Source: Planctomycetota bacterium | GTDB lineage: Bacteria; Planctomycetota; UBA1135; UBA2386 | Direction: 5' to 3' | Assembly (NCBI GenBank): GCA_016235155.1 | Contig: JACRLW010000053.1 | Coordinates: 78,358-142,357 of the forward strand | Length of the DNA stretch: 64,000 bases | Shown here: positions 1-64,000 of the stretch, in pieces | Position numbering within the stretch: the first letter of the stretch is position 1 | Layout: every line of letters starts with the position of its first letter | The notes under the pieces: model-generated | Database searches by the model: none | What the model was told of the DNA's origin: nothing | The model's input: only the letters and a program-made list of their open reading frames with translations | Position numbers and translations under genes: made by a program

Positions 1-83
1 GAGAGGACGGCGGCGACGTCGGTCTCGATGCCGCGGCAAGCGGCGAAGGTGAACAGGAGCACGCAGGCGAGCGCGCGGAGCAT
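1..83 (-). CDS. Partial (C-terminus off window) putative lipoprotein, N-terminus MLRALACVLLFTFAACRGIETDVAAVL
   Basis: Reverse-strand ATG at 83..81 followed by hydrophobic signal and a lipobox-like FAAC; frame open to the window edge. Confidence 0.5.
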   Translation of the reverse strand, partial: MLRALACVLLFTFAACRGIETDVAAVL

Positions 84-141
84 GCGCGGAGGATAGGCGG
101 CGCGATGGACAGGCGCGCGCGCGCCGCCCACGATCGCGCCG

Positions 142-1500
142 ATGAAGTTGCTCGTCCTCGACGTCGTCGGACTGCGCGGCAAGGACCTGGCGCATGCGCC
201 GAGTTTGCGCGCGCTCGGCGAACGCGGCTTCGGAGCACCACTGCGCACCGTGTTTCCCGCGGTCACATGCACGGTGCAGGCGAGCTTCCTCACGGGCCGG
301 CTGCCGCGCGAACACGGGGTCGTCGCGAACGGTTGGTACTTCCGCGACCTGGCACAGGTCTGGCTCTGGCGCCAGGCCAACGGGCTCGTGCAGGGCGAGA
401 AGCTCTACGAGACGGCGAAGGCTCGCGACCCACGCTTCACCTGCGCGAAGCTGTTCTGGTGGTTCAACATGTACGCGGACGTCGCGTGGTCGGTGACGCC
501 GCGTCCGGAGTACCACGCGAACGGGCTGAAGAAACCCGGCCTCTACAGCGAGCCGCCGGACCTCCAGGCGGCGTTGCAGAGCGACCTCGGGCCGTTCCCG
601 CTGTTCCAGTTCTGGGGACCGGGCGCGGGCATCGCATCGACGCGATGGATCGCCGACGCCGCGCTCGAGGTGATCCGCCGTCACGACCCGACGCTGTGCA
701 TGGTCTACCTGCCGCACCTCGACTACGACCACCAGCGCTTCGGACCCGACGACCCGCGTTCGGTCGCGCAGGTCTCCGCCCTCGACGCCGAGGCCGGCAG
801 GCTGATCGATGCGGCTCGAGCGCGCGGGGCGGAGGTCATGGCGCTCGCGGAGTACGGCATCGAACGCGTGGAGCTGGCGATCCCGATCAACCGCGTGCTG
901 CACGAAAAGGGCTTCTTGCGGGTGCAGGAGACCGGCCACGGCCAGCTCCTCGATTGCGGCGCGTGCCGGGCGTTCGCCGTCGCGGATCACCAGTGCGCGC
1001 ACGTCTACGTCAAGGACGCGCGCGACCTCGCCGCCGTGAAGGCGCTGCTCGAAGCACAGACGGGCGTCGAGAGGGTGCTCGACCGCGCCGGGCAGCAAGC
1101 ACTCGGCATCGACCACGAACGCAGCGGTGAACTCGTGTGTGTCGCGGCGAAGGGCGCCTGGTTCGCCTACCACTACTGGCTCGACGAAGCACGCCGCCCC
1201 GACTTCGCCACGACGGTCGACATCCATCGCAAGCCGGGCTACGACCCGACCGAGCTGTTCGTCGACCCCGCGCTGCGCTTTCCGAAGTTGCGCGTCGCGA
1301 AGAACCTCGCCAGGAAACTGCTCGGCTTCCGCTACCTGATGGACGTGATCGGCACCGATCCGTCGATCGTGCGCGGCTCGCACGGGCGGATCTTCGAGGA
1401 AGCCGATGCCGGACCGGTGTTCCTGTGCTCGGACCGGCGCGACGCGGCGGACTTCGTCGACGCGACGGACGTCGCGCGGCGGATCCTCGCGTTGTTGTGA
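142..1500 (+). CDS. Alkaline phosphatase / type I phosphodiesterase-nucleotide pyrophosphatase family protein
   Basis: ORF with LLVLDVVGL, FPAVTCTVQASFLTGRLPREHGVVANGW, and LPHLDYDHQRFGPDDP metal-site-like motifs. Confidence 0.85.
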   Translation: MKLLVLDVVGLRGKDLAHAPSLRALGERGFGAPLRTVFPAVTCTVQASFLTGRLPREHGVVANGWYFRDLAQVWLWRQANGLVQGEKLYETAKARDPRFTCAKLFWWFNMYADVAWSVTPRPEYHANGLKKPGLYSEPPDLQAALQSDLGPFPLFQFWGPGAGIASTRWIADAALEVIRRHDPTLCMVYLPHLDYDHQRFGPDDPRSVAQVSALDAEAGRLIDAARARGAEVMALAEYGIERVELAIPINRVLHEKGFLRVQETGHGQLLDCGACRAFAVADHQCAHVYVKDARDLAAVKALLEAQTGVERVLDRAGQQALGIDHERSGELVCVAAKGAWFAYHYWLDEARRPDFATTVDIHRKPGYDPTELFVDPALRFPKLRVAKNLARKLLGFRYLMDVIGTDPSIVRGSHGRIFEEADAGPVFLCSDRRDAADFVDATDVARRILALL

Positions 1501-1570
1501 GGGCCCTGAGCCCGCGAGGAATCCGAGGCATGCCATCGGCAGCGGGCGCACGAGTTCCTACGCTGCGCGG

Positions 1571-2071
1571 ATGCCGAGCACACCGACGGTCGCCGACGGC
1601 CGCGTCGTCACCCTTCACTACAAGCTGCAACTGCGCAGCGACGAGATCGTCGTCGACACGCAGGCCGAGGACGCCCCGATGAGCTACCTGCACGGTGCCT
1701 CGAACATCGTGCGCGGGCTCGAGGTCGCGCTCATGGGCAAGCGCGCGGGCGACGTGATCGCGGTCGTCGTCGAGCCAAAGGACGGCTACGGCGAGCGCGA
1801 CGAGGACGCGGTCGACGACGTGCCGCGCGACGTCTTCCCTGCCGACATCGAGCTCGCGGTCGGCCTTCAACTCACGGCGGAGGACGAGGACGGCATGGTC
1901 GTGCCGTGCGTCGTGCGGGAGATCCACAAGGACCACGTGGTGGTCGACATGAATCACCCGCTCGCGGGGGAGCGCCTGCGCTACGAGATCTTCGTGCTCG
2001 ACGTGCGCGACGCGACGCCGGAGGAACTCGAGCACGGCCATCCGCATGGCGAAGGTTGCGAGGACGAGTGA
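1571..2071 (+). CDS. slyD: FKBP-type peptidyl-prolyl cis-trans isomerase, SlyD-like
   Basis: MPSTPTVADGRVVTLHYKLQ...LHGASNIVRGLEVALMGKRAGD...DGYGERD, His-rich tail HGHPHGEGCEDE; start chosen inside track ORF 1406..2071. Confidence 0.85.
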   Translation: MPSTPTVADGRVVTLHYKLQLRSDEIVVDTQAEDAPMSYLHGASNIVRGLEVALMGKRAGDVIAVVVEPKDGYGERDEDAVDDVPRDVFPADIELAVGLQLTAEDEDGMVVPCVVREIHKDHVVVDMNHPLAGERLRYEIFVLDVRDATPEELEHGHPHGEGCEDE

Positions 2072-2075
2072 CGTC

Positions 2076-4760
2076 GTGCGAGTGACCCGCCTCGCGGTCG
2101 CCTGTGGCGTCGCGTTGGCGCTCGGCGCGTGCCGCGGCGATCCCGCGCCGCGCTCACCGCACGAGTTCGTCGGCCGCAAGCCCGACGGCCGAACGGTGAC
2201 TCCCGTCAACCAAACGCTTGCGCCGTTCGGAGGATTCGTCGACCTGCCCGGGCTGCGGCCGCAAGCGATCGGGTTCTCGCGCGACGGCGCGAAGCTCCTG
2301 GTGTCCGGCAAGACCGCCGAGCTGCTCGTGCTGGACGCGGACGACGGCGCCGTGCTGCAGCGCGTCGCCTTCCCGCACGACGATCGCCGCGAAGCGTCGG
2401 TCGAGCCGGTGTCGCCGAACATCCAAAAGCCCGACACGAAGGGTCAGCTCAGCTACACGGGCCTGCTGATCGCGGACGACGGCAAGCGCGTGTTCCTCAG
2501 CAACGTGCGCGGCTCGATCAAGGTCTTCGCGTTCGGCGACGACGGCGCGCTCGCGCCGTCGCACACGCTGCCCTTGCCGCCCGCGAACGCTCCGCGTCGT
2601 GACGAGGAGATCCCGACCGGTCTCGCGCTCTCGCGTGACGGTGGGACGCTCTGGGTCTGCGGCATGCTCGGCAACCGTCTGCTCGAACTCGACTCGAGCA
2701 CGGGCGACCTGCGGCGGACCATCGAGGTCGGCGTCGCGCCGTGGGACGTGGTCCTCGCCGGCGAACGGCTCTTCGTCAGCAACTTCGGCGGGCGGCGACC
2801 CGCGGCAGGCGATCTGGTCGGACCCGCGGGTCGTGGCACCACGGTGCGCGTCGATCCCGTGCGACACGTCGCGAGCGAGGGTTCGGTCAGCGTGATCGAC
2901 CTCGCGAGCGGAGCGGTCGTGCGCGAGACACCCACCGGCCTGCACGCCTGCGATCTCGCGCTCTCGCCCGACGGCCGTTTCGTCGTCTGCTGCAACGCGG
3001 GCAGCGACAACCTCAGCGTGCTCGACGCGCGCGACGGCACGCTGGTCGACACGATCTGGGCGAAGCCGTCCCCCGCGGACCTGCTCGGCGCGACTCCGAA
3101 CGCGCTCGCGTTCGCGCCGGACGGCGAGCGGCTCTACGTCGCGAATGGCACGCAGAACGCGATCGGCGTGATCGACTTCGACCCGGACGAGCGCGGTGAC
3201 AGCCGGTTGCGCGGACTGATCCCCGTCGGGTGGTTCCCCGGTGCGCTGCTCTTCGACGCCGCCCGCACGCGGGTCGTCGCCGCGAACGTGAAGGGCATCG
3301 GCTTCGGCCGCGAACGCCGCAGCGACGGCGAACCCGAGTTCAACTCGCACCAGTACCACGGCTCGGTCTCGCTCTGTCCTTTGCCGGACGACGAACTGCT
3401 CGAGCGACTCACCGTGCAGGTCGACGTCGGCTTGCGCCGGGATGCGATCGAGCATGCGCTCTTGCCGCCGCGCCCGGGCGTGCCGGCGCGCGCGATCCCC
3501 GAACGCGTCGGCGAGCCGAGCCTGATCCGGCACGTCGTCTACGTGATCAAGGAGAACCGCACCTACGACCAGGTGCTCGGCGACCTGCCGCAGGGACGCG
3601 GCGATCCGGAACTCTGCGTGTTCGGCGAGCGCATCACGCCGAACCAGCACGCGATCGCGCGGCAATTCGTCCTGCTCGACAACACCTACTGCGCGGGGAT
3701 CCTCTCGGCGGACGGCCACCAGTGGAGCACGACGGCGTTCGCCACCGACTACATGGAGAAGAGCTTTGCGGGCTTCCCGCGCAGCTACCCCGACGGCATG
3801 GGCGAGGACGAGGACGACGCGCTCGCATACTCACCCGCCGGCTTCATCTGGGACCACGCGTTGGCTCGGGGGATCACGCTGCGCAACTACGGCGAGTTCT
3901 GCGGGCCGAAGGTGCGCTGGCGCGATGCGTCGCGATCGGGCGAGCCCGACTTTTTGGCCTGCTGGAAGGCGTGGCAAGGGGAGACCGACGACGTCGTCTT
4001 CCAGTGCGCGCCGATGGTGCCTCCGCTCGAACCGCATTCGCCGCCGCACTACGTCGGTTGGAACATGTCCGTGCCCGACCAGTACCGCGCCGACGTCTTC
4101 CTGCGCGAGCTGGCGGAGTTCGAGAGCAGGGGCGAGTTCCCGCAACTCACGATCGTCTGCCTGCCGAACGATCACACCAGCGGCACCGACGAGGACTGTC
4201 CGACGCCCGCGGCATGCATGGCCGACAACGACCTCGCGTTCGGGCGCATCGTCGAGGGCCTGAGTCGTTCGCGCTTCTGGCCGAGGATGGCGATCTTTGG
4301 GATCGAAGACGACCCGCAGGCCGGTTGGGACCACGTGAGCGGCTATCGCACGACCTGCTACGTCGCCGGCCCGTACGTGAAGCGCGGCGTGACGGTCGGC
4401 ACGCAGTTCAACACGACGAGCGTGCTCCGCACGATCGAGCAGATCCTCGGCATCCCGCCGATGAACCAGTTCGACGCCAGCGCGACGCCGATGCACGACG
4501 CGTTCACCGACGTCGCGGACCTCACGCCGTTTTGCGCGCTGCCCGCGAACATCCGCCTCGACGAGATGAACCCGAAGGCCGGGTCCCTCCTCGACGCCGT
4601 GCTCCGCGACGACGCCCTCGCCTCCGCGTCGATCGACTTCTCGGCGGTCGACCGTGCGCCGGAGGACCTGCTCAATCGCATCCTGTGGCGCGCGATGCGC
4701 GGGACTGCGGTGCCGTATCCGGACTGGGCGGTGACGAAGGTCGCGGACGACGACGACTGA
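2076..4760 (+). CDS. YncE-like beta-propeller lipoprotein fused to a PF04185-type phosphoesterase domain
   Basis: N-terminal lipobox LALGAC; YVTN-like repeats (SPDGRFVVCCNAGSDNLSVLDARDGTLV); IKENRTYDQVLGDLPQG and GGxGWDHVSGYRTTCYV-type phosphoesterase motifs; GTG start at 2076 inferred. Confidence 0.85.
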   Translation: MRVTRLAVACGVALALGACRGDPAPRSPHEFVGRKPDGRTVTPVNQTLAPFGGFVDLPGLRPQAIGFSRDGAKLLVSGKTAELLVLDADDGAVLQRVAFPHDDRREASVEPVSPNIQKPDTKGQLSYTGLLIADDGKRVFLSNVRGSIKVFAFGDDGALAPSHTLPLPPANAPRRDEEIPTGLALSRDGGTLWVCGMLGNRLLELDSSTGDLRRTIEVGVAPWDVVLAGERLFVSNFGGRRPAAGDLVGPAGRGTTVRVDPVRHVASEGSVSVIDLASGAVVRETPTGLHACDLALSPDGRFVVCCNAGSDNLSVLDARDGTLVDTIWAKPSPADLLGATPNALAFAPDGERLYVANGTQNAIGVIDFDPDERGDSRLRGLIPVGWFPGALLFDAARTRVVAANVKGIGFGRERRSDGEPEFNSHQYHGSVSLCPLPDDELLERLTVQVDVGLRRDAIEHALLPPRPGVPARAIPERVGEPSLIRHVVYVIKENRTYDQVLGDLPQGRGDPELCVFGERITPNQHAIARQFVLLDNTYCAGILSADGHQWSTTAFATDYMEKSFAGFPRSYPDGMGEDEDDALAYSPAGFIWDHALARGITLRNYGEFCGPKVRWRDASRSGEPDFLACWKAWQGETDDVVFQCAPMVPPLEPHSPPHYVGWNMSVPDQYRADVFLRELAEFESRGEFPQLTIVCLPNDHTSGTDEDCPTPAACMADNDLAFGRIVEGLSRSRFWPRMAIFGIEDDPQAGWDHVSGYRTTCYVAGPYVKRGVTVGTQFNTTSVLRTIEQILGIPPMNQFDASATPMHDAFTDVADLTPFCALPANIRLDEMNPKAGSLLDAVLRDDALASASIDFSAVDRAPEDLLNRILWRAMRGTAVPYPDWAVTKVADDDD

Positions 4761-4769
4761 GCGACGTCG

Positions 4770-6506
4770 TCACTTCACGGCGAGCGCCGTCATCCCCTCG
4801 CGCAGCTCCACCGCGCGCTTCTTCGCCTTCGCGTCGATCTCGACGAGCCACGAGCGGCGAGGGCGGGTGCGCGGGGCGTCGCCTTCTTTCGCTTCGCCTT
4901 CCGGCTTGTCGTCGGTCTTCTCCGCGTCGGACTGCTCTTGCGGCGAGAGCACCTTCAGGCCGATCTTCGAAAGGGTCTTCGCGTAGGGGAGCTCCTGCGT
5001 GCCGTCGACGTACTTGTCGAAGAACGAACCCATGCGCTTGCCGGCGACCTTCTCGCAGGCGCGTTCGAAGTCCGCGTCCTCGAAGCCCGCGCCGGAGGAC
5101 ATGCACTGCTCGTAGACGGCGCGCATGACGTCGTCGAGGGAGCGCTTGCCGTCGGTCGCGTCGCGGATCTCGACGTCGAGCAGGAGCCCGAGCAGCATGC
5201 CCTTGTTGTAGTAGTCGGGCGCGGTGCGACCGCGGCGCATGTAGGGCGCGTCCCAGACCGTCCAACTCGCGTCGGCGACGCTCATCTTGAGGCGGCCGGG
5301 GTTGTTCTGCAGGGTGCGGATCTCGCTCGCGATCGCGTCGAGCCAGAAGTGCTCGGCGTCCCAGATGCCCGCGCGCACGAGGAGGAGGTCGCCGTAGTAG
5401 CTCGTCACGCCTTCGCTGAGCCAGAGGAAGCGCGTGCGGTTCGGGCCGGCGTAGTCGAAGGGACCCAGCGCCTTCGGACGCAGGCGCTTCACGTTCCACG
5501 CGTGGAAGAACTCGTGGCTGGCGAGCGAATCCCACGCCGACGGGTCGTCGGGCCGAGAACCGCCCAGATCCATCATCCCCATGTCGCAGGAGTTGAGGTG
5601 CTCGAGGCCGCCGCCGCCGGGGAACGAGATGAGGAACACGTAGCGGTCGTACGCCGGCTTGCCCCACATCGCGTGGTGGGCACGGACCATCGTCGTGTAG
5701 CGGGCGACGATCGCGTCGCGGTCGTTGCGATCGTGCTCGAAGCCCGACCAGACGATCTCGTAGCGCGTGCCGTCCACGTCGAAGTCGCGCCGCTCGAACT
5801 CGCCGACGTGGAAGGGGCAGTCGGCGAAGACGTCGTAGTCGGACGACGCGAAGGCGAGTTGATCGGGTGCGGTGCGCGTCATGCCGGTCGCGACGTCCCA
5901 GCCCGCGGGCAGTTCGAAGCTGAGCTTGTGCGGGATGGCGATGCGACCGGGCACGTAGAGCCAGGTCGCGGGACCCTCGAAGCCGTAGGCGCGGAAGCGC
6001 GGCGGCGGCTTCTTCGGCGCGGTCTCGCCTTCACCGTCGGTCTTCGCTTCGCCGGCGGGCTCGTCGCCCTCCTTCGCGTCGCCTTCGGCCGGGTCACGGA
6101 CCGGGCGACCGAGGCCCTTGCCGAGGCTGAAGCCGGGGCCGAAGCCCGACGACGCGCGCGTGCGGAGCGAGTAGTCGATCACGATCGACCTTGCGCCCTT
6201 GGCGTGCACGTGCCAGGCGTTCGCGTCGTCGCCCTCGACCTTCAGCATCGCGCCGTTGCCGTCGGTCGCGCTGATCTCGGCGACGTTCTTCCCGAAGTCG
6301 TGGAGCGTGTAGGAGCCGGGCTTCCACGCGGGCATGGCGACGTCGAGGCGCTCGCCCTGGCAGCCGTCGTATCGGACCCTCACGTGCGCGAACTCTTCCC
6401 CGGGGCCGAAGCGCAGCCGGAACTCGGCGCTGGTCTGCGCCGGAGCGGATCCGGCGGAAAGGGCGACCCAGGACAAACACAGGATGGCTCGTGGCCTCGT
6501 CGTCAT
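4770..6506 (-). CDS. M61 (glycyl aminopeptidase-like) family metallopeptidase, secreted
   Basis: SHEFFHAWNVKRLRPKALGPFDY motif of family M61; signal peptide MTTRPRAILCLSWVALSAGSAPAQ; start placed at 6506 inside a longer artefactual ORF. Confidence 0.88.
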   Translation of the reverse strand: MTTRPRAILCLSWVALSAGSAPAQTSAEFRLRFGPGEEFAHVRVRYDGCQGERLDVAMPAWKPGSYTLHDFGKNVAEISATDGNGAMLKVEGDDANAWHVHAKGARSIVIDYSLRTRASSGFGPGFSLGKGLGRPVRDPAEGDAKEGDEPAGEAKTDGEGETAPKKPPPRFRAYGFEGPATWLYVPGRIAIPHKLSFELPAGWDVATGMTRTAPDQLAFASSDYDVFADCPFHVGEFERRDFDVDGTRYEIVWSGFEHDRNDRDAIVARYTTMVRAHHAMWGKPAYDRYVFLISFPGGGGLEHLNSCDMGMMDLGGSRPDDPSAWDSLASHEFFHAWNVKRLRPKALGPFDYAGPNRTRFLWLSEGVTSYYGDLLLVRAGIWDAEHFWLDAIASEIRTLQNNPGRLKMSVADASWTVWDAPYMRRGRTAPDYYNKGMLLGLLLDVEIRDATDGKRSLDDVMRAVYEQCMSSGAGFEDADFERACEKVAGKRMGSFFDKYVDGTQELPYAKTLSKIGLKVLSPQEQSDAEKTDDKPEGEAKEGDAPRTRPRRSWLVEIDAKAKKRAVELREGMTALAVK

Positions 6507-6615
6507 GGTGCGGAGCGATTCGTGGATCGTTCTCGGCGAGGCGCGATCGAGCGGCGCCTCACGGCCGGATGACGAGTCGTATCCTTCCCGACGGCCGCGA
6601 GTCGAGTGAGCGCGC

Positions 6616-9195
6616 GTGCGGAAATCGTCCTTCTTCATCTCCTTCGTGCTCCTGGTCGCGACGCCGAGCGTCGCGCAGGTCCGACCGATCCAGGCGCCGG
6701 CGGCGCTCGCGGATCCACGGACCCGTCTGCCCGGAGGGATGGGCGAGGCGGTGAGTTGCGCCGTCGCGGACTTCGACGGCGACGGCCGGGCGGACTTCGC
6801 TCGCGCCGCGGCCGATCGCGTGCGCGTGCTGTTCCAGGAGGCGTCGGGCGTCTTCGCGGAGAAAGCCGGGCAGGTGCCGATCGTCTTCGGCGCCCTGGCG
6901 CGCTGCCGAGCGATCGCGGCGGGCGACTTCGACGGCGATCTCGACGTCGACCTCGTCGTCGGCCTGCTGACCTCGGCCGACGTTCTGCTGATCAACGACG
7001 GCACCGGCACCTTCACGCGCGGGCCGGCCGGCGCGATCCCGCCGACGCCGTTCGTCGCGACGCTGCGCCTCGTGGTCGCGAACTTCGACGGCCGCGGGCC
7101 CGACGCCCTGCTGGTTCTCGCCGCGAACGCGCCGCCGCGGCTGCTGTACGCGAACTTCGGCGGCACGTTCTTCGACGCCTCGGGGTTCCTGCCGTCGGTC
7201 GCGCTGCAGGCGCGCGAGGTCGCCGCCGCCGGGGATCTCGATCGCGACGGCTTCCCCGACCTCGTGCTCGGCGGGACCGCGCTCGCGCCGACCTTGTTCC
7301 TCTTCAACGCCGGCAACGGGGACTTCACGCAAGGCGTGACGAACACGCCGTTCGCGCTCACGACGCGCGACGCGGTGATCACGGACGTCGACGGCACGCC
7401 GCCGAACGAGGTCGTGCTCGCGCCCGACGCCGGCGTCGCTTCGTCACCGGTCGTGTTGCGCGTGTCGCGCACGAACATCGTGAGGATCCCGCCGCAGGCC
7501 GGCGGCTTCGTGCTCCAAAGTTGGCAGCGCATCACGCTCGGTGACTTCGACGGCGACGCGCTCGCGGATCTGCTGGCGCTCGACGGCGACGGTGCGCTGT
7601 GGAGCGGTCGCGGGCTCGGCAACGGCAACTTCATGGCCGCGGTCGCGCTGCTCGACGCTGCGAATCGCCGCGGTCCGTGCGTCGCCGACTTCGAGCCCGA
7701 TGGCGACCTCGACGTGTGGGTGCCCGGTTCGACCCATCGCGACGCGATCCTGCTCGGCGGACCCGGCGGCGCGTTCACCGCGACCGAGGACTCGACGTCA
7801 CCGGATCGCGGTGCGTTCGCGGGATGGCGTACGGCGATCGTCGACGCCACCGGCGACGGCGATCTCGACGTGATGCTGTGTTCGTCCACCGGTCGCTTCG
7901 CGCTATGGGCGAACGACGGCGGCGCGCGCTTCGCCGCGAGTCCGCTCACGCCGCCTGACCAGACGGGGCTCGGTTCGATCGTCGCGTTGCTCGCGGGGCG
8001 ACTCGTGGCATCCGGAAGCGCGCGGGACCTGTTCGTCGTCGGGCAGCCCAATCCGCTGGCGCCGAGCGGTTTTGCGGTCTTCGGCCGTCCGAACGGCGGC
8101 GTCTGGGTCGATCGCAGCAGCATGATCGCCGGCACGCAGGCCGGTCGGGTGCTGACCGCGGCAACGCTTGCGACCTTCGGCGCGGCGACGAGCTCCGTCG
8201 CGCGCAGCGATCTCGTGCTGGGCGATGCGACCGGCAACGTGAGCGTGCACCACAACGACGGCTCGACGATCGCCGCGATCGCCGCCGCGATCCCGATCGT
8301 GCACTCGGGGAATGTGCTCGCCCTGTTGAGCGGCGACCTCGATCGCGACGGCGCGGCCGACGTCGTCGTGCTGCCGAGCGGCGGTCCGCCCGAGTTCCAT
8401 CGCGCGTTGCCGCCCGATCACCTGCACTTCGGGCATGTTCCCGGCGCGTTCCCGACCGCCGTCCCGGCGCTCGCGGGCGTGATCGACGACTTCGACGGCG
8501 ACGGCCGCAACGACCTGATCTTCGCCACGCCGGGCACGCCGCAGGGGCTGACGATGTTCCGCGGGGTCGCCGGAGGCTTCGTCGAGGTCACCTCGGCCGA
8601 ACTCGGTGCGGTGCCCGCGGTGCAGGACGTGCGCGCCCTCGCCGCGCTCGGTCCGCCGGACGCGCGCCGCGTGGTCGTCGGTCGCGGCACCGGCGACGAC
8701 CTCTTGATCGAGCGTCCGGCGGGGGGACCGTTCCGCCTCGTCGAAGCGCTGGCGGTTCACGGCAGCAACTCGACTCGCGAACTGCACGGCGCGGACCTCG
8801 ACACCGACGGTGACGATGATCTCATCGTTGCGCGCGCGGACGCCTCACCGCTCGTGCTGCTGCGCAGCGACGTCGGTCTCGCCGCGCGCGGTCCGGCGCA
8901 GGCCGGCAACGTGGTGCGGATCGACGGCACGGCGCCGGCCGGACGGTTGGCCTTCCTGCTGTTCAGCCCCTTCACGATGCGGGTCGAAGTCCCGCCCTTC
9001 GGCGTGCTGCGCCTGGTCTCGCCCGCGACCTTCCTCGGCACGGTCGTGCCGCCGAGCGGCGCGTTCGCGGTCGAACTGGTCGTGCCGGCGGCGCTCCAGC
9101 CGGGCCTGCTGCCGCTGCAGCTCGTCACGCTGGACCCGCTGAGCGCCGCGATCGAGCTCGGCAATCTCGAAGTCGTGGTCCTCACGCGCACGTAA
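6616..9195 (+). CDS. Secreted FG-GAP/VCBS repeat beta-propeller protein
   Basis: Signal peptide MRKSSFFISFVLLVATPSVAQ; many DFDGDGRxD / DLDRDGFPDLV repeats. Confidence 0.85.
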   Translation: MRKSSFFISFVLLVATPSVAQVRPIQAPAALADPRTRLPGGMGEAVSCAVADFDGDGRADFARAAADRVRVLFQEASGVFAEKAGQVPIVFGALARCRAIAAGDFDGDLDVDLVVGLLTSADVLLINDGTGTFTRGPAGAIPPTPFVATLRLVVANFDGRGPDALLVLAANAPPRLLYANFGGTFFDASGFLPSVALQAREVAAAGDLDRDGFPDLVLGGTALAPTLFLFNAGNGDFTQGVTNTPFALTTRDAVITDVDGTPPNEVVLAPDAGVASSPVVLRVSRTNIVRIPPQAGGFVLQSWQRITLGDFDGDALADLLALDGDGALWSGRGLGNGNFMAAVALLDAANRRGPCVADFEPDGDLDVWVPGSTHRDAILLGGPGGAFTATEDSTSPDRGAFAGWRTAIVDATGDGDLDVMLCSSTGRFALWANDGGARFAASPLTPPDQTGLGSIVALLAGRLVASGSARDLFVVGQPNPLAPSGFAVFGRPNGGVWVDRSSMIAGTQAGRVLTAATLATFGAATSSVARSDLVLGDATGNVSVHHNDGSTIAAIAAAIPIVHSGNVLALLSGDLDRDGAADVVVLPSGGPPEFHRALPPDHLHFGHVPGAFPTAVPALAGVIDDFDGDGRNDLIFATPGTPQGLTMFRGVAGGFVEVTSAELGAVPAVQDVRALAALGPPDARRVVVGRGTGDDLLIERPAGGPFRLVEALAVHGSNSTRELHGADLDTDGDDDLIVARADASPLVLLRSDVGLAARGPAQAGNVVRIDGTAPAGRLAFLLFSPFTMRVEVPPFGVLRLVSPATFLGTVVPPSGAFAVELVVPAALQPGLLPLQLVTLDPLSAAIELGNLEVVVLTRT

Positions 9196-9299
9196 GCGTC
9201 CGCGGGATCGCACCTGCGCCTGCCATGCCGGTTCGGCGCAACACGTGAGCCCGATCGGACATGGCCCGAGGCGACCGGTCTCGACGACAATCGCGCGCC

Positions 9300-10490
9300 A
9301 TGTTCCGCCGAGTCGTCGCCCCGTTGCTCGCTCTCGCTCCGCTCGCCGCGCAGTCCACGTGGGTCGTCGACGCCGATGGCCGACCGGGCGCTCACTTCGC
9401 CGACCTGCCGGCGGCCGTCGGCGCGGCGCAGACGGGTGACACGCTGCTCGTGAGGGCCGCGTCGTTCCCGTACACCGCGTTCGCGACGGACAAAGGACTG
9501 CGGGTGCTGGGGGTCGGCGACCCCGTGCTCTACGCGCCGCGCTGGGTGCCGGTGGTCCGCGTGACGAATCTGCCGTCGACGGCGACCTTCGTCATCGACG
9601 GCTTCCACGTTCCGCCCGAGAGTTCGTTCGAGGTCGTGCTCGCCGCGAACGCGGGGCTCGTCGTGCTATCGCACCTGCGCGCGCTCGAATCGTGCAACTG
9701 CGGGCCGGGCGTCATGCTTCCGCCGGGGTTCGCGATCTCGGACTGCGCGCAGGTCGTCGTCGATTCGTGCGAGAACTTCGGCAAGCCCGCGATCGACGTG
9801 TTGCGCAGCGAGGTCGCGATCACGCGCACGCGACTCGGCATGAACGCGATCGGAGTCGGGTGGGGGAACTGCCTGCACGTCGACGGCGGTCGCGTGGACG
9901 TCGCCGAGTCCGAACTCGACGCGAGCCTCGCGATGGACGTCCTGGGCAACGCGCAGCCGGCGGTGCGATTGCGAGCGGGACGACTGCGCGTCGGCGCGAC
10001 GAACGCGAGCTACGTGCAAGGCAGCACGATCCGCGGCATGGCGTTCCTGCAACCTGCGATCGAAGTCGGCGGCGGCGACCTCGAACTCGACCTCGACGTG
10101 AGACTCAATCCGTTCGCCGGCGGCGGCATCCCGTTGCGCATGCTCGGTGGAACGCTCACGGTCCGTCAGACCGCGATGGCCGTCGTGCGATCGGCGGCGA
10201 TCGGCGGCGTTCTCTCGGCCGACGCGATCACCACCGCGCTCGCACCGGTCGTCCTGTTCGCCGGGCTGCCGATCGCGCCGACCCCGACCGCGCCGTTCGG
10301 CACGTTGTGGCTCGATCCGTCGGCGAGCCTCGTCTTGGGCTTCGGAACCGCGCCTGCGAGCGGGATCGTGAGCGGCGCGATCGCGCTCCCGAACGGGTTG
10401 CCGCCGGGGTTGATCGTGAGCTTGCAGTGCGTCGCGGACCTCGGAGCGGGGCTCGAGCTCTCGAGCCCGTCGCTCGTCACGCTGCGCTGA
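9300..10490 (+). CDS. Secreted right-handed beta-helix-like protein of unknown function
   Basis: Signal peptide MFRRVVAPLLALAPLAAQ; WVVDADGRPGAHFADLPAAVGAAQTGDTLLV is typical of the N-terminus of parallel beta-helix proteins. Confidence 0.65.
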   Translation: MFRRVVAPLLALAPLAAQSTWVVDADGRPGAHFADLPAAVGAAQTGDTLLVRAASFPYTAFATDKGLRVLGVGDPVLYAPRWVPVVRVTNLPSTATFVIDGFHVPPESSFEVVLAANAGLVVLSHLRALESCNCGPGVMLPPGFAISDCAQVVVDSCENFGKPAIDVLRSEVAITRTRLGMNAIGVGWGNCLHVDGGRVDVAESELDASLAMDVLGNAQPAVRLRAGRLRVGATNASYVQGSTIRGMAFLQPAIEVGGGDLELDLDVRLNPFAGGGIPLRMLGGTLTVRQTAMAVVRSAAIGGVLSADAITTALAPVVLFAGLPIAPTPTAPFGTLWLDPSASLVLGFGTAPASGIVSGAIALPNGLPPGLIVSLQCVADLGAGLELSSPSLVTLR

Positions 10491-10663
10491 CGCGCGGCAA
10501 CATCGTTCCGGGACGTCGCGGGCGCGGCCGTCGCATCGGGGGAACCGGGTCGTGACGAGGCGCCGTTGCGCGCCCCAGGCAGCTCGCTCCGCCGCATCCA
10601 GTTTGCGCTCCAGGGCTCGGTGTAGGGTTCTCGCCAACGAAGGACCACACCGGAAGAAACACC

Positions 10664-11524
10664 ATGAAGCGCTTCACCATCCTCCTCGCGACCCTGCTCC
10701 TCGCCGGCCTTGCCGCCGCGCAGACCCCGCAACTCCAGAGCTTCGAAGACATCGGCACCTACAGCGCCGATGCCGTCATCGACCTCAGCTTCTCGGGCCA
10801 GACCAACGACGGCGGCGAGACCGGCGGGCGGCATCCGCGCCGTCACTGCCGGCCCGGCTATCGCCGCCACCACAACGGCTGCAACACCTGCCGTCGCCCC
10901 GAGCCGCGCTGCATCGACATCCGCTGCCTGCCGATCGTGACCGACGAGTGCTTCACGATCAGCGGACGCTGCCTCGACTTGATCGACGAGGTTCGCTTCG
11001 GCAGCCGTGTCCTCGCCGAGGGCGGCACGCTCGGTGACGGCGGTTGGGCCGTCTCGGAAGACGGACGCGAACTCGAAGTCTGTCCGCCGCAGTGCCTGCG
11101 TGCCGGCTGCTACGTGATCTCGTTGAAGCGGCGTGGCTGCGTGGTCGCGCGATTCGGCGTCAACCTGTTCGAGCCCCGCCGGCCGGCGATCGCGTGCGAC
11201 GAAGAACTGAGCGTCGGCGAGACCCAGTGCATCTACGTCCACGACGGCGGCCAGGCCCGGCCGAACCGCATGTTCATCCTCATCAGCCCGGACAACACGC
11301 CGTCGGTCATCCCCGGCCTCGTCGAACTCGGCCTCGGCAACAACTTCACCAACTACTACTGCGGCGTCGCGCTCGACGGCCCCTGCGCGGTCGAGTGCAT
11401 CGGCATCGTCCCGCCGGACTTCGTCGGCTTCCGCCTCTACTTCCAGATGGTCGTGCTGAACACGAGCGGCCAGTTCCTGCCGCTGCCCGTGACCGAGGTC
11501 TGCTCGACGCGCTACGTGCGCTGA
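10664..11524 (+). CDS. Secreted Cys/His-rich hypothetical protein
   Basis: Signal peptide MKRFTILLATLLLAGLAAAQ; RHPRRHCRPGYRRHHNGCNTCRRPEPRCIDIRC cluster; no family recognised. Confidence 0.75.
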   Translation: MKRFTILLATLLLAGLAAAQTPQLQSFEDIGTYSADAVIDLSFSGQTNDGGETGGRHPRRHCRPGYRRHHNGCNTCRRPEPRCIDIRCLPIVTDECFTISGRCLDLIDEVRFGSRVLAEGGTLGDGGWAVSEDGRELEVCPPQCLRAGCYVISLKRRGCVVARFGVNLFEPRRPAIACDEELSVGETQCIYVHDGGQARPNRMFILISPDNTPSVIPGLVELGLGNNFTNYYCGVALDGPCAVECIGIVPPDFVGFRLYFQMVVLNTSGQFLPLPVTEVCSTRYVR

Positions 11525-11550
11525 TCGAACCGGCGATGGACCCGGAAACG

Positions 11551-11589
11551 CGAAGGCCGCGCCACCCGCAGGGGTGGGCGCGGCCTTCG
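11551..11589. terminator. Near-perfect hairpin between convergent genes (10664 CDS and groEL)
   Basis: CGAAGGCCGCGCCACCC-GCAGG-GGTGGGCGCGGCCTTCG with a single bulged C, in the convergent gap. Confidence 0.75.
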
Positions 11590-11613
11590 TCGTTCATGCG
11601 GCGTTCGTGCCGA

Positions 11614-13254
<1,641 letters not shown>

Positions 13255-13297
13255 GGGTCGTGTTCCTGTTGCTTGCGGGTGCGACTGTCCGTGGGGA

Positions 13298-13606
13298 TCA
13301 GCTGACGATGCCGAGGATCTCGTCCTCGGAGAGGATCACGTATTCCTCGCCGTCGACCTTCACCTCGGTGCCGGCGTAGGAGGAGAAGAGGACGCGATCG
13401 TTGGCCTTCACGCTGAATGGCGCGCGGTCGCCGTTCTTCAGCAGCTTGCCGGTGCCGAGCGCGAGCACGATGCCCTCGCGCGGCTTCTCCTTCGCGGAGT
13501 CGGGCAGGATGATCCCGCCCTTTGTGGTCTCCTCGGCGGCGACGCGCTTGATCACGACGCGGTCACCGATCGGAACGATCTTGGTCGCGGACTTGGTCTT
13601 TGCCAT
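13298..13606 (-). CDS. groES: 10 kDa co-chaperonin GroES
   Basis: [33 protein letters not shown]...[23 protein letters not shown]. Confidence 0.95.
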
Positions 13607-13720
13607 GGCTGTCTACGGGGGGCGGCACTGCGGCACGCCAGGGGAAGTGAGAGGTTCGGAATCGGTCTCGTTCGACCCGAGGGCGGATCGACGAACGGCA
13701 CTCGGACCGGGGGCCGACGC

Positions 13721-14200
13721 TCAGCGGAGCGGACGGCGACGCGGGCGGGGCCAGAGGTCTTCGAGCCGTGCGGGCAGTTCGCTCGCCGCTCCGGGTGACG
13801 TCGCGGGTCCACCGGGGAACCCGGTGGCGTGGATGCGACGGACCAGGGCGTCGAGCGCGAGCCGCAGCCGATTCAGGTCCAGGGGTTTGCGAAGGAACTC
13901 GACCACGCCGAGTTCGAAGGCCCGGCGGGCCTCCTCGCGGCTCGCCTCTCCGGACATGAGGATCGAAGGCACCGGTCGGATCTCGGCGGAGATCCGGCGG
14001 TAGACCTCGAGGCCGCTCAGGCCGGGGAGGTGGAGATCGAGGATCGAGAAGTCGATCCGGATCCGGCGTGCCATCTCGAGCGCCTCGTCGCCGCGGCTCG
14101 CGGCGTGGACGTCCCAACCGCGCTGGCGCAGGAGCTCGAAAAGCACCGCGCGCAGCGGGTCGTCGTCTTCGACGAGAAGCACGGAGAACGGACTCGTCAT
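13721..14200 (-). CDS. Response regulator receiver domain protein (no recognised output domain)
   Basis: VLLVEDDDPLRAVLFELLRQRGW...FSILDLHLPGLSGLEVYRRI...ILMSGEASREEARRAFELGVVEFLRKPLD; start at 14200. Confidence 0.9.
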   Translation of the reverse strand: MTSPFSVLLVEDDDPLRAVLFELLRQRGWDVHAASRGDEALEMARRIRIDFSILDLHLPGLSGLEVYRRISAEIRPVPSILMSGEASREEARRAFELGVVEFLRKPLDLNRLRLALDALVRRIHATGFPGGPATSPGAASELPARLEDLWPRPRRRPLR

Positions 14201-14381
14201 GATCGGCCGGACTCTCGGGGGGGCGCCCGCGAAAGCAAGCCCCGTGCCGGTAGCAGCGGGGGAGATCGCGGCCTTGGCCGAAGGCGCGGCCGGGGCCATC
14301 CTGGTCGCGGCAGCTGCGCTCCTACCGCGGAGCTCGTGAGTCGGGACCTCGGCTCGGTCGACCTCGCCGGCACCGCTTCGC

Positions 14382-14425
14382 TGTCAGCGTGTCAGGCGAC
14401 CCGAGGGCGTGCTGTCAGGATGACA
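14382..14425. promoter_or_regulatory. Cluster of TGTCA/TGACA half-sites upstream of the response regulator gene
   Basis: TGTCA at 14382, 14390 and 14413; TGTCA-GGA-TGACA palindrome at 14413..14425. Confidence 0.35.
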
Positions 14426-14464
14426 CGGGGCCGGCGTTGAGCATCGGCGCGGTTCGCACCGCGC

Positions 14465-14833
14465 TCACTCTTCCTCCTCGTCCTCGTCCTCATCCTCATC
14501 CTCGTCTTCTTCTTCCTCGGCGTCGTCCCAGTCGTCGGCCTCCTCGTCTTCGTCTTCGTCCTCGTCTTCGTCCTCGTCGTCCTCGACGACTTCCTCTTCG
14601 TCGGCCTTCTTGTCGTCCTCTTCGTCGGCGGCTTCCTCGTCCTCGTCCTCATCGTCGACTTCGTCCGCAGCGTCATCCTCTTCCTCGTACGACGCGAGGA
14701 TGCGGTCCCAGTCGGAGACCTCGATGGGATTGTTGCAGACGAAACAGACTCCGTCGTTGTCGCGGAGGTCATCGATCCGGTCGATCGACTTGTAGACCTC
14801 GCCGCATTCCGGGCACCGGATGGCTTTTCCCAT
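14465..14833 (-). CDS. Zinc-ribbon protein with extremely acidic Asp/Glu tail
   Basis: MGKAIRCPECGEVYKSIDRIDDLRDNDGVCFVCNNPIEVSDW with CxxC...CxxC, then about 70 residues almost entirely D/E. Confidence 0.85.
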   Translation of the reverse strand: MGKAIRCPECGEVYKSIDRIDDLRDNDGVCFVCNNPIEVSDWDRILASYEEEDDAADEVDDEDEDEEAADEEDDKKADEEEVVEDDEDEDEDEDEDEEADDWDDAEEEEDEDEDEDEDEEEE

Positions 14834-15129
14834 GGCAGTGCGTGGCTCCTGAGTGGTGGTCGTGCGTCGGTGGTGTGCGCCCTAGGGCGGCCTTGGCCCG
14901 CAGGCTGGCGGAGCGTCGGGGGACGCGACGAACCGCTGGGCGTAGGGCCCCGGCAAGCTGAACTACCGCGGTCTCTTCGGTCGTCGCGGGGGCGACGACG
15001 CACAACCATCGGTTGCGACCTCGGCTGCGATGGGTTCCTACCACGTCACTTTCGGCACGCAAGGGGAGGCTGGGGAAAAAACCTGAGGCGACGCCACCCT
15101 CGCGCGGGTCCCTGCCGATAGGGTCCGGC

Positions 15130-15621
15130 GTGGGTCGCACGAACTGGATCCTCGTCGCACTGGGCCTCATCGCCTGCCTGGCGCTCACGCTGTTGATGCA
15201 GCAGGCGCTCCAGGTCCGCAAGGAACGGGTCGCCGATCCCGTCGCGACGGAGATCCAGAAAGTGCTCGGCAGTCGCCTCACCGGTGCGGCGCGTTGGCGC
15301 ATTCGTGACGGCCATGGCGGCGAGAAGACCGGAACGCTGACGCTCCAGCCGACGATCGGCCTGCGCGAGGACAACCTCGCGCGCGACGCAGGGGATGTCG
15401 TCTGGCGGCGCATGCGGAATCAGATCGGCAGCCTGATCGTGATCTGCGACGCCGGTCTCGGTGCGGCGAGCGCCTTCGCGGTTCCGCCGCCGTGGGAGCC
15501 AGGGCGCCCACTCGTGCGGATCGAGTCGACGGCGGACGGCGGCAAGGTGCAGGAGCCGCCGCCGCCACGCTCGGGTCCCGCGACTGCGCCGGGAACCGTG
15601 CGCCCGTCCGCGCCGCGCTGA
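15130..15621 (+). CDS. Hypothetical protein with one N-terminal transmembrane helix
   Basis: GTG start VGRTNWILVALGLIACLALTLLMQQALQVRKER inside track ORF 15013..15621. Confidence 0.6.
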   Translation: MGRTNWILVALGLIACLALTLLMQQALQVRKERVADPVATEIQKVLGSRLTGAARWRIRDGHGGEKTGTLTLQPTIGLREDNLARDAGDVVWRRMRNQIGSLIVICDAGLGAASAFAVPPPWEPGRPLVRIESTADGGKVQEPPPPRSGPATAPGTVRPSAPR

Positions 15622-15673
15622 TCCGCCGCCCGACGGAGTTCGGCACGCGCGATCGCGCCGCCGCTCCGGTTGA

Positions 15674-17647
15674 ATGCCCGCGTTGTTCCTCGTCGCCATC
15701 ATGCTCGTCGCGCTCGTCGCGGCCGTGCAGGATCCGCAGGCCGTCATCCATGTCGGCGCGGCCGCGCCGCGCTTGGGTATCGCGCGGGTCGTCGTGCCGT
15801 GGCCACGCGGGCGACACCGCGAAGTCCTCGCCCTTCGCGTCGAGAATGACGTCGCGCCGTGCGTCACGCTGCTGCGGTGGCCCGACGGCTCGGTCGCGGT
15901 CTCGCAGGCGCACGCGCGCGTCGCCGTTCCCGGCGCGAGCGAACGGGAGATCGCGGTCGCGGTCGTTGCGCCCGCGGACCCCCTTCCGGTCGAACCGGCG
16001 TTCTCCTTCGACGGACCGATGCCGCTGCGGACGATCCTCGAGGATGCGTACGGTAGGCGCTTCGTCGCCGAACCGACTCCCGACCCGGCGGGGGCGATCG
16101 ACGGCGACCTGTCGTCGAAGCGCGTGCGCGTGCGCCGATTCCGCAGCGTGCACGCGAGGGCCGCGGAGCGGGGCGTCGAGGTCCTGCTCGCGACGCAGAT
16201 CTGGCTCGTCGAGTTCGCCGGCGAAGCGCGCGCCGAACTCACGCTCGTGCTCGACAACGACCCGCGCGACGGCGAACTCGTCGCCGGACCGGTGCGCTTC
16301 ACGTCGTTCGCGGTCGAGACGACTCGCGGCGACGTCGAACTGTCCGTCCGTCATTCCGCGGTCCAGCGGATCCGCCCCGCGGTCGTGGTGCCCGACGGCA
16401 CGACGCGTCAGGAGTTGATCGGCCCAGCCGAGTTGCCGTACCTCGGTGATCGCTCGGGCAAGACCTTCCGCATCGACCTCGTCCTCAGGTCTGCCGAGCC
16501 AGACGCCGTCCGCGACGCACGCGTGGCGCCGTCGACGCCGATCGTCGCGTTTCCCGATCTCGGCTACGTGCGCTCGACGCGGGCCTTCGGTGCGTTCGGC
16601 GGGCCGGCCCCGCGCTCGACCGCGCTCGAGCCGGACCCCCGCGATCGCCTGATCGCATGGCAGGACCGCAACGGCCGCGCCGGTCCATTTGCGCCCTTCG
16701 GCGACGTGCTCGATCCGTTGCGCGATCCGTCGCGCACGGCGCCCGCGGCGTTGCACGACGTGTTGCGCTGGCGATCCGTCGCGTTGCTCGACTTCGCGAT
16801 GCTCGCGGTGTCGCAGCAGACCCTGCGACCGACGCCGGGCAACGTCGCGCGCGAACCTGAAGGGTTCGAACACCTGCGTGTGGGCCTCGGCCCGCGTGCG
16901 ACGAGGCGACCGCACGGCTGGTGGCCGCTCGAGTACGAGTCGCTCGGCGTCGAGCTGCTCTACGACGCGTTCTGGCTCACCGGTGATCCGCTGGCACGCC
17001 GCGAACTCGCACGCATCGGTACGGCGTTGCCCGCGATCCTCAGGGCGGCGCCGTTCCGGACCTCTCGCGGCGAAGGACTCGCTCTGCGCTCAGGTGCCTT
17101 GATCGCGCGGGCGACGAACGACGCCGCCCTGCTCGCGGTGCTCGTCGACCACGCGAGGGCTTCGATCGTGCCGGCGATCGCCGCGGCGCCGCGCGGAACC
17201 TGTTTCCCGCAACCACCGCATCGACGGGTGTTCGGCGAGCCCGAGTCGTTCGACGCCGGCGAGCAGATGGCGTTGCTCGCGCTCGGCCTCGCCGCGCTCG
17301 GCGACGCCGCCGACGCCGCCGACCTGCGCGCGGCCGCGGTCGACGTCGCCGTCCGCATCGCGCGCGACGCTTGGATCGACGGGAGCGGGCCGGCGGCATG
17401 GGTTGCGGCGCGCGACTCTCGGGTTCGCGCGGCGCCGCGAACCGAGGCGGAACGCGCTGGTCTTTGCGGCGCGTTGTGCAGTGCGTTCGTCATCGCCCAT
17501 GGGATCGCGGAGTCCGAGGACGACAGGAGACTCCTCGCGCGACGGGTCGAAGAGTTGGTCCAGGATCCCGCGGTGCCGCCGAGAGAAGCGGTTCTCCAGG
17601 ATCCGTGGTTCCAACTCGTGTTCGACCGACGGCCGCCGATCCGGTGA
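15674..17647 (+). CDS. Secreted hypothetical protein
   Basis: Signal peptide MPALFLVAIMLVALVAAVQ; open over 657 codons; translationally coupled (GTGA) to the next gene. Confidence 0.7.
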   Translation: MPALFLVAIMLVALVAAVQDPQAVIHVGAAAPRLGIARVVVPWPRGRHREVLALRVENDVAPCVTLLRWPDGSVAVSQAHARVAVPGASEREIAVAVVAPADPLPVEPAFSFDGPMPLRTILEDAYGRRFVAEPTPDPAGAIDGDLSSKRVRVRRFRSVHARAAERGVEVLLATQIWLVEFAGEARAELTLVLDNDPRDGELVAGPVRFTSFAVETTRGDVELSVRHSAVQRIRPAVVVPDGTTRQELIGPAELPYLGDRSGKTFRIDLVLRSAEPDAVRDARVAPSTPIVAFPDLGYVRSTRAFGAFGGPAPRSTALEPDPRDRLIAWQDRNGRAGPFAPFGDVLDPLRDPSRTAPAALHDVLRWRSVALLDFAMLAVSQQTLRPTPGNVAREPEGFEHLRVGLGPRATRRPHGWWPLEYESLGVELLYDAFWLTGDPLARRELARIGTALPAILRAAPFRTSRGEGLALRSGALIARATNDAALLAVLVDHARASIVPAIAAAPRGTCFPQPPHRRVFGEPESFDAGEQMALLALGLAALGDAADAADLRAAAVDVAVRIARDAWIDGSGPAAWVAARDSRVRAAPRTEAERAGLCGALCSAFVIAHGIAESEDDRRLLARRVEELVQDPAVPPREAVLQDPWFQLVFDRRPPIR

Positions 17648-19377
17648 GCTGCATCGTCTACACCTTCGCAACGGCGCCGGACCTCGATCCGCTGCCGGAT
17701 GCGGCACCTTGGCCGGTGCTCGCGCGGCAATTGCCGCGGCAGTTGGTCGTCTGCCTGAACGGTGAAGCCGATCGCGGGGCTCGGTTCGTCCCGCTGATCG
17801 GGGTGATGGATGGTCGGCGTCGCTTTCTCGAGCCGGTCGGGCCGATGCCGCGCGAGTTCCTCCAACGGATCGCCGTCGAGGGTTCGACGGGATTCGTCGT
17901 CGCGGGCGAACTCGACGCCGACCGTCTCGTGGTCCACGTCTACGAGAAGCCGGGCTTCGGCGAACGGCTCGAACTCGCGCTCACGTTCGATCCCCGCGAA
18001 CCATGGTCGGCGATGCGTCGCGCGGCCTTCGAGATCGGCGAGGCCTTCGGCGTGCGGGATCCACGTCACGGCGCGCCGCCGCTCGGTGGCTTCGCGTTGG
18101 CGCGTTGGTTCGAGGCACGCGACGCGTTGCTCGGGCTCGAGGCGAAACTCGTCGGCGTCGACGCGCGGCGTGCGATCGAGGCGGTCCGTGTCGCCCTCGA
18201 AGCGGCGCCCGCTGTCCGAGAGGTCCAAGAGGTCTTTCGCGATGTCGTGCGGCAGGTGGCGCGCAACGGCCTGCTCGACACCCAGGCCGCGCGCGAGATC
18301 GAGACGGCGCTCTATGCCACCGCGGCCCCGCTGGAACTCGTCGCGGATGCGGCGCGCCACGTCGAGGGGTCGCTCGGTCCCGGCACGGCCGGCGACCTCT
18401 GGCAGCGCGTTGCGCTCGGTTCGATCGACGACGCCGGGACCCTCGCCGAGGCCTCGTCGTCGCTGTTCACCGCCGGTCGGGTCGAACTCGTGCGAGATCT
18501 GCTGCGCAGCGCGGTCGAGCGGGGATGCCGCGATCCGAACCTCCGCGCACAACTCGCGGCGGTGGAGGACGTCGGCGGCGATCCACTGCGTCGCGATCAC
18601 CTGCTCGGCGAGCTGTGGAACGAATCGGCCAAGGGACTGCCGCCGCGCGTCGCACGACTCGTCGCGTCGTGGCTCGTCGATCGTGACCATGCGGCGGAGG
18701 CGCTCGCGTTGATCGAGCGATCGTCGGATTCGGGAACGGCCGTGCCGGGGATCTGGCTCGAGCGGGGTCGTGCGCTGGTGGCGCTCGGTCGCGTCGACGA
18801 TGCGCAAGAGGCTCTCGAACGATCGCTCGCGCTCGGGCCGAGCCCGGAGGCCGGTGCGGAGTGCCGCCGCCTCCTCGCGTTGTGCGCGACCGGCGAGCTC
18901 GTGCCGATGCTGCTGTCGATCGAGCGCCTGCTCCACGCCGGTGATCGCGCGATGGCGCTCGATCACGCGCGCCGACTCGTGCGCCGTCACGGGCGGGTTC
19001 CCGAAGCTTGGGTGATGCTGGGTGTCACGCGCCATGCGATCGGACATCGGCGGCGGGCCTTGCGCGCGTTCCGGCGCGCGCTCGCTCTCGATCCCCGGTC
19101 GGCTGACGCGCACGGGAGGATCGGCGCATCGCTCGTCGAACGCGGCCGTCCCGAGGAAGGGCTCACGCATTTGCGCCACGCCGTCGAACTCTCGCCCCAC
19201 GACCCCGGCAACTGGCTCCATCTCGCCATGGCGCTGGCGATGCTCGGCCGCCGCGACGAAGCGCTCGCGGCCGTGTCGCGCGCGGAGAAGGAAGGTGCAA
19301 CGGCCGAAGAAGTTTCGAGAGCCACCCACGCCATCGGTCCGAGCCTCGGTTCAAGTTCTCTCGACGGCGCGGAGTGA
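17644..19377 (+). CDS. TPR-repeat protein
   Basis: GTG start overlapping upstream TGA; C-terminal TPR-like repeats (AWVMLGVTRHAIGHRRRALRAFRRALALDPRSADAHGRIGASLVERGRPEEGLTHLRHAVELSPHDPGNWLHLAMALAMLGRRDEALA). Confidence 0.75.
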   Translation: MSCIVYTFATAPDLDPLPDAAPWPVLARQLPRQLVVCLNGEADRGARFVPLIGVMDGRRRFLEPVGPMPREFLQRIAVEGSTGFVVAGELDADRLVVHVYEKPGFGERLELALTFDPREPWSAMRRAAFEIGEAFGVRDPRHGAPPLGGFALARWFEARDALLGLEAKLVGVDARRAIEAVRVALEAAPAVREVQEVFRDVVRQVARNGLLDTQAAREIETALYATAAPLELVADAARHVEGSLGPGTAGDLWQRVALGSIDDAGTLAEASSSLFTAGRVELVRDLLRSAVERGCRDPNLRAQLAAVEDVGGDPLRRDHLLGELWNESAKGLPPRVARLVASWLVDRDHAAEALALIERSSDSGTAVPGIWLERGRALVALGRVDDAQEALERSLALGPSPEAGAECRRLLALCATGELVPMLLSIERLLHAGDRAMALDHARRLVRRHGRVPEAWVMLGVTRHAIGHRRRALRAFRRALALDPRSADAHGRIGASLVERGRPEEGLTHLRHAVELSPHDPGNWLHLAMALAMLGRRDEALAAVSRAEKEGATAEEVSRATHAIGPSLGSSSLDGAE

Positions 19378-19682
19378 TCTGCAGCCCGCGGCGCGGCACC
19401 ACGGGTGGCGATGCGTCGAGCCGGATTCGCCGAACCTCGCCGAGGGAACGCGCTGTGGTCCGGATCCGTCCAAGTCCAGGATCCCGGCAATCGGCACGCA
19501 ACAGCCTTGGCGAGGGTGGCTCGATCGCCTACCCCGACAGGCGGCGGAATCGCGACTTCCGGTCACGTTCCACGCTGCGCAACACGAACTAGGCTGTCCA
19601 TGGCAAACTCCGAGGCCGGGGCTCCTGCACTCTCCAACCCCGGCAACTCTCCAAGCCGACCCCCTCTGTGACGAATCTCGCC

Positions 19683-21377
19683 ATGCGCTCGCTCCTCACG
19701 ACAGTGTCTGCGTTCGCGGCGTTGAGCTTGCCGCTCGCCGCTCAGACCACATTCCAGCGACTCGACGGCCTCGGTGCCGACAACGCCTACGGACGCTCGG
19801 TCGCTTCGATCGGCGACATCAATGGCGACCAGTTCGACGACTTCATGGTCGGCGCGGATTGGGTCGACTCGAACTCGCAGAACAGCGGCACGGTCTACGT
19901 CTACTCCGGCGCGACGCGCAGTCTGCTGTTCTCGATCGACGGCGATTCGATCGGCGACTTCTTCGGCTTCAGTGTCGCGGGCGGCGGCGACGTCGACGGC
20001 GACGGTGTTCCCGATCTCATCGTCGGCGCCTACGGCGATGAGCCGCTCAACAACCTCGACACCGGAGCGGTCTATGTCTTCTCGGGTCGCACGCAGGCCC
20101 TGATCCATCAGTTCCAGGGAGCCGGGATCGAGTCTCGCCTCGGCTACAGCGTCGGGGGTGCAGGCGACGTCAACGCGGACGGCTACGCGGACATCATCGG
20201 CGGTGCGTACTCCGACAACACCGCGGCGGGTGCCGCGGGACAGGCGATCGTCTGGTCGGGCAAGGACGGCAGCGTGCTGTGGACTTTCAACGGCCTGCTC
20301 GCCGGCCACTACCTCGGCTTCGGTGTGGACGGCGCCGGCGACGTCGATCGCGACGGCTTCGACGACCTGATCGTCGGAGCAGTCGGTGACCCCGCGAACG
20401 GATTCCTCTCGGGCACCGCGTTGATCTACTCGGGCCGCACCGGCGCGCAGAGCTGGCGATTCGACGGCCAAGGCCAGGACCTCCAGGGTGCGAGCGTCGC
20501 CGGCGCGGGCGATGTCGACGGCGACGGCCACGCGGACGTCATCGTCGGCGCGCCCTTCGCCGACGACGGCGGGCTCGACTTCGGTTCGGCACGCGTCTAC
20601 TCGGGTCGCACGGGTGCCTTGCTCTACACGCTGACGCACGGCTCGGTGCCGGGTCTGTTGTTCGGCTATCCGGTCGCCGCAGCGGGCGACGTCGACGGCG
20701 ACGGTCGCGCGGACGTGATGGTCACCGCGTTGCTGGGAACGGTGGGCGCGACGCCGGTGACCGGTGGCGTGTACGTCTACTCGGGTGCGACCGGCGGACT
20801 GATCCAGTCGCTCGGCCTCGGCGGCATCGCCGACGCCTTCGGTTGGGGTCTCGCGAGCGCGGGCGACGTCGATCGCGACGGCTTCGCGGAGATCCTCGTC
20901 GGTGCTCCCTTCGCCGACTTCACCGGCGCACAGGCCGGTTCGGCCTACGTCATCGACCTCAACAACGTCGGCACGCCGCCGCGCTGCTACGAGTTCGGAA
21001 AAGCCTGCCCGGGCAGCAACGGCAAGCTCCCGCACATCGGCTATCGCGGACGTCCAGGGCTCGGCGAGACACTCGAGATCACGCTGCGTGGCGCCCTCTC
21101 CAACGCGCCGGTCGTGATCAACCTCGGCCAGGTCGCGAACCTGCCGCTCGATCCCTACGGCTTCACGAACTGCACGCTCTACGCGACGAACGACGGCTTC
21201 GTGGTCGTCCGCCAGGCCGATCCGCTCGGGCTCTTGAACTTCGATCCGCTCGTCGTTCCGAACAGCCCGATCTTCATCGGCCAGTCGATCTTCGCGCAGT
21301 GGATCTGTCTCGACCCGCTCGCGAATCCGGCCGGCTACGCGTTCTCGAACGCGATGGAGTTCGCGTTCGGCAACTGA
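19683..21377 (+). CDS. Secreted FG-GAP (integrin-alpha-like) repeat protein with Cys-containing C-terminal module
   Basis: Repeats such as GRSVASIGDINGDQFDDFMVGA, FSVAGGGDVDGDGVPDLIVGAYGD, AGDVDRDGFAEILVGAPFADF; C-terminus YEFGKACPGSNGKLP... Confidence 0.9.
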   Translation: MRSLLTTVSAFAALSLPLAAQTTFQRLDGLGADNAYGRSVASIGDINGDQFDDFMVGADWVDSNSQNSGTVYVYSGATRSLLFSIDGDSIGDFFGFSVAGGGDVDGDGVPDLIVGAYGDEPLNNLDTGAVYVFSGRTQALIHQFQGAGIESRLGYSVGGAGDVNADGYADIIGGAYSDNTAAGAAGQAIVWSGKDGSVLWTFNGLLAGHYLGFGVDGAGDVDRDGFDDLIVGAVGDPANGFLSGTALIYSGRTGAQSWRFDGQGQDLQGASVAGAGDVDGDGHADVIVGAPFADDGGLDFGSARVYSGRTGALLYTLTHGSVPGLLFGYPVAAAGDVDGDGRADVMVTALLGTVGATPVTGGVYVYSGATGGLIQSLGLGGIADAFGWGLASAGDVDRDGFAEILVGAPFADFTGAQAGSAYVIDLNNVGTPPRCYEFGKACPGSNGKLPHIGYRGRPGLGETLEITLRGALSNAPVVINLGQVANLPLDPYGFTNCTLYATNDGFVVVRQADPLGLLNFDPLVVPNSPIFIGQSIFAQWICLDPLANPAGYAFSNAMEFAFGN

Positions 21378-21444
21378 GCTTCGTCGACGACGCGTCGGGG
21401 GCCCGGATTCCGTGCGCGCGCTACGCTCCGCGCGCACGACGCAC

Positions 21445-22647
21445 ATGGATCCGACCATCGACGACCCTCTGCTCGCCTGGCGCTCGGAGTTCCCGATCGT
21501 CGAGCGGACGAACTACCAGATCAGCAACTCGCTCGGCGCGATGCCGCGCCGCGCCCGTGCGCGCCTGACGGAGTACGCGGACTCGTGGGAGGAGCAGGGG
21601 GTGCGCGCATGGGGCGATCGCTGGTGGAACCTCCAGTTCGAGTTCGCCGCCGAGATCGAGAAGATCCTCGGCGTCGCGCCGCGCACGGTGTCGATGCACC
21701 AGAACGTGGCGATGGCGTCACAGGCGATCCTGTCCTGCTTCGACTTCGCCGCGCCGCGCAACCGCATCGTCTACAGCGAACTGAACTTCCCGTCCGTGAT
21801 GTACCTGTACGAGCAACAGGTCCGTCACGGCGCGGAGATCGTGCGCGTGCCGTCGGATGACGGCATCACGATCGACACGCAGCGCATGGTCGACGCGATC
21901 GACGAGCGCACGCTGCTGGTCCCGATCAGTCACGTCCTGTTCCGCAGCGGCTACGTGCAGGACGTGCGCGCGATCGTCGCGAAGGCACGCCGCGTCGGTG
22001 CGTTCGTCGTCCTCGACGTGTTCCAGTCGATCGGAGCACTCCCGCTCACGCTCGCGGACCAGGGTGTGCACGCGGTGGTCGGCGGCGCACTCAAGTACCT
22101 GTGCGGCGGTCCGGGCAACTGCTTCCTCTACGTCCATGAAGACGAGCGACGTTCGCTACGCCCGGGCTTCACGGGCTGGGCGGCCCACAAGGACCCCTTC
22201 GCGTTCTCGACCGCGGGCCAGGACTTCCGCGACGACGGCGGCCGCTTCCTCAACGGCACGCCGAACGTGCCGGCCCTGTTCGCCGGCATCGAAGGCGTGC
22301 GCATCGTCGCCGAGATCGGTCCGACGGCGATCCGACAGAAGAGCCTGCGCATGACCAAGAAGATGATCGAGCGCTGCGACCGACACGGCTTCACGCTCCG
22401 CTCGCCACGCCCCGCGGAGCAGCGCGGCAACCACGTCTCCGTCGACGTTCCGCACGGCTACGAGGTCTGCCAGGCCCTCAACGCGCGCGACGTCGTCTGC
22501 GACTACCGACCGGGCGCCGGAATCCGCTTCTCGCCGCACTTCTACACGCGCGACGCCGAGGCAGTCGCCGCGGTGGACGCGGTCGCCGAGATCATCGAGT
22601 CGGGCGCCCATCGGCCATGGATCGGTCAGCCGAAGAAGCCCGGCTGA
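21445..22647 (+). CDS. Class V aminotransferase, kynureninase-like
   Basis: NYQISNSLGAMPRRARARLTEYADSWEEQGVRAWGDRWWNL...RNRIVYSELNFPSVMYLYEQ; PLP-fold family; substrate not provable from sequence. Confidence 0.75.
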   Translation: MDPTIDDPLLAWRSEFPIVERTNYQISNSLGAMPRRARARLTEYADSWEEQGVRAWGDRWWNLQFEFAAEIEKILGVAPRTVSMHQNVAMASQAILSCFDFAAPRNRIVYSELNFPSVMYLYEQQVRHGAEIVRVPSDDGITIDTQRMVDAIDERTLLVPISHVLFRSGYVQDVRAIVAKARRVGAFVVLDVFQSIGALPLTLADQGVHAVVGGALKYLCGGPGNCFLYVHEDERRSLRPGFTGWAAHKDPFAFSTAGQDFRDDGGRFLNGTPNVPALFAGIEGVRIVAEIGPTAIRQKSLRMTKKMIERCDRHGFTLRSPRPAEQRGNHVSVDVPHGYEVCQALNARDVVCDYRPGAGIRFSPHFYTRDAEAVAAVDAVAEIIESGAHRPWIGQPKKPG

Positions 22648-23004
22648 GGCGACTTCCCCGGTCCGACGCCGTCGCTAGAATCCGCCCCGTTCCCGGTCGT
22701 GCGAAGCGACGGCAGGGACCCGCGATGCGGGGCCTTCCCATCCGATCCGCCGAGATGGACGACACGAGCCAAGATCACGACCGACGTCGCATGGATCCCG
22801 ATCCGTGCAGCCGAGAGTCGGGCGCCGGACCGGGCAGCGCCGAAACCACGACCTTCCGGGAGCGCGCTTGGCGGCGACGCGCACCCTTCGTTCGCAGTGC
22901 GGGTGATCCGGCGCGTGCCCGATCCCCGGCGAGCCGCGCGGACCGGGTCGAAGCGGACATCGTGCCGCTCGGCGATCGCGGTCCATCCCTCGCGAGAAAG
23001 ACCC

Positions 23005-23370
23005 ATGGGAAAGCGACTCTTCGTCGGCAACCTCTCCTACGACACGACTGAAGACACCCTGCTCGAGCACTTCCAGAAGGACGGGCGGCAGGTGGCGAGC
23101 TGCAAGATCATGACGGACCGCGACACCGGCCGTTCGCGCGGCTTCGCGTTCGTCGAGTTCGCGACCGACGAGGAGGCGGCCGCAGCGATCACCGCGATGA
23201 ACGGCGTCGAAATCGACGGCCGGCCGATGCGCGTGAACGAAGCCCAGGATCGTCCCGCGCGTCCCGCAGGTGGCGGCGGTGGTGGCGGCGGCGGTGGCCG
23301 GCGCGGCGGTGGCGGTGGTGGCGGCGGCGGACATCGCGATCGCGGTAGCCGCGACTCCGAGAAGTGGTGA
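23005..23370 (+). CDS. RRM-domain RNA-binding protein with Gly/Arg-rich tail
   Basis: RNP2 KRLFVGNLSY and RNP1 RSRGFAFVEF motifs; tail [33 protein letters not shown]. Confidence 0.92.
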   Translation: MGKRLFVGNLSYDTTEDTLLEHFQKDGRQVASCKIMTDRDTGRSRGFAFVEFATDEEAAAAITAMNGVEIDGRPMRVNEAQDRPARPAGGGGGGGGGGRRGGGGGGGGGHRDRGSRDSEKW

Positions 23371-23400
23371 CCGCCGCGCGCGCGTAGCATCGCGCCGCCG

Positions 23401-24045
23401 ATGACTCGCCGCATCTGGGACATCTCCGAGCCGATCTCGCCCGCGACCGCCGTCTTCCCCGGCGACACACCCTTCTCTTCGGAGTGGGTGCTTCGCATGG
23501 ATGCCGGCGCTTCGTGCAACGTGTCGACGATCCGGATGTCCGCGCATTGCGGCACCCACACCGACGCACCCTTGCACTTCGCCTCGGGCGCGCCGTCGAT
23601 CGCCGAGGTCGGTCTCGAGCGCTACGTCGGGCCGTGCCGCGTGATCGCGGTCGCGGGTCGTGGTGATCCGCCGCTCGTCCCGGCCGAAGCGTTGGGCGAC
23701 CGAGAGCTGCGCGGCGCCGAGCGCGTGCTGCTGAAGACCCGCGATCGCCACGACCACACGGTCTTCGTGCCGGCGTTCACCGCTCTCGGGCCCGACGCCG
23801 CGCGCCGGCTCGCGCAGGCCGGGGTGAAGCTCGTCGGTCTCGACACGCCGAGCATGGATCACGCGACGTCGAAGGAACTCGCCGCGCATCACGTGCTGTT
23901 CACGGGCGGCGTCGCGATCCTCGAGAACCTCGATCTGTCCGCCGTGCCGCCCGGCGACTACGAACTGATCGCGTTGCCGCTGCGGATCGTCGGCGGCGAC
24001 TCGTCTCCCGTACGCGCGATCCTGCGTGAGTTGCCCGAGCGATGA
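23401..24045 (+). CDS. Cyclase family protein, kynurenine formamidase (KynB)-like
   Basis: WDISEPISPATAVFPGDTPF...AHCGTHTDAPLHF...MDHATSKELAAHHVLFTGGVAILENLDLSAVPPGDYELIALPLRI. Confidence 0.8.
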   Translation: MTRRIWDISEPISPATAVFPGDTPFSSEWVLRMDAGASCNVSTIRMSAHCGTHTDAPLHFASGAPSIAEVGLERYVGPCRVIAVAGRGDPPLVPAEALGDRELRGAERVLLKTRDRHDHTVFVPAFTALGPDAARRLAQAGVKLVGLDTPSMDHATSKELAAHHVLFTGGVAILENLDLSAVPPGDYELIALPLRIVGGDSSPVRAILRELPER

Positions 24046-25124
24046 CCCGACTGCTCGCTTCCACCGTCCCGTTCCTCGTCGCGTCGCTCGCCGTTGCCTG
24101 TCATCTGCGGCAGGAGAATGGCGAGACGACCCGAACCTCCCTGCTGCCGATCGCCCAGAGCGCACCGGGCACGGAACTGACGTTCGCGTTCTGGAACGTC
24201 GAAAACCTCTTCGACTCCGAAGACGACCCGTCGAACGCGGGCGACGACGAGTACCTCCCCGCGCGCGAATGGACGCCCGAGCGGTACGCGCTCAAGCTCG
24301 ACCACGTGGCGGGGGAGATCAAGGAAGTGGCGCCGCACGTGATCGGCTTCGCCGAGGTCGAGAACCAGCGCGTGCTCGACGACCTCGTCGCACAGCCTGC
24401 TCTCGCGGGCCAGAGCTTCACCGTCGTCCACCGTGAGTCGCCCGACCCGCGGGGCATCGACGTCGCGCTCGCCTTCCGCGCGCCCTTCGAACTCGACGGC
24501 GGTGACGACGCCGTCGTCCTCCATCCCGTGCGACGCGCGAGCGGGCCATCACGCAGCGTGCTCGAGGTCCGCCTGCGCGCGGGCGATGCGCGACTCGTGG
24601 TGTTCGTCAACCACTGGCCGTCGCGCGGCAGCGATCGCGACGGTTCCTTCCGCGCCGTCGCGGGAGCGGTCTGCAAGGCCGCGGCCCTCGCGGCCATCGA
24701 ACGCGAGAAGGCCGCCGGCCGCGACGCCGACGTGCTGATCGTCGGCGACTTCAACGACGACCCCTGGGATGCCTCGATCGTCACGGCACTCGGAGCGGTC
24801 CGCAGTCGCAACGCCGCGCTGAATCGCCGCGACGGCACGCCGCTCTGGAACGCGTCCTGGCCGCTGCTCGCAACGCCCGATCTCGGCACCCTCTACTACA
24901 ACCCCGAGTGGACCTGGAACGTCTTCGACCAATGCATCCTCTCGCGCGGGATGCTCGACGCGACGGGCTTCACGTACGTCGACGGTTCGCTCCACGTGCA
25001 CGCGCCGGACAAGTTGCGCGACGACTTGCGTCGCCCGAAGTGGTTCCGCCGCGGACGCGGCGGCAAGTGGGACGAGGGCTACAGCGATCACTTCATGATC
25101 GCGGGGCGCTTGATCACGAAGTGA
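24042..25124 (+). CDS. Endonuclease/exonuclease/phosphatase family lipoprotein
   Basis: Lipobox SLAVAC; LTFAFWNVENLFD, IGFAEVENQRVL, NHWPSRGSD, VGDFNDDPWD, SDHFMI motifs. Confidence 0.88.
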   Translation: MTRLLASTVPFLVASLAVACHLRQENGETTRTSLLPIAQSAPGTELTFAFWNVENLFDSEDDPSNAGDDEYLPAREWTPERYALKLDHVAGEIKEVAPHVIGFAEVENQRVLDDLVAQPALAGQSFTVVHRESPDPRGIDVALAFRAPFELDGGDDAVVLHPVRRASGPSRSVLEVRLRAGDARLVVFVNHWPSRGSDRDGSFRAVAGAVCKAAALAAIEREKAAGRDADVLIVGDFNDDPWDASIVTALGAVRSRNAALNRRDGTPLWNASWPLLATPDLGTLYYNPEWTWNVFDQCILSRGMLDATGFTYVDGSLHVHAPDKLRDDLRRPKWFRRGRGGKWDEGYSDHFMIAGRLITK

Positions 25125-26436
25125 CCGAGCGCCGGCGGATGACGGCGGCGAAGAAGCCGTCCATTCCGTGCACGTGCGGTCTCAACCGCAGGAAGGTCCC
25201 GCTCGGATCGGTGATCGGCGCCGCGGCTTCCTTGCCGAGGATCTCCTTGACGCGCACGAGCTCGAGGCCCGGATCGCGTGCGAGCACGCGCTCGACCTGC
25301 CGTTCGTTCTCCGCCGCGAACAGCGTGCAGGTCGAGTAGATCACGCGCGCGCCGACCTGGAGGTGCGCGAGCGCACGGTCGAGCAGCATCGCCTGCGTCG
25401 CCTGCAAGTTCGGAAACGCGACGGTGCGCAACGACCAGCGCGCATCGGGACGGCGCCGCCACGAGCCGATGCCCGTGCACGGCACGTCGAGCAGGATGCG
25501 ATCGGCGCTACGGGCGAACGCGGCGACCTCTTCCGGCCAGCCGTCCTCGGCGACGACGAGCGATCGCACGTTCGACGTCCCCGCGCGCCGCCGCCGCTCG
25601 ACCAGGCTCGCGATGCGTTGGTCGTGCGGATCGACGGCGAGCACCTCGCCCTGGTTCTTCAGCGCGGCGGCGAGCGCGAGCGTCTTGCCGCCGGCGCCGG
25701 CGCAGGCGTCCAGCACGCGCCCGCGCGGAGGCGGTGCGACGACGTGGCACACCAGCTGGCTCGCCTCGTCCTGTTGTTCGAAGCTGCCGTCCTGGAACGC
25801 CTTGCTCGAGAACAGCGAGAGCGCGCCCGCGACGACCAGCCCGTGCGGCGCGTGTGGCGTCGGCCGCGTGGCGACGCCTTCGTCCGCCAGCCGCCGCGCG
25901 AGTTCGTCGCGGTCTTTGACCTTCAGCGTGTTCGCCCGCAGTGTCAGCGGCGGCTCCTCGTTCAGGCTCTTCGCGATCGCCGCGGCTTCGTCCGCGAACT
26001 CCTCGCGGAATCGCGCGGCAATCCAGTCATGCATCGACCAGGTCAGGCCGAAGCGCGTGTCGGGGTCGCGTGCGCGCGCGATGCGCGCATCGACGCTCGT
26101 CACGAACTGCCAGTCGATGCGCGGCAGGCGACGGCTCGCCTCGGGGACATCGATCTCCAAGTCGAGCAACATCGCGCACACGTGGCGCGCAGGCTCGACG
26201 AGTGCTTCCGGCATCACGCGCTGCTCGCCGCGCCCGCGCAACGCGCCGTCGAGTGCGAAGTCGAGGCGTCGCTCCTGCTGGAGCACGCGGTAGCAGCGGC
26301 GTGCGACGAGCCGTCGATCCTCGGCGGACAGTCCGAGCGCCGGCAACGCGTCGCCGAGGACTTCGCGCAATCGCCGATCCTCGCGCTGGCTCCTCAGCCG
26401 CAGCTCGACGGCGAGCTCATCCAGGCGCGCGTCCAA
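25114..26436 (-). CDS. RsmB/NOP-type SAM-dependent RNA m5C methyltransferase
   Basis: VLDACAGAGGKTLALAA, ILLDVPCTGIGSWRRRPDARW, YSTCTLFAAENERQV motifs; TTG start at 26436 inferred next to upstream stop. Confidence 0.88.
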   Translation of the reverse strand: MDARLDELAVELRLRSQREDRRLREVLGDALPALGLSAEDRRLVARRCYRVLQQERRLDFALDGALRGRGEQRVMPEALVEPARHVCAMLLDLEIDVPEASRRLPRIDWQFVTSVDARIARARDPDTRFGLTWSMHDWIAARFREEFADEAAAIAKSLNEEPPLTLRANTLKVKDRDELARRLADEGVATRPTPHAPHGLVVAGALSLFSSKAFQDGSFEQQDEASQLVCHVVAPPPRGRVLDACAGAGGKTLALAAALKNQGEVLAVDPHDQRIASLVERRRRAGTSNVRSLVVAEDGWPEEVAAFARSADRILLDVPCTGIGSWRRRPDARWSLRTVAFPNLQATQAMLLDRALAHLQVGARVIYSTCTLFAAENERQVERVLARDPGLELVRVKEILGKEAAAPITDPSGTFLRLRPHVHGMDGFFAAVIRRRSVTS

Positions 26437-26437
26437 G

Positions 26438-29005
26438 TCAGCGCAGGCGGCGGAAGCCGGAAGCCCGCACGCGGCTGATCTGCTGCATCGGCTCGAGCGC
26501 GAAGTCGAGTCCTTGCAGATTCGTCGCGTCCGACGCGACGTCGACCAGCGCGGGCGAGTCGGAGTTGGGCCAGATCCCGAACAACTCGCCGTCATCGCCG
26601 ATGAGGCCGTCGTTGTCGCGGTCGGTGCCGGCGACGAGCAGGTAGCTCCCGACGGCGATCAGCGACTGCGACGACGACTGCATGGTGAACGCGAAGCTCT
26701 GTGCCGCCGCGGTCTGGGTCTGGAAGACCGTGTCGAGCGTGTCGAAGTCGACGAGCAGCACGTAGACCGTGTCGGTGTTCGACGCCGTGCCGACCGACAT
26801 CGACACCGTCACGCGCTTGCCCGTCGCGTTGGTCGACGCGACGTCGAGGAAGGCGTGGTACTCGCCCGCGGGCAACGAGCCGCGCGTCGCGACGAGGTCG
26901 ACGCGATCGTGGGTGATCGGACCGCCGCCCGCCGCCGCGACGAAGGTCGCCGCGAGCCAACCGGTCGGCTCACCGGCCGCGTAGCCGATCGCGCTCGTGC
27001 CGACCGAGACCGCGAGCGTGCCCGTGCCGTCGTTGAACAAGCCGACCTGCGTGGCACTCGTCGTCGCGCCGAGGTTCACGCCGCTGGGGCTCGCGCGGAG
27101 CAGGGGTCCGATCGGAAACGAGTTCGCGGCATCGCGGAGCGCCGCGACCGGATCGATGAGACCGAAGCCGAAGGTGTTGTCGCGGCCGGCCGCGCCGAGG
27201 TCCTTCGCGTTGGTCGTGATCAGGGCTTCGAGCTGCGCCGGCGTGAACGTGCCGTCGATCGCGAGCAACAACGACGCGAGCCCCGCGACGTGCGGGCACG
27301 CCATCGACGTGCCGTTCTCGAACACGAAGATCGGGTTGCGGTTCACGTCGACGGAGCACGACAGCACGCCGTCGGGGTAGTTGTCCCCGTTCTGGTCGAC
27401 GCTCATGTCGCCGCCCGGCGCGACGACGTCCACCGTCGGCCCGGTGTTGGAGTACGGCGCGAGCTGTTCGTCGAAGCGCACGGCGCCGACCGAGAGGTTG
27501 CTGGGATACGAAGCGGGGTACCCGGGCGTGCTGGTCGCGTCGTTGCCCGCCGCGCAGACGACGAACAAGCCGGCGTTGCGCGCATCGGCGTAGACCTGCT
27601 GCTCCACCGAACTGCTCGACGGCCCGCCGAGGCTCATGTTCAAGACGTCGGCGCGGCCGCGCGGTACCGCGGGTGCTTGCGGTGTCGTGCCCGATGCGTT
27701 GGGCAGACCCGCCGCGTACTTCACCGCCTCCATGATGTCGGCGGAGGTCCCGCCGCCTTGCCCCAGCGCGCGCAGCGCCATCAGCTTGCAGTTCCAATCC
27801 ATGCCGGCGACGCCGCTGCCGTTGTTGCTGCGCGCGCCGATGGTCCCCGCGACGTGCGTGCCGTGCCAACTGCTGTTCGGCGGTTGCGCGAGATCGCCGG
27901 CATCTTCGGGATCGTTGTCGATGCCGTTGCCGTCGCGCGCGCGCGTCGCCGAGCTGATGAAGTCGAAACCCTGCACGAGCCGTCCCGAGAACTCGGGATG
28001 CGAACTGACGATGCCGGTGTCGATGATCGCGACGACGACGGACGAACTGCCGGTCGTCTCGTTCCAGGCCTGATCCATGCGGAGCTGCGCGTAGTGCCAC
28101 TGCAGGCGGTAGTGCGGATCGTTCGGCTCGAGCGATGCGGCGGCGAAGCGCAGCCAGTTCGGACTCGCGGCGCGCACGCCGGGCCGAGCCTCGGCACGCA
28201 GCGCGGCGAGGCAGGTCTCCATCTCGAGGCTCCACTCGAGCGGTGCACCGCTCGTCACGCTCTGCAGCGCCGCGGATCCGACGACGCGGTGCACGCTGAT
28301 CTCGCTCGCTCCGCACGGTGAGACCGGCTCGGACTCGAGACCCGCGGCCGCGAACTCGACGGGATCGATGGCCACGGCCGCGATGCGGCGCATCACGACG
28401 ACCTCACCGCTTGCCATCGGGTGTTGGGCTCCGAGCCATGCGGCTTGCGCGGCATCGCGCCGTTCGCGCGTGTTCGCGGGCACCGGCACTTCGATCGCGG
28501 CGCCGTCGATCGCGCCGGCATCCGTGGCGAGAGCGTCGATCGACCATCGCGCCGCCGTCGGGCCGCCCGCGACGCAGAGATCGAGTTCCATCGCCTCACC
28601 GACCGCGAGCACGCAGGTCGCCCCCGGAGCGAGCCGCGCCGCGAGACGTCCGGTCGCGGTCTCGAGCAGGAACAGCGCCGAGCCGTCCCCCGCGTCGAAC
28701 GCGATACGCAACCAACTTGGCGCGAGCGTGACGCGTCGTACGTCGCGCGGATCGTCGCCGCCGACCACGCCCTCGAGGTGACGCAGTGCGACCAGGGCAC
28801 CGGCGTCTACGGCATGGGCGCGATCGTCGTCGCCGCGCTCGTCCAGGACCTGCCACCCGCCGCTGCCGCTCTGCGGGATCGTGAGCGTGCCCGACAGCCG
28901 CGGGCCCGACGGTCCGCCGCCGCCGCCGCCACCTCCGCAGCCGGCGAGGACGACGCAGGACAACGTCGCGGCGAGGAACGAAGCGAAGGGCAGTGTGGGG
29001 CGCAT
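26438..29005 (-). CDS. S8 (subtilisin-like) serine protease, lipoprotein
   Basis: Lipobox VVLAGC followed by GGGGGGGG; catalytic motifs VVAIIDTGIVSSHPEFSG, WHGTHVAGTIGA, NGTSMACPHVAGLASLLLA. Confidence 0.93.
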   Translation of the reverse strand: MRPTLPFASFLAATLSCVVLAGCGGGGGGGGPSGPRLSGTLTIPQSGSGGWQVLDERGDDDRAHAVDAGALVALRHLEGVVGGDDPRDVRRVTLAPSWLRIAFDAGDGSALFLLETATGRLAARLAPGATCVLAVGEAMELDLCVAGGPTAARWSIDALATDAGAIDGAAIEVPVPANTRERRDAAQAAWLGAQHPMASGEVVVMRRIAAVAIDPVEFAAAGLESEPVSPCGASEISVHRVVGSAALQSVTSGAPLEWSLEMETCLAALRAEARPGVRAASPNWLRFAAASLEPNDPHYRLQWHYAQLRMDQAWNETTGSSSVVVAIIDTGIVSSHPEFSGRLVQGFDFISSATRARDGNGIDNDPEDAGDLAQPPNSSWHGTHVAGTIGARSNNGSGVAGMDWNCKLMALRALGQGGGTSADIMEAVKYAAGLPNASGTTPQAPAVPRGRADVLNMSLGGPSSSSVEQQVYADARNAGLFVVCAAGNDATSTPGYPASYPSNLSVGAVRFDEQLAPYSNTGPTVDVVAPGGDMSVDQNGDNYPDGVLSCSVDVNRNPIFVFENGTSMACPHVAGLASLLLAIDGTFTPAQLEALITTNAKDLGAAGRDNTFGFGLIDPVAALRDAANSFPIGPLLRASPSGVNLGATTSATQVGLFNDGTGTLAVSVGTSAIGYAAGEPTGWLAATFVAAAGGGPITHDRVDLVATRGSLPAGEYHAFLDVASTNATGKRVTVSMSVGTASNTDTVYVLLVDFDTLDTVFQTQTAAAQSFAFTMQSSSQSLIAVGSYLLVAGTDRDNDGLIGDDGELFGIWPNSDSPALVDVASDATNLQGLDFALEPMQQISRVRASGFRRLR

Positions 29006-29108
29006 GGTCGAGTTCCCGTCGGGAGCGACGCGGCATTCAAGCGCGCGCGTCCCGAGTCGTCGACCGCCGCCTTGCCGCGGCACCTTCGCTCGCGCACGCT
29101 TCGCGGGC

Positions 29109-29513
29109 ATGAAGCGTCCGATCAACCCCGGCGAACTCTGCAAGCCGAGCGGCTTCCAGCACGGCTGGCTCGTCGAGAGCGGCGGCGGCGCGCGCACGCT
29201 CTATCTCGCCGGTCAATGCGACTACGACCAGGCGGGCGCCGTGCGTCGTCGCGGCGACCTCGCCGGCCAGGTCCGCGGCGCGATGGAGAACATCGGCTTC
29301 GTCCTGCGCGACGCCGGCATGGCCTTCGACGACGTCGTGCAGCTCAATCTCTACGTGCGCAGTCGCGACGACTACGTCACCGCGCGCCGCGAGATCGGCG
29401 CCGCCTGGAAGCAGATCTGCGGTCGCCACTACCCGGCGATGGCGCTGTTCATGGTGATGTCGCTGCTCGATCCCGACGCGTTGGTCGAGATCCAGGGCAT
29501 CGCGGCCCAGTGA
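29109..29513 (+). CDS. RidA (YjgF/YER057c/UK114) family protein
   Basis: LYLAGQCDYDQAG, GDLAGQVRGAMENIGFVLRDAGMAFDDVVQLNLYV, YPAMALFMVMSLLDPDALVEIQGIA. Confidence 0.85.
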   Translation: MKRPINPGELCKPSGFQHGWLVESGGGARTLYLAGQCDYDQAGAVRRRGDLAGQVRGAMENIGFVLRDAGMAFDDVVQLNLYVRSRDDYVTARREIGAAWKQICGRHYPAMALFMVMSLLDPDALVEIQGIAAQ

Positions 29514-29517
29514 ACCG

Positions 29518-31203
29518 TCACGGCCGCAGGCCGATCGCCGTCGCGCTGAGGACGCCGCGTGAGCGATCCGAGGGATCGACGATCAGCGCCTGGACCAGCC
29601 ACTGCTCCGGCACGTTCGCCGTCGCCGCAGGATCCAGATCGTGTCGGATCTCGAAGCGGCCGTCCGCGCGGACCGTCGCTTCGAGTCGCGGCAGGTCGAG
29701 CAGGTCCAGGCGCAGCGGCATCCATGCGCGATCGGCGAGCTGCAGCGGTCGATCGTGCGCCAGCTCGAAGTGACCGTAGCGGGTCGGCAGCGGCGCCGAC
29801 GTGCGCACGGCGCCGAGCCATGCGAACACGCGCCACCCCGGGACGCCTCGACCCTCGACCACAAGGCACGCGCCACCGGCCCGGGGCTCGAGATGCGTGA
29901 CGAGTTCGGGTCCCGCGATGGTCACCCGTCCCGCGACAAGGCGGCCGAAGTCGCCGAGGACCACCAACTCGTGTTCGCCCGGCGCCGTGCACGCCGGGAT
30001 CGCGATCGTCGCGCGGTCGTGTGATCGGGCCGCGACGTCGACCTCGACGGAATCCAACCGGGCGCGGTCGATCCGTTCGAGTCCCCGACCCACCAGCGCG
30101 ACTTCGCCCCCGGCGAGCGACGGGATGCGCATCGGGAACACCGAGGCGACGACCGGGACCTCGTCCTCACCGTCTGCGGCGCCGCGCCCACCGATCCGTT
30201 CGCGCGCGATCGCGAGCACCCGGGCCGCGATGAGCGAATGGCCGTGCGGCGTCGGGTGGACGCCGTCCGCGAAGCAGTGCGTGCGATCCCCGGGCGGCAC
30301 GGGCTCGACGCGCGCGAGGGCATCGTCCTCCTCGTCGAACGTCGCCCGCGCATCGATCACGCGGGCGCCGGCGCTCGCGGCGAGTTGGACCAGGGCGTCG
30401 CGGTACTCGTCGCCGATCGGGTACTTCGCGCGCATCCCTCGCTCGATCGGCGGGATGACCACGCAGATCGCCCCGCCGAGTCGCGTCACCGCGTCGAACA
30501 TGGCGAGCAGGTTCTCGCGGAACTCGAACGGCGACACGCGTCGTCCGTCGGGCGCCTCGCCGCGTTCGAACGCCGCGACGTAGCTCGCGCGATCCGCGCG
30601 CGCATGTCCTTCGATCAGCCGACCGAGTCGCGAGCCGCCGTGATCTCGGCGCTGAGTCCGTTCGCGGTCGGAGGTTCCGATCGCGGGGACGTAGTCGTTC
30701 CAGGCGCCGACGTAGAACACGGTCAGGTCCGGCGCGAAGCGCGTCGCCTCGCGCTCGAGCAGTCGCCGGTCCTGCCACGTCGACCAACCCGGCAGCGCGG
30801 CGACGATCGCCGCGACGCGACGCCGCGGCGTTTCGTCCTGGAGCGAGCGTTCGAGCACGCGCGGCCACGACTCCTCCTCGCGCACGCCGATCCCGAACGT
30901 CGAGGAGTCGCCGACACACAGCACGCGGAAGTCGCCGGCAGACTTCGCGCCGCGAGGGAGCGCACCGCGGAGACCGAGCTCGTTCACGCGCAGACCGGTT
31001 GCGCCGGCGCGGAGCCGCCAGAACAGCTCGTCGTCCGTCTCGAAGACGTCGGCCAACCCGAGTTCCGGCCCGAGGAACTCGAGTTCCGCCGCATCGGCCG
31101 GGATTCCCAGTCCGAGCAGCACGATCTCCGCCGCGCCGAGCGCAGCGACGAACCCGCCCAGTGCGAGCACCGCGCGTTTCACGGATCGGGAGAGCGACGA
31201 CAT
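29518..31203 (-). CDS. SGNH/GDSL hydrolase family protein, membrane-anchored N-terminus
   Basis: FRVLCVGDSSTFGIGV, FYVGAWNDY, HCFADGVHPTPHGHSLIA motifs. Confidence 0.85.
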   Translation of the reverse strand: MSSLSRSVKRAVLALGGFVAALGAAEIVLLGLGIPADAAELEFLGPELGLADVFETDDELFWRLRAGATGLRVNELGLRGALPRGAKSAGDFRVLCVGDSSTFGIGVREEESWPRVLERSLQDETPRRRVAAIVAALPGWSTWQDRRLLEREATRFAPDLTVFYVGAWNDYVPAIGTSDRERTQRRDHGGSRLGRLIEGHARADRASYVAAFERGEAPDGRRVSPFEFRENLLAMFDAVTRLGGAICVVIPPIERGMRAKYPIGDEYRDALVQLAASAGARVIDARATFDEEDDALARVEPVPPGDRTHCFADGVHPTPHGHSLIAARVLAIARERIGGRGAADGEDEVPVVASVFPMRIPSLAGGEVALVGRGLERIDRARLDSVEVDVAARSHDRATIAIPACTAPGEHELVVLGDFGRLVAGRVTIAGPELVTHLEPRAGGACLVVEGRGVPGWRVFAWLGAVRTSAPLPTRYGHFELAHDRPLQLADRAWMPLRLDLLDLPRLEATVRADGRFEIRHDLDPAATANVPEQWLVQALIVDPSDRSRGVLSATAIGLRP

Positions 31204-31328
31204 CGCCGGATGGCTGGCTCCCTGCCGCGCTACGGCGAGCTTCCTAACGCTTCTTGTGTGAGTGCGTCAATCGCGTGCGTCGGACGTGTACCCGAACCCC
31301 CGATGCCATGCCGAGGCAGGACTGGGGT

Positions 31329-32759
31329 TCACCGCCGCGGCACGAGGTCGATCGCCCCGTCGAGCGCGGGCGCGAACGGCTCGAACTCCAGCGTGCGCAG
31401 CCAGCGCGTCTCGTCCGGCTTGCTCAGGTCGCCGAGCGGCAGATCGCCGATCCGGACCGTGACGCGCACCGACTCGCTCGCACGGATCGCGGCGAACGCA
31501 TCGCCGTCGATCGTCCAGGGTGCGCCCGTGCGCGCGTCGACTGCGCCGCCGTGGACGATCGCGCGCGCGACTTCGCGCCAGTCGCCGGACTCGCCGCGGA
31601 CGTCGACGCGGTACTCCGCCATCTCCCAGTTCGCGTCGCGCGGTTCCTCCATCCAGACCGAGAGCTGCCATTGCGCGCCGTCGCCCGCTCCGCGCGGCCG
31701 CAGCTTCGTGCGGAAGCGGCCCTGCTCGATGCGCGAGCGCGTCTCGAACGGACTGAGCGCCGGGTTGCGGATCCGCGCGCCCGCGATCACGAGGCCCTGA
31801 GCCGCATAGAGCGCGTGGTAGTCCCAGCCGACGACGAAGTAGCCGCGATCGCCCCACTCCGCGCCCCACGAGTTCTTCGCGAGGAAGCCGCGCTCGTCGT
31901 AGCCGCAGAGGATCACCGCGTGACCGCCGTACTCGTCGTCGGCCCCGAGCTTGCTCGTCACGAGCTCACCGCTCCGCACCGCGTCGACGAACGACTCGCC
32001 GCGTTGCGCGCAGTCGACCAACGCGTCGGCGTAGCTCTTCGCCTCCTCGCCGGCGCGCGCGAAGCGGAACATCATCCCGGGGTGGACGATCACCCGTTTG
32101 CCGTCGCCCGCGTGGTTGCCGTGTTCTCCGATCTTCGACCAGGTCGGTCCGTAGACCGCGTAGCCGACGGGGATCGCGACGTTGCCCGCGGCGAGCAGCG
32201 CCTTCAGGTGTTCGGCGTCGCGCACCGTCGCCGCGTCGAGCACCGTGCAGTCGCTCGCCGCGAAGCCGTACTTGCCGAAGCCGTCGCGCAGCGTCTCGAG
32301 GTCAGCCGGCGCCACGTGCGCGAGCTCGAGGTAGCGCTTCAGTTCGTCGGGCACCGAGTCGCCTGCGCGCTTCGGGTCGGGGTCGTAGGGGAGGAACGAC
32401 TCGCAGCAGGTCCCGATCAGCTCGAAGAGCGGCGCGTAGACGTCGAAGAGATCGCCCTCCCCGATCTTCGCCTCGACGCCGAGCGTCCTCGACCACTGCA
32501 CCACCTCCTTCTGGTGCAGCTTCACCGTCGCGTAGAGCAGTTGCTCGCTGAGGTCCCCCGGGATGCCGGGGAAGGTCTCGAGCGCCCCGCAGATCGCGAA
32601 CGCCGCGCAGGTCCCGCGATGCCCCTGGTTCTTCACCGGCGACTGCGCGTCTCGCCAGTCGATGGCAGGAGGTTCGCTCCGAGCAGCGGCCTCTTGACCG
32701 GACGCGGGACCGAGGAGCGTGAGAGCGGTGGTGAACGATGCAAGTGCGACGCGGGTCAT
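31329..32759 (-). CDS. Papain-like (C1) cysteine protease, secreted
   Basis: Signal peptide; DWRDAQSPVKNQGHRGTCAAFAICGALE, GGHAVILCGYDERGFLAKNSWGAEWGDRGYFVVGWDY. Confidence 0.88.
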   Translation of the reverse strand: MTRVALASFTTALTLLGPASGQEAAARSEPPAIDWRDAQSPVKNQGHRGTCAAFAICGALETFPGIPGDLSEQLLYATVKLHQKEVVQWSRTLGVEAKIGEGDLFDVYAPLFELIGTCCESFLPYDPDPKRAGDSVPDELKRYLELAHVAPADLETLRDGFGKYGFAASDCTVLDAATVRDAEHLKALLAAGNVAIPVGYAVYGPTWSKIGEHGNHAGDGKRVIVHPGMMFRFARAGEEAKSYADALVDCAQRGESFVDAVRSGELVTSKLGADDEYGGHAVILCGYDERGFLAKNSWGAEWGDRGYFVVGWDYHALYAAQGLVIAGARIRNPALSPFETRSRIEQGRFRTKLRPRGAGDGAQWQLSVWMEEPRDANWEMAEYRVDVRGESGDWREVARAIVHGGAVDARTGAPWTIDGDAFAAIRASESVRVTVRIGDLPLGDLSKPDETRWLRTLEFEPFAPALDGAIDLVPRR

Positions 32760-32879
32760 GGAGTCATGATCACCGTGCCTGACTGCGCAATCGATGGGTA
32801 GACTCCCGCGCCCGGCCGCGTCCGCTCCCCGACGCGCGCCGAGCACCTTGGCGCGCCGACCGCGAACCCGCAGCTCCGC

Positions 32880-33887
32880 ATGTCCGATCCGAAGCCAAGC
32901 ACAGGCTCGTCCCGTTTCCAGGAGACCGCCCACTTCCTCGAAGCCGTGCGCGAGCGCGTCGCGCGCGTGGTGGTGGGGCAGGACGTCGTCGTCGAGCGCA
33001 TCCTGATCGCGCTGCTGACCTCGGGGCACTTGCTGCTGCAAGGGGTGCCCGGTCTGGCGAAGACGCTGCTTGTCGCGGCGATCAGCAAGACGATCCACCT
33101 CGCGTTCGCGCGCGTGCAGTTCACGATCGACCTGTTGCCGTCAGACATCCTCGGCTCGGAGATCCTCGACCAGCGGACCAGCGAGTTCCGGACGCACAAG
33201 GGTCCGGTCTTCACCAATCTCCTGCTCGCCGACGAGATCAACCGCGCCGCGCCCAAGGTGCAAAGTGCCCTGCTCGAAGCGATGCAGGAGCGCAAGGTCA
33301 CGATCGGCAACACGACCTACAAGCTGCCGGCGCCGTTTCTCGTCATCGCGACGCAGAACCCGGTCGAGCAGTCGGGCACCTTCGAACTGCCCGAGGCGCA
33401 GCTCGACCGCTTCATGCTGCTCCACCGGCTCGAGTATCTGAAGCCGGAGGAGGAGAAGGAGGTGCTGCGGCGCAACGCGGCGCTCGGCATCAAGCGCGAC
33501 GGCGGCGGCGCGGTGGCGCGCACCGAGTTCGACGTCATCGACGACGAGCCGGTCGGCAACATCGAGGACCTCGCCCAGGCGATGGAACGCGTGCAGGACG
33601 TCTTCGTGAGCGAGACCTTCCTCGATCACGTCGTCGAGATCGTGAACCGCACGCGGCGGCATCCCGCGCTCGATCTCGGCTGCAGCCCGCGCGCGGGGAT
33701 CGCCTTGCTCAAGGCGTCGCGTGCGCGGGCATTGATCCACGGCCGCAACCACGTCGTGCCCGAGGACCTCTACGCGTTGGCCGAAGACGTCATGCTGCAC
33801 CGCATGCGGCCCACCTACGAAGCGCTCGCCGAAGGCCAGACGACGGCGGGCGTGCTCGAAGAGATCCTCGGCGAGGTGCACGCGTAG
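32880..33887 (+). CDS. MoxR-family AAA+ ATPase
   Basis: HLLLQGVPGLAKTLL, LLADEINRAAPKVQSALLEAMQERKVTIGN, FLVIATQNPVEQSGTFELPEAQLDRFML; TAG stop. Confidence 0.96.
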   Translation: MSDPKPSTGSSRFQETAHFLEAVRERVARVVVGQDVVVERILIALLTSGHLLLQGVPGLAKTLLVAAISKTIHLAFARVQFTIDLLPSDILGSEILDQRTSEFRTHKGPVFTNLLLADEINRAAPKVQSALLEAMQERKVTIGNTTYKLPAPFLVIATQNPVEQSGTFELPEAQLDRFMLLHRLEYLKPEEEKEVLRRNAALGIKRDGGGAVARTEFDVIDDEPVGNIEDLAQAMERVQDVFVSETFLDHVVEIVNRTRRHPALDLGCSPRAGIALLKASRARALIHGRNHVVPEDLYALAEDVMLHRMRPTYEALAEGQTTAGVLEEILGEVHA

Positions 33888-33896
33888 GCGCGCGCC

Positions 33897-34757
33897 ATGG
33901 AGGGACGGCTCGACGCTCTCGAACCGCTCGACGCCCGGCAGTTCGTCATCGCCGTGCGCCGTCTCGCCGATTCGTTGAACTACGGCACCGACCACTCGCG
34001 CTTCCTCGGCAGCGGGATCGAGTACGTCCAGTCGCGCGGCTACCAGTACGGCGATCCGGTGCGCTCGATCGATTGGCGCATCACCGCGCGCACCGGTCGC
34101 GTGCACGTGAAGGAGTACGACACACCCAAGACGATCCCGTGCTGGCTGCTGATCGACACGTCGGCGTCGATGACGATCGGATCGGCACCGCGCACCAAGT
34201 ACGCGATCGCGCTGCAACTCGCCGGCGGGATCGCGCTCGCCTGCCTCGACCGCGTCAGTCCGGTCGGCGTGCTCGCGGTCGGCGGCCGCGAGTTCCGCGT
34301 CGACCCGACCTTGTCCAAGCCGCGCATCTTCCAGTGGCTGCTGCAACTGCGGCACTTCCGCTACGACGAGCCGACGACGCTCGGCCGTCGCATCCAGGAG
34401 CTCGTGCCGACGCTCAGGAACCGTGCACTCGTGATCGTGCTGAGCGATCTGCACGACGCCGACGCACTGCCGCGCATCGAACTGCTCGCGCAAGTCCACG
34501 ACTGCGTGGTGCTCCAACTGCGCGACCCGGCGGAGGACGGCTTGCGCGGCGCGGGGCTCGTGCGCGCGCGTGAGCCCGAGACCGGCCGCCGCTTCGCGAC
34601 GACCGGCCGCAAGAGCTGGACGGATCAGGCGACGGTGACCGCGCGCCTGCGCCGTGCCGGCGTCGATCACCTCGTCGTCCCGGTCGAGAAGCCCTTCCTG
34701 CACCGCGTGCGCGACTTCCTCGAATCACGCGGCGTGCTGTCGCGGGGGGCTCGATGA
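33897..34757 (+). CDS. DUF58 domain protein
   Basis: GSGIEYVQSRGYQYGDPVRSIDWRITARTGRVHVKEYDT...CWLLIDTSASM. Confidence 0.93.
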   Translation: MEGRLDALEPLDARQFVIAVRRLADSLNYGTDHSRFLGSGIEYVQSRGYQYGDPVRSIDWRITARTGRVHVKEYDTPKTIPCWLLIDTSASMTIGSAPRTKYAIALQLAGGIALACLDRVSPVGVLAVGGREFRVDPTLSKPRIFQWLLQLRHFRYDEPTTLGRRIQELVPTLRNRALVIVLSDLHDADALPRIELLAQVHDCVVLQLRDPAEDGLRGAGLVRAREPETGRRFATTGRKSWTDQATVTARLRRAGVDHLVVPVEKPFLHRVRDFLESRGVLSRGAR

Positions 34758-35578
34758 GGCGTCTTGCGATCGCGCTGGGGATGGCGGCCTTGCTCGCCGC
34801 GCCGGTGAATGCCCAGAAGCGCGACGAACGCGAGGCCAACGTCGGCATGCGTGCGCGCATCGAGCAGCTCGTGTTGCCCGGTCCCGAGCTGATCGCGAAG
34901 CCCGTCGACGATCCCAAGGCGCCGATCCTCTTGCGCGTCGTCGCGACTTGGCCCCACGGCGACGCCTTCCGCTACGACCTCGAGTACACCGGCTTCGTCG
35001 CCGGACGCCACGACCTGCGCGAGTGGTTCGTGCGCGCCGACGGTTCACCCGCGGAAGGACTGCCGGAGATCCAGGTCAAGATCACTTCGGTGCTGACTCC
35101 GCTGTCGATCCGTCCGCACGAGCTCGAACCCGTCGAACCGCCCGCGGTCGGTGGCTACCGCAGCTTGCTCGTCGCGGCGGGCATCGCGTGGTTGATCGGG
35201 TTGGGCGCGCTCCTGTTCTTCCGTCGCCGTCGCGCCGCGGCGATCGCGGACGCGACCGTGCCGCCGCCGACGCTCGCCGACCGCCTGCGGCCGATGGTCG
35301 AGGCCGCTCTGCACGGCCGACTCGACGACGCGCGCCGCGCGGAGCTCGAGCGACTCCTGCTCGCGCACTGGCGCGAGCGGCTCGCGCTGCGCGAGATGCG
35401 CCCGGCCCAGGCGATCGCGACGCTGCGCGAGCATGACGAAGCCGGCGCCCTCCTGCGCCAGCTCGAGCAGTGGCTGCACGCGCCGCCGTCCGACGCCGCG
35501 CGCGCCGACGTCGACGTTCAACGCCTGCTCGCGCCGTACCGCGACGTCCACGATCCGCTCGACGGTGCCTCGCGTTGA
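34754..35578 (+). CDS. Hypothetical single-TM protein of the MoxR/Bat-like cluster
   Basis: Signal peptide, central TM (LLVAAGIAWLIGLGALLFF), cytoplasmic helical tail; ATGA overlap with DUF58 gene. Confidence 0.75.
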   Translation: MRRLAIALGMAALLAAPVNAQKRDEREANVGMRARIEQLVLPGPELIAKPVDDPKAPILLRVVATWPHGDAFRYDLEYTGFVAGRHDLREWFVRADGSPAEGLPEIQVKITSVLTPLSIRPHELEPVEPPAVGGYRSLLVAAGIAWLIGLGALLFFRRRRAAAIADATVPPPTLADRLRPMVEAALHGRLDDARRAELERLLLAHWRERLALREMRPAQAIATLREHDEAGALLRQLEQWLHAPPSDAARADVDVQRLLAPYRDVHDPLDGASR

Positions 35579-36492
35579 CCTTCGCGCAGCCGCTCTTCCT
35601 CGTGCTGCTGGTCCTGCCGGCACTCGTGCTCCTCGCGCTCTGGCAGCGCGAGCGACCGGCGATCGCAGTGCCCTTCGACCATGGCCGTGCCGGCACCGGG
35701 CGCTGGCTCGCGGTCCTGCTGCGCATCGGCGAGTCGTTGCCCGCGCTGCTGCTGTGCGTCGCGATCGTGATGCTCGCGAACCCGCAGCGTCTCAGCGTGC
35801 CGCGCACCAAGCGCGCGCTGACCAACATCCAGTTCTGCTTCGACGTGTCGGGCAGCATGACGGCGAAGTTCGGCGAGGGCAGCCGTCACGACGCCGCGAT
35901 GAAGGCGATCGACCGATTCCTCGACCTGCGCAAGGGCGACGCATTCGGCCTGACCTTCTTCAGCGACCAGGTCCTCAACTGGGTGCCGCTCACCAGCGAT
36001 CCCTCGGCGTTCCGCTGCGCGCCCGCGCTGATGCGTCCCGAGTTCCGTCTGCCGGGTTTCGGGTCGGGCACGCAGATCGGCAAGGCGCTGCTCGCCTGCC
36101 GCGAGATGCTCGTCTCGCGCGAGGGCGGCGACCGCATGATCGTCCTGGTCAGCGACGGCCAGAGTTCCGACCTCCACAGCGGCCGCGCGCAAGAGATCGC
36201 GAGCAGGTTCCGCAGCGAGGGCATCGCCGTGTGGGCCGTGCACATCGCCGAGCCGCCGATCCCCGACGACATCATCGACATCACGCGCGGCACCGGCGGC
36301 GACGCCTTCAACCCCGAGGACCAGGCTGGTCTCGACGCGGTGTTCGCGCAGATCGACAAGATGCAGGAGGCGAAGCTCGAGCAGATCTCGGGCGAGTTCC
36401 TCGACGACTTCGCGCCGTGGTGCATCGCCGGACTCGTGGTCCTCGGCCTCGGCGTGATCGTCCTCTTCACCGCGAGGCCGACGCCGTGGTGA
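35575..36492 (+). CDS. von Willebrand factor A domain membrane protein (BatA-like)
   Basis: MIDAS FDVSGSM; GSGTQIGKALL; TM helices at both ends; TTG start overlapping upstream TGA (TTGA). Confidence 0.88.
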   Translation: MTFAQPLFLVLLVLPALVLLALWQRERPAIAVPFDHGRAGTGRWLAVLLRIGESLPALLLCVAIVMLANPQRLSVPRTKRALTNIQFCFDVSGSMTAKFGEGSRHDAAMKAIDRFLDLRKGDAFGLTFFSDQVLNWVPLTSDPSAFRCAPALMRPEFRLPGFGSGTQIGKALLACREMLVSREGGDRMIVLVSDGQSSDLHSGRAQEIASRFRSEGIAVWAVHIAEPPIPDDIIDITRGTGGDAFNPEDQAGLDAVFAQIDKMQEAKLEQISGEFLDDFAPWCIAGLVVLGLGVIVLFTARPTPW

Positions 36493-37553
36493 CGACCGCC
36501 ACCGGGCTCGCGGTCGCCGCCGCGTTCGTCCTCGTGCTCGCCGCCGAGTTGCTGCACGCGCGGCGCATCCGGAAGGTCGCGCGCCTCGCGTTCGGACCGC
36601 AGGGCCGTCCGGCGGCGTGGGTGCGCGGCCTGCCGGCGTTGCGCGCGCTCGGGGCAGCGCTCGCGGTCTTCGGCCTCGCGACCCTGCTCCAGATCGAACC
36701 GAAGGTGCACGCGAGCAAGGGCGAGCGCGAGCGCGACCCGCGGCACCTCGTCGTGCTGCTCGACGTCTCGCCGAGCATGCGCCTCGACGACGCCGGCCCG
36801 GCGCGCAAGCAGCGCCGCAACGAGCGCAGCAAGGAACTGCTCGAGTCGATGTTCCAACGCGTGTCGATCGGCGACTACGCCGTCACGATCGTCGCGTTCG
36901 CGAACGGCGCGAAGCCCGTGGTGATCGACACGCACGACGCGGGCGTGATCGACAACATCCTCGGCGACCTGCCGCTGTATCAGGCGTTCCAACCCGGGAA
37001 GACCCGGCTCTTCGACGGCCTCGTCGAAGTGGCGCGCATCGCGCATGACTGGCGACCGGAGAGCGCGATCCTCGTGGTGATGAGCGACGGCGACACCGTG
37101 CCCGCGACAGGCATGCCGAAGATGCCGCCGTCGATCGGTTCCACCCTCGTCGTCGGCGTCGGCGATCCCGTCGCGGGGCGCTTCATCGACGGCAAGCAAT
37201 CGCGGCAGGACGTCGCGACCCTGTCCCAGGTCGCGGTGCGTCTCGGCGGTCGCTACCACGACGGCAACGAGCACCACGTGCCGACCGACACCGTGCGCGC
37301 GTTGACCGCGGGCGCCGTCGACGAGAAGCGCGAGAAGCTCACGTTGCGGGAATACGCCCTGCTGGCCTTGGCGCTGGGGGCCGCGCTCCTGGTCGCGTTG
37401 CCGCTGCTCCTTCAGGCATTCGGGACGGCGTGGCGACCCGGCCTCAGCGCGCCGAACACGTCGCCCTTGCCGCGGGCAGACGAGGCACCAGACGAGGGAC
37501 GAGACGAGGGGCGAGACGAGGGACTGCTGCCCGGCGCCGCCGAAGTTCGATAG
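36489..37553 (+). CDS. von Willebrand factor A domain membrane protein (BatB-like)
   Basis: MIDAS LLDVSPSM; ILVVMSDGDTVPATGMP; C-terminal TM; GTGA overlap; TAG stop. Confidence 0.88.
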   Translation: MTTATGLAVAAAFVLVLAAELLHARRIRKVARLAFGPQGRPAAWVRGLPALRALGAALAVFGLATLLQIEPKVHASKGERERDPRHLVVLLDVSPSMRLDDAGPARKQRRNERSKELLESMFQRVSIGDYAVTIVAFANGAKPVVIDTHDAGVIDNILGDLPLYQAFQPGKTRLFDGLVEVARIAHDWRPESAILVVMSDGDTVPATGMPKMPPSIGSTLVVGVGDPVAGRFIDGKQSRQDVATLSQVAVRLGGRYHDGNEHHVPTDTVRALTAGAVDEKREKLTLREYALLALALGAALLVALPLLLQAFGTAWRPGLSAPNTSPLPRADEAPDEGRDEGRDEGLLPGAAEVR

Positions 37554-37619
37554 GATCCCGGCCCGTCACGCGCCGCGATCCACGCGGCCGGCACGACGAC
37601 GCCCCCTCGGAGACACCCG

Positions 37620-38210
37620 ATGCGGAAAGCCCTCCTGGCACTCTGGATCCTCCTCCCGGTCGGAGGCTGGGCCTACCACGAAGGTCCCGGTCAGGACCGA
37701 CTGCGACTCGACGCCGTCGATGGACTCGTGGCGACGGCGCATGCCGCGGCGATCGCCGGTGATCACGCGACGGCGGCGGGCAAGTACGACGAAGCGCTCG
37801 CGAAGCTGCCGTCGGGGAACGACCCGATCGCGCGCGCGATGCGGCTCGAGCGCGCGAAGGCGTGGATGCAGTCGGAGAAGCTGCCGGACGCACGCGCGGA
37901 TCTCGAGCGGCTCGTCGGCGAACTCGAGAAGGACGGCACCGACGCCACGATGCTCGCCGGTGCACGGCGCTCGCTCGCCAACGCGCGTTACTACTTCACC
38001 TGGTTGATGCGCCTCGAGGGTCTGCCGCGCGAGACCTGGGAACCCGAGATCGACGGTTCGCGCCAGCTCTACCGCTTGCTCGCGGAAGCGTCCGCCGGCG
38101 GCGACGACCAGAAGGCGCTGCGACGAAGCGAGCAGGATCTCGAAGCGGCGATCCTGCTCGAACGCCTCGCACTCTCCGACCTGCAGGGCCTGCCCCTGCC
38201 CAGTCAGTGA
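37620..38210 (+). CDS. TPR-like hypothetical protein of the MoxR/Bat-like cluster
   Basis: Signal-like N-terminus then helical repeats AAGKYDEALAKLPSGNDPIARAMRLERAKAWMQSEKLPDARADLERLVGELEKDG. Confidence 0.65.
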   Translation: MRKALLALWILLPVGGWAYHEGPGQDRLRLDAVDGLVATAHAAAIAGDHATAAGKYDEALAKLPSGNDPIARAMRLERAKAWMQSEKLPDARADLERLVGELEKDGTDATMLAGARRSLANARYYFTWLMRLEGLPRETWEPEIDGSRQLYRLLAEASAGGDDQKALRRSEQDLEAAILLERLALSDLQGLPLPSQ

Positions 38211-38346
38211 GAAGGTTGCGGAACCGGCCGCGGTCGCGGTCGAAAGCCCAACCAAGGCAAGCAGCCGAAGGATGCACGCGGCGCCGGACTCGGCGCGTTG
38301 CCCGACGGCGCAGGTTCGTGAACGCGAACCGCGTGTGATGCACGGC

Positions 38347-38372
38347 GAACGGGAGGCAATGGCCTCCCGTTC
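38347..38372 (+). terminator. Perfect 11-bp stem hairpin with 4-nt loop, tail TCGTCTCT
   Basis: GAACGGGAGGC-AATG-GCCTCCCGTTC; lies between the 37620 and 38402 genes. Confidence 0.65.
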
Positions 38373-38401
38373 TCGTCTCTGGATCTCGACTCGATCGCCC
38401 C

Positions 38402-41400
38402 ATGGTCGCCCGTTGCCCCTCGTGTCTCCTCGCACTCGCGTTCGCCTCGACGGTAGCCGCGCAGGTGCCGTCCACGCGGATCCGGCTCGTCGCTCCCGAG
38501 CCTGGGCCTGACGACGCCGCGTTGTCGCCGGCGCTCGTGCAAGCGCAGGATCCGAGCAAGCCCGCGCAGCCGGGCACCGCTCCGACGGTGCCGACTCCAC
38601 CGAGCCCGCGATTCGCGAGCTTCAAGCAACAGGTCTTCGATCGCCGGTCGTCGGCGACCTTGAAGGCCTGGGCTGCGACGGAACTCGAAGTGATCCCGCC
38701 GGAGCCGGCTCCGGCTGAGCAAGCAGCGCCAGCGGGGCAACCAGCGCAACCGCCGCAGCCGGTCGATCCGAGCGCGCCGCCGCCTGCCCCCGACCCGGCG
38801 GCCGCGGCAGCCGCGGCGACCCAGGCCGCGGAGAAGCAGGCGCGCGAGCAGAAACGTCTCGTGCGCGAGATCGAGATCGTGCAACGCGACGTCACGCTCG
38901 GTCGCTGGGAGAAGGTCGGTGCGTGGATCGCGACGCTGCCCGAGCCCGAGCGGATGAACGCGTGGGAGCATCTCGTCCGGGTGCTGCCGAACACGCCGCC
39001 GGAGCAGAATCAGAACAACGGCGTGCCGTCGAACCTTCGCGAGCAGAACCGCTTCGCGTTCGACGACCTGCTCGCGGTGTGGGCGGCGGCGCCGAAACCG
39101 CCCGAACGCAAGCAGATCGAGCTGCTCGCCGGGATCGCGCGCAAGGCACTGGACGCCGGCCACGTCGTCGAGGAACTCGTGCGCATGCTGCGCGCGCGCA
39201 CGCAGGTCCCGGCCGATCAGGGTGGACTGCCGCAACGCGGTGCGGCGTGGCTGTTGGCCGCGCTCGGTTTCGACTTCGAGCTCGACGGTTTCCTGCCGTC
39301 GCTCGACGCGGCGGTCGCCGCGAACGACCGTGACGCCCTCAACCTCATGGCGCGCCGCGAGCTCGCGGCGTGGAACCAGGAGAAGCAGCCCGCGCATCTC
39401 GAGTCGGCATGGCTCGTCACGCAGGCCGCGCTCGCGATCGGCGAGGTGAGCGAGGACGCCAAGGCGGAGGCGCTGCGTCGCGCCGTCGAACTCGCGCCGA
39501 AGGTGAAGGACGAGTTCGGCGGGGCGTGGCTCGCGGAGAGCTTCACCACGCGGCCCGAACGCGGCATGGAAGTCATCGCCACGATCGGCGGGCAGTCCGC
39601 GCGCGGTTTCGCCGAGCGGATGGGCGATCCCGAGTTCCGTCGTACGGGACTCGAACTCCAGAAGACGGCGGTCGACGCGCTGCTCGCCGCCGCTCCCGAA
39701 CGCGCCGACGGTTGGCGCAGGAGCCTCGCGATCCTCGCGGAGAACTGGCTCGCCGAAGCGCAGCACGCCTACGAGTACTCCACGTCGAGTTCGCGAGGGC
39801 CGCTGATGCGCCGCGACTCGTTCGGCAACATCTACTGGGTCGACACCGGCGGTTATCAGCGCACGCCGGTGCAACCGATCGAGCCAGGCAAGCTCCTCGA
39901 GCTCGCACCCGGCGGACGCTGGCTCGAACTCCTCGACGATGCACTCAAGCCCCGCTTCTCGACGGTCGTCGCCAAGCTCTGGCTGAAGGTCAACGAAGAG
40001 GAGAAGGCCTTCCCCTACATCGAGCAGTTCGCCGCGACCTTGCCGCGCAACGCGAAGGAACTCGCCGCGGAGTTCCTGCGGGTGTGGATCAAGAACCACA
40101 ACCCGAACGCGGCACAGCAGAACACCGACGCCTACATGTTCATGTATGGCTTCGACCAACGCTCGGCGGGCATCCCGCTGACGCGTTCGCAGCAGGAGCG
40201 CAACCTGAAGGACCTCGCCAGGTGGGTGACGCGCCTGCGGGCGTTGCCCGGCGAGATCGTCGACTCGCGCCAGCTCGCGCAGGCCTTCACGGCGGCGCAC
40301 AGCACGGCGGAGGTCTATCGCATCGAGTCGATCGAGTCGGTGTTCGGCAAGCTCGACGCACAGGAGCCCGCGATGCTGGCGAGCCTCGTGCAGGGCATGC
40401 GCGCCAACCTCGGCAACGTGTGGCGGAAGCCAAGCACGCAGGAGGACAAGAAGACCAATCGGCGGCAGAAGGACATCGAGCGCGAGGTGATGCGGGGCTA
40501 CGCGGTCGCGCGCGAGGTCGTCGAGACGGCGCTGAAAGGGGGGAAGGACGGCGCGAAGGGCGGCGCGGAGGACTGGAGCCTGGTGCTCGCCCACGCCGCG
40601 GTGCTCCACGACGAGAACGGCTTCCGCCAGGAGGTCGAGAAGGACACCGGCTTCGCCGCGCGCCGCACCGAGGCGATGGAGCGTTTCGCGCGCGCCGCGG
40701 AGCTCTACGCGAACAAGGCGCCGTCGCTGGCACTCGACGAGGAGAGCACCGAACCGTTCGAGATCTGGTTCTACGCGGCGCTCGGCGCGAGCGACCTGCC
40801 CGCGGTGAGTCAGGACACGCAGCTCGACGAGCGGCAGCTGGTCAAGATCCAGCGTGCGATCGAGGGGCTCGGCGGCGATCGCAAGGAGCGGCACCTGTCC
40901 CGCTTCGCGAACCTGCTCTTCAACCGGATGAGCGCCGTCAACCCCGCGGTGAAGTCGCGCTACCTCGAAGGCGGCTTCGCGATCGTCGGCGATCACCCTC
41001 AGGCCGGCGAAGCGCGCAAGGTCTGGTCGTACTACAAGGACCTCGTCACCGAGATCCGGCTCGTCGCGGAGATCGACGGCGACGCGACCGTCGGCACGAA
41101 GCCCTTCGGAGTGCGCGTGAACCTCGTGCACACCAAAGACATCGAGCGCGAGGCGGGGGGCTTCGCGAAGTACCTGCAGAACCAGACCAACCAGTACTAC
41201 GCCTACAACTACGGTCGCCCGCTGGAGAACTACCGCGACAAGTTCCAGGAGGCGGCGCAGAAGGCGCTGCAGGAGCAGTTCGAGGTGATGTCGGTGACGT
41301 TCAACGCCGCCGACGTGAACAGCAAGGCGACGGCGGAGTACGGCTGGCGCGTGACGCCGTACGTCTACATCCTGCTGCGCGCGCGCGGCCCGCAGGTCGA

Positions 41401-42217
41401 CAAGCTGCCGCAGCTCCGCTTCGACCTCGACTTCCTCGACACCTCGGGCTACGCGGTCCTGCCGATCGTGTCGGCCTACGTGCCGATCGACGCGTCGAAG
41501 GAGCCGGGCGAAGCGCGTCCGTACCGCGATCTGGAGATCACGCAGATCCTCGACGAACGCCAGAGCAAGACCGGCAAGCTCGTCCTCGAGATCAAGGCGC
41601 AGGGCAAGGGCCTCGTGCCGGACCTCGGCGAGATCCTCGACGTGCAGCCGGCCGACTTCGAGATCACGTCGACCGACGACCCTGGTGTCGCCGTCTCGTC
41701 GTTCGACGACGACCGCGAGCAGATCGTGTCGGAGCGTCGCTGGACGATCGCGATGGCCGCGAAGGCAGACTTGCCCGAACGGCCGGAGACCTTCCGCTTC
41801 GCGTCGGCGAAGGACGGCAGCGCCAAACTCACGCGCCAGCGATGCGTCGACGCCGACCTGATCGAAGCGGCGGAACTCGTCACGCTCGGCGAACGCTACG
41901 GCGAGCCGGCGTTCCCGTGGCTCACCGTCGCGCTGCCGCTCGCGATCGTCGTGCTCGGCGCGAGCACTTGGTGGTTCGTGCGGCGTCGCGGTCCGCACGT
42001 CGTGGCCCTCGGCCGCCGCCTGCCCGCGCGGCTCACGCCGTTCACGGTGCTCGGGCTGCTGCGCGACATCGCGGGAAGCGAATCGCTCGACCAGCGCTCT
42101 CGCACCGAACTCGGTGAAGTGATCGCGCGGATCGAGGCCTTCTACTTCGCGCGTCCCGACGGCGCGGAGCCGGACCTCCGCCGCATCGCCGAGGACTGGC
42201 TCACCCGCGCGGGATGA
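38402..42217 (+). CDS. Giant (1271 aa) secreted/membrane-anchored protein of unknown function, possible BatD-like role
   Basis: Signal peptide MVARCPSCLLALAFASTVAAQ; Pro/Ala-rich linker; C-terminal TM FPWLTVALPLAIVVLGASTWWFVRRR with cytoplasmic tail. Confidence 0.8.
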   Translation: MVARCPSCLLALAFASTVAAQVPSTRIRLVAPEPGPDDAALSPALVQAQDPSKPAQPGTAPTVPTPPSPRFASFKQQVFDRRSSATLKAWAATELEVIPPEPAPAEQAAPAGQPAQPPQPVDPSAPPPAPDPAAAAAAATQAAEKQAREQKRLVREIEIVQRDVTLGRWEKVGAWIATLPEPERMNAWEHLVRVLPNTPPEQNQNNGVPSNLREQNRFAFDDLLAVWAAAPKPPERKQIELLAGIARKALDAGHVVEELVRMLRARTQVPADQGGLPQRGAAWLLAALGFDFELDGFLPSLDAAVAANDRDALNLMARRELAAWNQEKQPAHLESAWLVTQAALAIGEVSEDAKAEALRRAVELAPKVKDEFGGAWLAESFTTRPERGMEVIATIGGQSARGFAERMGDPEFRRTGLELQKTAVDALLAAAPERADGWRRSLAILAENWLAEAQHAYEYSTSSSRGPLMRRDSFGNIYWVDTGGYQRTPVQPIEPGKLLELAPGGRWLELLDDALKPRFSTVVAKLWLKVNEEEKAFPYIEQFAATLPRNAKELAAEFLRVWIKNHNPNAAQQNTDAYMFMYGFDQRSAGIPLTRSQQERNLKDLARWVTRLRALPGEIVDSRQLAQAFTAAHSTAEVYRIESIESVFGKLDAQEPAMLASLVQGMRANLGNVWRKPSTQEDKKTNRRQKDIEREVMRGYAVAREVVETALKGGKDGAKGGAEDWSLVLAHAAVLHDENGFRQEVEKDTGFAARRTEAMERFARAAELYANKAPSLALDEESTEPFEIWFYAALGASDLPAVSQDTQLDERQLVKIQRAIEGLGGDRKERHLSRFANLLFNRMSAVNPAVKSRYLEGGFAIVGDHPQAGEARKVWSYYKDLVTEIRLVAEIDGDATVGTKPFGVRVNLVHTKDIEREAGGFAKYLQNQTNQYYAYNYGRPLENYRDKFQEAAQKALQEQFEVMSVTFNAADVNSKATAEYGWRVTPYVYILLRARGPQVDKLPQLRFDLDFLDTSGYAVLPIVSAYVPIDASKEPGEARPYRDLEITQILDERQSKTGKLVLEIKAQGKGLVPDLGEILDVQPADFEITSTDDPGVAVSSFDDDREQIVSERRWTIAMAAKADLPERPETFRFASAKDGSAKLTRQRCVDADLIEAAELVTLGERYGEPAFPWLTVALPLAIVVLGASTWWFVRRRGPHVVALGRRLPARLTPFTVLGLLRDIAGSESLDQRSRTELGEVIARIEAFYFARPDGAEPDLRRIAEDWLTRAG

Positions 42218-42241
42218 GGTCGCTCGGGTGGGGCGGCGCGC

Positions 42242-42838
42242 TCAGAACTGCACGCCGCCGCCGAGCGTGAGGAAGCCGCCGGTGCCGACGGTCTCCGTCG
42301 GCCAGCCCCACAGGTATGCGCCGATCGCGATCTCGCCGATGGCATGTTTCGCGACTTCGATGCCGAGGACGGCGCGGCCGATCGCGAGCGCGCCACCGGT
42401 GTCGCGCACCGCGGAGTCGAAGTCGAAGATCGCCGCGCCGACGCCGGCTCCGAAGCGCGGCGTGAGCGCGAACGCGTCGCCGCCGATGCGCACGCCGATC
42501 GAAGCCATTCCGCCGAGCAGGTGCGTGTCGACTCCCGCGCCGGTGAAGGCGTCGGTGTGACTCGTCGTCGCGTAGAAGGGCTCGACGGCATAGAGCACGG
42601 CGTCCTCGTCCTCCTCTTCGGTTCCTTCGAGCCGCGCGGAGATCCAGATGCCGTCGCCGGCGTCGAGGTCCGCGTCGAACTCGATCCCACCGTTCAGCTC
42701 GAACTCGTCGATGTCGGCCTCGGCGCTCAGCGCCGGGATCCAGGCGACGGTGATCGCGTGGCGGTCGAAGCCCGTCGCGCAGGCCCCGAGCGGCAGGACG
42801 ATGGCGCAGAGAAGACCGCCGGCGGCGACGCGGGACAT
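42242..42838 (-). CDS. Putative lipoprotein, possibly outer-membrane barrel-like
   Basis: Lipobox LPLGAC; alternating Gly-rich strands ending GGFLTLGGGVQF. Confidence 0.6.
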   Translation of the reverse strand: MSRVAAGGLLCAIVLPLGACATGFDRHAITVAWIPALSAEADIDEFELNGGIEFDADLDAGDGIWISARLEGTEEEDEDAVLYAVEPFYATTSHTDAFTGAGVDTHLLGGMASIGVRIGGDAFALTPRFGAGVGAAIFDFDSAVRDTGGALAIGRAVLGIEVAKHAIGEIAIGAYLWGWPTETVGTGGFLTLGGGVQF

Positions 42839-42882
42839 GCGCGCACGTTCGCGGGCTGCCGCGACCGCCGCAAGCGCGCGCG

Positions 42883-45800
42883 TCAGAGGATCCGCACCTC
42901 GAGCCCGTTGCTCGCGCTGATCGCGCCGCTCGGTGCGGCGGGATCGGCGCAGACCACCTGGACGAACAACGATCCGGCGGCCAGCGAGGGCGGGAGAGCG
43001 AAGGTGAGCCGCGCGCGGCCGTCGGCGGCGAGCGCGAAGCCGGCGCTGAGAGGTGACTGCACGAGCAGGTTGCAGGCGCCGAGGATCGGCGTCTGCGCGG
43101 CCGCGGTGCCGAGCAGCAGGATCGAACTCGCGCCCGCGGCGCCATCACCGACGACGAGCGCGAAGGTCTCGCCCGCGGCGGGCCGGCCCTCGCCGGCGAG
43201 GATCGGCGTGCGACCGTTGCCGCCGGGACAGCCCTGCCCGTAGCGGACCGTCGCGACGGGATCGAGGCGGAAGGCGACTGCGGTCGTGCCGTCCGCCGAG
43301 CGACCGGTCCCGACGATCTGACCGTGGTCGTTGATCGCGCGCGCTTCTTCGAGCGTCCAACCCAGCACATCCGCGGGTTCGATCATCGCCGCGAGTTCCT
43401 GCATGCCGCGCGTCGGAGTGTGCAGGACCGCGCGCTTGCCGACGGCGCCGCGCCGCGCGGAGAACCCGACCGACTGGCCGTGATCGTTGATGCCGAACGC
43501 GAGGCTGTGCACGTCGCCGGGCAAGGCACCGAGGTCGACCATCGTGCTGCCGTCGACGCGGAACGCGTGCGGCGCGGAGAACCCGGTGTCCGCCGAGATG
43601 CCGCAGATCTGACCGTGCTCGTTGATGTCGTAGGCCGTCGACCACGCGTGCCCCGACAGCACCCCGAGGTCGCGCATGGCCGTGCCCGCCTGCCAGACGA
43701 AGGCGCGTCGGCCGGCGCTGGCGACGAACGAATCGCCGACGACCACTCCGCGCCCGTTGATCGCGTACCCGTAGCTCGCCGAGCCGCCGAGGAGCGTGCC
43801 GAGGTTGACCATGCCCCCGGACTGCGTCCACACGTACGCGCGCCCGTAGCCGAGAGTCGAGTAGCGCGTCGTCGTGCCCACGACCTGGCCGAGGTCGTTC
43901 ACGCCTGCGGCCGTCGAACTCGTGAACCGTGACTGCGGCACGCCGGTGTACGGGACGAGATAGACCTCTTCGTAGTTGATGCCGCCGGTGATCAGGCCCG
44001 ATGGACTGATCGCCGTGACGTCGTTCGCGGCGAGCACGCGCTGGAAGCCCGCGTAGTCGGAATGGAAGAACGCGCCGCCGACGTTGCCGACCGCGATGCC
44101 GTCGTCGTTGATGTCGCTCACCGTCACCGACGAGTACGGCGCGGTGCCGATCACACGCAGCGCGTAGGTCGGACCAGCCCAGACCTGGAAAGTCGCCGTC
44201 TCGCTTCCGACGCTCGACGTCGCCTGCACGGTGACGGTGCCGTCGGGTGCGGTTCGCGCCACCGTGATCGGGAACGCCGCATGCAGCGAGCCGGGCGGGA
44301 TGAACACCGTCGCGGGGACCGTCGCCGACCCGTTCGGGGTCGCACTCAGCACGACCAGCACGCCGCTCGCGGGAGCCGGTCCGTCGACGGTGATCGTCGC
44401 CGTGTGCGACGTGCCGCGCCGCGCGCGCGTGACGCCGAGTCCGAGGTACGCGAGCCCGCTGAAGGCGTCGTCGACGCGTACGACGAAGCCGTCGCTCAGG
44501 GCGCTCTTGATCGGTTGATAGGCACCGGGCGTCGGGGTGATCGCGGAAGCGGACGAAGCGCCACCCGCCATCCACGCGGAACCGGTGGAGTCGATCGCGA
44601 GACCCGCGAGCGCATGCGAGCCGATCGCGAGCACCTGCTCGCTGCACCAGGCACGACCGTCCGGCGCCATCCTCACGACGCGCGATCCGTTCTGCGTCGT
44701 TCCGCCAGGCAGTCGTCCGGCGTGCAACAGCACCGGATAGCCGGCGGCATCGACGCGCATGTCGACGATCCCGTCGCCGAGGTTGGCGACTCCGACCAAC
44801 GTGCTCCAACGCAGGGTCGAGAGCGTGAAGTCGAGTCGCGTGAGGAAGCCCTCCGCGTCGGCGGAGGTGTCGCTCGCGCCCGGCCAGTTCCAGACCATCG
44901 CGTCGGGCGTCCGCGGGAAGTCCTTCCGCCGCGTGCCGCCCGCGACGTAGACGTCGCCGCCCGTGCTCGCGAACGCGACCGCATTCGGCACCGACGGGAA
45001 GCGCGTCGAGGCGAGGATCGACGACAACGCCGGGTCGAAGATCGTCACGTAGCCCTGGTCGGCGAGCGTCGTGTCGAACGCGCCCGGCGTGACCGGGTGG
45101 TCCGGCGAACTCGTGAGGCCGCCGACGAGCACGAAGCCGATCGGATCGAGACACAGGGATTCGGCGTGGTCGCTGCCCGTGCCGCCGAAGTAGCTCAGGG
45201 TCTGCAGGACACCGGTCGGTCCGTACTTCGCGATGTAGGCGTCGTCGTAGCCGCCGAGCGACGTCTGCATCGCATTGAGCACCGGCAGGTCCGTCGACAA
45301 CGTCGAGCCGATCACGATCGCCTGACTCGAGCCGTCGAGCGCGATGTCACCGCCGAACGCGAGGTTTCCCGAGAGTCCGCTCCACAGCTCGCGACCCGAG
45401 CCGCCGAGGTAGGTCGAGAAGACGAAGCCGCTGCCGCTCGCGTTCAACCGGCAGACGAATGCGTCGTAGTTGCCGCCGATCGCGGGCTGCGCGGCGTTCG
45501 CGGTGACCGGGAAGTCGGTCGCGTCGGTGTAGCCGGTGATCACCGGCTCCTGCGCGCCGTCGACCGCGACCGCGACGACCGCCTCGAACTGGTTGTAGAC
45601 CGCGCCCGAGCCGCCGAGGTATGCGGACCAGACCAGCGCACTGCCCGACGGATCGAGCTTGGCGACGAATGCGTCGTAGACCCCGTTGATCGCGCGCCCG
45701 AGTCCGCCCTGCTGCGGAAAGTCGAGCGACGCCGTCTGCCCGACGACGTACGCATTGCGCTGCGGATCGACCGCGATGTCGAGCACGTAGTCCCAGTTGC

Positions 45801-46503
45801 TTCCGCCGAGCCAGGTCGCGTAGCCGACGACCGGATCGATCACGAGTGGGAGCGCCGGATCGACTGCCCCGAGCGCGAAGCCGAAGGCGTGTTCGCCGCG
45901 GAGTTCGTAGCGCGCCGCGACCGGGATGCGCCGGTCGCCGTCGGGCTGATACGCGATCGGTGGAGCCTGCTCGACGACCCCGTGCGCCGTGACGATCTGC
46001 AGCGCGCCGTCCGCAAGGCGCAGCACGCCGCCGTCGACGTCGATCGTGATCGAGTCCGGCGAAGCGCCGCGGGCGAGTTCGAAGTCGTACTCCGCGCAAC
46101 CATCGCCGTCGCGGAGCACGAGGTCGACGCCGGGATACACCTCGTCCCAACGCAAACGCGCGCAACGCGGGACGTCGCGGACCCAGGCTGTCGGGTCGCT
46201 GCCGCGCAGGTAGTGCGCGACCCCCGCGAGCGCGGACTCCTCGATCGGCGCGCCATGCCGGCCGTCGCGCGGCGAGAAGCGCAGCACGCTCGTGTTCTCG
46301 CCGGAGGTTCGCACCGTGAAGCCGTCGCGCGCGGCGAACATCGCGTAGCCCGGCGCCCGCGCGACGTGCGTCCAGTGCGCATCGGTCTGCCCGAGGTTGC
46401 GCTCGAACGCGAGCGGGATGCGGACGACCTGCGACTCCTGAGCGGAGGGCAAGGCGGCGAGGAGCACGGCGAAGGTCGGCGCGAACAGGGGGCGTGCGGT
46501 CAT
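42883..46503 (-). CDS. Secreted SBBP-repeat plus HAF-repeat protein with C-terminal module
   Basis: FERNLGQTDAHWTHVARAPGYAMF; repeats (YAxWLGGSxxDY.xDIAVDxxxNAYVVGQT); HAF-type repeats (GVNDLGQVVGTT, AYDINEHGQICG, FGINDHGQSVGFS); C-terminus YGQGCPGGNGRTP. Confidence 0.88.
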   Translation of the reverse strand: MTARPLFAPTFAVLLAALPSAQESQVVRIPLAFERNLGQTDAHWTHVARAPGYAMFAARDGFTVRTSGENTSVLRFSPRDGRHGAPIEESALAGVAHYLRGSDPTAWVRDVPRCARLRWDEVYPGVDLVLRDGDGCAEYDFELARGASPDSITIDVDGGVLRLADGALQIVTAHGVVEQAPPIAYQPDGDRRIPVAARYELRGEHAFGFALGAVDPALPLVIDPVVGYATWLGGSNWDYVLDIAVDPQRNAYVVGQTASLDFPQQGGLGRAINGVYDAFVAKLDPSGSALVWSAYLGGSGAVYNQFEAVVAVAVDGAQEPVITGYTDATDFPVTANAAQPAIGGNYDAFVCRLNASGSGFVFSTYLGGSGRELWSGLSGNLAFGGDIALDGSSQAIVIGSTLSTDLPVLNAMQTSLGGYDDAYIAKYGPTGVLQTLSYFGGTGSDHAESLCLDPIGFVLVGGLTSSPDHPVTPGAFDTTLADQGYVTIFDPALSSILASTRFPSVPNAVAFASTGGDVYVAGGTRRKDFPRTPDAMVWNWPGASDTSADAEGFLTRLDFTLSTLRWSTLVGVANLGDGIVDMRVDAAGYPVLLHAGRLPGGTTQNGSRVVRMAPDGRAWCSEQVLAIGSHALAGLAIDSTGSAWMAGGASSASAITPTPGAYQPIKSALSDGFVVRVDDAFSGLAYLGLGVTRARRGTSHTATITVDGPAPASGVLVVLSATPNGSATVPATVFIPPGSLHAAFPITVARTAPDGTVTVQATSSVGSETATFQVWAGPTYALRVIGTAPYSSVTVSDINDDGIAVGNVGGAFFHSDYAGFQRVLAANDVTAISPSGLITGGINYEEVYLVPYTGVPQSRFTSSTAAGVNDLGQVVGTTTRYSTLGYGRAYVWTQSGGMVNLGTLLGGSASYGYAINGRGVVVGDSFVASAGRRAFVWQAGTAMRDLGVLSGHAWSTAYDINEHGQICGISADTGFSAPHAFRVDGSTMVDLGALPGDVHSLAFGINDHGQSVGFSARRGAVGKRAVLHTPTRGMQELAAMIEPADVLGWTLEEARAINDHGQIVGTGRSADGTTAVAFRLDPVATVRYGQGCPGGNGRTPILAGEGRPAAGETFALVVGDGAAGASSILLLGTAAAQTPILGACNLLVQSPLSAGFALAADGRARLTFALPPSLAAGSLFVQVVCADPAAPSGAISASNGLEVRIL

Positions 46504-46649
46504 GGTGTTGGGGCGGCGCCGAGCGCAACGCGCGTGCCCCTCGCTCGCGGGCGCGATCTCCGGCAAGGACTCCGCGATCTACGTGCGGCGAGCGGGCAGG
46601 GGCCGTGCGCAACCCGCACGCCCCGGTCCCGACACGGCCGCGGGCTACC

Positions 46650-47798
46650 ATGCGCCGCCGCCTCGAACCGCATCGCATGTCCGCGCGTCGCCCCGCATCC
46701 CTCGCCTTCGCGAACATCGTCGTGTTCGTCGCGAGCGCACGCGCGCATGTCCCGCAGGAGCCCGCGATCGCCGTGCGCGAGGTCACGCGCATTCGCGCGA
46801 TCGAGACTCCTGCCGGTGAGCTGCGCTTCTCCATCGGCGACGAGCTCCCTGATCCGACCGCGCACGACCCCGCTCGGCCGTGGCTGACGACGCTCGACCG
46901 CTTTCTCGACGGAGCCAACGAACTGCCGCCGCCGCCGATGATCCTCGCGATCGCGAGCGGCGGGCCGACGGCACGCTCGGCCGTGCACCTCGCGCGCGAA
47001 CTCGATCTCGACGCGTCCGCGCGCGGCGTCTTCCGCGCACTCGCTCGCGCCGGCGAGTTGTCGGTCATGCGCCGCGAGCTCCTGATGCGCGTCGCGGCGG
47101 AGCAGGACCTCGTATCGGCCTTGCTGCGGCTGCCGGATCTCGATCTCCATCAGTTCGAACCGCACGCGCCTCGGACCGTGCCCACGCTCCCCGGCCGTCC
47201 GATCGACGCGACGCGGTGGATTCGCATTCGCATCGGGGATCCGGTCGCCGTCCGGACGCTCGCCGATGCGTGGGTCGACTCGCGCGCTCGGTTCGTCGAG
47301 TTGATCCATCGCCGCGGTGCCGCGTCGGTTTCGCCGGCGGAGGTCGCCGAACCGGCAGCCCAGGCGGTCGCGCCCGACGCGTTGGCGTGGCGGCTCTGCA
47401 CCGAACTCGGGACCTGGAAGCTCGCGGAGGCGCTGCGCTCCGCGATGGAGACCAGGCGCGAGGTACTCGAGCCGTTCGAGACGAGTGCGGAGGACGACGG
47501 AGCCGCGCTGCGGATCACCTTCGCGGACGAACGCGCGGAGAGCGGCCAAGGGTTTCGCGCATTCGGACTGGCGCTCGAGCCCGCGAGCCAGCGGGCCTCG
47601 ATCGAGTTCGGCTTCGACGCCAAGGACCGCGCCGTTGCACTCGAGGAGCGGCTCGAAGAGGTCGGCGGATGGGAGCTCGGTGCCGGATCCTCGTCACGAT
47701 GGACGCACGTCTCGGAGTCGCTCGCCTGGGTCCGCGGCCGTGCCTCGCTGCGCGCGATCAGCGACGCGCTCGTGCAGTTGGAGCTGCGATCGCGGTGA
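46650..47798 (+). CDS. Hypothetical protein with N-terminal signal/TM
   Basis: Open frame with cluster-typical codon usage; no family recognised. Confidence 0.6.
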   Translation: MRRRLEPHRMSARRPASLAFANIVVFVASARAHVPQEPAIAVREVTRIRAIETPAGELRFSIGDELPDPTAHDPARPWLTTLDRFLDGANELPPPPMILAIASGGPTARSAVHLARELDLDASARGVFRALARAGELSVMRRELLMRVAAEQDLVSALLRLPDLDLHQFEPHAPRTVPTLPGRPIDATRWIRIRIGDPVAVRTLADAWVDSRARFVELIHRRGAASVSPAEVAEPAAQAVAPDALAWRLCTELGTWKLAEALRSAMETRREVLEPFETSAEDDGAALRITFADERAESGQGFRAFGLALEPASQRASIEFGFDAKDRAVALEERLEEVGGWELGAGSSSRWTHVSESLAWVRGRASLRAISDALVQLELRSR

Positions 47799-48184
47799 GC
47801 TCACCCGAATGGAAGCCGATCTCTCGGCCCTCGCTCATGCGGTACCGGCCGAGCGGGTGGGCGACGTTGTGGTCATGGGCTGCCTGGCTCCTCGGACCGG
47901 GGAGTGTCGTCGTGGTCTGGACCGGGTGGCTGCGGGGCGGGTTGGAGATCCTCGCGCTCCTCTTCTGGTCCCAAATGTTCGCGGCCGTCGCGTTCCTCGC
48001 GTTCGTCCTGTCGCACCGCGAGTGGCGCCGGAGTCCCGCGTTCTGGTCACTCGGCGCCTACGGAGTGGTGTCCGTCCTCGGATGGATGGGGCTCAAGGCC
48101 TGGCCGCCGTGGAGCGCATGGTTCCTCGTCGCCTTGCTGGCATTCCCTGCGACCACGCTCGTTCGCCTCGCGCGGCGAAGGTAG
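47795..48184 (+). CDS. Small multi-TM hypothetical membrane protein
   Basis: GTG start overlapping upstream TGA; about four hydrophobic helices; TAG stop. Confidence 0.65.
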   Translation: MSSPEWKPISRPSLMRYRPSGWATLWSWAAWLLGPGSVVVVWTGWLRGGLEILALLFWSQMFAAVAFLAFVLSHREWRRSPAFWSLGAYGVVSVLGWMGLKAWPPWSAWFLVALLAFPATTLVRLARRR

Positions 48185-48205
48185 CACGGCTCGGCGCCCG
48201 CCAGC

Positions 48206-49069
48206 CTACGTGCCCAGTCCGAAGCGCCGCATCGCCTCTAGGGCCCCCTCGCGCGTCGCGAACACCGCTACGAAGCGGTTCTTGTGGCAGAAGCGCGCGC
48301 CCTTCACGCCGACGACTTCTTCCAACGCGGCGTCGACCAGGCCTGCCCAGCTCGCGGGCAGAGGGACCTTCTGGCCGAAGCTGCCGGGTTCGGGGGGGAT
48401 GGCGACGATCCGCCAAGCGCCTTCGACCGGCATGAGGACGAAGTCGGTCGGGTGTTCGTCGCCGCCGTGTTCGAAGTAGGCGCTCTTCCACGGCAGGAAC
48501 TCGTCGAAGAAGAGCGTGCGGCGGCCGGCGACGCGCGCGTCGTCCATCGCGGCGTGCACGATGCGGCGGGCGCGGCGCTCGCGATCGTGACCGGCGCGGA
48601 TGCCGCGGACGTAGCGCGAGGCGAAGGCGACCGCGTCGCGGTAGCGGGCGTCGAAGTCGCGGGACGCATCGGGATCGTCGTTCATGGCGCCGACGATCGA
48701 GGTGAAACAGGGGACGTCGTGGGCCGGTGCCCGCCGTCCGTTGTCGATCGCGTCGACGTGATCGACGAGCTGTTCGCGAAGTCGATCGGCGAGTGCCGGA
48801 TCGACGTCGCCGCGTGCCGTGAGCCACTCGAGCACCATGCCCGCGGAACTCAGTTCGCCGCGGTACTCGACCTGGTGGTGGTCGAAGCGGCCGCGTGACG
48901 GGTCGAACTCGCCGCCGACGTCGAACACGACGTCGCAGCGGGCGAGCAGGGCGAGGTCACGGGTGCGGACGATGCTCGCGTCGCGGTCGAGGAACTCGCG
49001 GATCAGGGCGAGCGCGAGAACGTCGTCGGCATGGAAGCCGCCGGAATGGGTACCGCAGAGGAGGGGCAT
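48206..49069 (-). CDS. MYG1 (UPF0160) family protein, predicted exonuclease/hydrolase
   Basis: CGTHSGGFHADDVLALALI, DVGGEFDPSRGRFDHHQ; TAG stop. Confidence 0.9.
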   Translation of the reverse strand: MPLLCGTHSGGFHADDVLALALIREFLDRDASIVRTRDLALLARCDVVFDVGGEFDPSRGRFDHHQVEYRGELSSAGMVLEWLTARGDVDPALADRLREQLVDHVDAIDNGRRAPAHDVPCFTSIVGAMNDDPDASRDFDARYRDAVAFASRYVRGIRAGHDRERRARRIVHAAMDDARVAGRRTLFFDEFLPWKSAYFEHGGDEHPTDFVLMPVEGAWRIVAIPPEPGSFGQKVPLPASWAGLVDAALEEVVGVKGARFCHKNRFVAVFATREGALEAMRRFGLGT

Positions 49070-49124
49070 TCGTCGTGGTGCGCCCGTTCCGGAGCGCGAA
49101 GGGCGCGCTATTCTGCCGGCCCCG

Positions 49125-52100
49125 ATGCGTTGCGCCTCCGCCGTCGCGCTGTTCTTGTCGTCGTTCGGCGTCGCGCAGGCGCCGCTCGGTTCGCCTGCAG
49201 CGATCCGGCTCGACGTCGCCGGCGCGGATCCCGCCCCCGATTCCCCGGGCGCGACCCGTCTCGAGGTCGGCGAACGCGCGATGGCCGCCGGTCGCGCGGC
49301 CGACGCACTGGGCGACTTCCTCGCGGCGCTCGAACTGCATCCCGCGTCGCCGGCGATCCTGCGCGCGATGTTTCGCGCCTCCGCTGCCGACAACGATGCC
49401 GACGCCGACGCGCGCGCGGTGTTCGGCGCGTGGCTCGCGCTCGCGACGCTCGACGACAAGGGTCGCCCGCAACCCGACCGCGACGACAAGGACCTCCTGT
49501 TGCAAAAGGACACCGCGCCGGCGCGCATCGCCGCCGCGCAGTCCGCGGCGTTCGACGAACTCGCGCGCGAACTCGGCAAGCTCGAGGCCAACGGTCGCAA
49601 CGCGCTGGGCAACGGGCTCGTCGCGCGCTGGCTCGCCGATCTGGCGCTCGAACTCGGTCGCGACATGCCGCACGTGCTCGCTGCCCGCGCGGCGGAGATC
49701 GACGGCTCGCTGGCCCGGCACGCGGCGGACCACGCGACCGTGTTCGCCGCGCTGCAGCGGACCTTCGATCTGCGCGCGGGTCCGACCTCCACCGGCACCC
49801 CGGCCGCAGACGTCCGTCGCCAGGCGATCGAGAAGTCGATGCGGGCGACGCGCATCGCGCTCGGGCTCGCCGCGCAGGTCGGCTTCGGCAAGGATCTCTA
49901 CGGCCCAGAGCCGCCGGATCTCGGCACGCTGCCGCGCGACGCGCGCGAGGCGATCGACGGGTTGCGTCGCGAGGTCGGCGAGCTCGCCGGCGAACCGTGG
50001 ACCGTCGAGAAGCTGCGCGCGCTGAGCCCCGTCGAGCGCGAGGAGTTCACCGCCGCGCACTCGACGTGGGCGAACCCGGGCATCGCGATCAGTCCGAAGG
50101 GCCGCTATCGCATCGAAACGGTCTGCGGCTTCCAGACCCTGCTCGGCGCGGCGGAGACCGTCGAGAAGCACCACGCGCGGCTGGTCGCGTGGTACGGCGT
50201 CGATCCCTTCCTCGAGCGGCCCGGTCTCGTACGCATCGAGCCCGAACACGTCGGGCTCGAGAGCAACGGCGCGCCGTTCTGGTGGGCCGGCGGGTTCCAG
50301 GGCGGCGACGTCACCACGCTGCGCTTCGCGTGGGGATCGATCCCCGGACTCGGGCGCGGTCTCACGCACGAACTCACGCATCGCTTCGACGGCACGCTGA
50401 TCCCGTTCCAGTCGGCGTGGTCCGTCGAAGGTCGCGCGGTGTGGACCGGCGCCAGCTACGGGCGCATCGGCGACCCGAGCTTCGCCGAGGACCACCTCTC
50501 GCCGTGGTCGATCCAGACGCCGTTCGTGAAGGGCTACGGCGGCGTCGACAAGCTGACCAAGCTGCTCGACGGCACCATCGAGGACTACCGCGACAACTAC
50601 TCGGCGGGTTACGCGCTCTTCGTCTATCTGCGGGGCTGGCTCGGCCCCGACGGCAAGCCGATGTTCGCGAGTCGCCTCGACAAGTTCTTCAAGAACGCGC
50701 GCGGCGGTCGAACGGAGCCTGTCGCGTACTTCACCGACCACTTCGCCGACGGCAAGGAGGGCCGACCCGAAGGACTCCCCGCGTTCGCCGACGGCTTCCG
50801 CGAGTTCATGCACCAGTGCTATCGCTGGTGCTGGAACGAACGCGACGCAGCGAATGCCTGGATCGGTCGCTACCGCCTCGGCCTACCGGGCGACGAGGGC
50901 TACGGCATGGTCACCGATGCGCCGAGTCTCGGTTGGTCCCGCGGTCGGGCGGAGCCGTGGTTCGGGCAGGGTCACGCGGGCGAAGCGGCGCGGCTCTTCG
51001 AGGAACTCGGCGACGTACGTGCGGCGGCGGCCGCCGCGTGCTGGTCGCTGCTCGTCGACGGCCCCGACGTCGAGCGCTTCGATCGCGCCGCGCGCATGCT
51101 CGACCTCGCGCAACGCAAGGACGCGGCGTGGGTGGCGCGGCTCGAGGGTGCGCTGCGCTTCGCGTCGTTGCCCCTGCCCGCCGATGCGCCGCCGATCACG
51201 GCGCGGCTCTCGAAGACGCGCAAGCTGCTCGACGTCCTGCGCGACGTCGCCGCGGAACAACGCACGGCGGAGCGCCCGCTCGCCGCGGCGACCTTTGCGG
51301 AGCGTCGCGATCGCCTCGCGCTGCGGCTCGGTCTGGGGGTGTACGCGGACGACGCTCCCGCCGCATCGCCGTCGCGCCTGCCGCGTCTCGAACCGCCGCA
51401 CGTGCTGGGCGCCTTCGGCTGGGTCGAGGACGGTCTCACCGGCTACGAGGAACGCCGCGTGCCGAACCTCTGGTTCGAGACCGCGTACGGCGACGTGCAC
51501 GTCGGTCGCGAGAAGCCGCGCGACGACACCGGCCTGACCGATCGCGCGGCGCACCAGCGTCATGCGTTCACGCGGAGCGCGGAGTGGCTCGCACCCGGGC
51601 GTTACGTCGTTCGCATGCGCGTCCACTTCACGACCTCCTTCGTGTCGGGCGCCGTCGTCGTCGGCTACACGCGGCGCGACCGCAACCTGCGGGTGAACTT
51701 CAGCGCCGGCGACTTCCTCTACTCGATCGGGCGCAAGGAGGAAGACGGCAAGACCAAGGCGGTGAACCTCTCGCTCGACGGCACCTTCGAGCGCGAGGGT
51801 CATCTGCCGCGCTCGATGCAGGCCGACAAGGTCGAGTTCGACAACCCGTCGTCGTTCCTCGATCTCGAGCTGCATGTCGACGGTCCCACGCTCGACGTCT
51901 ACGCGATGGGCAAGCTGAAGCTCCGCCACACGACGACCGACCTCGCGCCGATCGAGGGTGCGATCGGCTTCGCGATGGGTCAGGGCGCGGTGCGCATGCA
52001 GACGCCCACGGTGCAACGCCTCGACCGCGGGGCACTCACGCCGCCGTCGCAACCCGCGGCGACTTTCGGCGACCTGTTGCACCGGCCCTTGCACGGCGTG

Positions 52101-52487
52101 CCGCTCTCGCCGGTGGGAACGCTGGTGCTCTGGGTGCCGCGGAGCGACGACCCGGTCTGGCTCGGCGACCACGTCGCGCACTGGTTGCGCACCCTGAGCA
52201 AGGCGATGCGCGACGCGCTCACGTACCCGCAGCCGTGGGTGCTGATGGTCCCGCCGAAGCTCCCGGCTGAGACGCTCACCAAGATCCAATCGGTCGCTCG
52301 CGAGACCTACGGCAAGGAGCTGCTCGTCGTCGTCGATCCCCGCAGCGACGCGCCGGAGGACGACGTGCACGTCCTGTTCGTCGACGCGCGCGGTGCCTTG
52401 CGCGCGGCGGGCAGCGGCGGGGAGATGGCGCTGCCGGGCGAGGTCGCGACCTGGGCGCGTCTCTCGCGTCCGCCGCGGCGGGAGTAG
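49125..52487 (+). CDS. Large secreted protein with HELTH zinc-metallopeptidase-like motif
   Basis: Signal peptide MRCASAVALFLSSFGVAQ; GRGLTHELTHRFDGTLIPFQSAWSVEGRAVWTGAS; TAG stop. Confidence 0.78.
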   Translation: MRCASAVALFLSSFGVAQAPLGSPAAIRLDVAGADPAPDSPGATRLEVGERAMAAGRAADALGDFLAALELHPASPAILRAMFRASAADNDADADARAVFGAWLALATLDDKGRPQPDRDDKDLLLQKDTAPARIAAAQSAAFDELARELGKLEANGRNALGNGLVARWLADLALELGRDMPHVLAARAAEIDGSLARHAADHATVFAALQRTFDLRAGPTSTGTPAADVRRQAIEKSMRATRIALGLAAQVGFGKDLYGPEPPDLGTLPRDAREAIDGLRREVGELAGEPWTVEKLRALSPVEREEFTAAHSTWANPGIAISPKGRYRIETVCGFQTLLGAAETVEKHHARLVAWYGVDPFLERPGLVRIEPEHVGLESNGAPFWWAGGFQGGDVTTLRFAWGSIPGLGRGLTHELTHRFDGTLIPFQSAWSVEGRAVWTGASYGRIGDPSFAEDHLSPWSIQTPFVKGYGGVDKLTKLLDGTIEDYRDNYSAGYALFVYLRGWLGPDGKPMFASRLDKFFKNARGGRTEPVAYFTDHFADGKEGRPEGLPAFADGFREFMHQCYRWCWNERDAANAWIGRYRLGLPGDEGYGMVTDAPSLGWSRGRAEPWFGQGHAGEAARLFEELGDVRAAAAAACWSLLVDGPDVERFDRAARMLDLAQRKDAAWVARLEGALRFASLPLPADAPPITARLSKTRKLLDVLRDVAAEQRTAERPLAAATFAERRDRLALRLGLGVYADDAPAASPSRLPRLEPPHVLGAFGWVEDGLTGYEERRVPNLWFETAYGDVHVGREKPRDDTGLTDRAAHQRHAFTRSAEWLAPGRYVVRMRVHFTTSFVSGAVVVGYTRRDRNLRVNFSAGDFLYSIGRKEEDGKTKAVNLSLDGTFEREGHLPRSMQADKVEFDNPSSFLDLELHVDGPTLDVYAMGKLKLRHTTTDLAPIEGAIGFAMGQGAVRMQTPTVQRLDRGALTPPSQPAATFGDLLHRPLHGVPLSPVGTLVLWVPRSDDPVWLGDHVAHWLRTLSKAMRDALTYPQPWVLMVPPKLPAETLTKIQSVARETYGKELLVVVDPRSDAPEDDVHVLFVDARGALRAAGSGGEMALPGEVATWARLSRPPRRE

Positions 52488-52523
52488 AGTCGGCGCCCCT
52501 TCGCTCACCGCACGGACGATGCC

Positions 52524-53801
52524 ATGACCACGCGACGTGACTTCCTCGGCGCCCTCGCACTCCCGGCACTCGCTCCGGGCCTCCGATCGACGTCCCGCCC
52601 GCGAGAGCTCCCCGCGCCGGACGGCACCCCCGACGAAGTCGCGCGCGACGAGGACTTCTGGACCGCGGTGGCCGCCGAGTTCGACGTCGATCGCAGCATC
52701 GTCAACTTCAACAACGGCGGCGTGAGTCCGGCGCCGCGACCGGTGACCGCGGCGCTCGCGCGACACCTGCAGGCCGCGAACGAGGCGCCGGCCTACGTGA
52801 TGTGGCGGCATCAGGCGCCGAATCGCGAAGCGGTGCGCGCAAAGCTGGCGCGCTTCCTGAACGTCGACGCGGAGGAACTCGCGTTCACGCGCAACGCGTC
52901 GGAGAGCCTGGAGATCTGCCAGTTCGGGATCGATCTCGCGCGCGGCGACGAGATCGTCTGCTGCGACCAGGACTACCCGCGGATGCTGACCACGTTCCGC
53001 CAGCGGGTCGCGCGCGAGGGCCTCGTGTTGAACCTCCTGCGCATCCCCGTGCCGTGCGAGGAGCCGCAGAAGATCGTCGACGCCTACCGCGAGCGCATCA
53101 CCGAGCGCACCAAACTGATCCTGTGCAGCCACGTGATCAACCTCACCGGGCAGGTCGTGCCGGTGAAGGAGATCACCGCGCTGGGGCGCGAGCGCGGCAT
53201 CCCGGTGATCGTCGATGGCGCGCACGCGTTTGCGAACCTCGAGTTCGACCTGCGCGAGCTCGACTGCGACTACTACGCGACGAGCCTGCACAAGTGGTTG
53301 TTCGCGCCGATCGGCACCGGGTTGCTCTTCGTGAAGCGCGACAAGATCCTCCCGACCTGGCCGCTGATGGCGTGCGACACCAAGCAGGACGCCGACATCC
53401 GCAAGTTCGAGGAGATCGGCACGCACCCCGCCGGCTACGCGCTGTCCGTCTCCGACGCGCTGAGCTTCCACGAGCGACTCGGCCCGGCGCGCAAGGCGGC
53501 GCGGCTGCGCTATCTGCGCGAGCGGTGGGTGACGCCACTCGCGCGCCATCCGCGCTTCAAACTGAACACGTCGCTGAAGCCGGGTCTCAGCAACAGCCTG
53601 TGCAACTTCGCGATCGAAGGAGTGGACTCGACGGCGCTCGCCGCGCATCTGTTCGAAAAGCACCGGATCTTCGTCGTCGCGATCGGCCATGCCGATTGCA
53701 CGGGCATCCGCGTGTCGCCGAGCGTCTACACGTCGCTCGAGGAGATCGATCGCTTCCGCGACGCGCTCGACGCGGTCGCAGCGAACGGCCTGCCGGGATG
53801 A
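52524..53801 (+). CDS. Tat-signal class V aminotransferase (isopenicillin-N-epimerase-like)
   Basis: MTTRRDFLGALALPALAPG Tat motif; NNGGVSPAP, TRNASESLEICQFGI, VDGAHAFANLEFDLRELDCDYYATSLHKWLFAPIGTGLLFV. Confidence 0.88.
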   Translation: MTTRRDFLGALALPALAPGLRSTSRPRELPAPDGTPDEVARDEDFWTAVAAEFDVDRSIVNFNNGGVSPAPRPVTAALARHLQAANEAPAYVMWRHQAPNREAVRAKLARFLNVDAEELAFTRNASESLEICQFGIDLARGDEIVCCDQDYPRMLTTFRQRVAREGLVLNLLRIPVPCEEPQKIVDAYRERITERTKLILCSHVINLTGQVVPVKEITALGRERGIPVIVDGAHAFANLEFDLRELDCDYYATSLHKWLFAPIGTGLLFVKRDKILPTWPLMACDTKQDADIRKFEEIGTHPAGYALSVSDALSFHERLGPARKAARLRYLRERWVTPLARHPRFKLNTSLKPGLSNSLCNFAIEGVDSTALAAHLFEKHRIFVVAIGHADCTGIRVSPSVYTSLEEIDRFRDALDAVAANGLPG

Positions 53802-55090
53802 GCCCCGCCGCGCGCACGGGGATCACCGCGCTCGGCGTCGTCGTCCTCGCGATCGCCGCGTTCCTCCTTCTCGACCTCGCTCCATCCGGCGACGAACCGC
53901 AGGACGCTCCGCGTGACGCGCCACCGGCCGCGACCAGATCGCCCGCGCCGCGCGAACGGAGTGCATCGCGCTTTGCGCTGCGCGTCGTGGTGCTTCGCGA
54001 CGACTGGTGCACGGCATTCGCGGGCGCGACGCTCCGCGCATTCCGCTTCGACCCGCGGCGCATGGAACTGCCGAAGAACCCCGTCTTCCTGCGCGCAGGC
54101 GACGACGGGGTCGCGGTCTTCGAGGATGCCCCGGACGGTCCGTGGTTGATCGTCGCGCCCGGGGCCGAGCCGGGAGATCCCGCGCCCGCGACGGCACGCG
54201 CGACGACATCGCGCGACGCAGAATCACCGCTCGTCACCGTCGCCGCGGTCGCACCGGCGATCGAGGTGCGCTTCGACGTGCTCGCGCGGTTCGCGCCGCG
54301 CGACGGCTTCAGCACGCGCCTCGTGCTCGTGCGCGAGGACGACTTCTCCCGCCGCGAGTATCCGTTCCCGCGCGTCGTCGAACCCGGCTCGAACCAGGTC
54401 GTGCTGCGCGTGCCCGCCGGTCGCTACGAGGTGACGACGCGTCCGCTCGGCGATCTCGTCGTGCGCGACGACGAACGGCTCGTGAACCTCGCCGAATCGA
54501 GCGGACCGCAGACGCTCCACCTCGACGAGAACCAAGGACGCATCACCGTCGTCCTCGAAGGTCTGCCCGACGACGAACTGCCGGCGCGCGTCGTTCCGTC
54601 CGCCGTCGATCGCGTGCTCGACGATCGTCCGACCGACGTGTGGTGGGGCCCCTTCCGCTGGCATGCCCGCACGATGGTCGTGTCCACGCTCCGCGGAACC
54701 CATCGCCTCGCGGTCCACGGTCGCACGCGCACCTACCTCTCGCGCGACGCCGCCCGACTCGACGGCGAGAAGCTCGTCGTCCAGCTCGTTCCCGCCGTCC
54801 GCCTCCTGGTCGACGTCGGCACATGGCAGAGCGCCCGCGACTCCGGCGCGACGATCGACGTCACCGCCGGCGATGAACGTTTCACGCGGATGCTCGTGCC
54901 GGTCTTCGGCCCCGAACGACCCGATCTCCCCGCGCCCGTGCTCGGCGGCGAACTCGTCGTGCCCGCGGGCGCGAACCTGACTATCGAATGCGTGCGCGCC
55001 GACGGTTCCGCGGCCTGGACGAGGACCGTCGCGGCCGACACCGACCCGCTGCGCGTGCGAGTGGAGGCGATGGACGCGGCGAGGAACTGA
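53798..55090 (+). CDS. Membrane-anchored hypothetical protein, beta-rich (carboxypeptidase-regulatory-like)
   Basis: ATGA overlap with upstream gene; N-terminal TM TALGVVVLAIAAFLLLDLAP; repeated beta-strand pattern. Confidence 0.65.
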   Translation: MSPAARTGITALGVVVLAIAAFLLLDLAPSGDEPQDAPRDAPPAATRSPAPRERSASRFALRVVVLRDDWCTAFAGATLRAFRFDPRRMELPKNPVFLRAGDDGVAVFEDAPDGPWLIVAPGAEPGDPAPATARATTSRDAESPLVTVAAVAPAIEVRFDVLARFAPRDGFSTRLVLVREDDFSRREYPFPRVVEPGSNQVVLRVPAGRYEVTTRPLGDLVVRDDERLVNLAESSGPQTLHLDENQGRITVVLEGLPDDELPARVVPSAVDRVLDDRPTDVWWGPFRWHARTMVVSTLRGTHRLAVHGRTRTYLSRDAARLDGEKLVVQLVPAVRLLVDVGTWQSARDSGATIDVTAGDERFTRMLVPVFGPERPDLPAPVLGGELVVPAGANLTIECVRADGSAAWTRTVAADTDPLRVRVEAMDAARN

Positions 55091-55251
55091 GACCCGCGCT
55101 CGCGGATGCGGCCCAGTACCCGGTCATCGGCCGCAGAAGGCACGAAGCGCTGCGCGGGCCGTCGTGTGCGTCCGGCACGCTGTCGGACAAGCCGAAGAGG
55201 TACGGCCACGTGCGGCTCGACCTGTGGGCCTGCTGGCCGTGGACCGACCGC

Positions 55252-57441
55252 CTACGAACCAAGCGCATCCGCCAGTCTTGAGCGGTCGCGGCAACCCTGG
55301 GCCTCCGGTGCGATGTCCCGGTTGGTGGGCTGCTGCGGCGACACGAACCAACACGGAACTGCCTTTCCGGTCGCCGCGCCTTCGTTCAGGCGCATCGTCA
55401 CTTCGGGTTCGTTGTGGCTCGTGCGAACGCCGAGTTGCAGTGTGATCGGGTATCCCCACTGTGCCTGATCCTCGCCGGGCACCGGATTCGGCAACTCGGG
55501 CACGAAGCGCACAGGCACGTCGGTCATGCCATCGGGTGGCCACGCGACATGCCAGCTGTCCTGGCGCGACGCCACCATCGAGCCCGAGTCCAGCACGACC
55601 ACGTCGCGCGACTGGCCCAGCCCAACGCGCACGAGGCCTGGGTCGAGCAGTAGCAGCCGGTGGTAGAAGGTGCCCATCCACGAGTGAAGCGCGGTCGCGC
55701 CATTCTTCGCGCCACACGCGATCACGGAGTGCCCGCCGGCCCAGGCTCCAGCGGCGCTCCAATCCGCATGATCCGGATTCTCCTCATGTACGTCGGGCCA
55801 TCGCGCGGACTGTTCGGGGTGTCTCACGAGGTAGGCCGCATGGGCTTGGCAGCCGCGACTCAGTTCGGCGTCGAACGAGATCGGCGGCACCGGGTTGAGC
55901 CACGCGCTGGCGGCACCAAAGGCGTTGGCCCGCAGGGCATCGAGGGCCTGAAGTGTCGACTGCACCTCGCGGTCCAGCTCCGTGGGCTTCTGCTGGAGGC
56001 GTTGGACCAGTCCGGGCGGCAGTCCCACGAGCCAGGTTCGCCATCGTTCTTCGAAGCTGGCGAGCGGTTCGTCCAGCGCCGTGCCGACGATCTCGGGCAG
56101 AGTTCCCGCGGTTCCGACCTTGAGCAAGCTGTCGTTCAAGGCGAGCAAGCGCCCTTCCTCGACCAGGAACTCGGCGACGAACGTTGCCTTCAGCAGATTC
56201 TCGCCCTGGATCTGCCCGAGCTTGGGCAGCAAGCCGGCAGACCACGGTGGGTCCTCACGCCGTGCGGCGAGATAGCGCAGGTACGCGCGACCGCCGGCCA
56301 AGCCGGCCTCGCTGAGCCGCCGGAACTCCTCGCGTTCGGCCGCCGCGCGCCCATCCTGGGCGGACGTGCGCGCCAAGTTGTCGGGTTCGTACTTCACATC
56401 GTCCCACACGTAAGTCGGGATGGGTGTGCCGAGCACCGCCTTGCACACCCAGTTGAGATGCCCGGCCGTAAGTGCTTCCTGGCACAGACGCTGGCGGTCG
56501 ATTGCCACCAGCAGCGCCGATTCGGCCTGCGACTCAGTGATCCCGTGGTCGACCAGCGCGCCGCTCGTCAAATAGAAAGCACCGAGCTTCCGCGCTTCGT
56601 TGGCGTCATCGAGAGCGAGCCAGCCACGCTGAGCAGCGACCTCGATGCACCGTTCGTAGACGATGCGGCTGTCGACGATCACGGTCTGGAGCGGCGCCAG
56701 CGCGGGGATCTCGAGCTTGCCGTCGAGTGCGAAGCGAGCGAACGCATGCGCGCGCAGCGTTTGCACAACGATTCGCCGCGTCTGCTCAGCGCTGCGTGAG
56801 CTGTGAACCGTGAGATTGTCGAACGTGACCTTCACGACCGGGCGCCCGAGCACCGCAGCCAGCAGCGCGGCGCCGGTCCGCTGCGCATCGGCTTCGTCGC
56901 CCTTGCTCTCGCTCATTCCCACCGCCACCGGCCGTCGGCGCACGTCCTGCAACGTGCGTTGGATCGCGTCGCGCTTCGCCTTGCGCGCCATCTCTTCGGC
57001 CACGACCCAGTGGGTACCGATGCGCGCGTGACCGAGCGCGACGTTTGCCGCTTCGATGTCTGCATCGAGCGCCAACAGCTGCCGTGCGAAGTGAGCAGCC
57101 GGCTCTCCTGTCGCCACCTGCGGCAACCGCGACGCCAGCAAGGTGGCCGCCTCGCGCAGCGCCTTGGCGGGCCGCGACCCGTCCTCGAGCGGCTTCTTCT
57201 GCTGCGCGAGGGACTTCTCGCCCGCTGCCCGGAGTTTCGCGAGGTCCTTGCCCGGCATTCCGAGTTGGGCGAGCACAGCGATCAGGTCGCTCCACTCTTC
57301 GGGACGGCCGGATCTCGCGAGCTCCACGGCGGCGTGCTCGAGACCGCGCAAATCGGCGCGAGGAACCAGCGGTTCCTGCGCGGGCAGCAAACCACCGCAG
57401 ACCAGCGCTGCCGTTGTCCGCATGGCTTCCGAAACCTTCAT
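55252..57441 (-). CDS. Hypothetical protein with probable CAP/SCP-like domain
   Basis: C-terminal LNPVPPISFDAELSRGCQAHAAYLVRHPE...GGHSVIACG...ALHSWMGTFYHRLLLLDPGLVRVGLG; TAG stop. Confidence 0.65.
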   Translation of the reverse strand: MKVSEAMRTTAALVCGGLLPAQEPLVPRADLRGLEHAAVELARSGRPEEWSDLIAVLAQLGMPGKDLAKLRAAGEKSLAQQKKPLEDGSRPAKALREAATLLASRLPQVATGEPAAHFARQLLALDADIEAANVALGHARIGTHWVVAEEMARKAKRDAIQRTLQDVRRRPVAVGMSESKGDEADAQRTGAALLAAVLGRPVVKVTFDNLTVHSSRSAEQTRRIVVQTLRAHAFARFALDGKLEIPALAPLQTVIVDSRIVYERCIEVAAQRGWLALDDANEARKLGAFYLTSGALVDHGITESQAESALLVAIDRQRLCQEALTAGHLNWVCKAVLGTPIPTYVWDDVKYEPDNLARTSAQDGRAAAEREEFRRLSEAGLAGGRAYLRYLAARREDPPWSAGLLPKLGQIQGENLLKATFVAEFLVEEGRLLALNDSLLKVGTAGTLPEIVGTALDEPLASFEERWRTWLVGLPPGLVQRLQQKPTELDREVQSTLQALDALRANAFGAASAWLNPVPPISFDAELSRGCQAHAAYLVRHPEQSARWPDVHEENPDHADWSAAGAWAGGHSVIACGAKNGATALHSWMGTFYHRLLLLDPGLVRVGLGQSRDVVVLDSGSMVASRQDSWHVAWPPDGMTDVPVRFVPELPNPVPGEDQAQWGYPITLQLGVRTSHNEPEVTMRLNEGAATGKAVPCWFVSPQQPTNRDIAPEAQGCRDRSRLADALGS

Positions 57442-57661
57442 GCAGCAATGTGAACACCGGCGCCTGCGCTGCGCCAGCCATGAGCATGGAGCGTTGAGCG
57501 AGCGCTTGGCCACCCTGCGTGGAACTGCGATGGACTTGCGTCTGTGGGGTCCCGAAAGACCGGCGTGCCTAGGCGAATCGTGGTCGCGCTGCCTGCAGTA
57601 GCGCCGGCGCGCCGGCGCGCGTCGGGTGGACGCGCAAGCGTGGGACGTGCATCCTGCGGCC

Positions 57662-58777
57662 ATGCTGCATCGTGCGCTCCTGCTCGTGGCGCTGTCGCTG
57701 GCCTCGTCACTGACCGCGCAGGTCTTGTTCGAGGGGCTCGGCGCTGCGCTCGAACAGCCGCAGCTCGCGGTGCGCGACGACGGTGCGCTCGCGCTGGTAT
57801 TCGTGCAGGATCGACGCACGATCCGCATTGCAGTGCGACCGTCGGGCGGCGACTGGGGTGAGCCGAGAAAGGTGTGCGACGCACCCGACGTCGCCGTCGG
57901 CATGCGTCGCGGACCGCGCGTCGCCTGGTCGGGCGACGTGCTCGTCGTGTCGATGATCGAGTCGCGCTTCGATGCGAAGGCGCGCAAGGCGCTCGGCAGC
58001 GGCAACCTGCTCGTGCGACGCTCGGCCGACGGCGGCAGGCGCTGGTCGAAGCCGGTCCGCGTCAACGGGGAGGACGGCAGTGCGCGCGAAGGACTGCACG
58101 CGCTCGCGGCGCGCGGGGAGCACGTCGCGCTGATCTGGCTCGATCCGCGCGGCGACACGCCCGGAACCAGGTTGTTCGCGGCATGGTCGTCCGATGCCGG
58201 CCGGAGCTTCGGAGCGGACGCAGCCGTCCACGAGTCGCCGTCCGGTTCGATCTGCCCGTGCTGCCATCCATCGCTCTGCCTCGATCGCGATGGGCGCGCT
58301 GTCGCGCTGTGGCGCGACGCCATCGAGGGGGACCGCGACATGTTCGCCGGAGTCCTCGACCCGGCGGGGGAGCGGATCACGGATCCCGCGCCGGTGGGCG
58401 AGGGCCACTGGAAGCTCGACGCTTGCCCGATGGACGGCGGCGGTCTCGCGCTGGACTCCGACGATCGGCTGATGAGCGTCTGGCGGCGCGACGACTCCGT
58501 CTACTGGTCGCTCGGTCGTGGGAACGAGCGACGACTCGGGCGCGGCAGCAACCCGTCCGTCGCGGTCTCGGGAGCGACGGCGCTCGCCGTGTGGCAACGC
58601 GACGAGAGTCTGGTCGCCTCGCGCCTGCCGCTCGACGGCGCGTCCACGGCGCCCGAGGTCCGCGTGCTCGGCGCGGGTGGCTACGCATCGATCGCGGCTT
58701 CGTCCGGAGGGCGCTTCGTCGTCGTCGGCGAACGGCGTGACGGCGATCGGTGCACGCTCGTCGCCTTCGAACTCTGA
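57662..58777 (+). CDS. BNR/sialidase-like six-bladed propeller secreted protein
   Basis: LLVRRSADGGRRWSKPVRVN, FAAWSSDAGRSFGADAAVHE Asp-box-like repeats; signal peptide MLHRALLLVALSLASSLTAQ. Confidence 0.75.
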   Translation: MLHRALLLVALSLASSLTAQVLFEGLGAALEQPQLAVRDDGALALVFVQDRRTIRIAVRPSGGDWGEPRKVCDAPDVAVGMRRGPRVAWSGDVLVVSMIESRFDAKARKALGSGNLLVRRSADGGRRWSKPVRVNGEDGSAREGLHALAARGEHVALIWLDPRGDTPGTRLFAAWSSDAGRSFGADAAVHESPSGSICPCCHPSLCLDRDGRAVALWRDAIEGDRDMFAGVLDPAGERITDPAPVGEGHWKLDACPMDGGGLALDSDDRLMSVWRRDDSVYWSLGRGNERRLGRGSNPSVAVSGATALAVWQRDESLVASRLPLDGASTAPEVRVLGAGGYASIAASSGGRFVVVGERRDGDRCTLVAFEL

Positions 58778-58782
58778 CGTGT

Positions 58783-58796
58783 GCGCGGATCCGCGC
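58783..58796. terminator. Perfect GC palindrome just after the sialidase-like gene
   Basis: GCGCGGATCCGCGC; no clear T tract, so low confidence. Confidence 0.3.
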
Positions 58797-58833
58797 GCAC
58801 GGCCAGCGCCCATTGCCCGCCGCGCCGGGAGAG

Positions 58834-58850
58834 CCCGAGGAAGTCGGCCG
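58834..58850 (+). repeat. Left copy of 17-bp direct repeat CCCGAGGAAGTCGGCCG
   Basis: Exact match to 60607..60623, on the other side of the ATPase gene. Confidence 0.8.
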
Positions 58851-58922
58851 GCGCCCGCCACCTCCTCGATTCCGACGGGACCATCCACCGCATGGACGAC
58901 AGGCACGTGATCACCAACGGCC
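58838..58922 (+). pseudogene. Remnant of an SMP-30/gluconolactonase-like gene
   Basis: LDSDGTIHRMDDRHVITNG here vs LDPDRTVHRMDDGYVITNG in the intact gene (61840..61900); about 51/58 nt identical over the core by eye. Confidence 0.7.
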
Positions 58923-58956
58923 TGCTTGGTCGGTGCAGATGTGCCTCGCCTCGATA

Positions 58957-58996
58957 GGCCAGACTTCCCGGAATCGAGCGGCCAGACTTCCCGGAA
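58957..58996. promoter_or_regulatory. Two direct repeats GGCCAGACTTCCCGGAA, each containing the palindrome TTCCCGGAA
   Basis: Copies at 58957..58973 and 58980..58996, 23-bp period, upstream of the AAA/DUF4143 gene. Confidence 0.5.
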
Positions 58997-59083
58997 CCCA
59001 CCTCCGCGGGGACCTCGCAAGCGTGCCTGTTATTGCCCTAGAAAACGACTCGACTCAGGTCAAAAAACAATAGTCTTCCAGAC

Positions 59084-60466
59084 GTGTTCCGACTCGCCGA
59101 AGACCAGCTCGCCACCTGGGCGAGCCGACCCGACCGCCTGCCCTTGGTGCTGCGAGGTGCCCGCCAGACCGGCAAGTCCTGGCTGATCCAACACTTCGGC
59201 GAGCGCTTCGAGGACAACGTCGCCGTCGCCAACCTGGAGCGAGAGCCAGGACTCGCGGCCTGCTTCGCCTCGAACGACCCGGCCGCAGTCGTCGCCCTGC
59301 TGGAGGCCCGCCTCCGGCGCAGCATCGCCCCAGGCCGGAGCCTCTTGTTCCTCGATGAGATCCAAGCGGCACCCGAGCTCCTCGCGAAGCTGCGTTGGTT
59401 CGCCGAGGACCTGCCGGCGCTGCATGTCGCCGCGGCGGGTTCGCTGCTCGACTTCGCGCTCGCCGACCACAACTTCTCGATGCCCGTGGGCCGGATCACC
59501 TACGGGCATCTGGAGCCGATGACGTTTGCCGAGTTCCTGCTCGCGTGTGGCGAGGACCGTCTGTTGGCCGCCATTGCCGCCTGCACGCCGGCGGTCGGTG
59601 TGGCGGCGGCGCTGCATCCGCGTCTGGCAGAACTGGCGCGCACCTACGCCTTGGTCGGCGGCATGCCGGCCGCGGTCGCCGACTGGGCCGAGCACCGCTC
59701 CTTCGTCCGCATCGCCAACCTTCACCGGGACCTGCTGCAGACGATTCGCGACGACTTCGGCAAGTACCGTCGCGGAGTCGACACCGCTCGGGTTGCGAAG
59801 GTGTTCGCGGCCCTGCCGCGTCTGGTCGGGCGCAAGTTCCAGCCCTCCGCGATCGACCGCGAGGAGAAGAGCCGGTCGCTGAAGGACGTTTTCCGCCTGC
59901 TGTCCCTGGCCCGCATCGTGACCCCGGTTCGGCGTACGACTGCCAATGGCGTTCCGCTCGGGGCCGAGGTCGACGAGCGCTACCAGAAGGTCTGCCTCCT
60001 CGACACGGGGTTGTATGCCACCATGGTGGGTGTCGATGCAGCAGCGGTGACGAACCTCGGCGACCTGACGCTGGTCAACGAGGGGCAGCTCGCAGAGCAG
60101 CTGGTGGGGCAGGAGCTGCGCGCCAGCCGCCCCTTCAATCAGGAACCGGGCTTGTTAACGTGGGTCCGCGAGGCCCGGAACAGCAACGCCGAAGTGGACT
60201 ACGTCCTGCAGGTCGGCACGCGGGTCGTACCGGTCGACGTGAAGGCCGGCGCGACCGGCACCCTGCGCAGTCTGCACATGATGGTCTTGGAGAAGGGGCT
60301 CGACCTCGCGGTGCGCGTCAACTCCGAGCCGCTCTCGCTGAGCACGGTGACGACGTCGCTACCGGTCGGAGAGCAGCGCAGCTTCCGCTTGCTCTCGGTG
60401 CCGTTCTATCTGGTCGGCGAACTGCCGCGTCTGGTTCGGGAGCTCGACAGCAGCGGCGGTCGCTGA
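59084..60466 (+). CDS. AAA ATPase with DUF4143 domain
   Basis: Walker A RGARQTGKSWL, Walker B SLLFLDEIQ, GSLLDFAL, PVGRITYGHLEPMTFAEFL; C-terminal EVDYVLQVGTRVVPVDVKAG (PD-(D/E)xK-like). Confidence 0.92.
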   Translation: MFRLAEDQLATWASRPDRLPLVLRGARQTGKSWLIQHFGERFEDNVAVANLEREPGLAACFASNDPAAVVALLEARLRRSIAPGRSLLFLDEIQAAPELLAKLRWFAEDLPALHVAAAGSLLDFALADHNFSMPVGRITYGHLEPMTFAEFLLACGEDRLLAAIAACTPAVGVAAALHPRLAELARTYALVGGMPAAVADWAEHRSFVRIANLHRDLLQTIRDDFGKYRRGVDTARVAKVFAALPRLVGRKFQPSAIDREEKSRSLKDVFRLLSLARIVTPVRRTTANGVPLGAEVDERYQKVCLLDTGLYATMVGVDAAAVTNLGDLTLVNEGQLAEQLVGQELRASRPFNQEPGLLTWVREARNSNAEVDYVLQVGTRVVPVDVKAGATGTLRSLHMMVLEKGLDLAVRVNSEPLSLSTVTTSLPVGEQRSFRLLSVPFYLVGELPRLVRELDSSGGR

Positions 60467-60606
60467 TGCGCGCGGCGATCGTGATCCGCGATGCAGGCAG
60501 GACGGCACGTCGTTGCTCGACCCGGAAGCCGCCGACGAGGGCTTCGCGTGGCGGTGAGACGCTTCCCTCGTTGACATCAAGCGTCGATGGTTCTTGCGCG
60601 CGACGC

Positions 60607-60623
60607 CCCGAGGAAGTCGGCCG
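60607..60623 (+). repeat. Right copy of 17-bp direct repeat CCCGAGGAAGTCGGCCG
   Basis: Exact match to 58834..58850. Confidence 0.8.
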
Positions 60624-60658
60624 CGATGTCGAGTATGAACACGCCACTCCGGCACACG

Positions 60659-61441
60659 ATGAGCTCCCCTCCGACCGATCCGACGGCGACCTACCCGAGC
60701 TTGCGGGGCCGCGCTGTTCTCGTCACCGGCGGCGGCTCCGGGATCGGCGCCGCGGTCGTCCGCGCGTTCGCGCGCCAGCACAGCAAGGTTGCGTTCCTCG
60801 ACATCGACGACGATGCGTCGAAGAAGCTCGTCGCGGAACTGGCCGGCAAGGACTGGCCGAGGCCTCTCCATGTGAACTGCGATCTCCAAGACATCGGTGC
60901 GCTGCGCGCCGCGATCGCTCAGGTCGAGGGTCGGCTCGGACCGATCGACGTGCTCGTCAACAACGCCGCGAGCGACGAGCGGCACGAGATCGACGCCGTC
61001 GAGCCCGCGTATTTCGACGACCGCATCGCGGTCAATCTGCGCCACTACTTCTTCGCGATCCAGGCCGTGCGCGCAGCGATGGCGAAGAACGGCGGCGGCT
61101 CGATCGTCAACCTCGGTTCGATCGTCTGGCGGCTGCCTTTGCCCGAAGTCGCGGTCTACGCCACGGCCAAGGCCGCGATCGCGGGGATGACGAAGATCCT
61201 GGCGGCCGAACTCGGTCCGCAGCGCATCCGGATCAACTGCGTCGAGCCGGGCTTCGTCGCCACCGAGCGCCAGAAGAAGCTGTGGCTGACGCCGGAGCTC
61301 GAGTCGCGGGTCCGCGCCGGACAGTGCCTACCGGACCTGATCGAACCCGACTCGATCGCCGACCTCGTGTTGTTCCTCGCCTCCGACGCCGGCCGGATGT
61401 GCACGCGCCAGACCTTCGTCGTCGACGGCGGCTGGACCTGA
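60659..61441 (+). CDS. SDR-family NAD(P)-dependent oxidoreductase
   Basis: VLVTGGGSGIGAAVV, LVNNAASDERH, YATAKAAIAGMTKILAAELGPQRIRINCVEPGFVAT. Confidence 0.93.
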   Translation: MSSPPTDPTATYPSLRGRAVLVTGGGSGIGAAVVRAFARQHSKVAFLDIDDDASKKLVAELAGKDWPRPLHVNCDLQDIGALRAAIAQVEGRLGPIDVLVNNAASDERHEIDAVEPAYFDDRIAVNLRHYFFAIQAVRAAMAKNGGGSIVNLGSIVWRLPLPEVAVYATAKAAIAGMTKILAAELGPQRIRINCVEPGFVATERQKKLWLTPELESRVRAGQCLPDLIEPDSIADLVLFLASDAGRMCTRQTFVVDGGWT

Positions 61442-61447
61442 GCCGAC

Positions 61448-62320
61448 ATGAGCGAGACCCGATGCGTCTGGAAGGCGGAAGCGAAGCTCGGCGAAGGGCC
61501 GGTGTGGCACGCGGGTGAGCGCGCCCTCTACTTCGTCGACATCGAGCGACCGGCGATCCTCCGCTTCGCGATCGAGGACGGTCGCACCGACGAGTACCTC
61601 ATGCCCGAGAAGATCGGTTGCATCGCGTTCCGCGAGCGGGGCGGGCTGGTCGCCGGTTGCAAGTCGGGCTTCGCGTTCGTCGACCTCGAACGCCGGGAAA
61701 CGACGCCGATCGCCGATCCCGAGGCGGACCTGCCGGGCAACCGCTTCAACGACGGCAAGTGCGACGCGCGCGGCCGGTTCTGGGCCGGAACGATGGACGC
61801 TGCGTGCCGGCAGCCGACCGGCGTCCTCTACCGCCTCGATCCCGACCGGACCGTCCACCGCATGGACGACGGCTACGTGATCACCAATGGCCCGGCCTGG
61901 TCACCCGACGGCAGGACGCTCTACCACAACGACACGATGCAGCGCACGGTGTTCGCGTTCGACTGCGATCCAAGCACCGGCTCCATCGACAACAAGCGGG
62001 TGTTCGTGCGCATCCCCGATGCGGACGGCTACCCCGATGGAATGAGCGTCGACAGCGACGGCGGCCTCTGGCTCGCGCACTGGGGCGGTTCTCGCGTGAC
62101 GCGTTTCACGCCAAAGGGTCGCGTTGATCGGGTCGTGCGCCTGCCCGCGTCCCAGGTGACGAGCTGCACGTTCGGCGGATCCGAGCTGCGCACGCTGTAC
62201 ATCACGACGGCCCGCATCGGCCTCGACGCCGCGACCCTCCTCGACGAGCCGCTCGCCGGTGGCCTGTTCGCGGTCGACGTCGACATACCCGGGCTGCCGG
62301 CCCACCGCTTCGGAGGATGA
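61448..62320 (+). CDS. SMP-30/gluconolactonase/LRE family protein
   Basis: LGEGPVWHAGERALYFVDIERPAI, GNRFNDGKCDARGRFWAGTMD, ITNGPAWSPDGRTLYHNDT, PDGMSVDSDGGLWLAHWGG. Confidence 0.93.
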   Translation: MSETRCVWKAEAKLGEGPVWHAGERALYFVDIERPAILRFAIEDGRTDEYLMPEKIGCIAFRERGGLVAGCKSGFAFVDLERRETTPIADPEADLPGNRFNDGKCDARGRFWAGTMDAACRQPTGVLYRLDPDRTVHRMDDGYVITNGPAWSPDGRTLYHNDTMQRTVFAFDCDPSTGSIDNKRVFVRIPDADGYPDGMSVDSDGGLWLAHWGGSRVTRFTPKGRVDRVVRLPASQVTSCTFGGSELRTLYITTARIGLDAATLLDEPLAGGLFAVDVDIPGLPAHRFGG

Positions 62321-64000
62321 CGACGATGAACGAGTCAGGTCGCCCGCACCGCTCGACCGCGTGGTTCGGCGGCAAGGACAAGGACGGCTTCATCCACCGC
62401 AGTTGGATGCGCAACCAGGGCCTGCCGCCGCATTTGTTCGACGGCCGGCCGGTGATCGGCATCTGCAACACCTTCTCCGAGCTGACGCCGTGCAATGCGC
62501 ACTTCCGTGAGCTGGCCGAGCGCGTCAAGCGCGGCGTGTACGAAGCCGGCGGGCTGCCCCTCGAGTTCCCGGTGTTCTCGCTCGGCGAGACCAACCTGCG
62601 CCCCACCGCGATGCTGTTCCGCAACCTCGCGAGCATGGACGTGGAGGAGTCGATCCGCGGCAACCCGATCGACGGCGTCGTGCTCCTGTGCGGTTGCGAC
62701 AAGACGACGCCCGCGTTGCTCATGGGTGCCGCGAGTTGCGACCTGCCCACTGCCGTCGTCTCCGGCGGACCGATGCTGAACGGCAAGTTCCGCGGCGGCG
62801 ACATCGGTTCGGGCACGCACGTGTGGAAGATCGACGCGGAGGTGCGGGCCGGCAAGATGTCGATCGCCGAGTTCATGGACGCGGAGGCGTGCATGTCGCG
62901 ATCGGTCGGCCACTGCATGTCGATGGGCACCGCGTCGACAATGGCTTGCGTCGTCGAGTCACTCGGCATGGCGTTGCCCGGCAACGCCGCGATCCCCGCG
63001 GTCGACGCGCGCCGCAACGTGCTCGCCCACATGACCGGCCGGCGCATCGTCGAGATGGTGCGCGAGGACCTGCGCATGTCGAAGGTCGTCACCCGGGACT
63101 CGCTCGCCAATGCGGTGCGCGCGGTTGCGGCGATCGGTGGCTCGACCAATGCCGTGCTCCACGTCCTCGCTCTCGCCGGTCGACTGGAGATCCCGTTCAC
63201 GCTGAACGACTGGGACGAGATCGGCGCGAACCTGCCCACCCTCGTCGACCTGATGCCGGCCGGTCGCTTCCTGATGGAGGACTTCTATTACGCCGGCGGT
63301 CTGCCCCCCGTGCTCCGCGTGCTCGACGAGCACGGGTTGCTCGACGGCGACGCGCGGACGATCTCCGGCACGACGCTTCGACAGCAGAATGCCGGCGCCG
63401 AGATCTTCGACGACCGCGTGATCCGACCCTTCGACCAACCTCTGCACGAGAACGGCGGGATCGCGGTCCTGCGCGGCAACCTCGCCCCGCGCGGGGCGGT
63501 GATCAAGCCGGCGGCCGCCACCGCCGAACTGATGCAGCACCGCGGCCGCGCCGTCGTGTTCGACAGCATCGAGCAGTACCGCGAACGGATCGCCGATCCC
63601 GCGCTCGCGGTCGAGCCGTCGTCGGTCCTGGTTCTGCGCGGTTGTGGACCGAAGGGCTACCCGGGGATGCCGGAGCTCGGCAACTTCGGGTTGCCGCAGA
63701 AGCTGCTCGAGCAGGGCGTGCGCGACATGGTGCGCATCTCCGATGCGCGTATGAGCGGCACCGCGTACGGCACGGCGGTGTTGCACGTCGCCCCGGAGTC
63801 AGCCGACGGCGGCACGCTCGCGCTCGTGCGCGACGGCGACGAAATCGAACTCGACGTCGCCGGCCGCCGCCTCCAACTCTTTGTCGACGACCGCGAACTC
63901 GCGCGGCGCCGCGCGCTCTGGCAGCCGCCGCCGCCACGGATGGCGAGCGGTTACCAGCGCCTCTACCACGATCACGTGCAGCAGGCGGACTCCGGCTGCG
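62317..64000 (+). CDS. IlvD/Edd-family dehydratase (sugar-acid dehydratase type), runs off window end; absent from ORF track
   Basis: RPVIGICNTFSELTPCNAHFRELAERVKRGVYEAGGLPLEFPVFSLGE, LCGCDKTTPALLMGAAS, GGPMLNGKFRGGDIGSGT, MSMGTASTMACVVESLG, GCGPKGYPGMPE, RISDARMSGTAYGTAVLHVAPE; start 62317 or 62326. Confidence 0.92.
   Translation, partial: MTTMNESGRPHRSTAWFGGKDKDGFIHRSWMRNQGLPPHLFDGRPVIGICNTFSELTPCNAHFRELAERVKRGVYEAGGLPLEFPVFSLGETNLRPTAMLFRNLASMDVEESIRGNPIDGVVLLCGCDKTTPALLMGAASCDLPTAVVSGGPMLNGKFRGGDIGSGTHVWKIDAEVRAGKMSIAEFMDAEACMSRSVGHCMSMGTASTMACVVESLGMALPGNAAIPAVDARRNVLAHMTGRRIVEMVREDLRMSKVVTRDSLANAVRAVAAIGGSTNAVLHVLALAGRLEIPFTLNDWDEIGANLPTLVDLMPAGRFLMEDFYYAGGLPPVLRVLDEHGLLDGDARTISGTTLRQQNAGAEIFDDRVIRPFDQPLHENGGIAVLRGNLAPRGAVIKPAAATAELMQHRGRAVVFDSIEQYRERIADPALAVEPSSVLVLRGCGPKGYPGMPELGNFGLPQKLLEQGVRDMVRISDARMSGTAYGTAVLHVAPESADGGTLALVRDGDEIELDVAGRRLQLFVDDRELARRRALWQPPPPRMASGYQRLYHDHVQQADSGC

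Follow-up and report, generated by a model that had tools for sequence, protein, structure and literature searches.

A candidate C-terminal localisation domain on exported proteins of a Planctomycetota-like lineage

Two tailed proteins in one window

The window, which is the whole stretch of 64,000 nucleotides that was analysed, carries two genes for repeat proteins with an N-terminal signal peptide and a similar C-terminal region, referred to below as the tail (tail A where a second domain is discussed). Their features were located by direct reading of the sequence, a signal-peptide scan, and searches with Pfam, NCBIfam and tail hidden Markov models (HMMs), and are as follows.

19668..21377, plus strand: FG-GAP gene, with signal peptide, FG-GAP repeats and the tail at its end
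19683..19742, plus strand: Sec signal peptide of the FG-GAP protein, MRSLLTTVSAFAALSLPLAA before Q (sequence and signal-peptide scan)
19755..20954 (left edge approximate), plus strand: FG-GAP repeat region, passenger 1 (Pfam PF01839, 7 stretches, E 2.2e-41)
20970..21374, plus strand: tail domain 1, C-terminal (HMM E 4e-37; leave-out HMM 6e-32)
42883..46503, minus strand: DUF7948/SBBP/HAF gene, with the second tail at its end
46441..46503, minus strand: Sec signal peptide of the SBBP/HAF protein, MTARPLFAPTFAVLLAALPSA before Q, start ATG at 46503 (sequence and scan)
43267..46440, minus strand: passenger 2, with DUF7948 (about 45829-46407), SBBP and HAF repeats (Pfam, NCBIfam)
42886..43266, minus strand: tail domain 2, C-terminal (HMM E 2.5e-28; leave-out HMM 1.7e-26)

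The open reading frame of the FG-GAP gene opens with a GTG at 19668, and the ATG at 19683 is its probable start. Tail 1 is 135 residues long, with conserved cysteines at residues 13 and 68, and tail 2 about 127; both reach the stop codon. The two tails were 30% identical over 130 residues (pairwise E 4e-13). For a leave-out HMM, every tail of the window's contig was set aside and 119 tails from other contigs were used; it matched only these two regions when the window was searched in six frames, and the next match had an E-value of 0.02. Judged by these comparisons, the two tails are members of one domain family, as the sequence-only reading of the window had held, and the motifs occur in both in the order which it gave. 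The passengers, which it had called unrelated, do belong to different families, although both are propeller-type repeat proteins. The match at E 0.02 lies in a secreted protein without family matches (10556..11521, plus strand), and may be a degenerate tail or a chance similarity.

Copies, position and passengers of the tail

The genome to which the window belongs is a 5.3 Mb draft that is 85.5% complete. A single tail used as query found 105 places in this genome at E≤10, and a profile built from 28 tails found at least 150 copies, each with an E-value of 8e-8 or better; the count is a lower bound because 150 of 366 candidates were scored, all of which matched. Neither the Pfam nor the NCBIfam library has a model covering the tail region. 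The surrounding stretches were read for 147 copies, of which 141 had a visible stop codon. The distance from the end of the domain to the stop was 12 residues or fewer in 124 of these closed copies and 15-54 residues in the other 17, which were largely proteins of approximately 350-380 residues with a short extra C-terminal extension. Two copies (C151:19776 and C146:8303) were exceptions that run on into other sequence, and a further one (C62:31568) runs into masked bases. Ten loci (L036, L041, L087, L097, L127, L133, L140, L142, L148, and L150) were seen to have an extension of 30-54 residues; the extended-tail subgroup comprises about a dozen proteins of 350-380 residues, in which the extension often ends in a PV-containing strand. 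In L109 (C146:8303-8731, minus strand), the tail is followed by an apparent formylglycine-generating-enzyme-type domain, a judgement made from sequence alone.

Export signals were compared between tailed and non-tailed genes using one crude, home-made detector for both sets. A signal-peptide-like start lay within 120 residues of the beginning of the open frame in 80 of 132 tailed frames, versus 40 of 174 non-tailed genes (Fisher 2e-11), and when later starts were allowed the number of tailed frames with such a start rose to 106 of 132. Most signal peptides of tailed proteins end in A-x-A-Q. Lipoprotein-type signals were found in 3 of the 80 tailed exported proteins as compared with 9 of the 40 other exported proteins (p 0.002). 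Within the window, a subtilase with a lipoprotein signal (26438..29197, minus strand) has no tail, and four scanned subtilases elsewhere in the genome are tailed. Many copies, a C-terminal position, and varied signal-peptide proteins are the general marks of a C-terminal tag, and all three were observed. The sequence-only reading had proposed a profile search for C-terminal copies on signal-peptide proteins and had named, as outcomes that would count against it, a lack of further matches or internal matches in cytosolic proteins; further matches were abundant, every one of the 141 closed copies lay within 54 residues of its stop, and this outcome supported the reading.

The passengers are diverse. 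Clustering of 138 of them gave 47 sequence clusters, 34 of which were singletons. Among 86 full-length passengers, Pfam identified Kelch (at least 17), FG-GAP (8), subtilase (4), and LamG (4) families, as well as PKD, NIDO, trypsin, beta-lactamase-like, CHRD, endonuclease I and others, to which NCBIfam added ELWxxDGT, choice-of-anchor B, and sulfatases. On a tree of 86 tails, which was weakly supported because the domain is short, the passenger cluster changed 14 times for the five largest clusters, versus 40.5 times when the labels were shuffled. Tails therefore mostly descend with their passengers and were attached to others on a limited number of occasions, so that the mobility originally proposed for the module applies to those few joinings and not to its usual mode of inheritance.

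Distribution and the C-terminal slot of choice-of-anchor B proteins

Among 294 Planctomycetota genomes sampled, 54 had the tail at E≤1e-6, and these represent 44 of 210 genera. Eight of the 54, from seven families that include the family of the window's genome, contained 44-148 copies each. In other genomes 45 copies were read: 42 ended 36 residues or fewer from the stop codon, one was cut by a contig end, and two were internal; the internal copies are both in G045 (L174 and L182), and both run on into further sequence. A search of genome contigs with a consensus query yielded nine tail loci, the named ones of which were all from Planctomycetota, and the plasmids and phages searched gave no tail match.

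Genomes across the phylum were examined for how their choice-of-anchor B proteins (TIGR04312) end. In tail-bearing genomes, the choice-of-anchor B domain is followed directly by the tail (L228, L229, L230, L241, and L242), or the tail closes a longer protein of this type (L206, L209, L210, L214, L223, and others). The tail is missing from the genomes of families f7 and f20, where these proteins end in dockerin-like repeats; with the Pfam model Dockerin_1, L203, L205, and L208 passed the cut-off and L200 fell short of it. The C-terminal slot of choice-of-anchor B proteins is thus also held by dockerin type I repeats in other Planctomycetota. The dockerin-like ends recorded in tail-free lineages are those of L198-L201, L203, L205, L207, L208, L212, L215-L217, L222, and L247.

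Dockerin-rich genomes, defined as those with at least 7 dockerin matches among the 294, accounted for none of the 54 tail-bearing genomes versus 45 of the 240 others (p 8e-5, with genomes that are phylogenetically non-independent). The 18 families with tails and the 18 dockerin-rich families had none in common (hypergeometric p about 0.01, assuming about 90 families in the sample). This comparative evidence, which is correlative and drawn from non-independent lineages, suggests that the tail may be an alternative C-terminal tag to dockerin-like repeats. The two are dissimilar in kind, since dockerins are EF-hand calcium repeats whereas the tail is predicted to be a beta-sandwich; they share no sequence similarity and are not abundant in the same genomes. 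The dockerin model PF00404 had no match among tail members and none in the window's genome at E≤0.001.

In the sister family f2, the choice-of-anchor B slot was filled by another domain, tail B (alignment A4), which forms the C-terminal 135 or so residues of L202, L218, L220, L225, and L248-L253 and has no Pfam or NCBIfam match. At least 14 copies of tail B were present in each of eight f2 genomes (G030, G092, G140, G183, G196, G240, G268, and G293), in which tail A had only 0-4 matches, and tail B was absent from the window's genome and from those sampled in families f1, f3, f4, and f5. Tail B is complementary to tail A in its distribution, and occurs almost exclusively in genomes with few copies of tail A. 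The two are alike in their length of approximately 135 residues, last position in the protein, many copies, lack of a family model, and two conserved cysteines, and the closing motif of tail B (Q-W-x-x-D...SN) resembles that of tail A. Comparison of the profiles using hhalign gave a probability of 19% and an E-value of 1.2e-3 with alignment A3 and no match with A1, a similarity that is borderline at best.

Predicted fold and probable role

AlphaFold models obtained with native alignments had a pLDDT of 95.8 for tail 1 and 92.5 for tail 2. Both models are all-beta with an identical order of ten strands, the C-terminal one of which reaches the stop codon, and the predicted fold is an Ig-like beta-sandwich that one putative disulfide usually holds together. 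A sequence search of the PDB found no relative of the tail. The best fold matches of the models in the PDB had E-values of 7e-3 and 4e-3, with TM scores near 0.3-0.55, and were generic Ig-like or similar sandwiches; a viral structure library contained no fold match better than E 3e-2. Since no PDB match was better than E 4e-3, the tail has no close relative of known structure from which a function could be transferred. Among 188 tails, both conserved cysteines were present in 137, neither in 32, only the second in 19, and only the first in none, which is the pattern that a disulfide would give. A tree-controlled test of cysteine co-loss contained 2-3 supported pairs, too few for power. At nine loci in other genomes (L162, L166, L168, L171, L173, L179, L187, L190, and L195), both cysteines have been lost together, with GC replaced by GN or similar.

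The balance of probability tilts slightly towards reading the tail as a C-terminal localisation domain, approximately 130 residues in length and so far undescribed, that belongs to a Planctomycetota-like lineage and would send exported proteins to the outer surface or hold them there. Four observations favour a tagging role: where the tail sits, how diverse its passengers are, how rarely lipoprotein signals accompany it, and its alternation with dockerin-like repeats. The tail probably works as a common address label or anchor for exported proteins. A tailed protein would cross the inner membrane by the Sec route with removal of its signal peptide, and the tail, as the signal peptide and putative disulfide suggest, would fold outside the cytoplasm. 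A common receptor or outer-membrane component may then recognise the folded tail, after which the protein would be brought to the outer surface or retained there. By filling the C-terminal slot that is held elsewhere by dockerin-like repeats, the tail would give any passenger that carries it a shared destination, at the outer membrane or past it. The best reading is that the tail would work like the T9SS C-terminal domains, PEP-CTERM, and dockerins and belong to none of these families; the sorting or anchoring role suggested by the sequence-only reading is favoured, and the tail matched no model of the two systems it had offered for comparison, PEP-CTERM and T9SS. Sorting and anchoring modules at the C-terminus are known as a kind, and the tail family, with the details of its fold and its host range, appears to be undescribed; a literature search of open-licence papers found no description of the domain.

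How planctomycete proteins come to sit on the outer membrane, or pass it, is little understood. A tag shared by at least 150 proteins of one genome would allow many hypothetical proteins to be named and assigned a probable destination, and would also be a handle for finding the machine that reads it. A broader proposal, which is tentative and has a good deal less than an even chance, is that a whole undescribed sorting or outer-membrane export system exists, whose dedicated receptor or translocon would recognise the lineage-specific tails A and B on more than 150 proteins per genome, with these tails taking the place of dockerin or PEP-CTERM tags. The complementary ranges of tail A, tail B, and dockerin repeats yield a testable prediction of which lineages share which machine. 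Type II secretin genes were present in all 17 of the genomes tested, with or without tails, and secretin presence therefore does not discriminate.

The predicted fold is generic and could equally bind a ligand. The tail might then serve for adhesion or ligand binding, for instance to extracellular polysaccharide or in matrix assembly, and would only make passengers stick after secretion by other means. The weak Foldseek neighbours include adhesin repeat domains, sugar-binding sandwiches, and biofilm proteins, the passengers are mostly adhesive or repeat proteins, and a binding domain would likewise predict a common destination while leaving no secretion machine to find. However, binding domains usually occur in tandem or anywhere in a protein, whereas the tail is almost always single and last, and proteases, a nuclease, and beta-lactamase-like enzymes are also tailed, so that this explanation is considered rather unlikely. 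A role as a cap for stability or folding, which would close propellers and protect the C-terminus of repeat proteins, is improbable: many passengers are indeed propellers (Kelch, FG-GAP, SBBP) and tails are mostly inherited with their passenger families, but non-propeller enzymes and small proteins also carry them, and alternation with dockerin-like repeats within one passenger family would be unexpected for a fold-specific cap.

The T9SS C-terminal domains of Bacteroidota, which are seven-stranded Ig-like beta-sandwiches of 70-100 residues (PMC11285876), operate by a similar logic, in which diverse cargo carries a signal peptide and a C-terminal Ig-like beta-sandwich (PMC4804311, PMC11285876). 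The type A domain (Por_Secre_tail, PF18962 / TIGR04183) resembles the tail as a folded C-terminal beta-sandwich that occurs in many copies on varied Sec-exported cargo. The tail, which is also broadly Ig-like, differs in being larger, with about 135 residues, ten predicted strands, and usually a putative disulfide, and in occurring outside Bacteroidota, to which the literature confines T9SS (PMC7463736). Copy number and position would fit a remote branch of the T9SS domain served by a T9SS-like machine, but this is very improbable: no T9SS model matched at E≤1 when 28 and 40 tail members were compared with Pfam and 28 with NCBIfam, and PF18962 had no match in the window's genome. A search with SprA_N had no match in that genome, and none in control genomes either.

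PEP-CTERM, which is short and consists of a PEP motif, transmembrane helix, and basic cluster (PMC1569441), is likewise a common C-terminal tag on varied signal-peptide proteins, and is found in environmental diderm bacteria. Identity of the tail with PEP-CTERM was rejected on direct reading, which found no PEP motif, hydrophobic or transmembrane helix, or basic tail. The PEP-CTERM model TIGR02595 matched two places in the window's genome, neither of which was a tail, and exosortase (PF09721) had one match (E 1e-34; L197, G000:C64:91596-92270, minus strand), which probably serves these two PEP-CTERM proteins.
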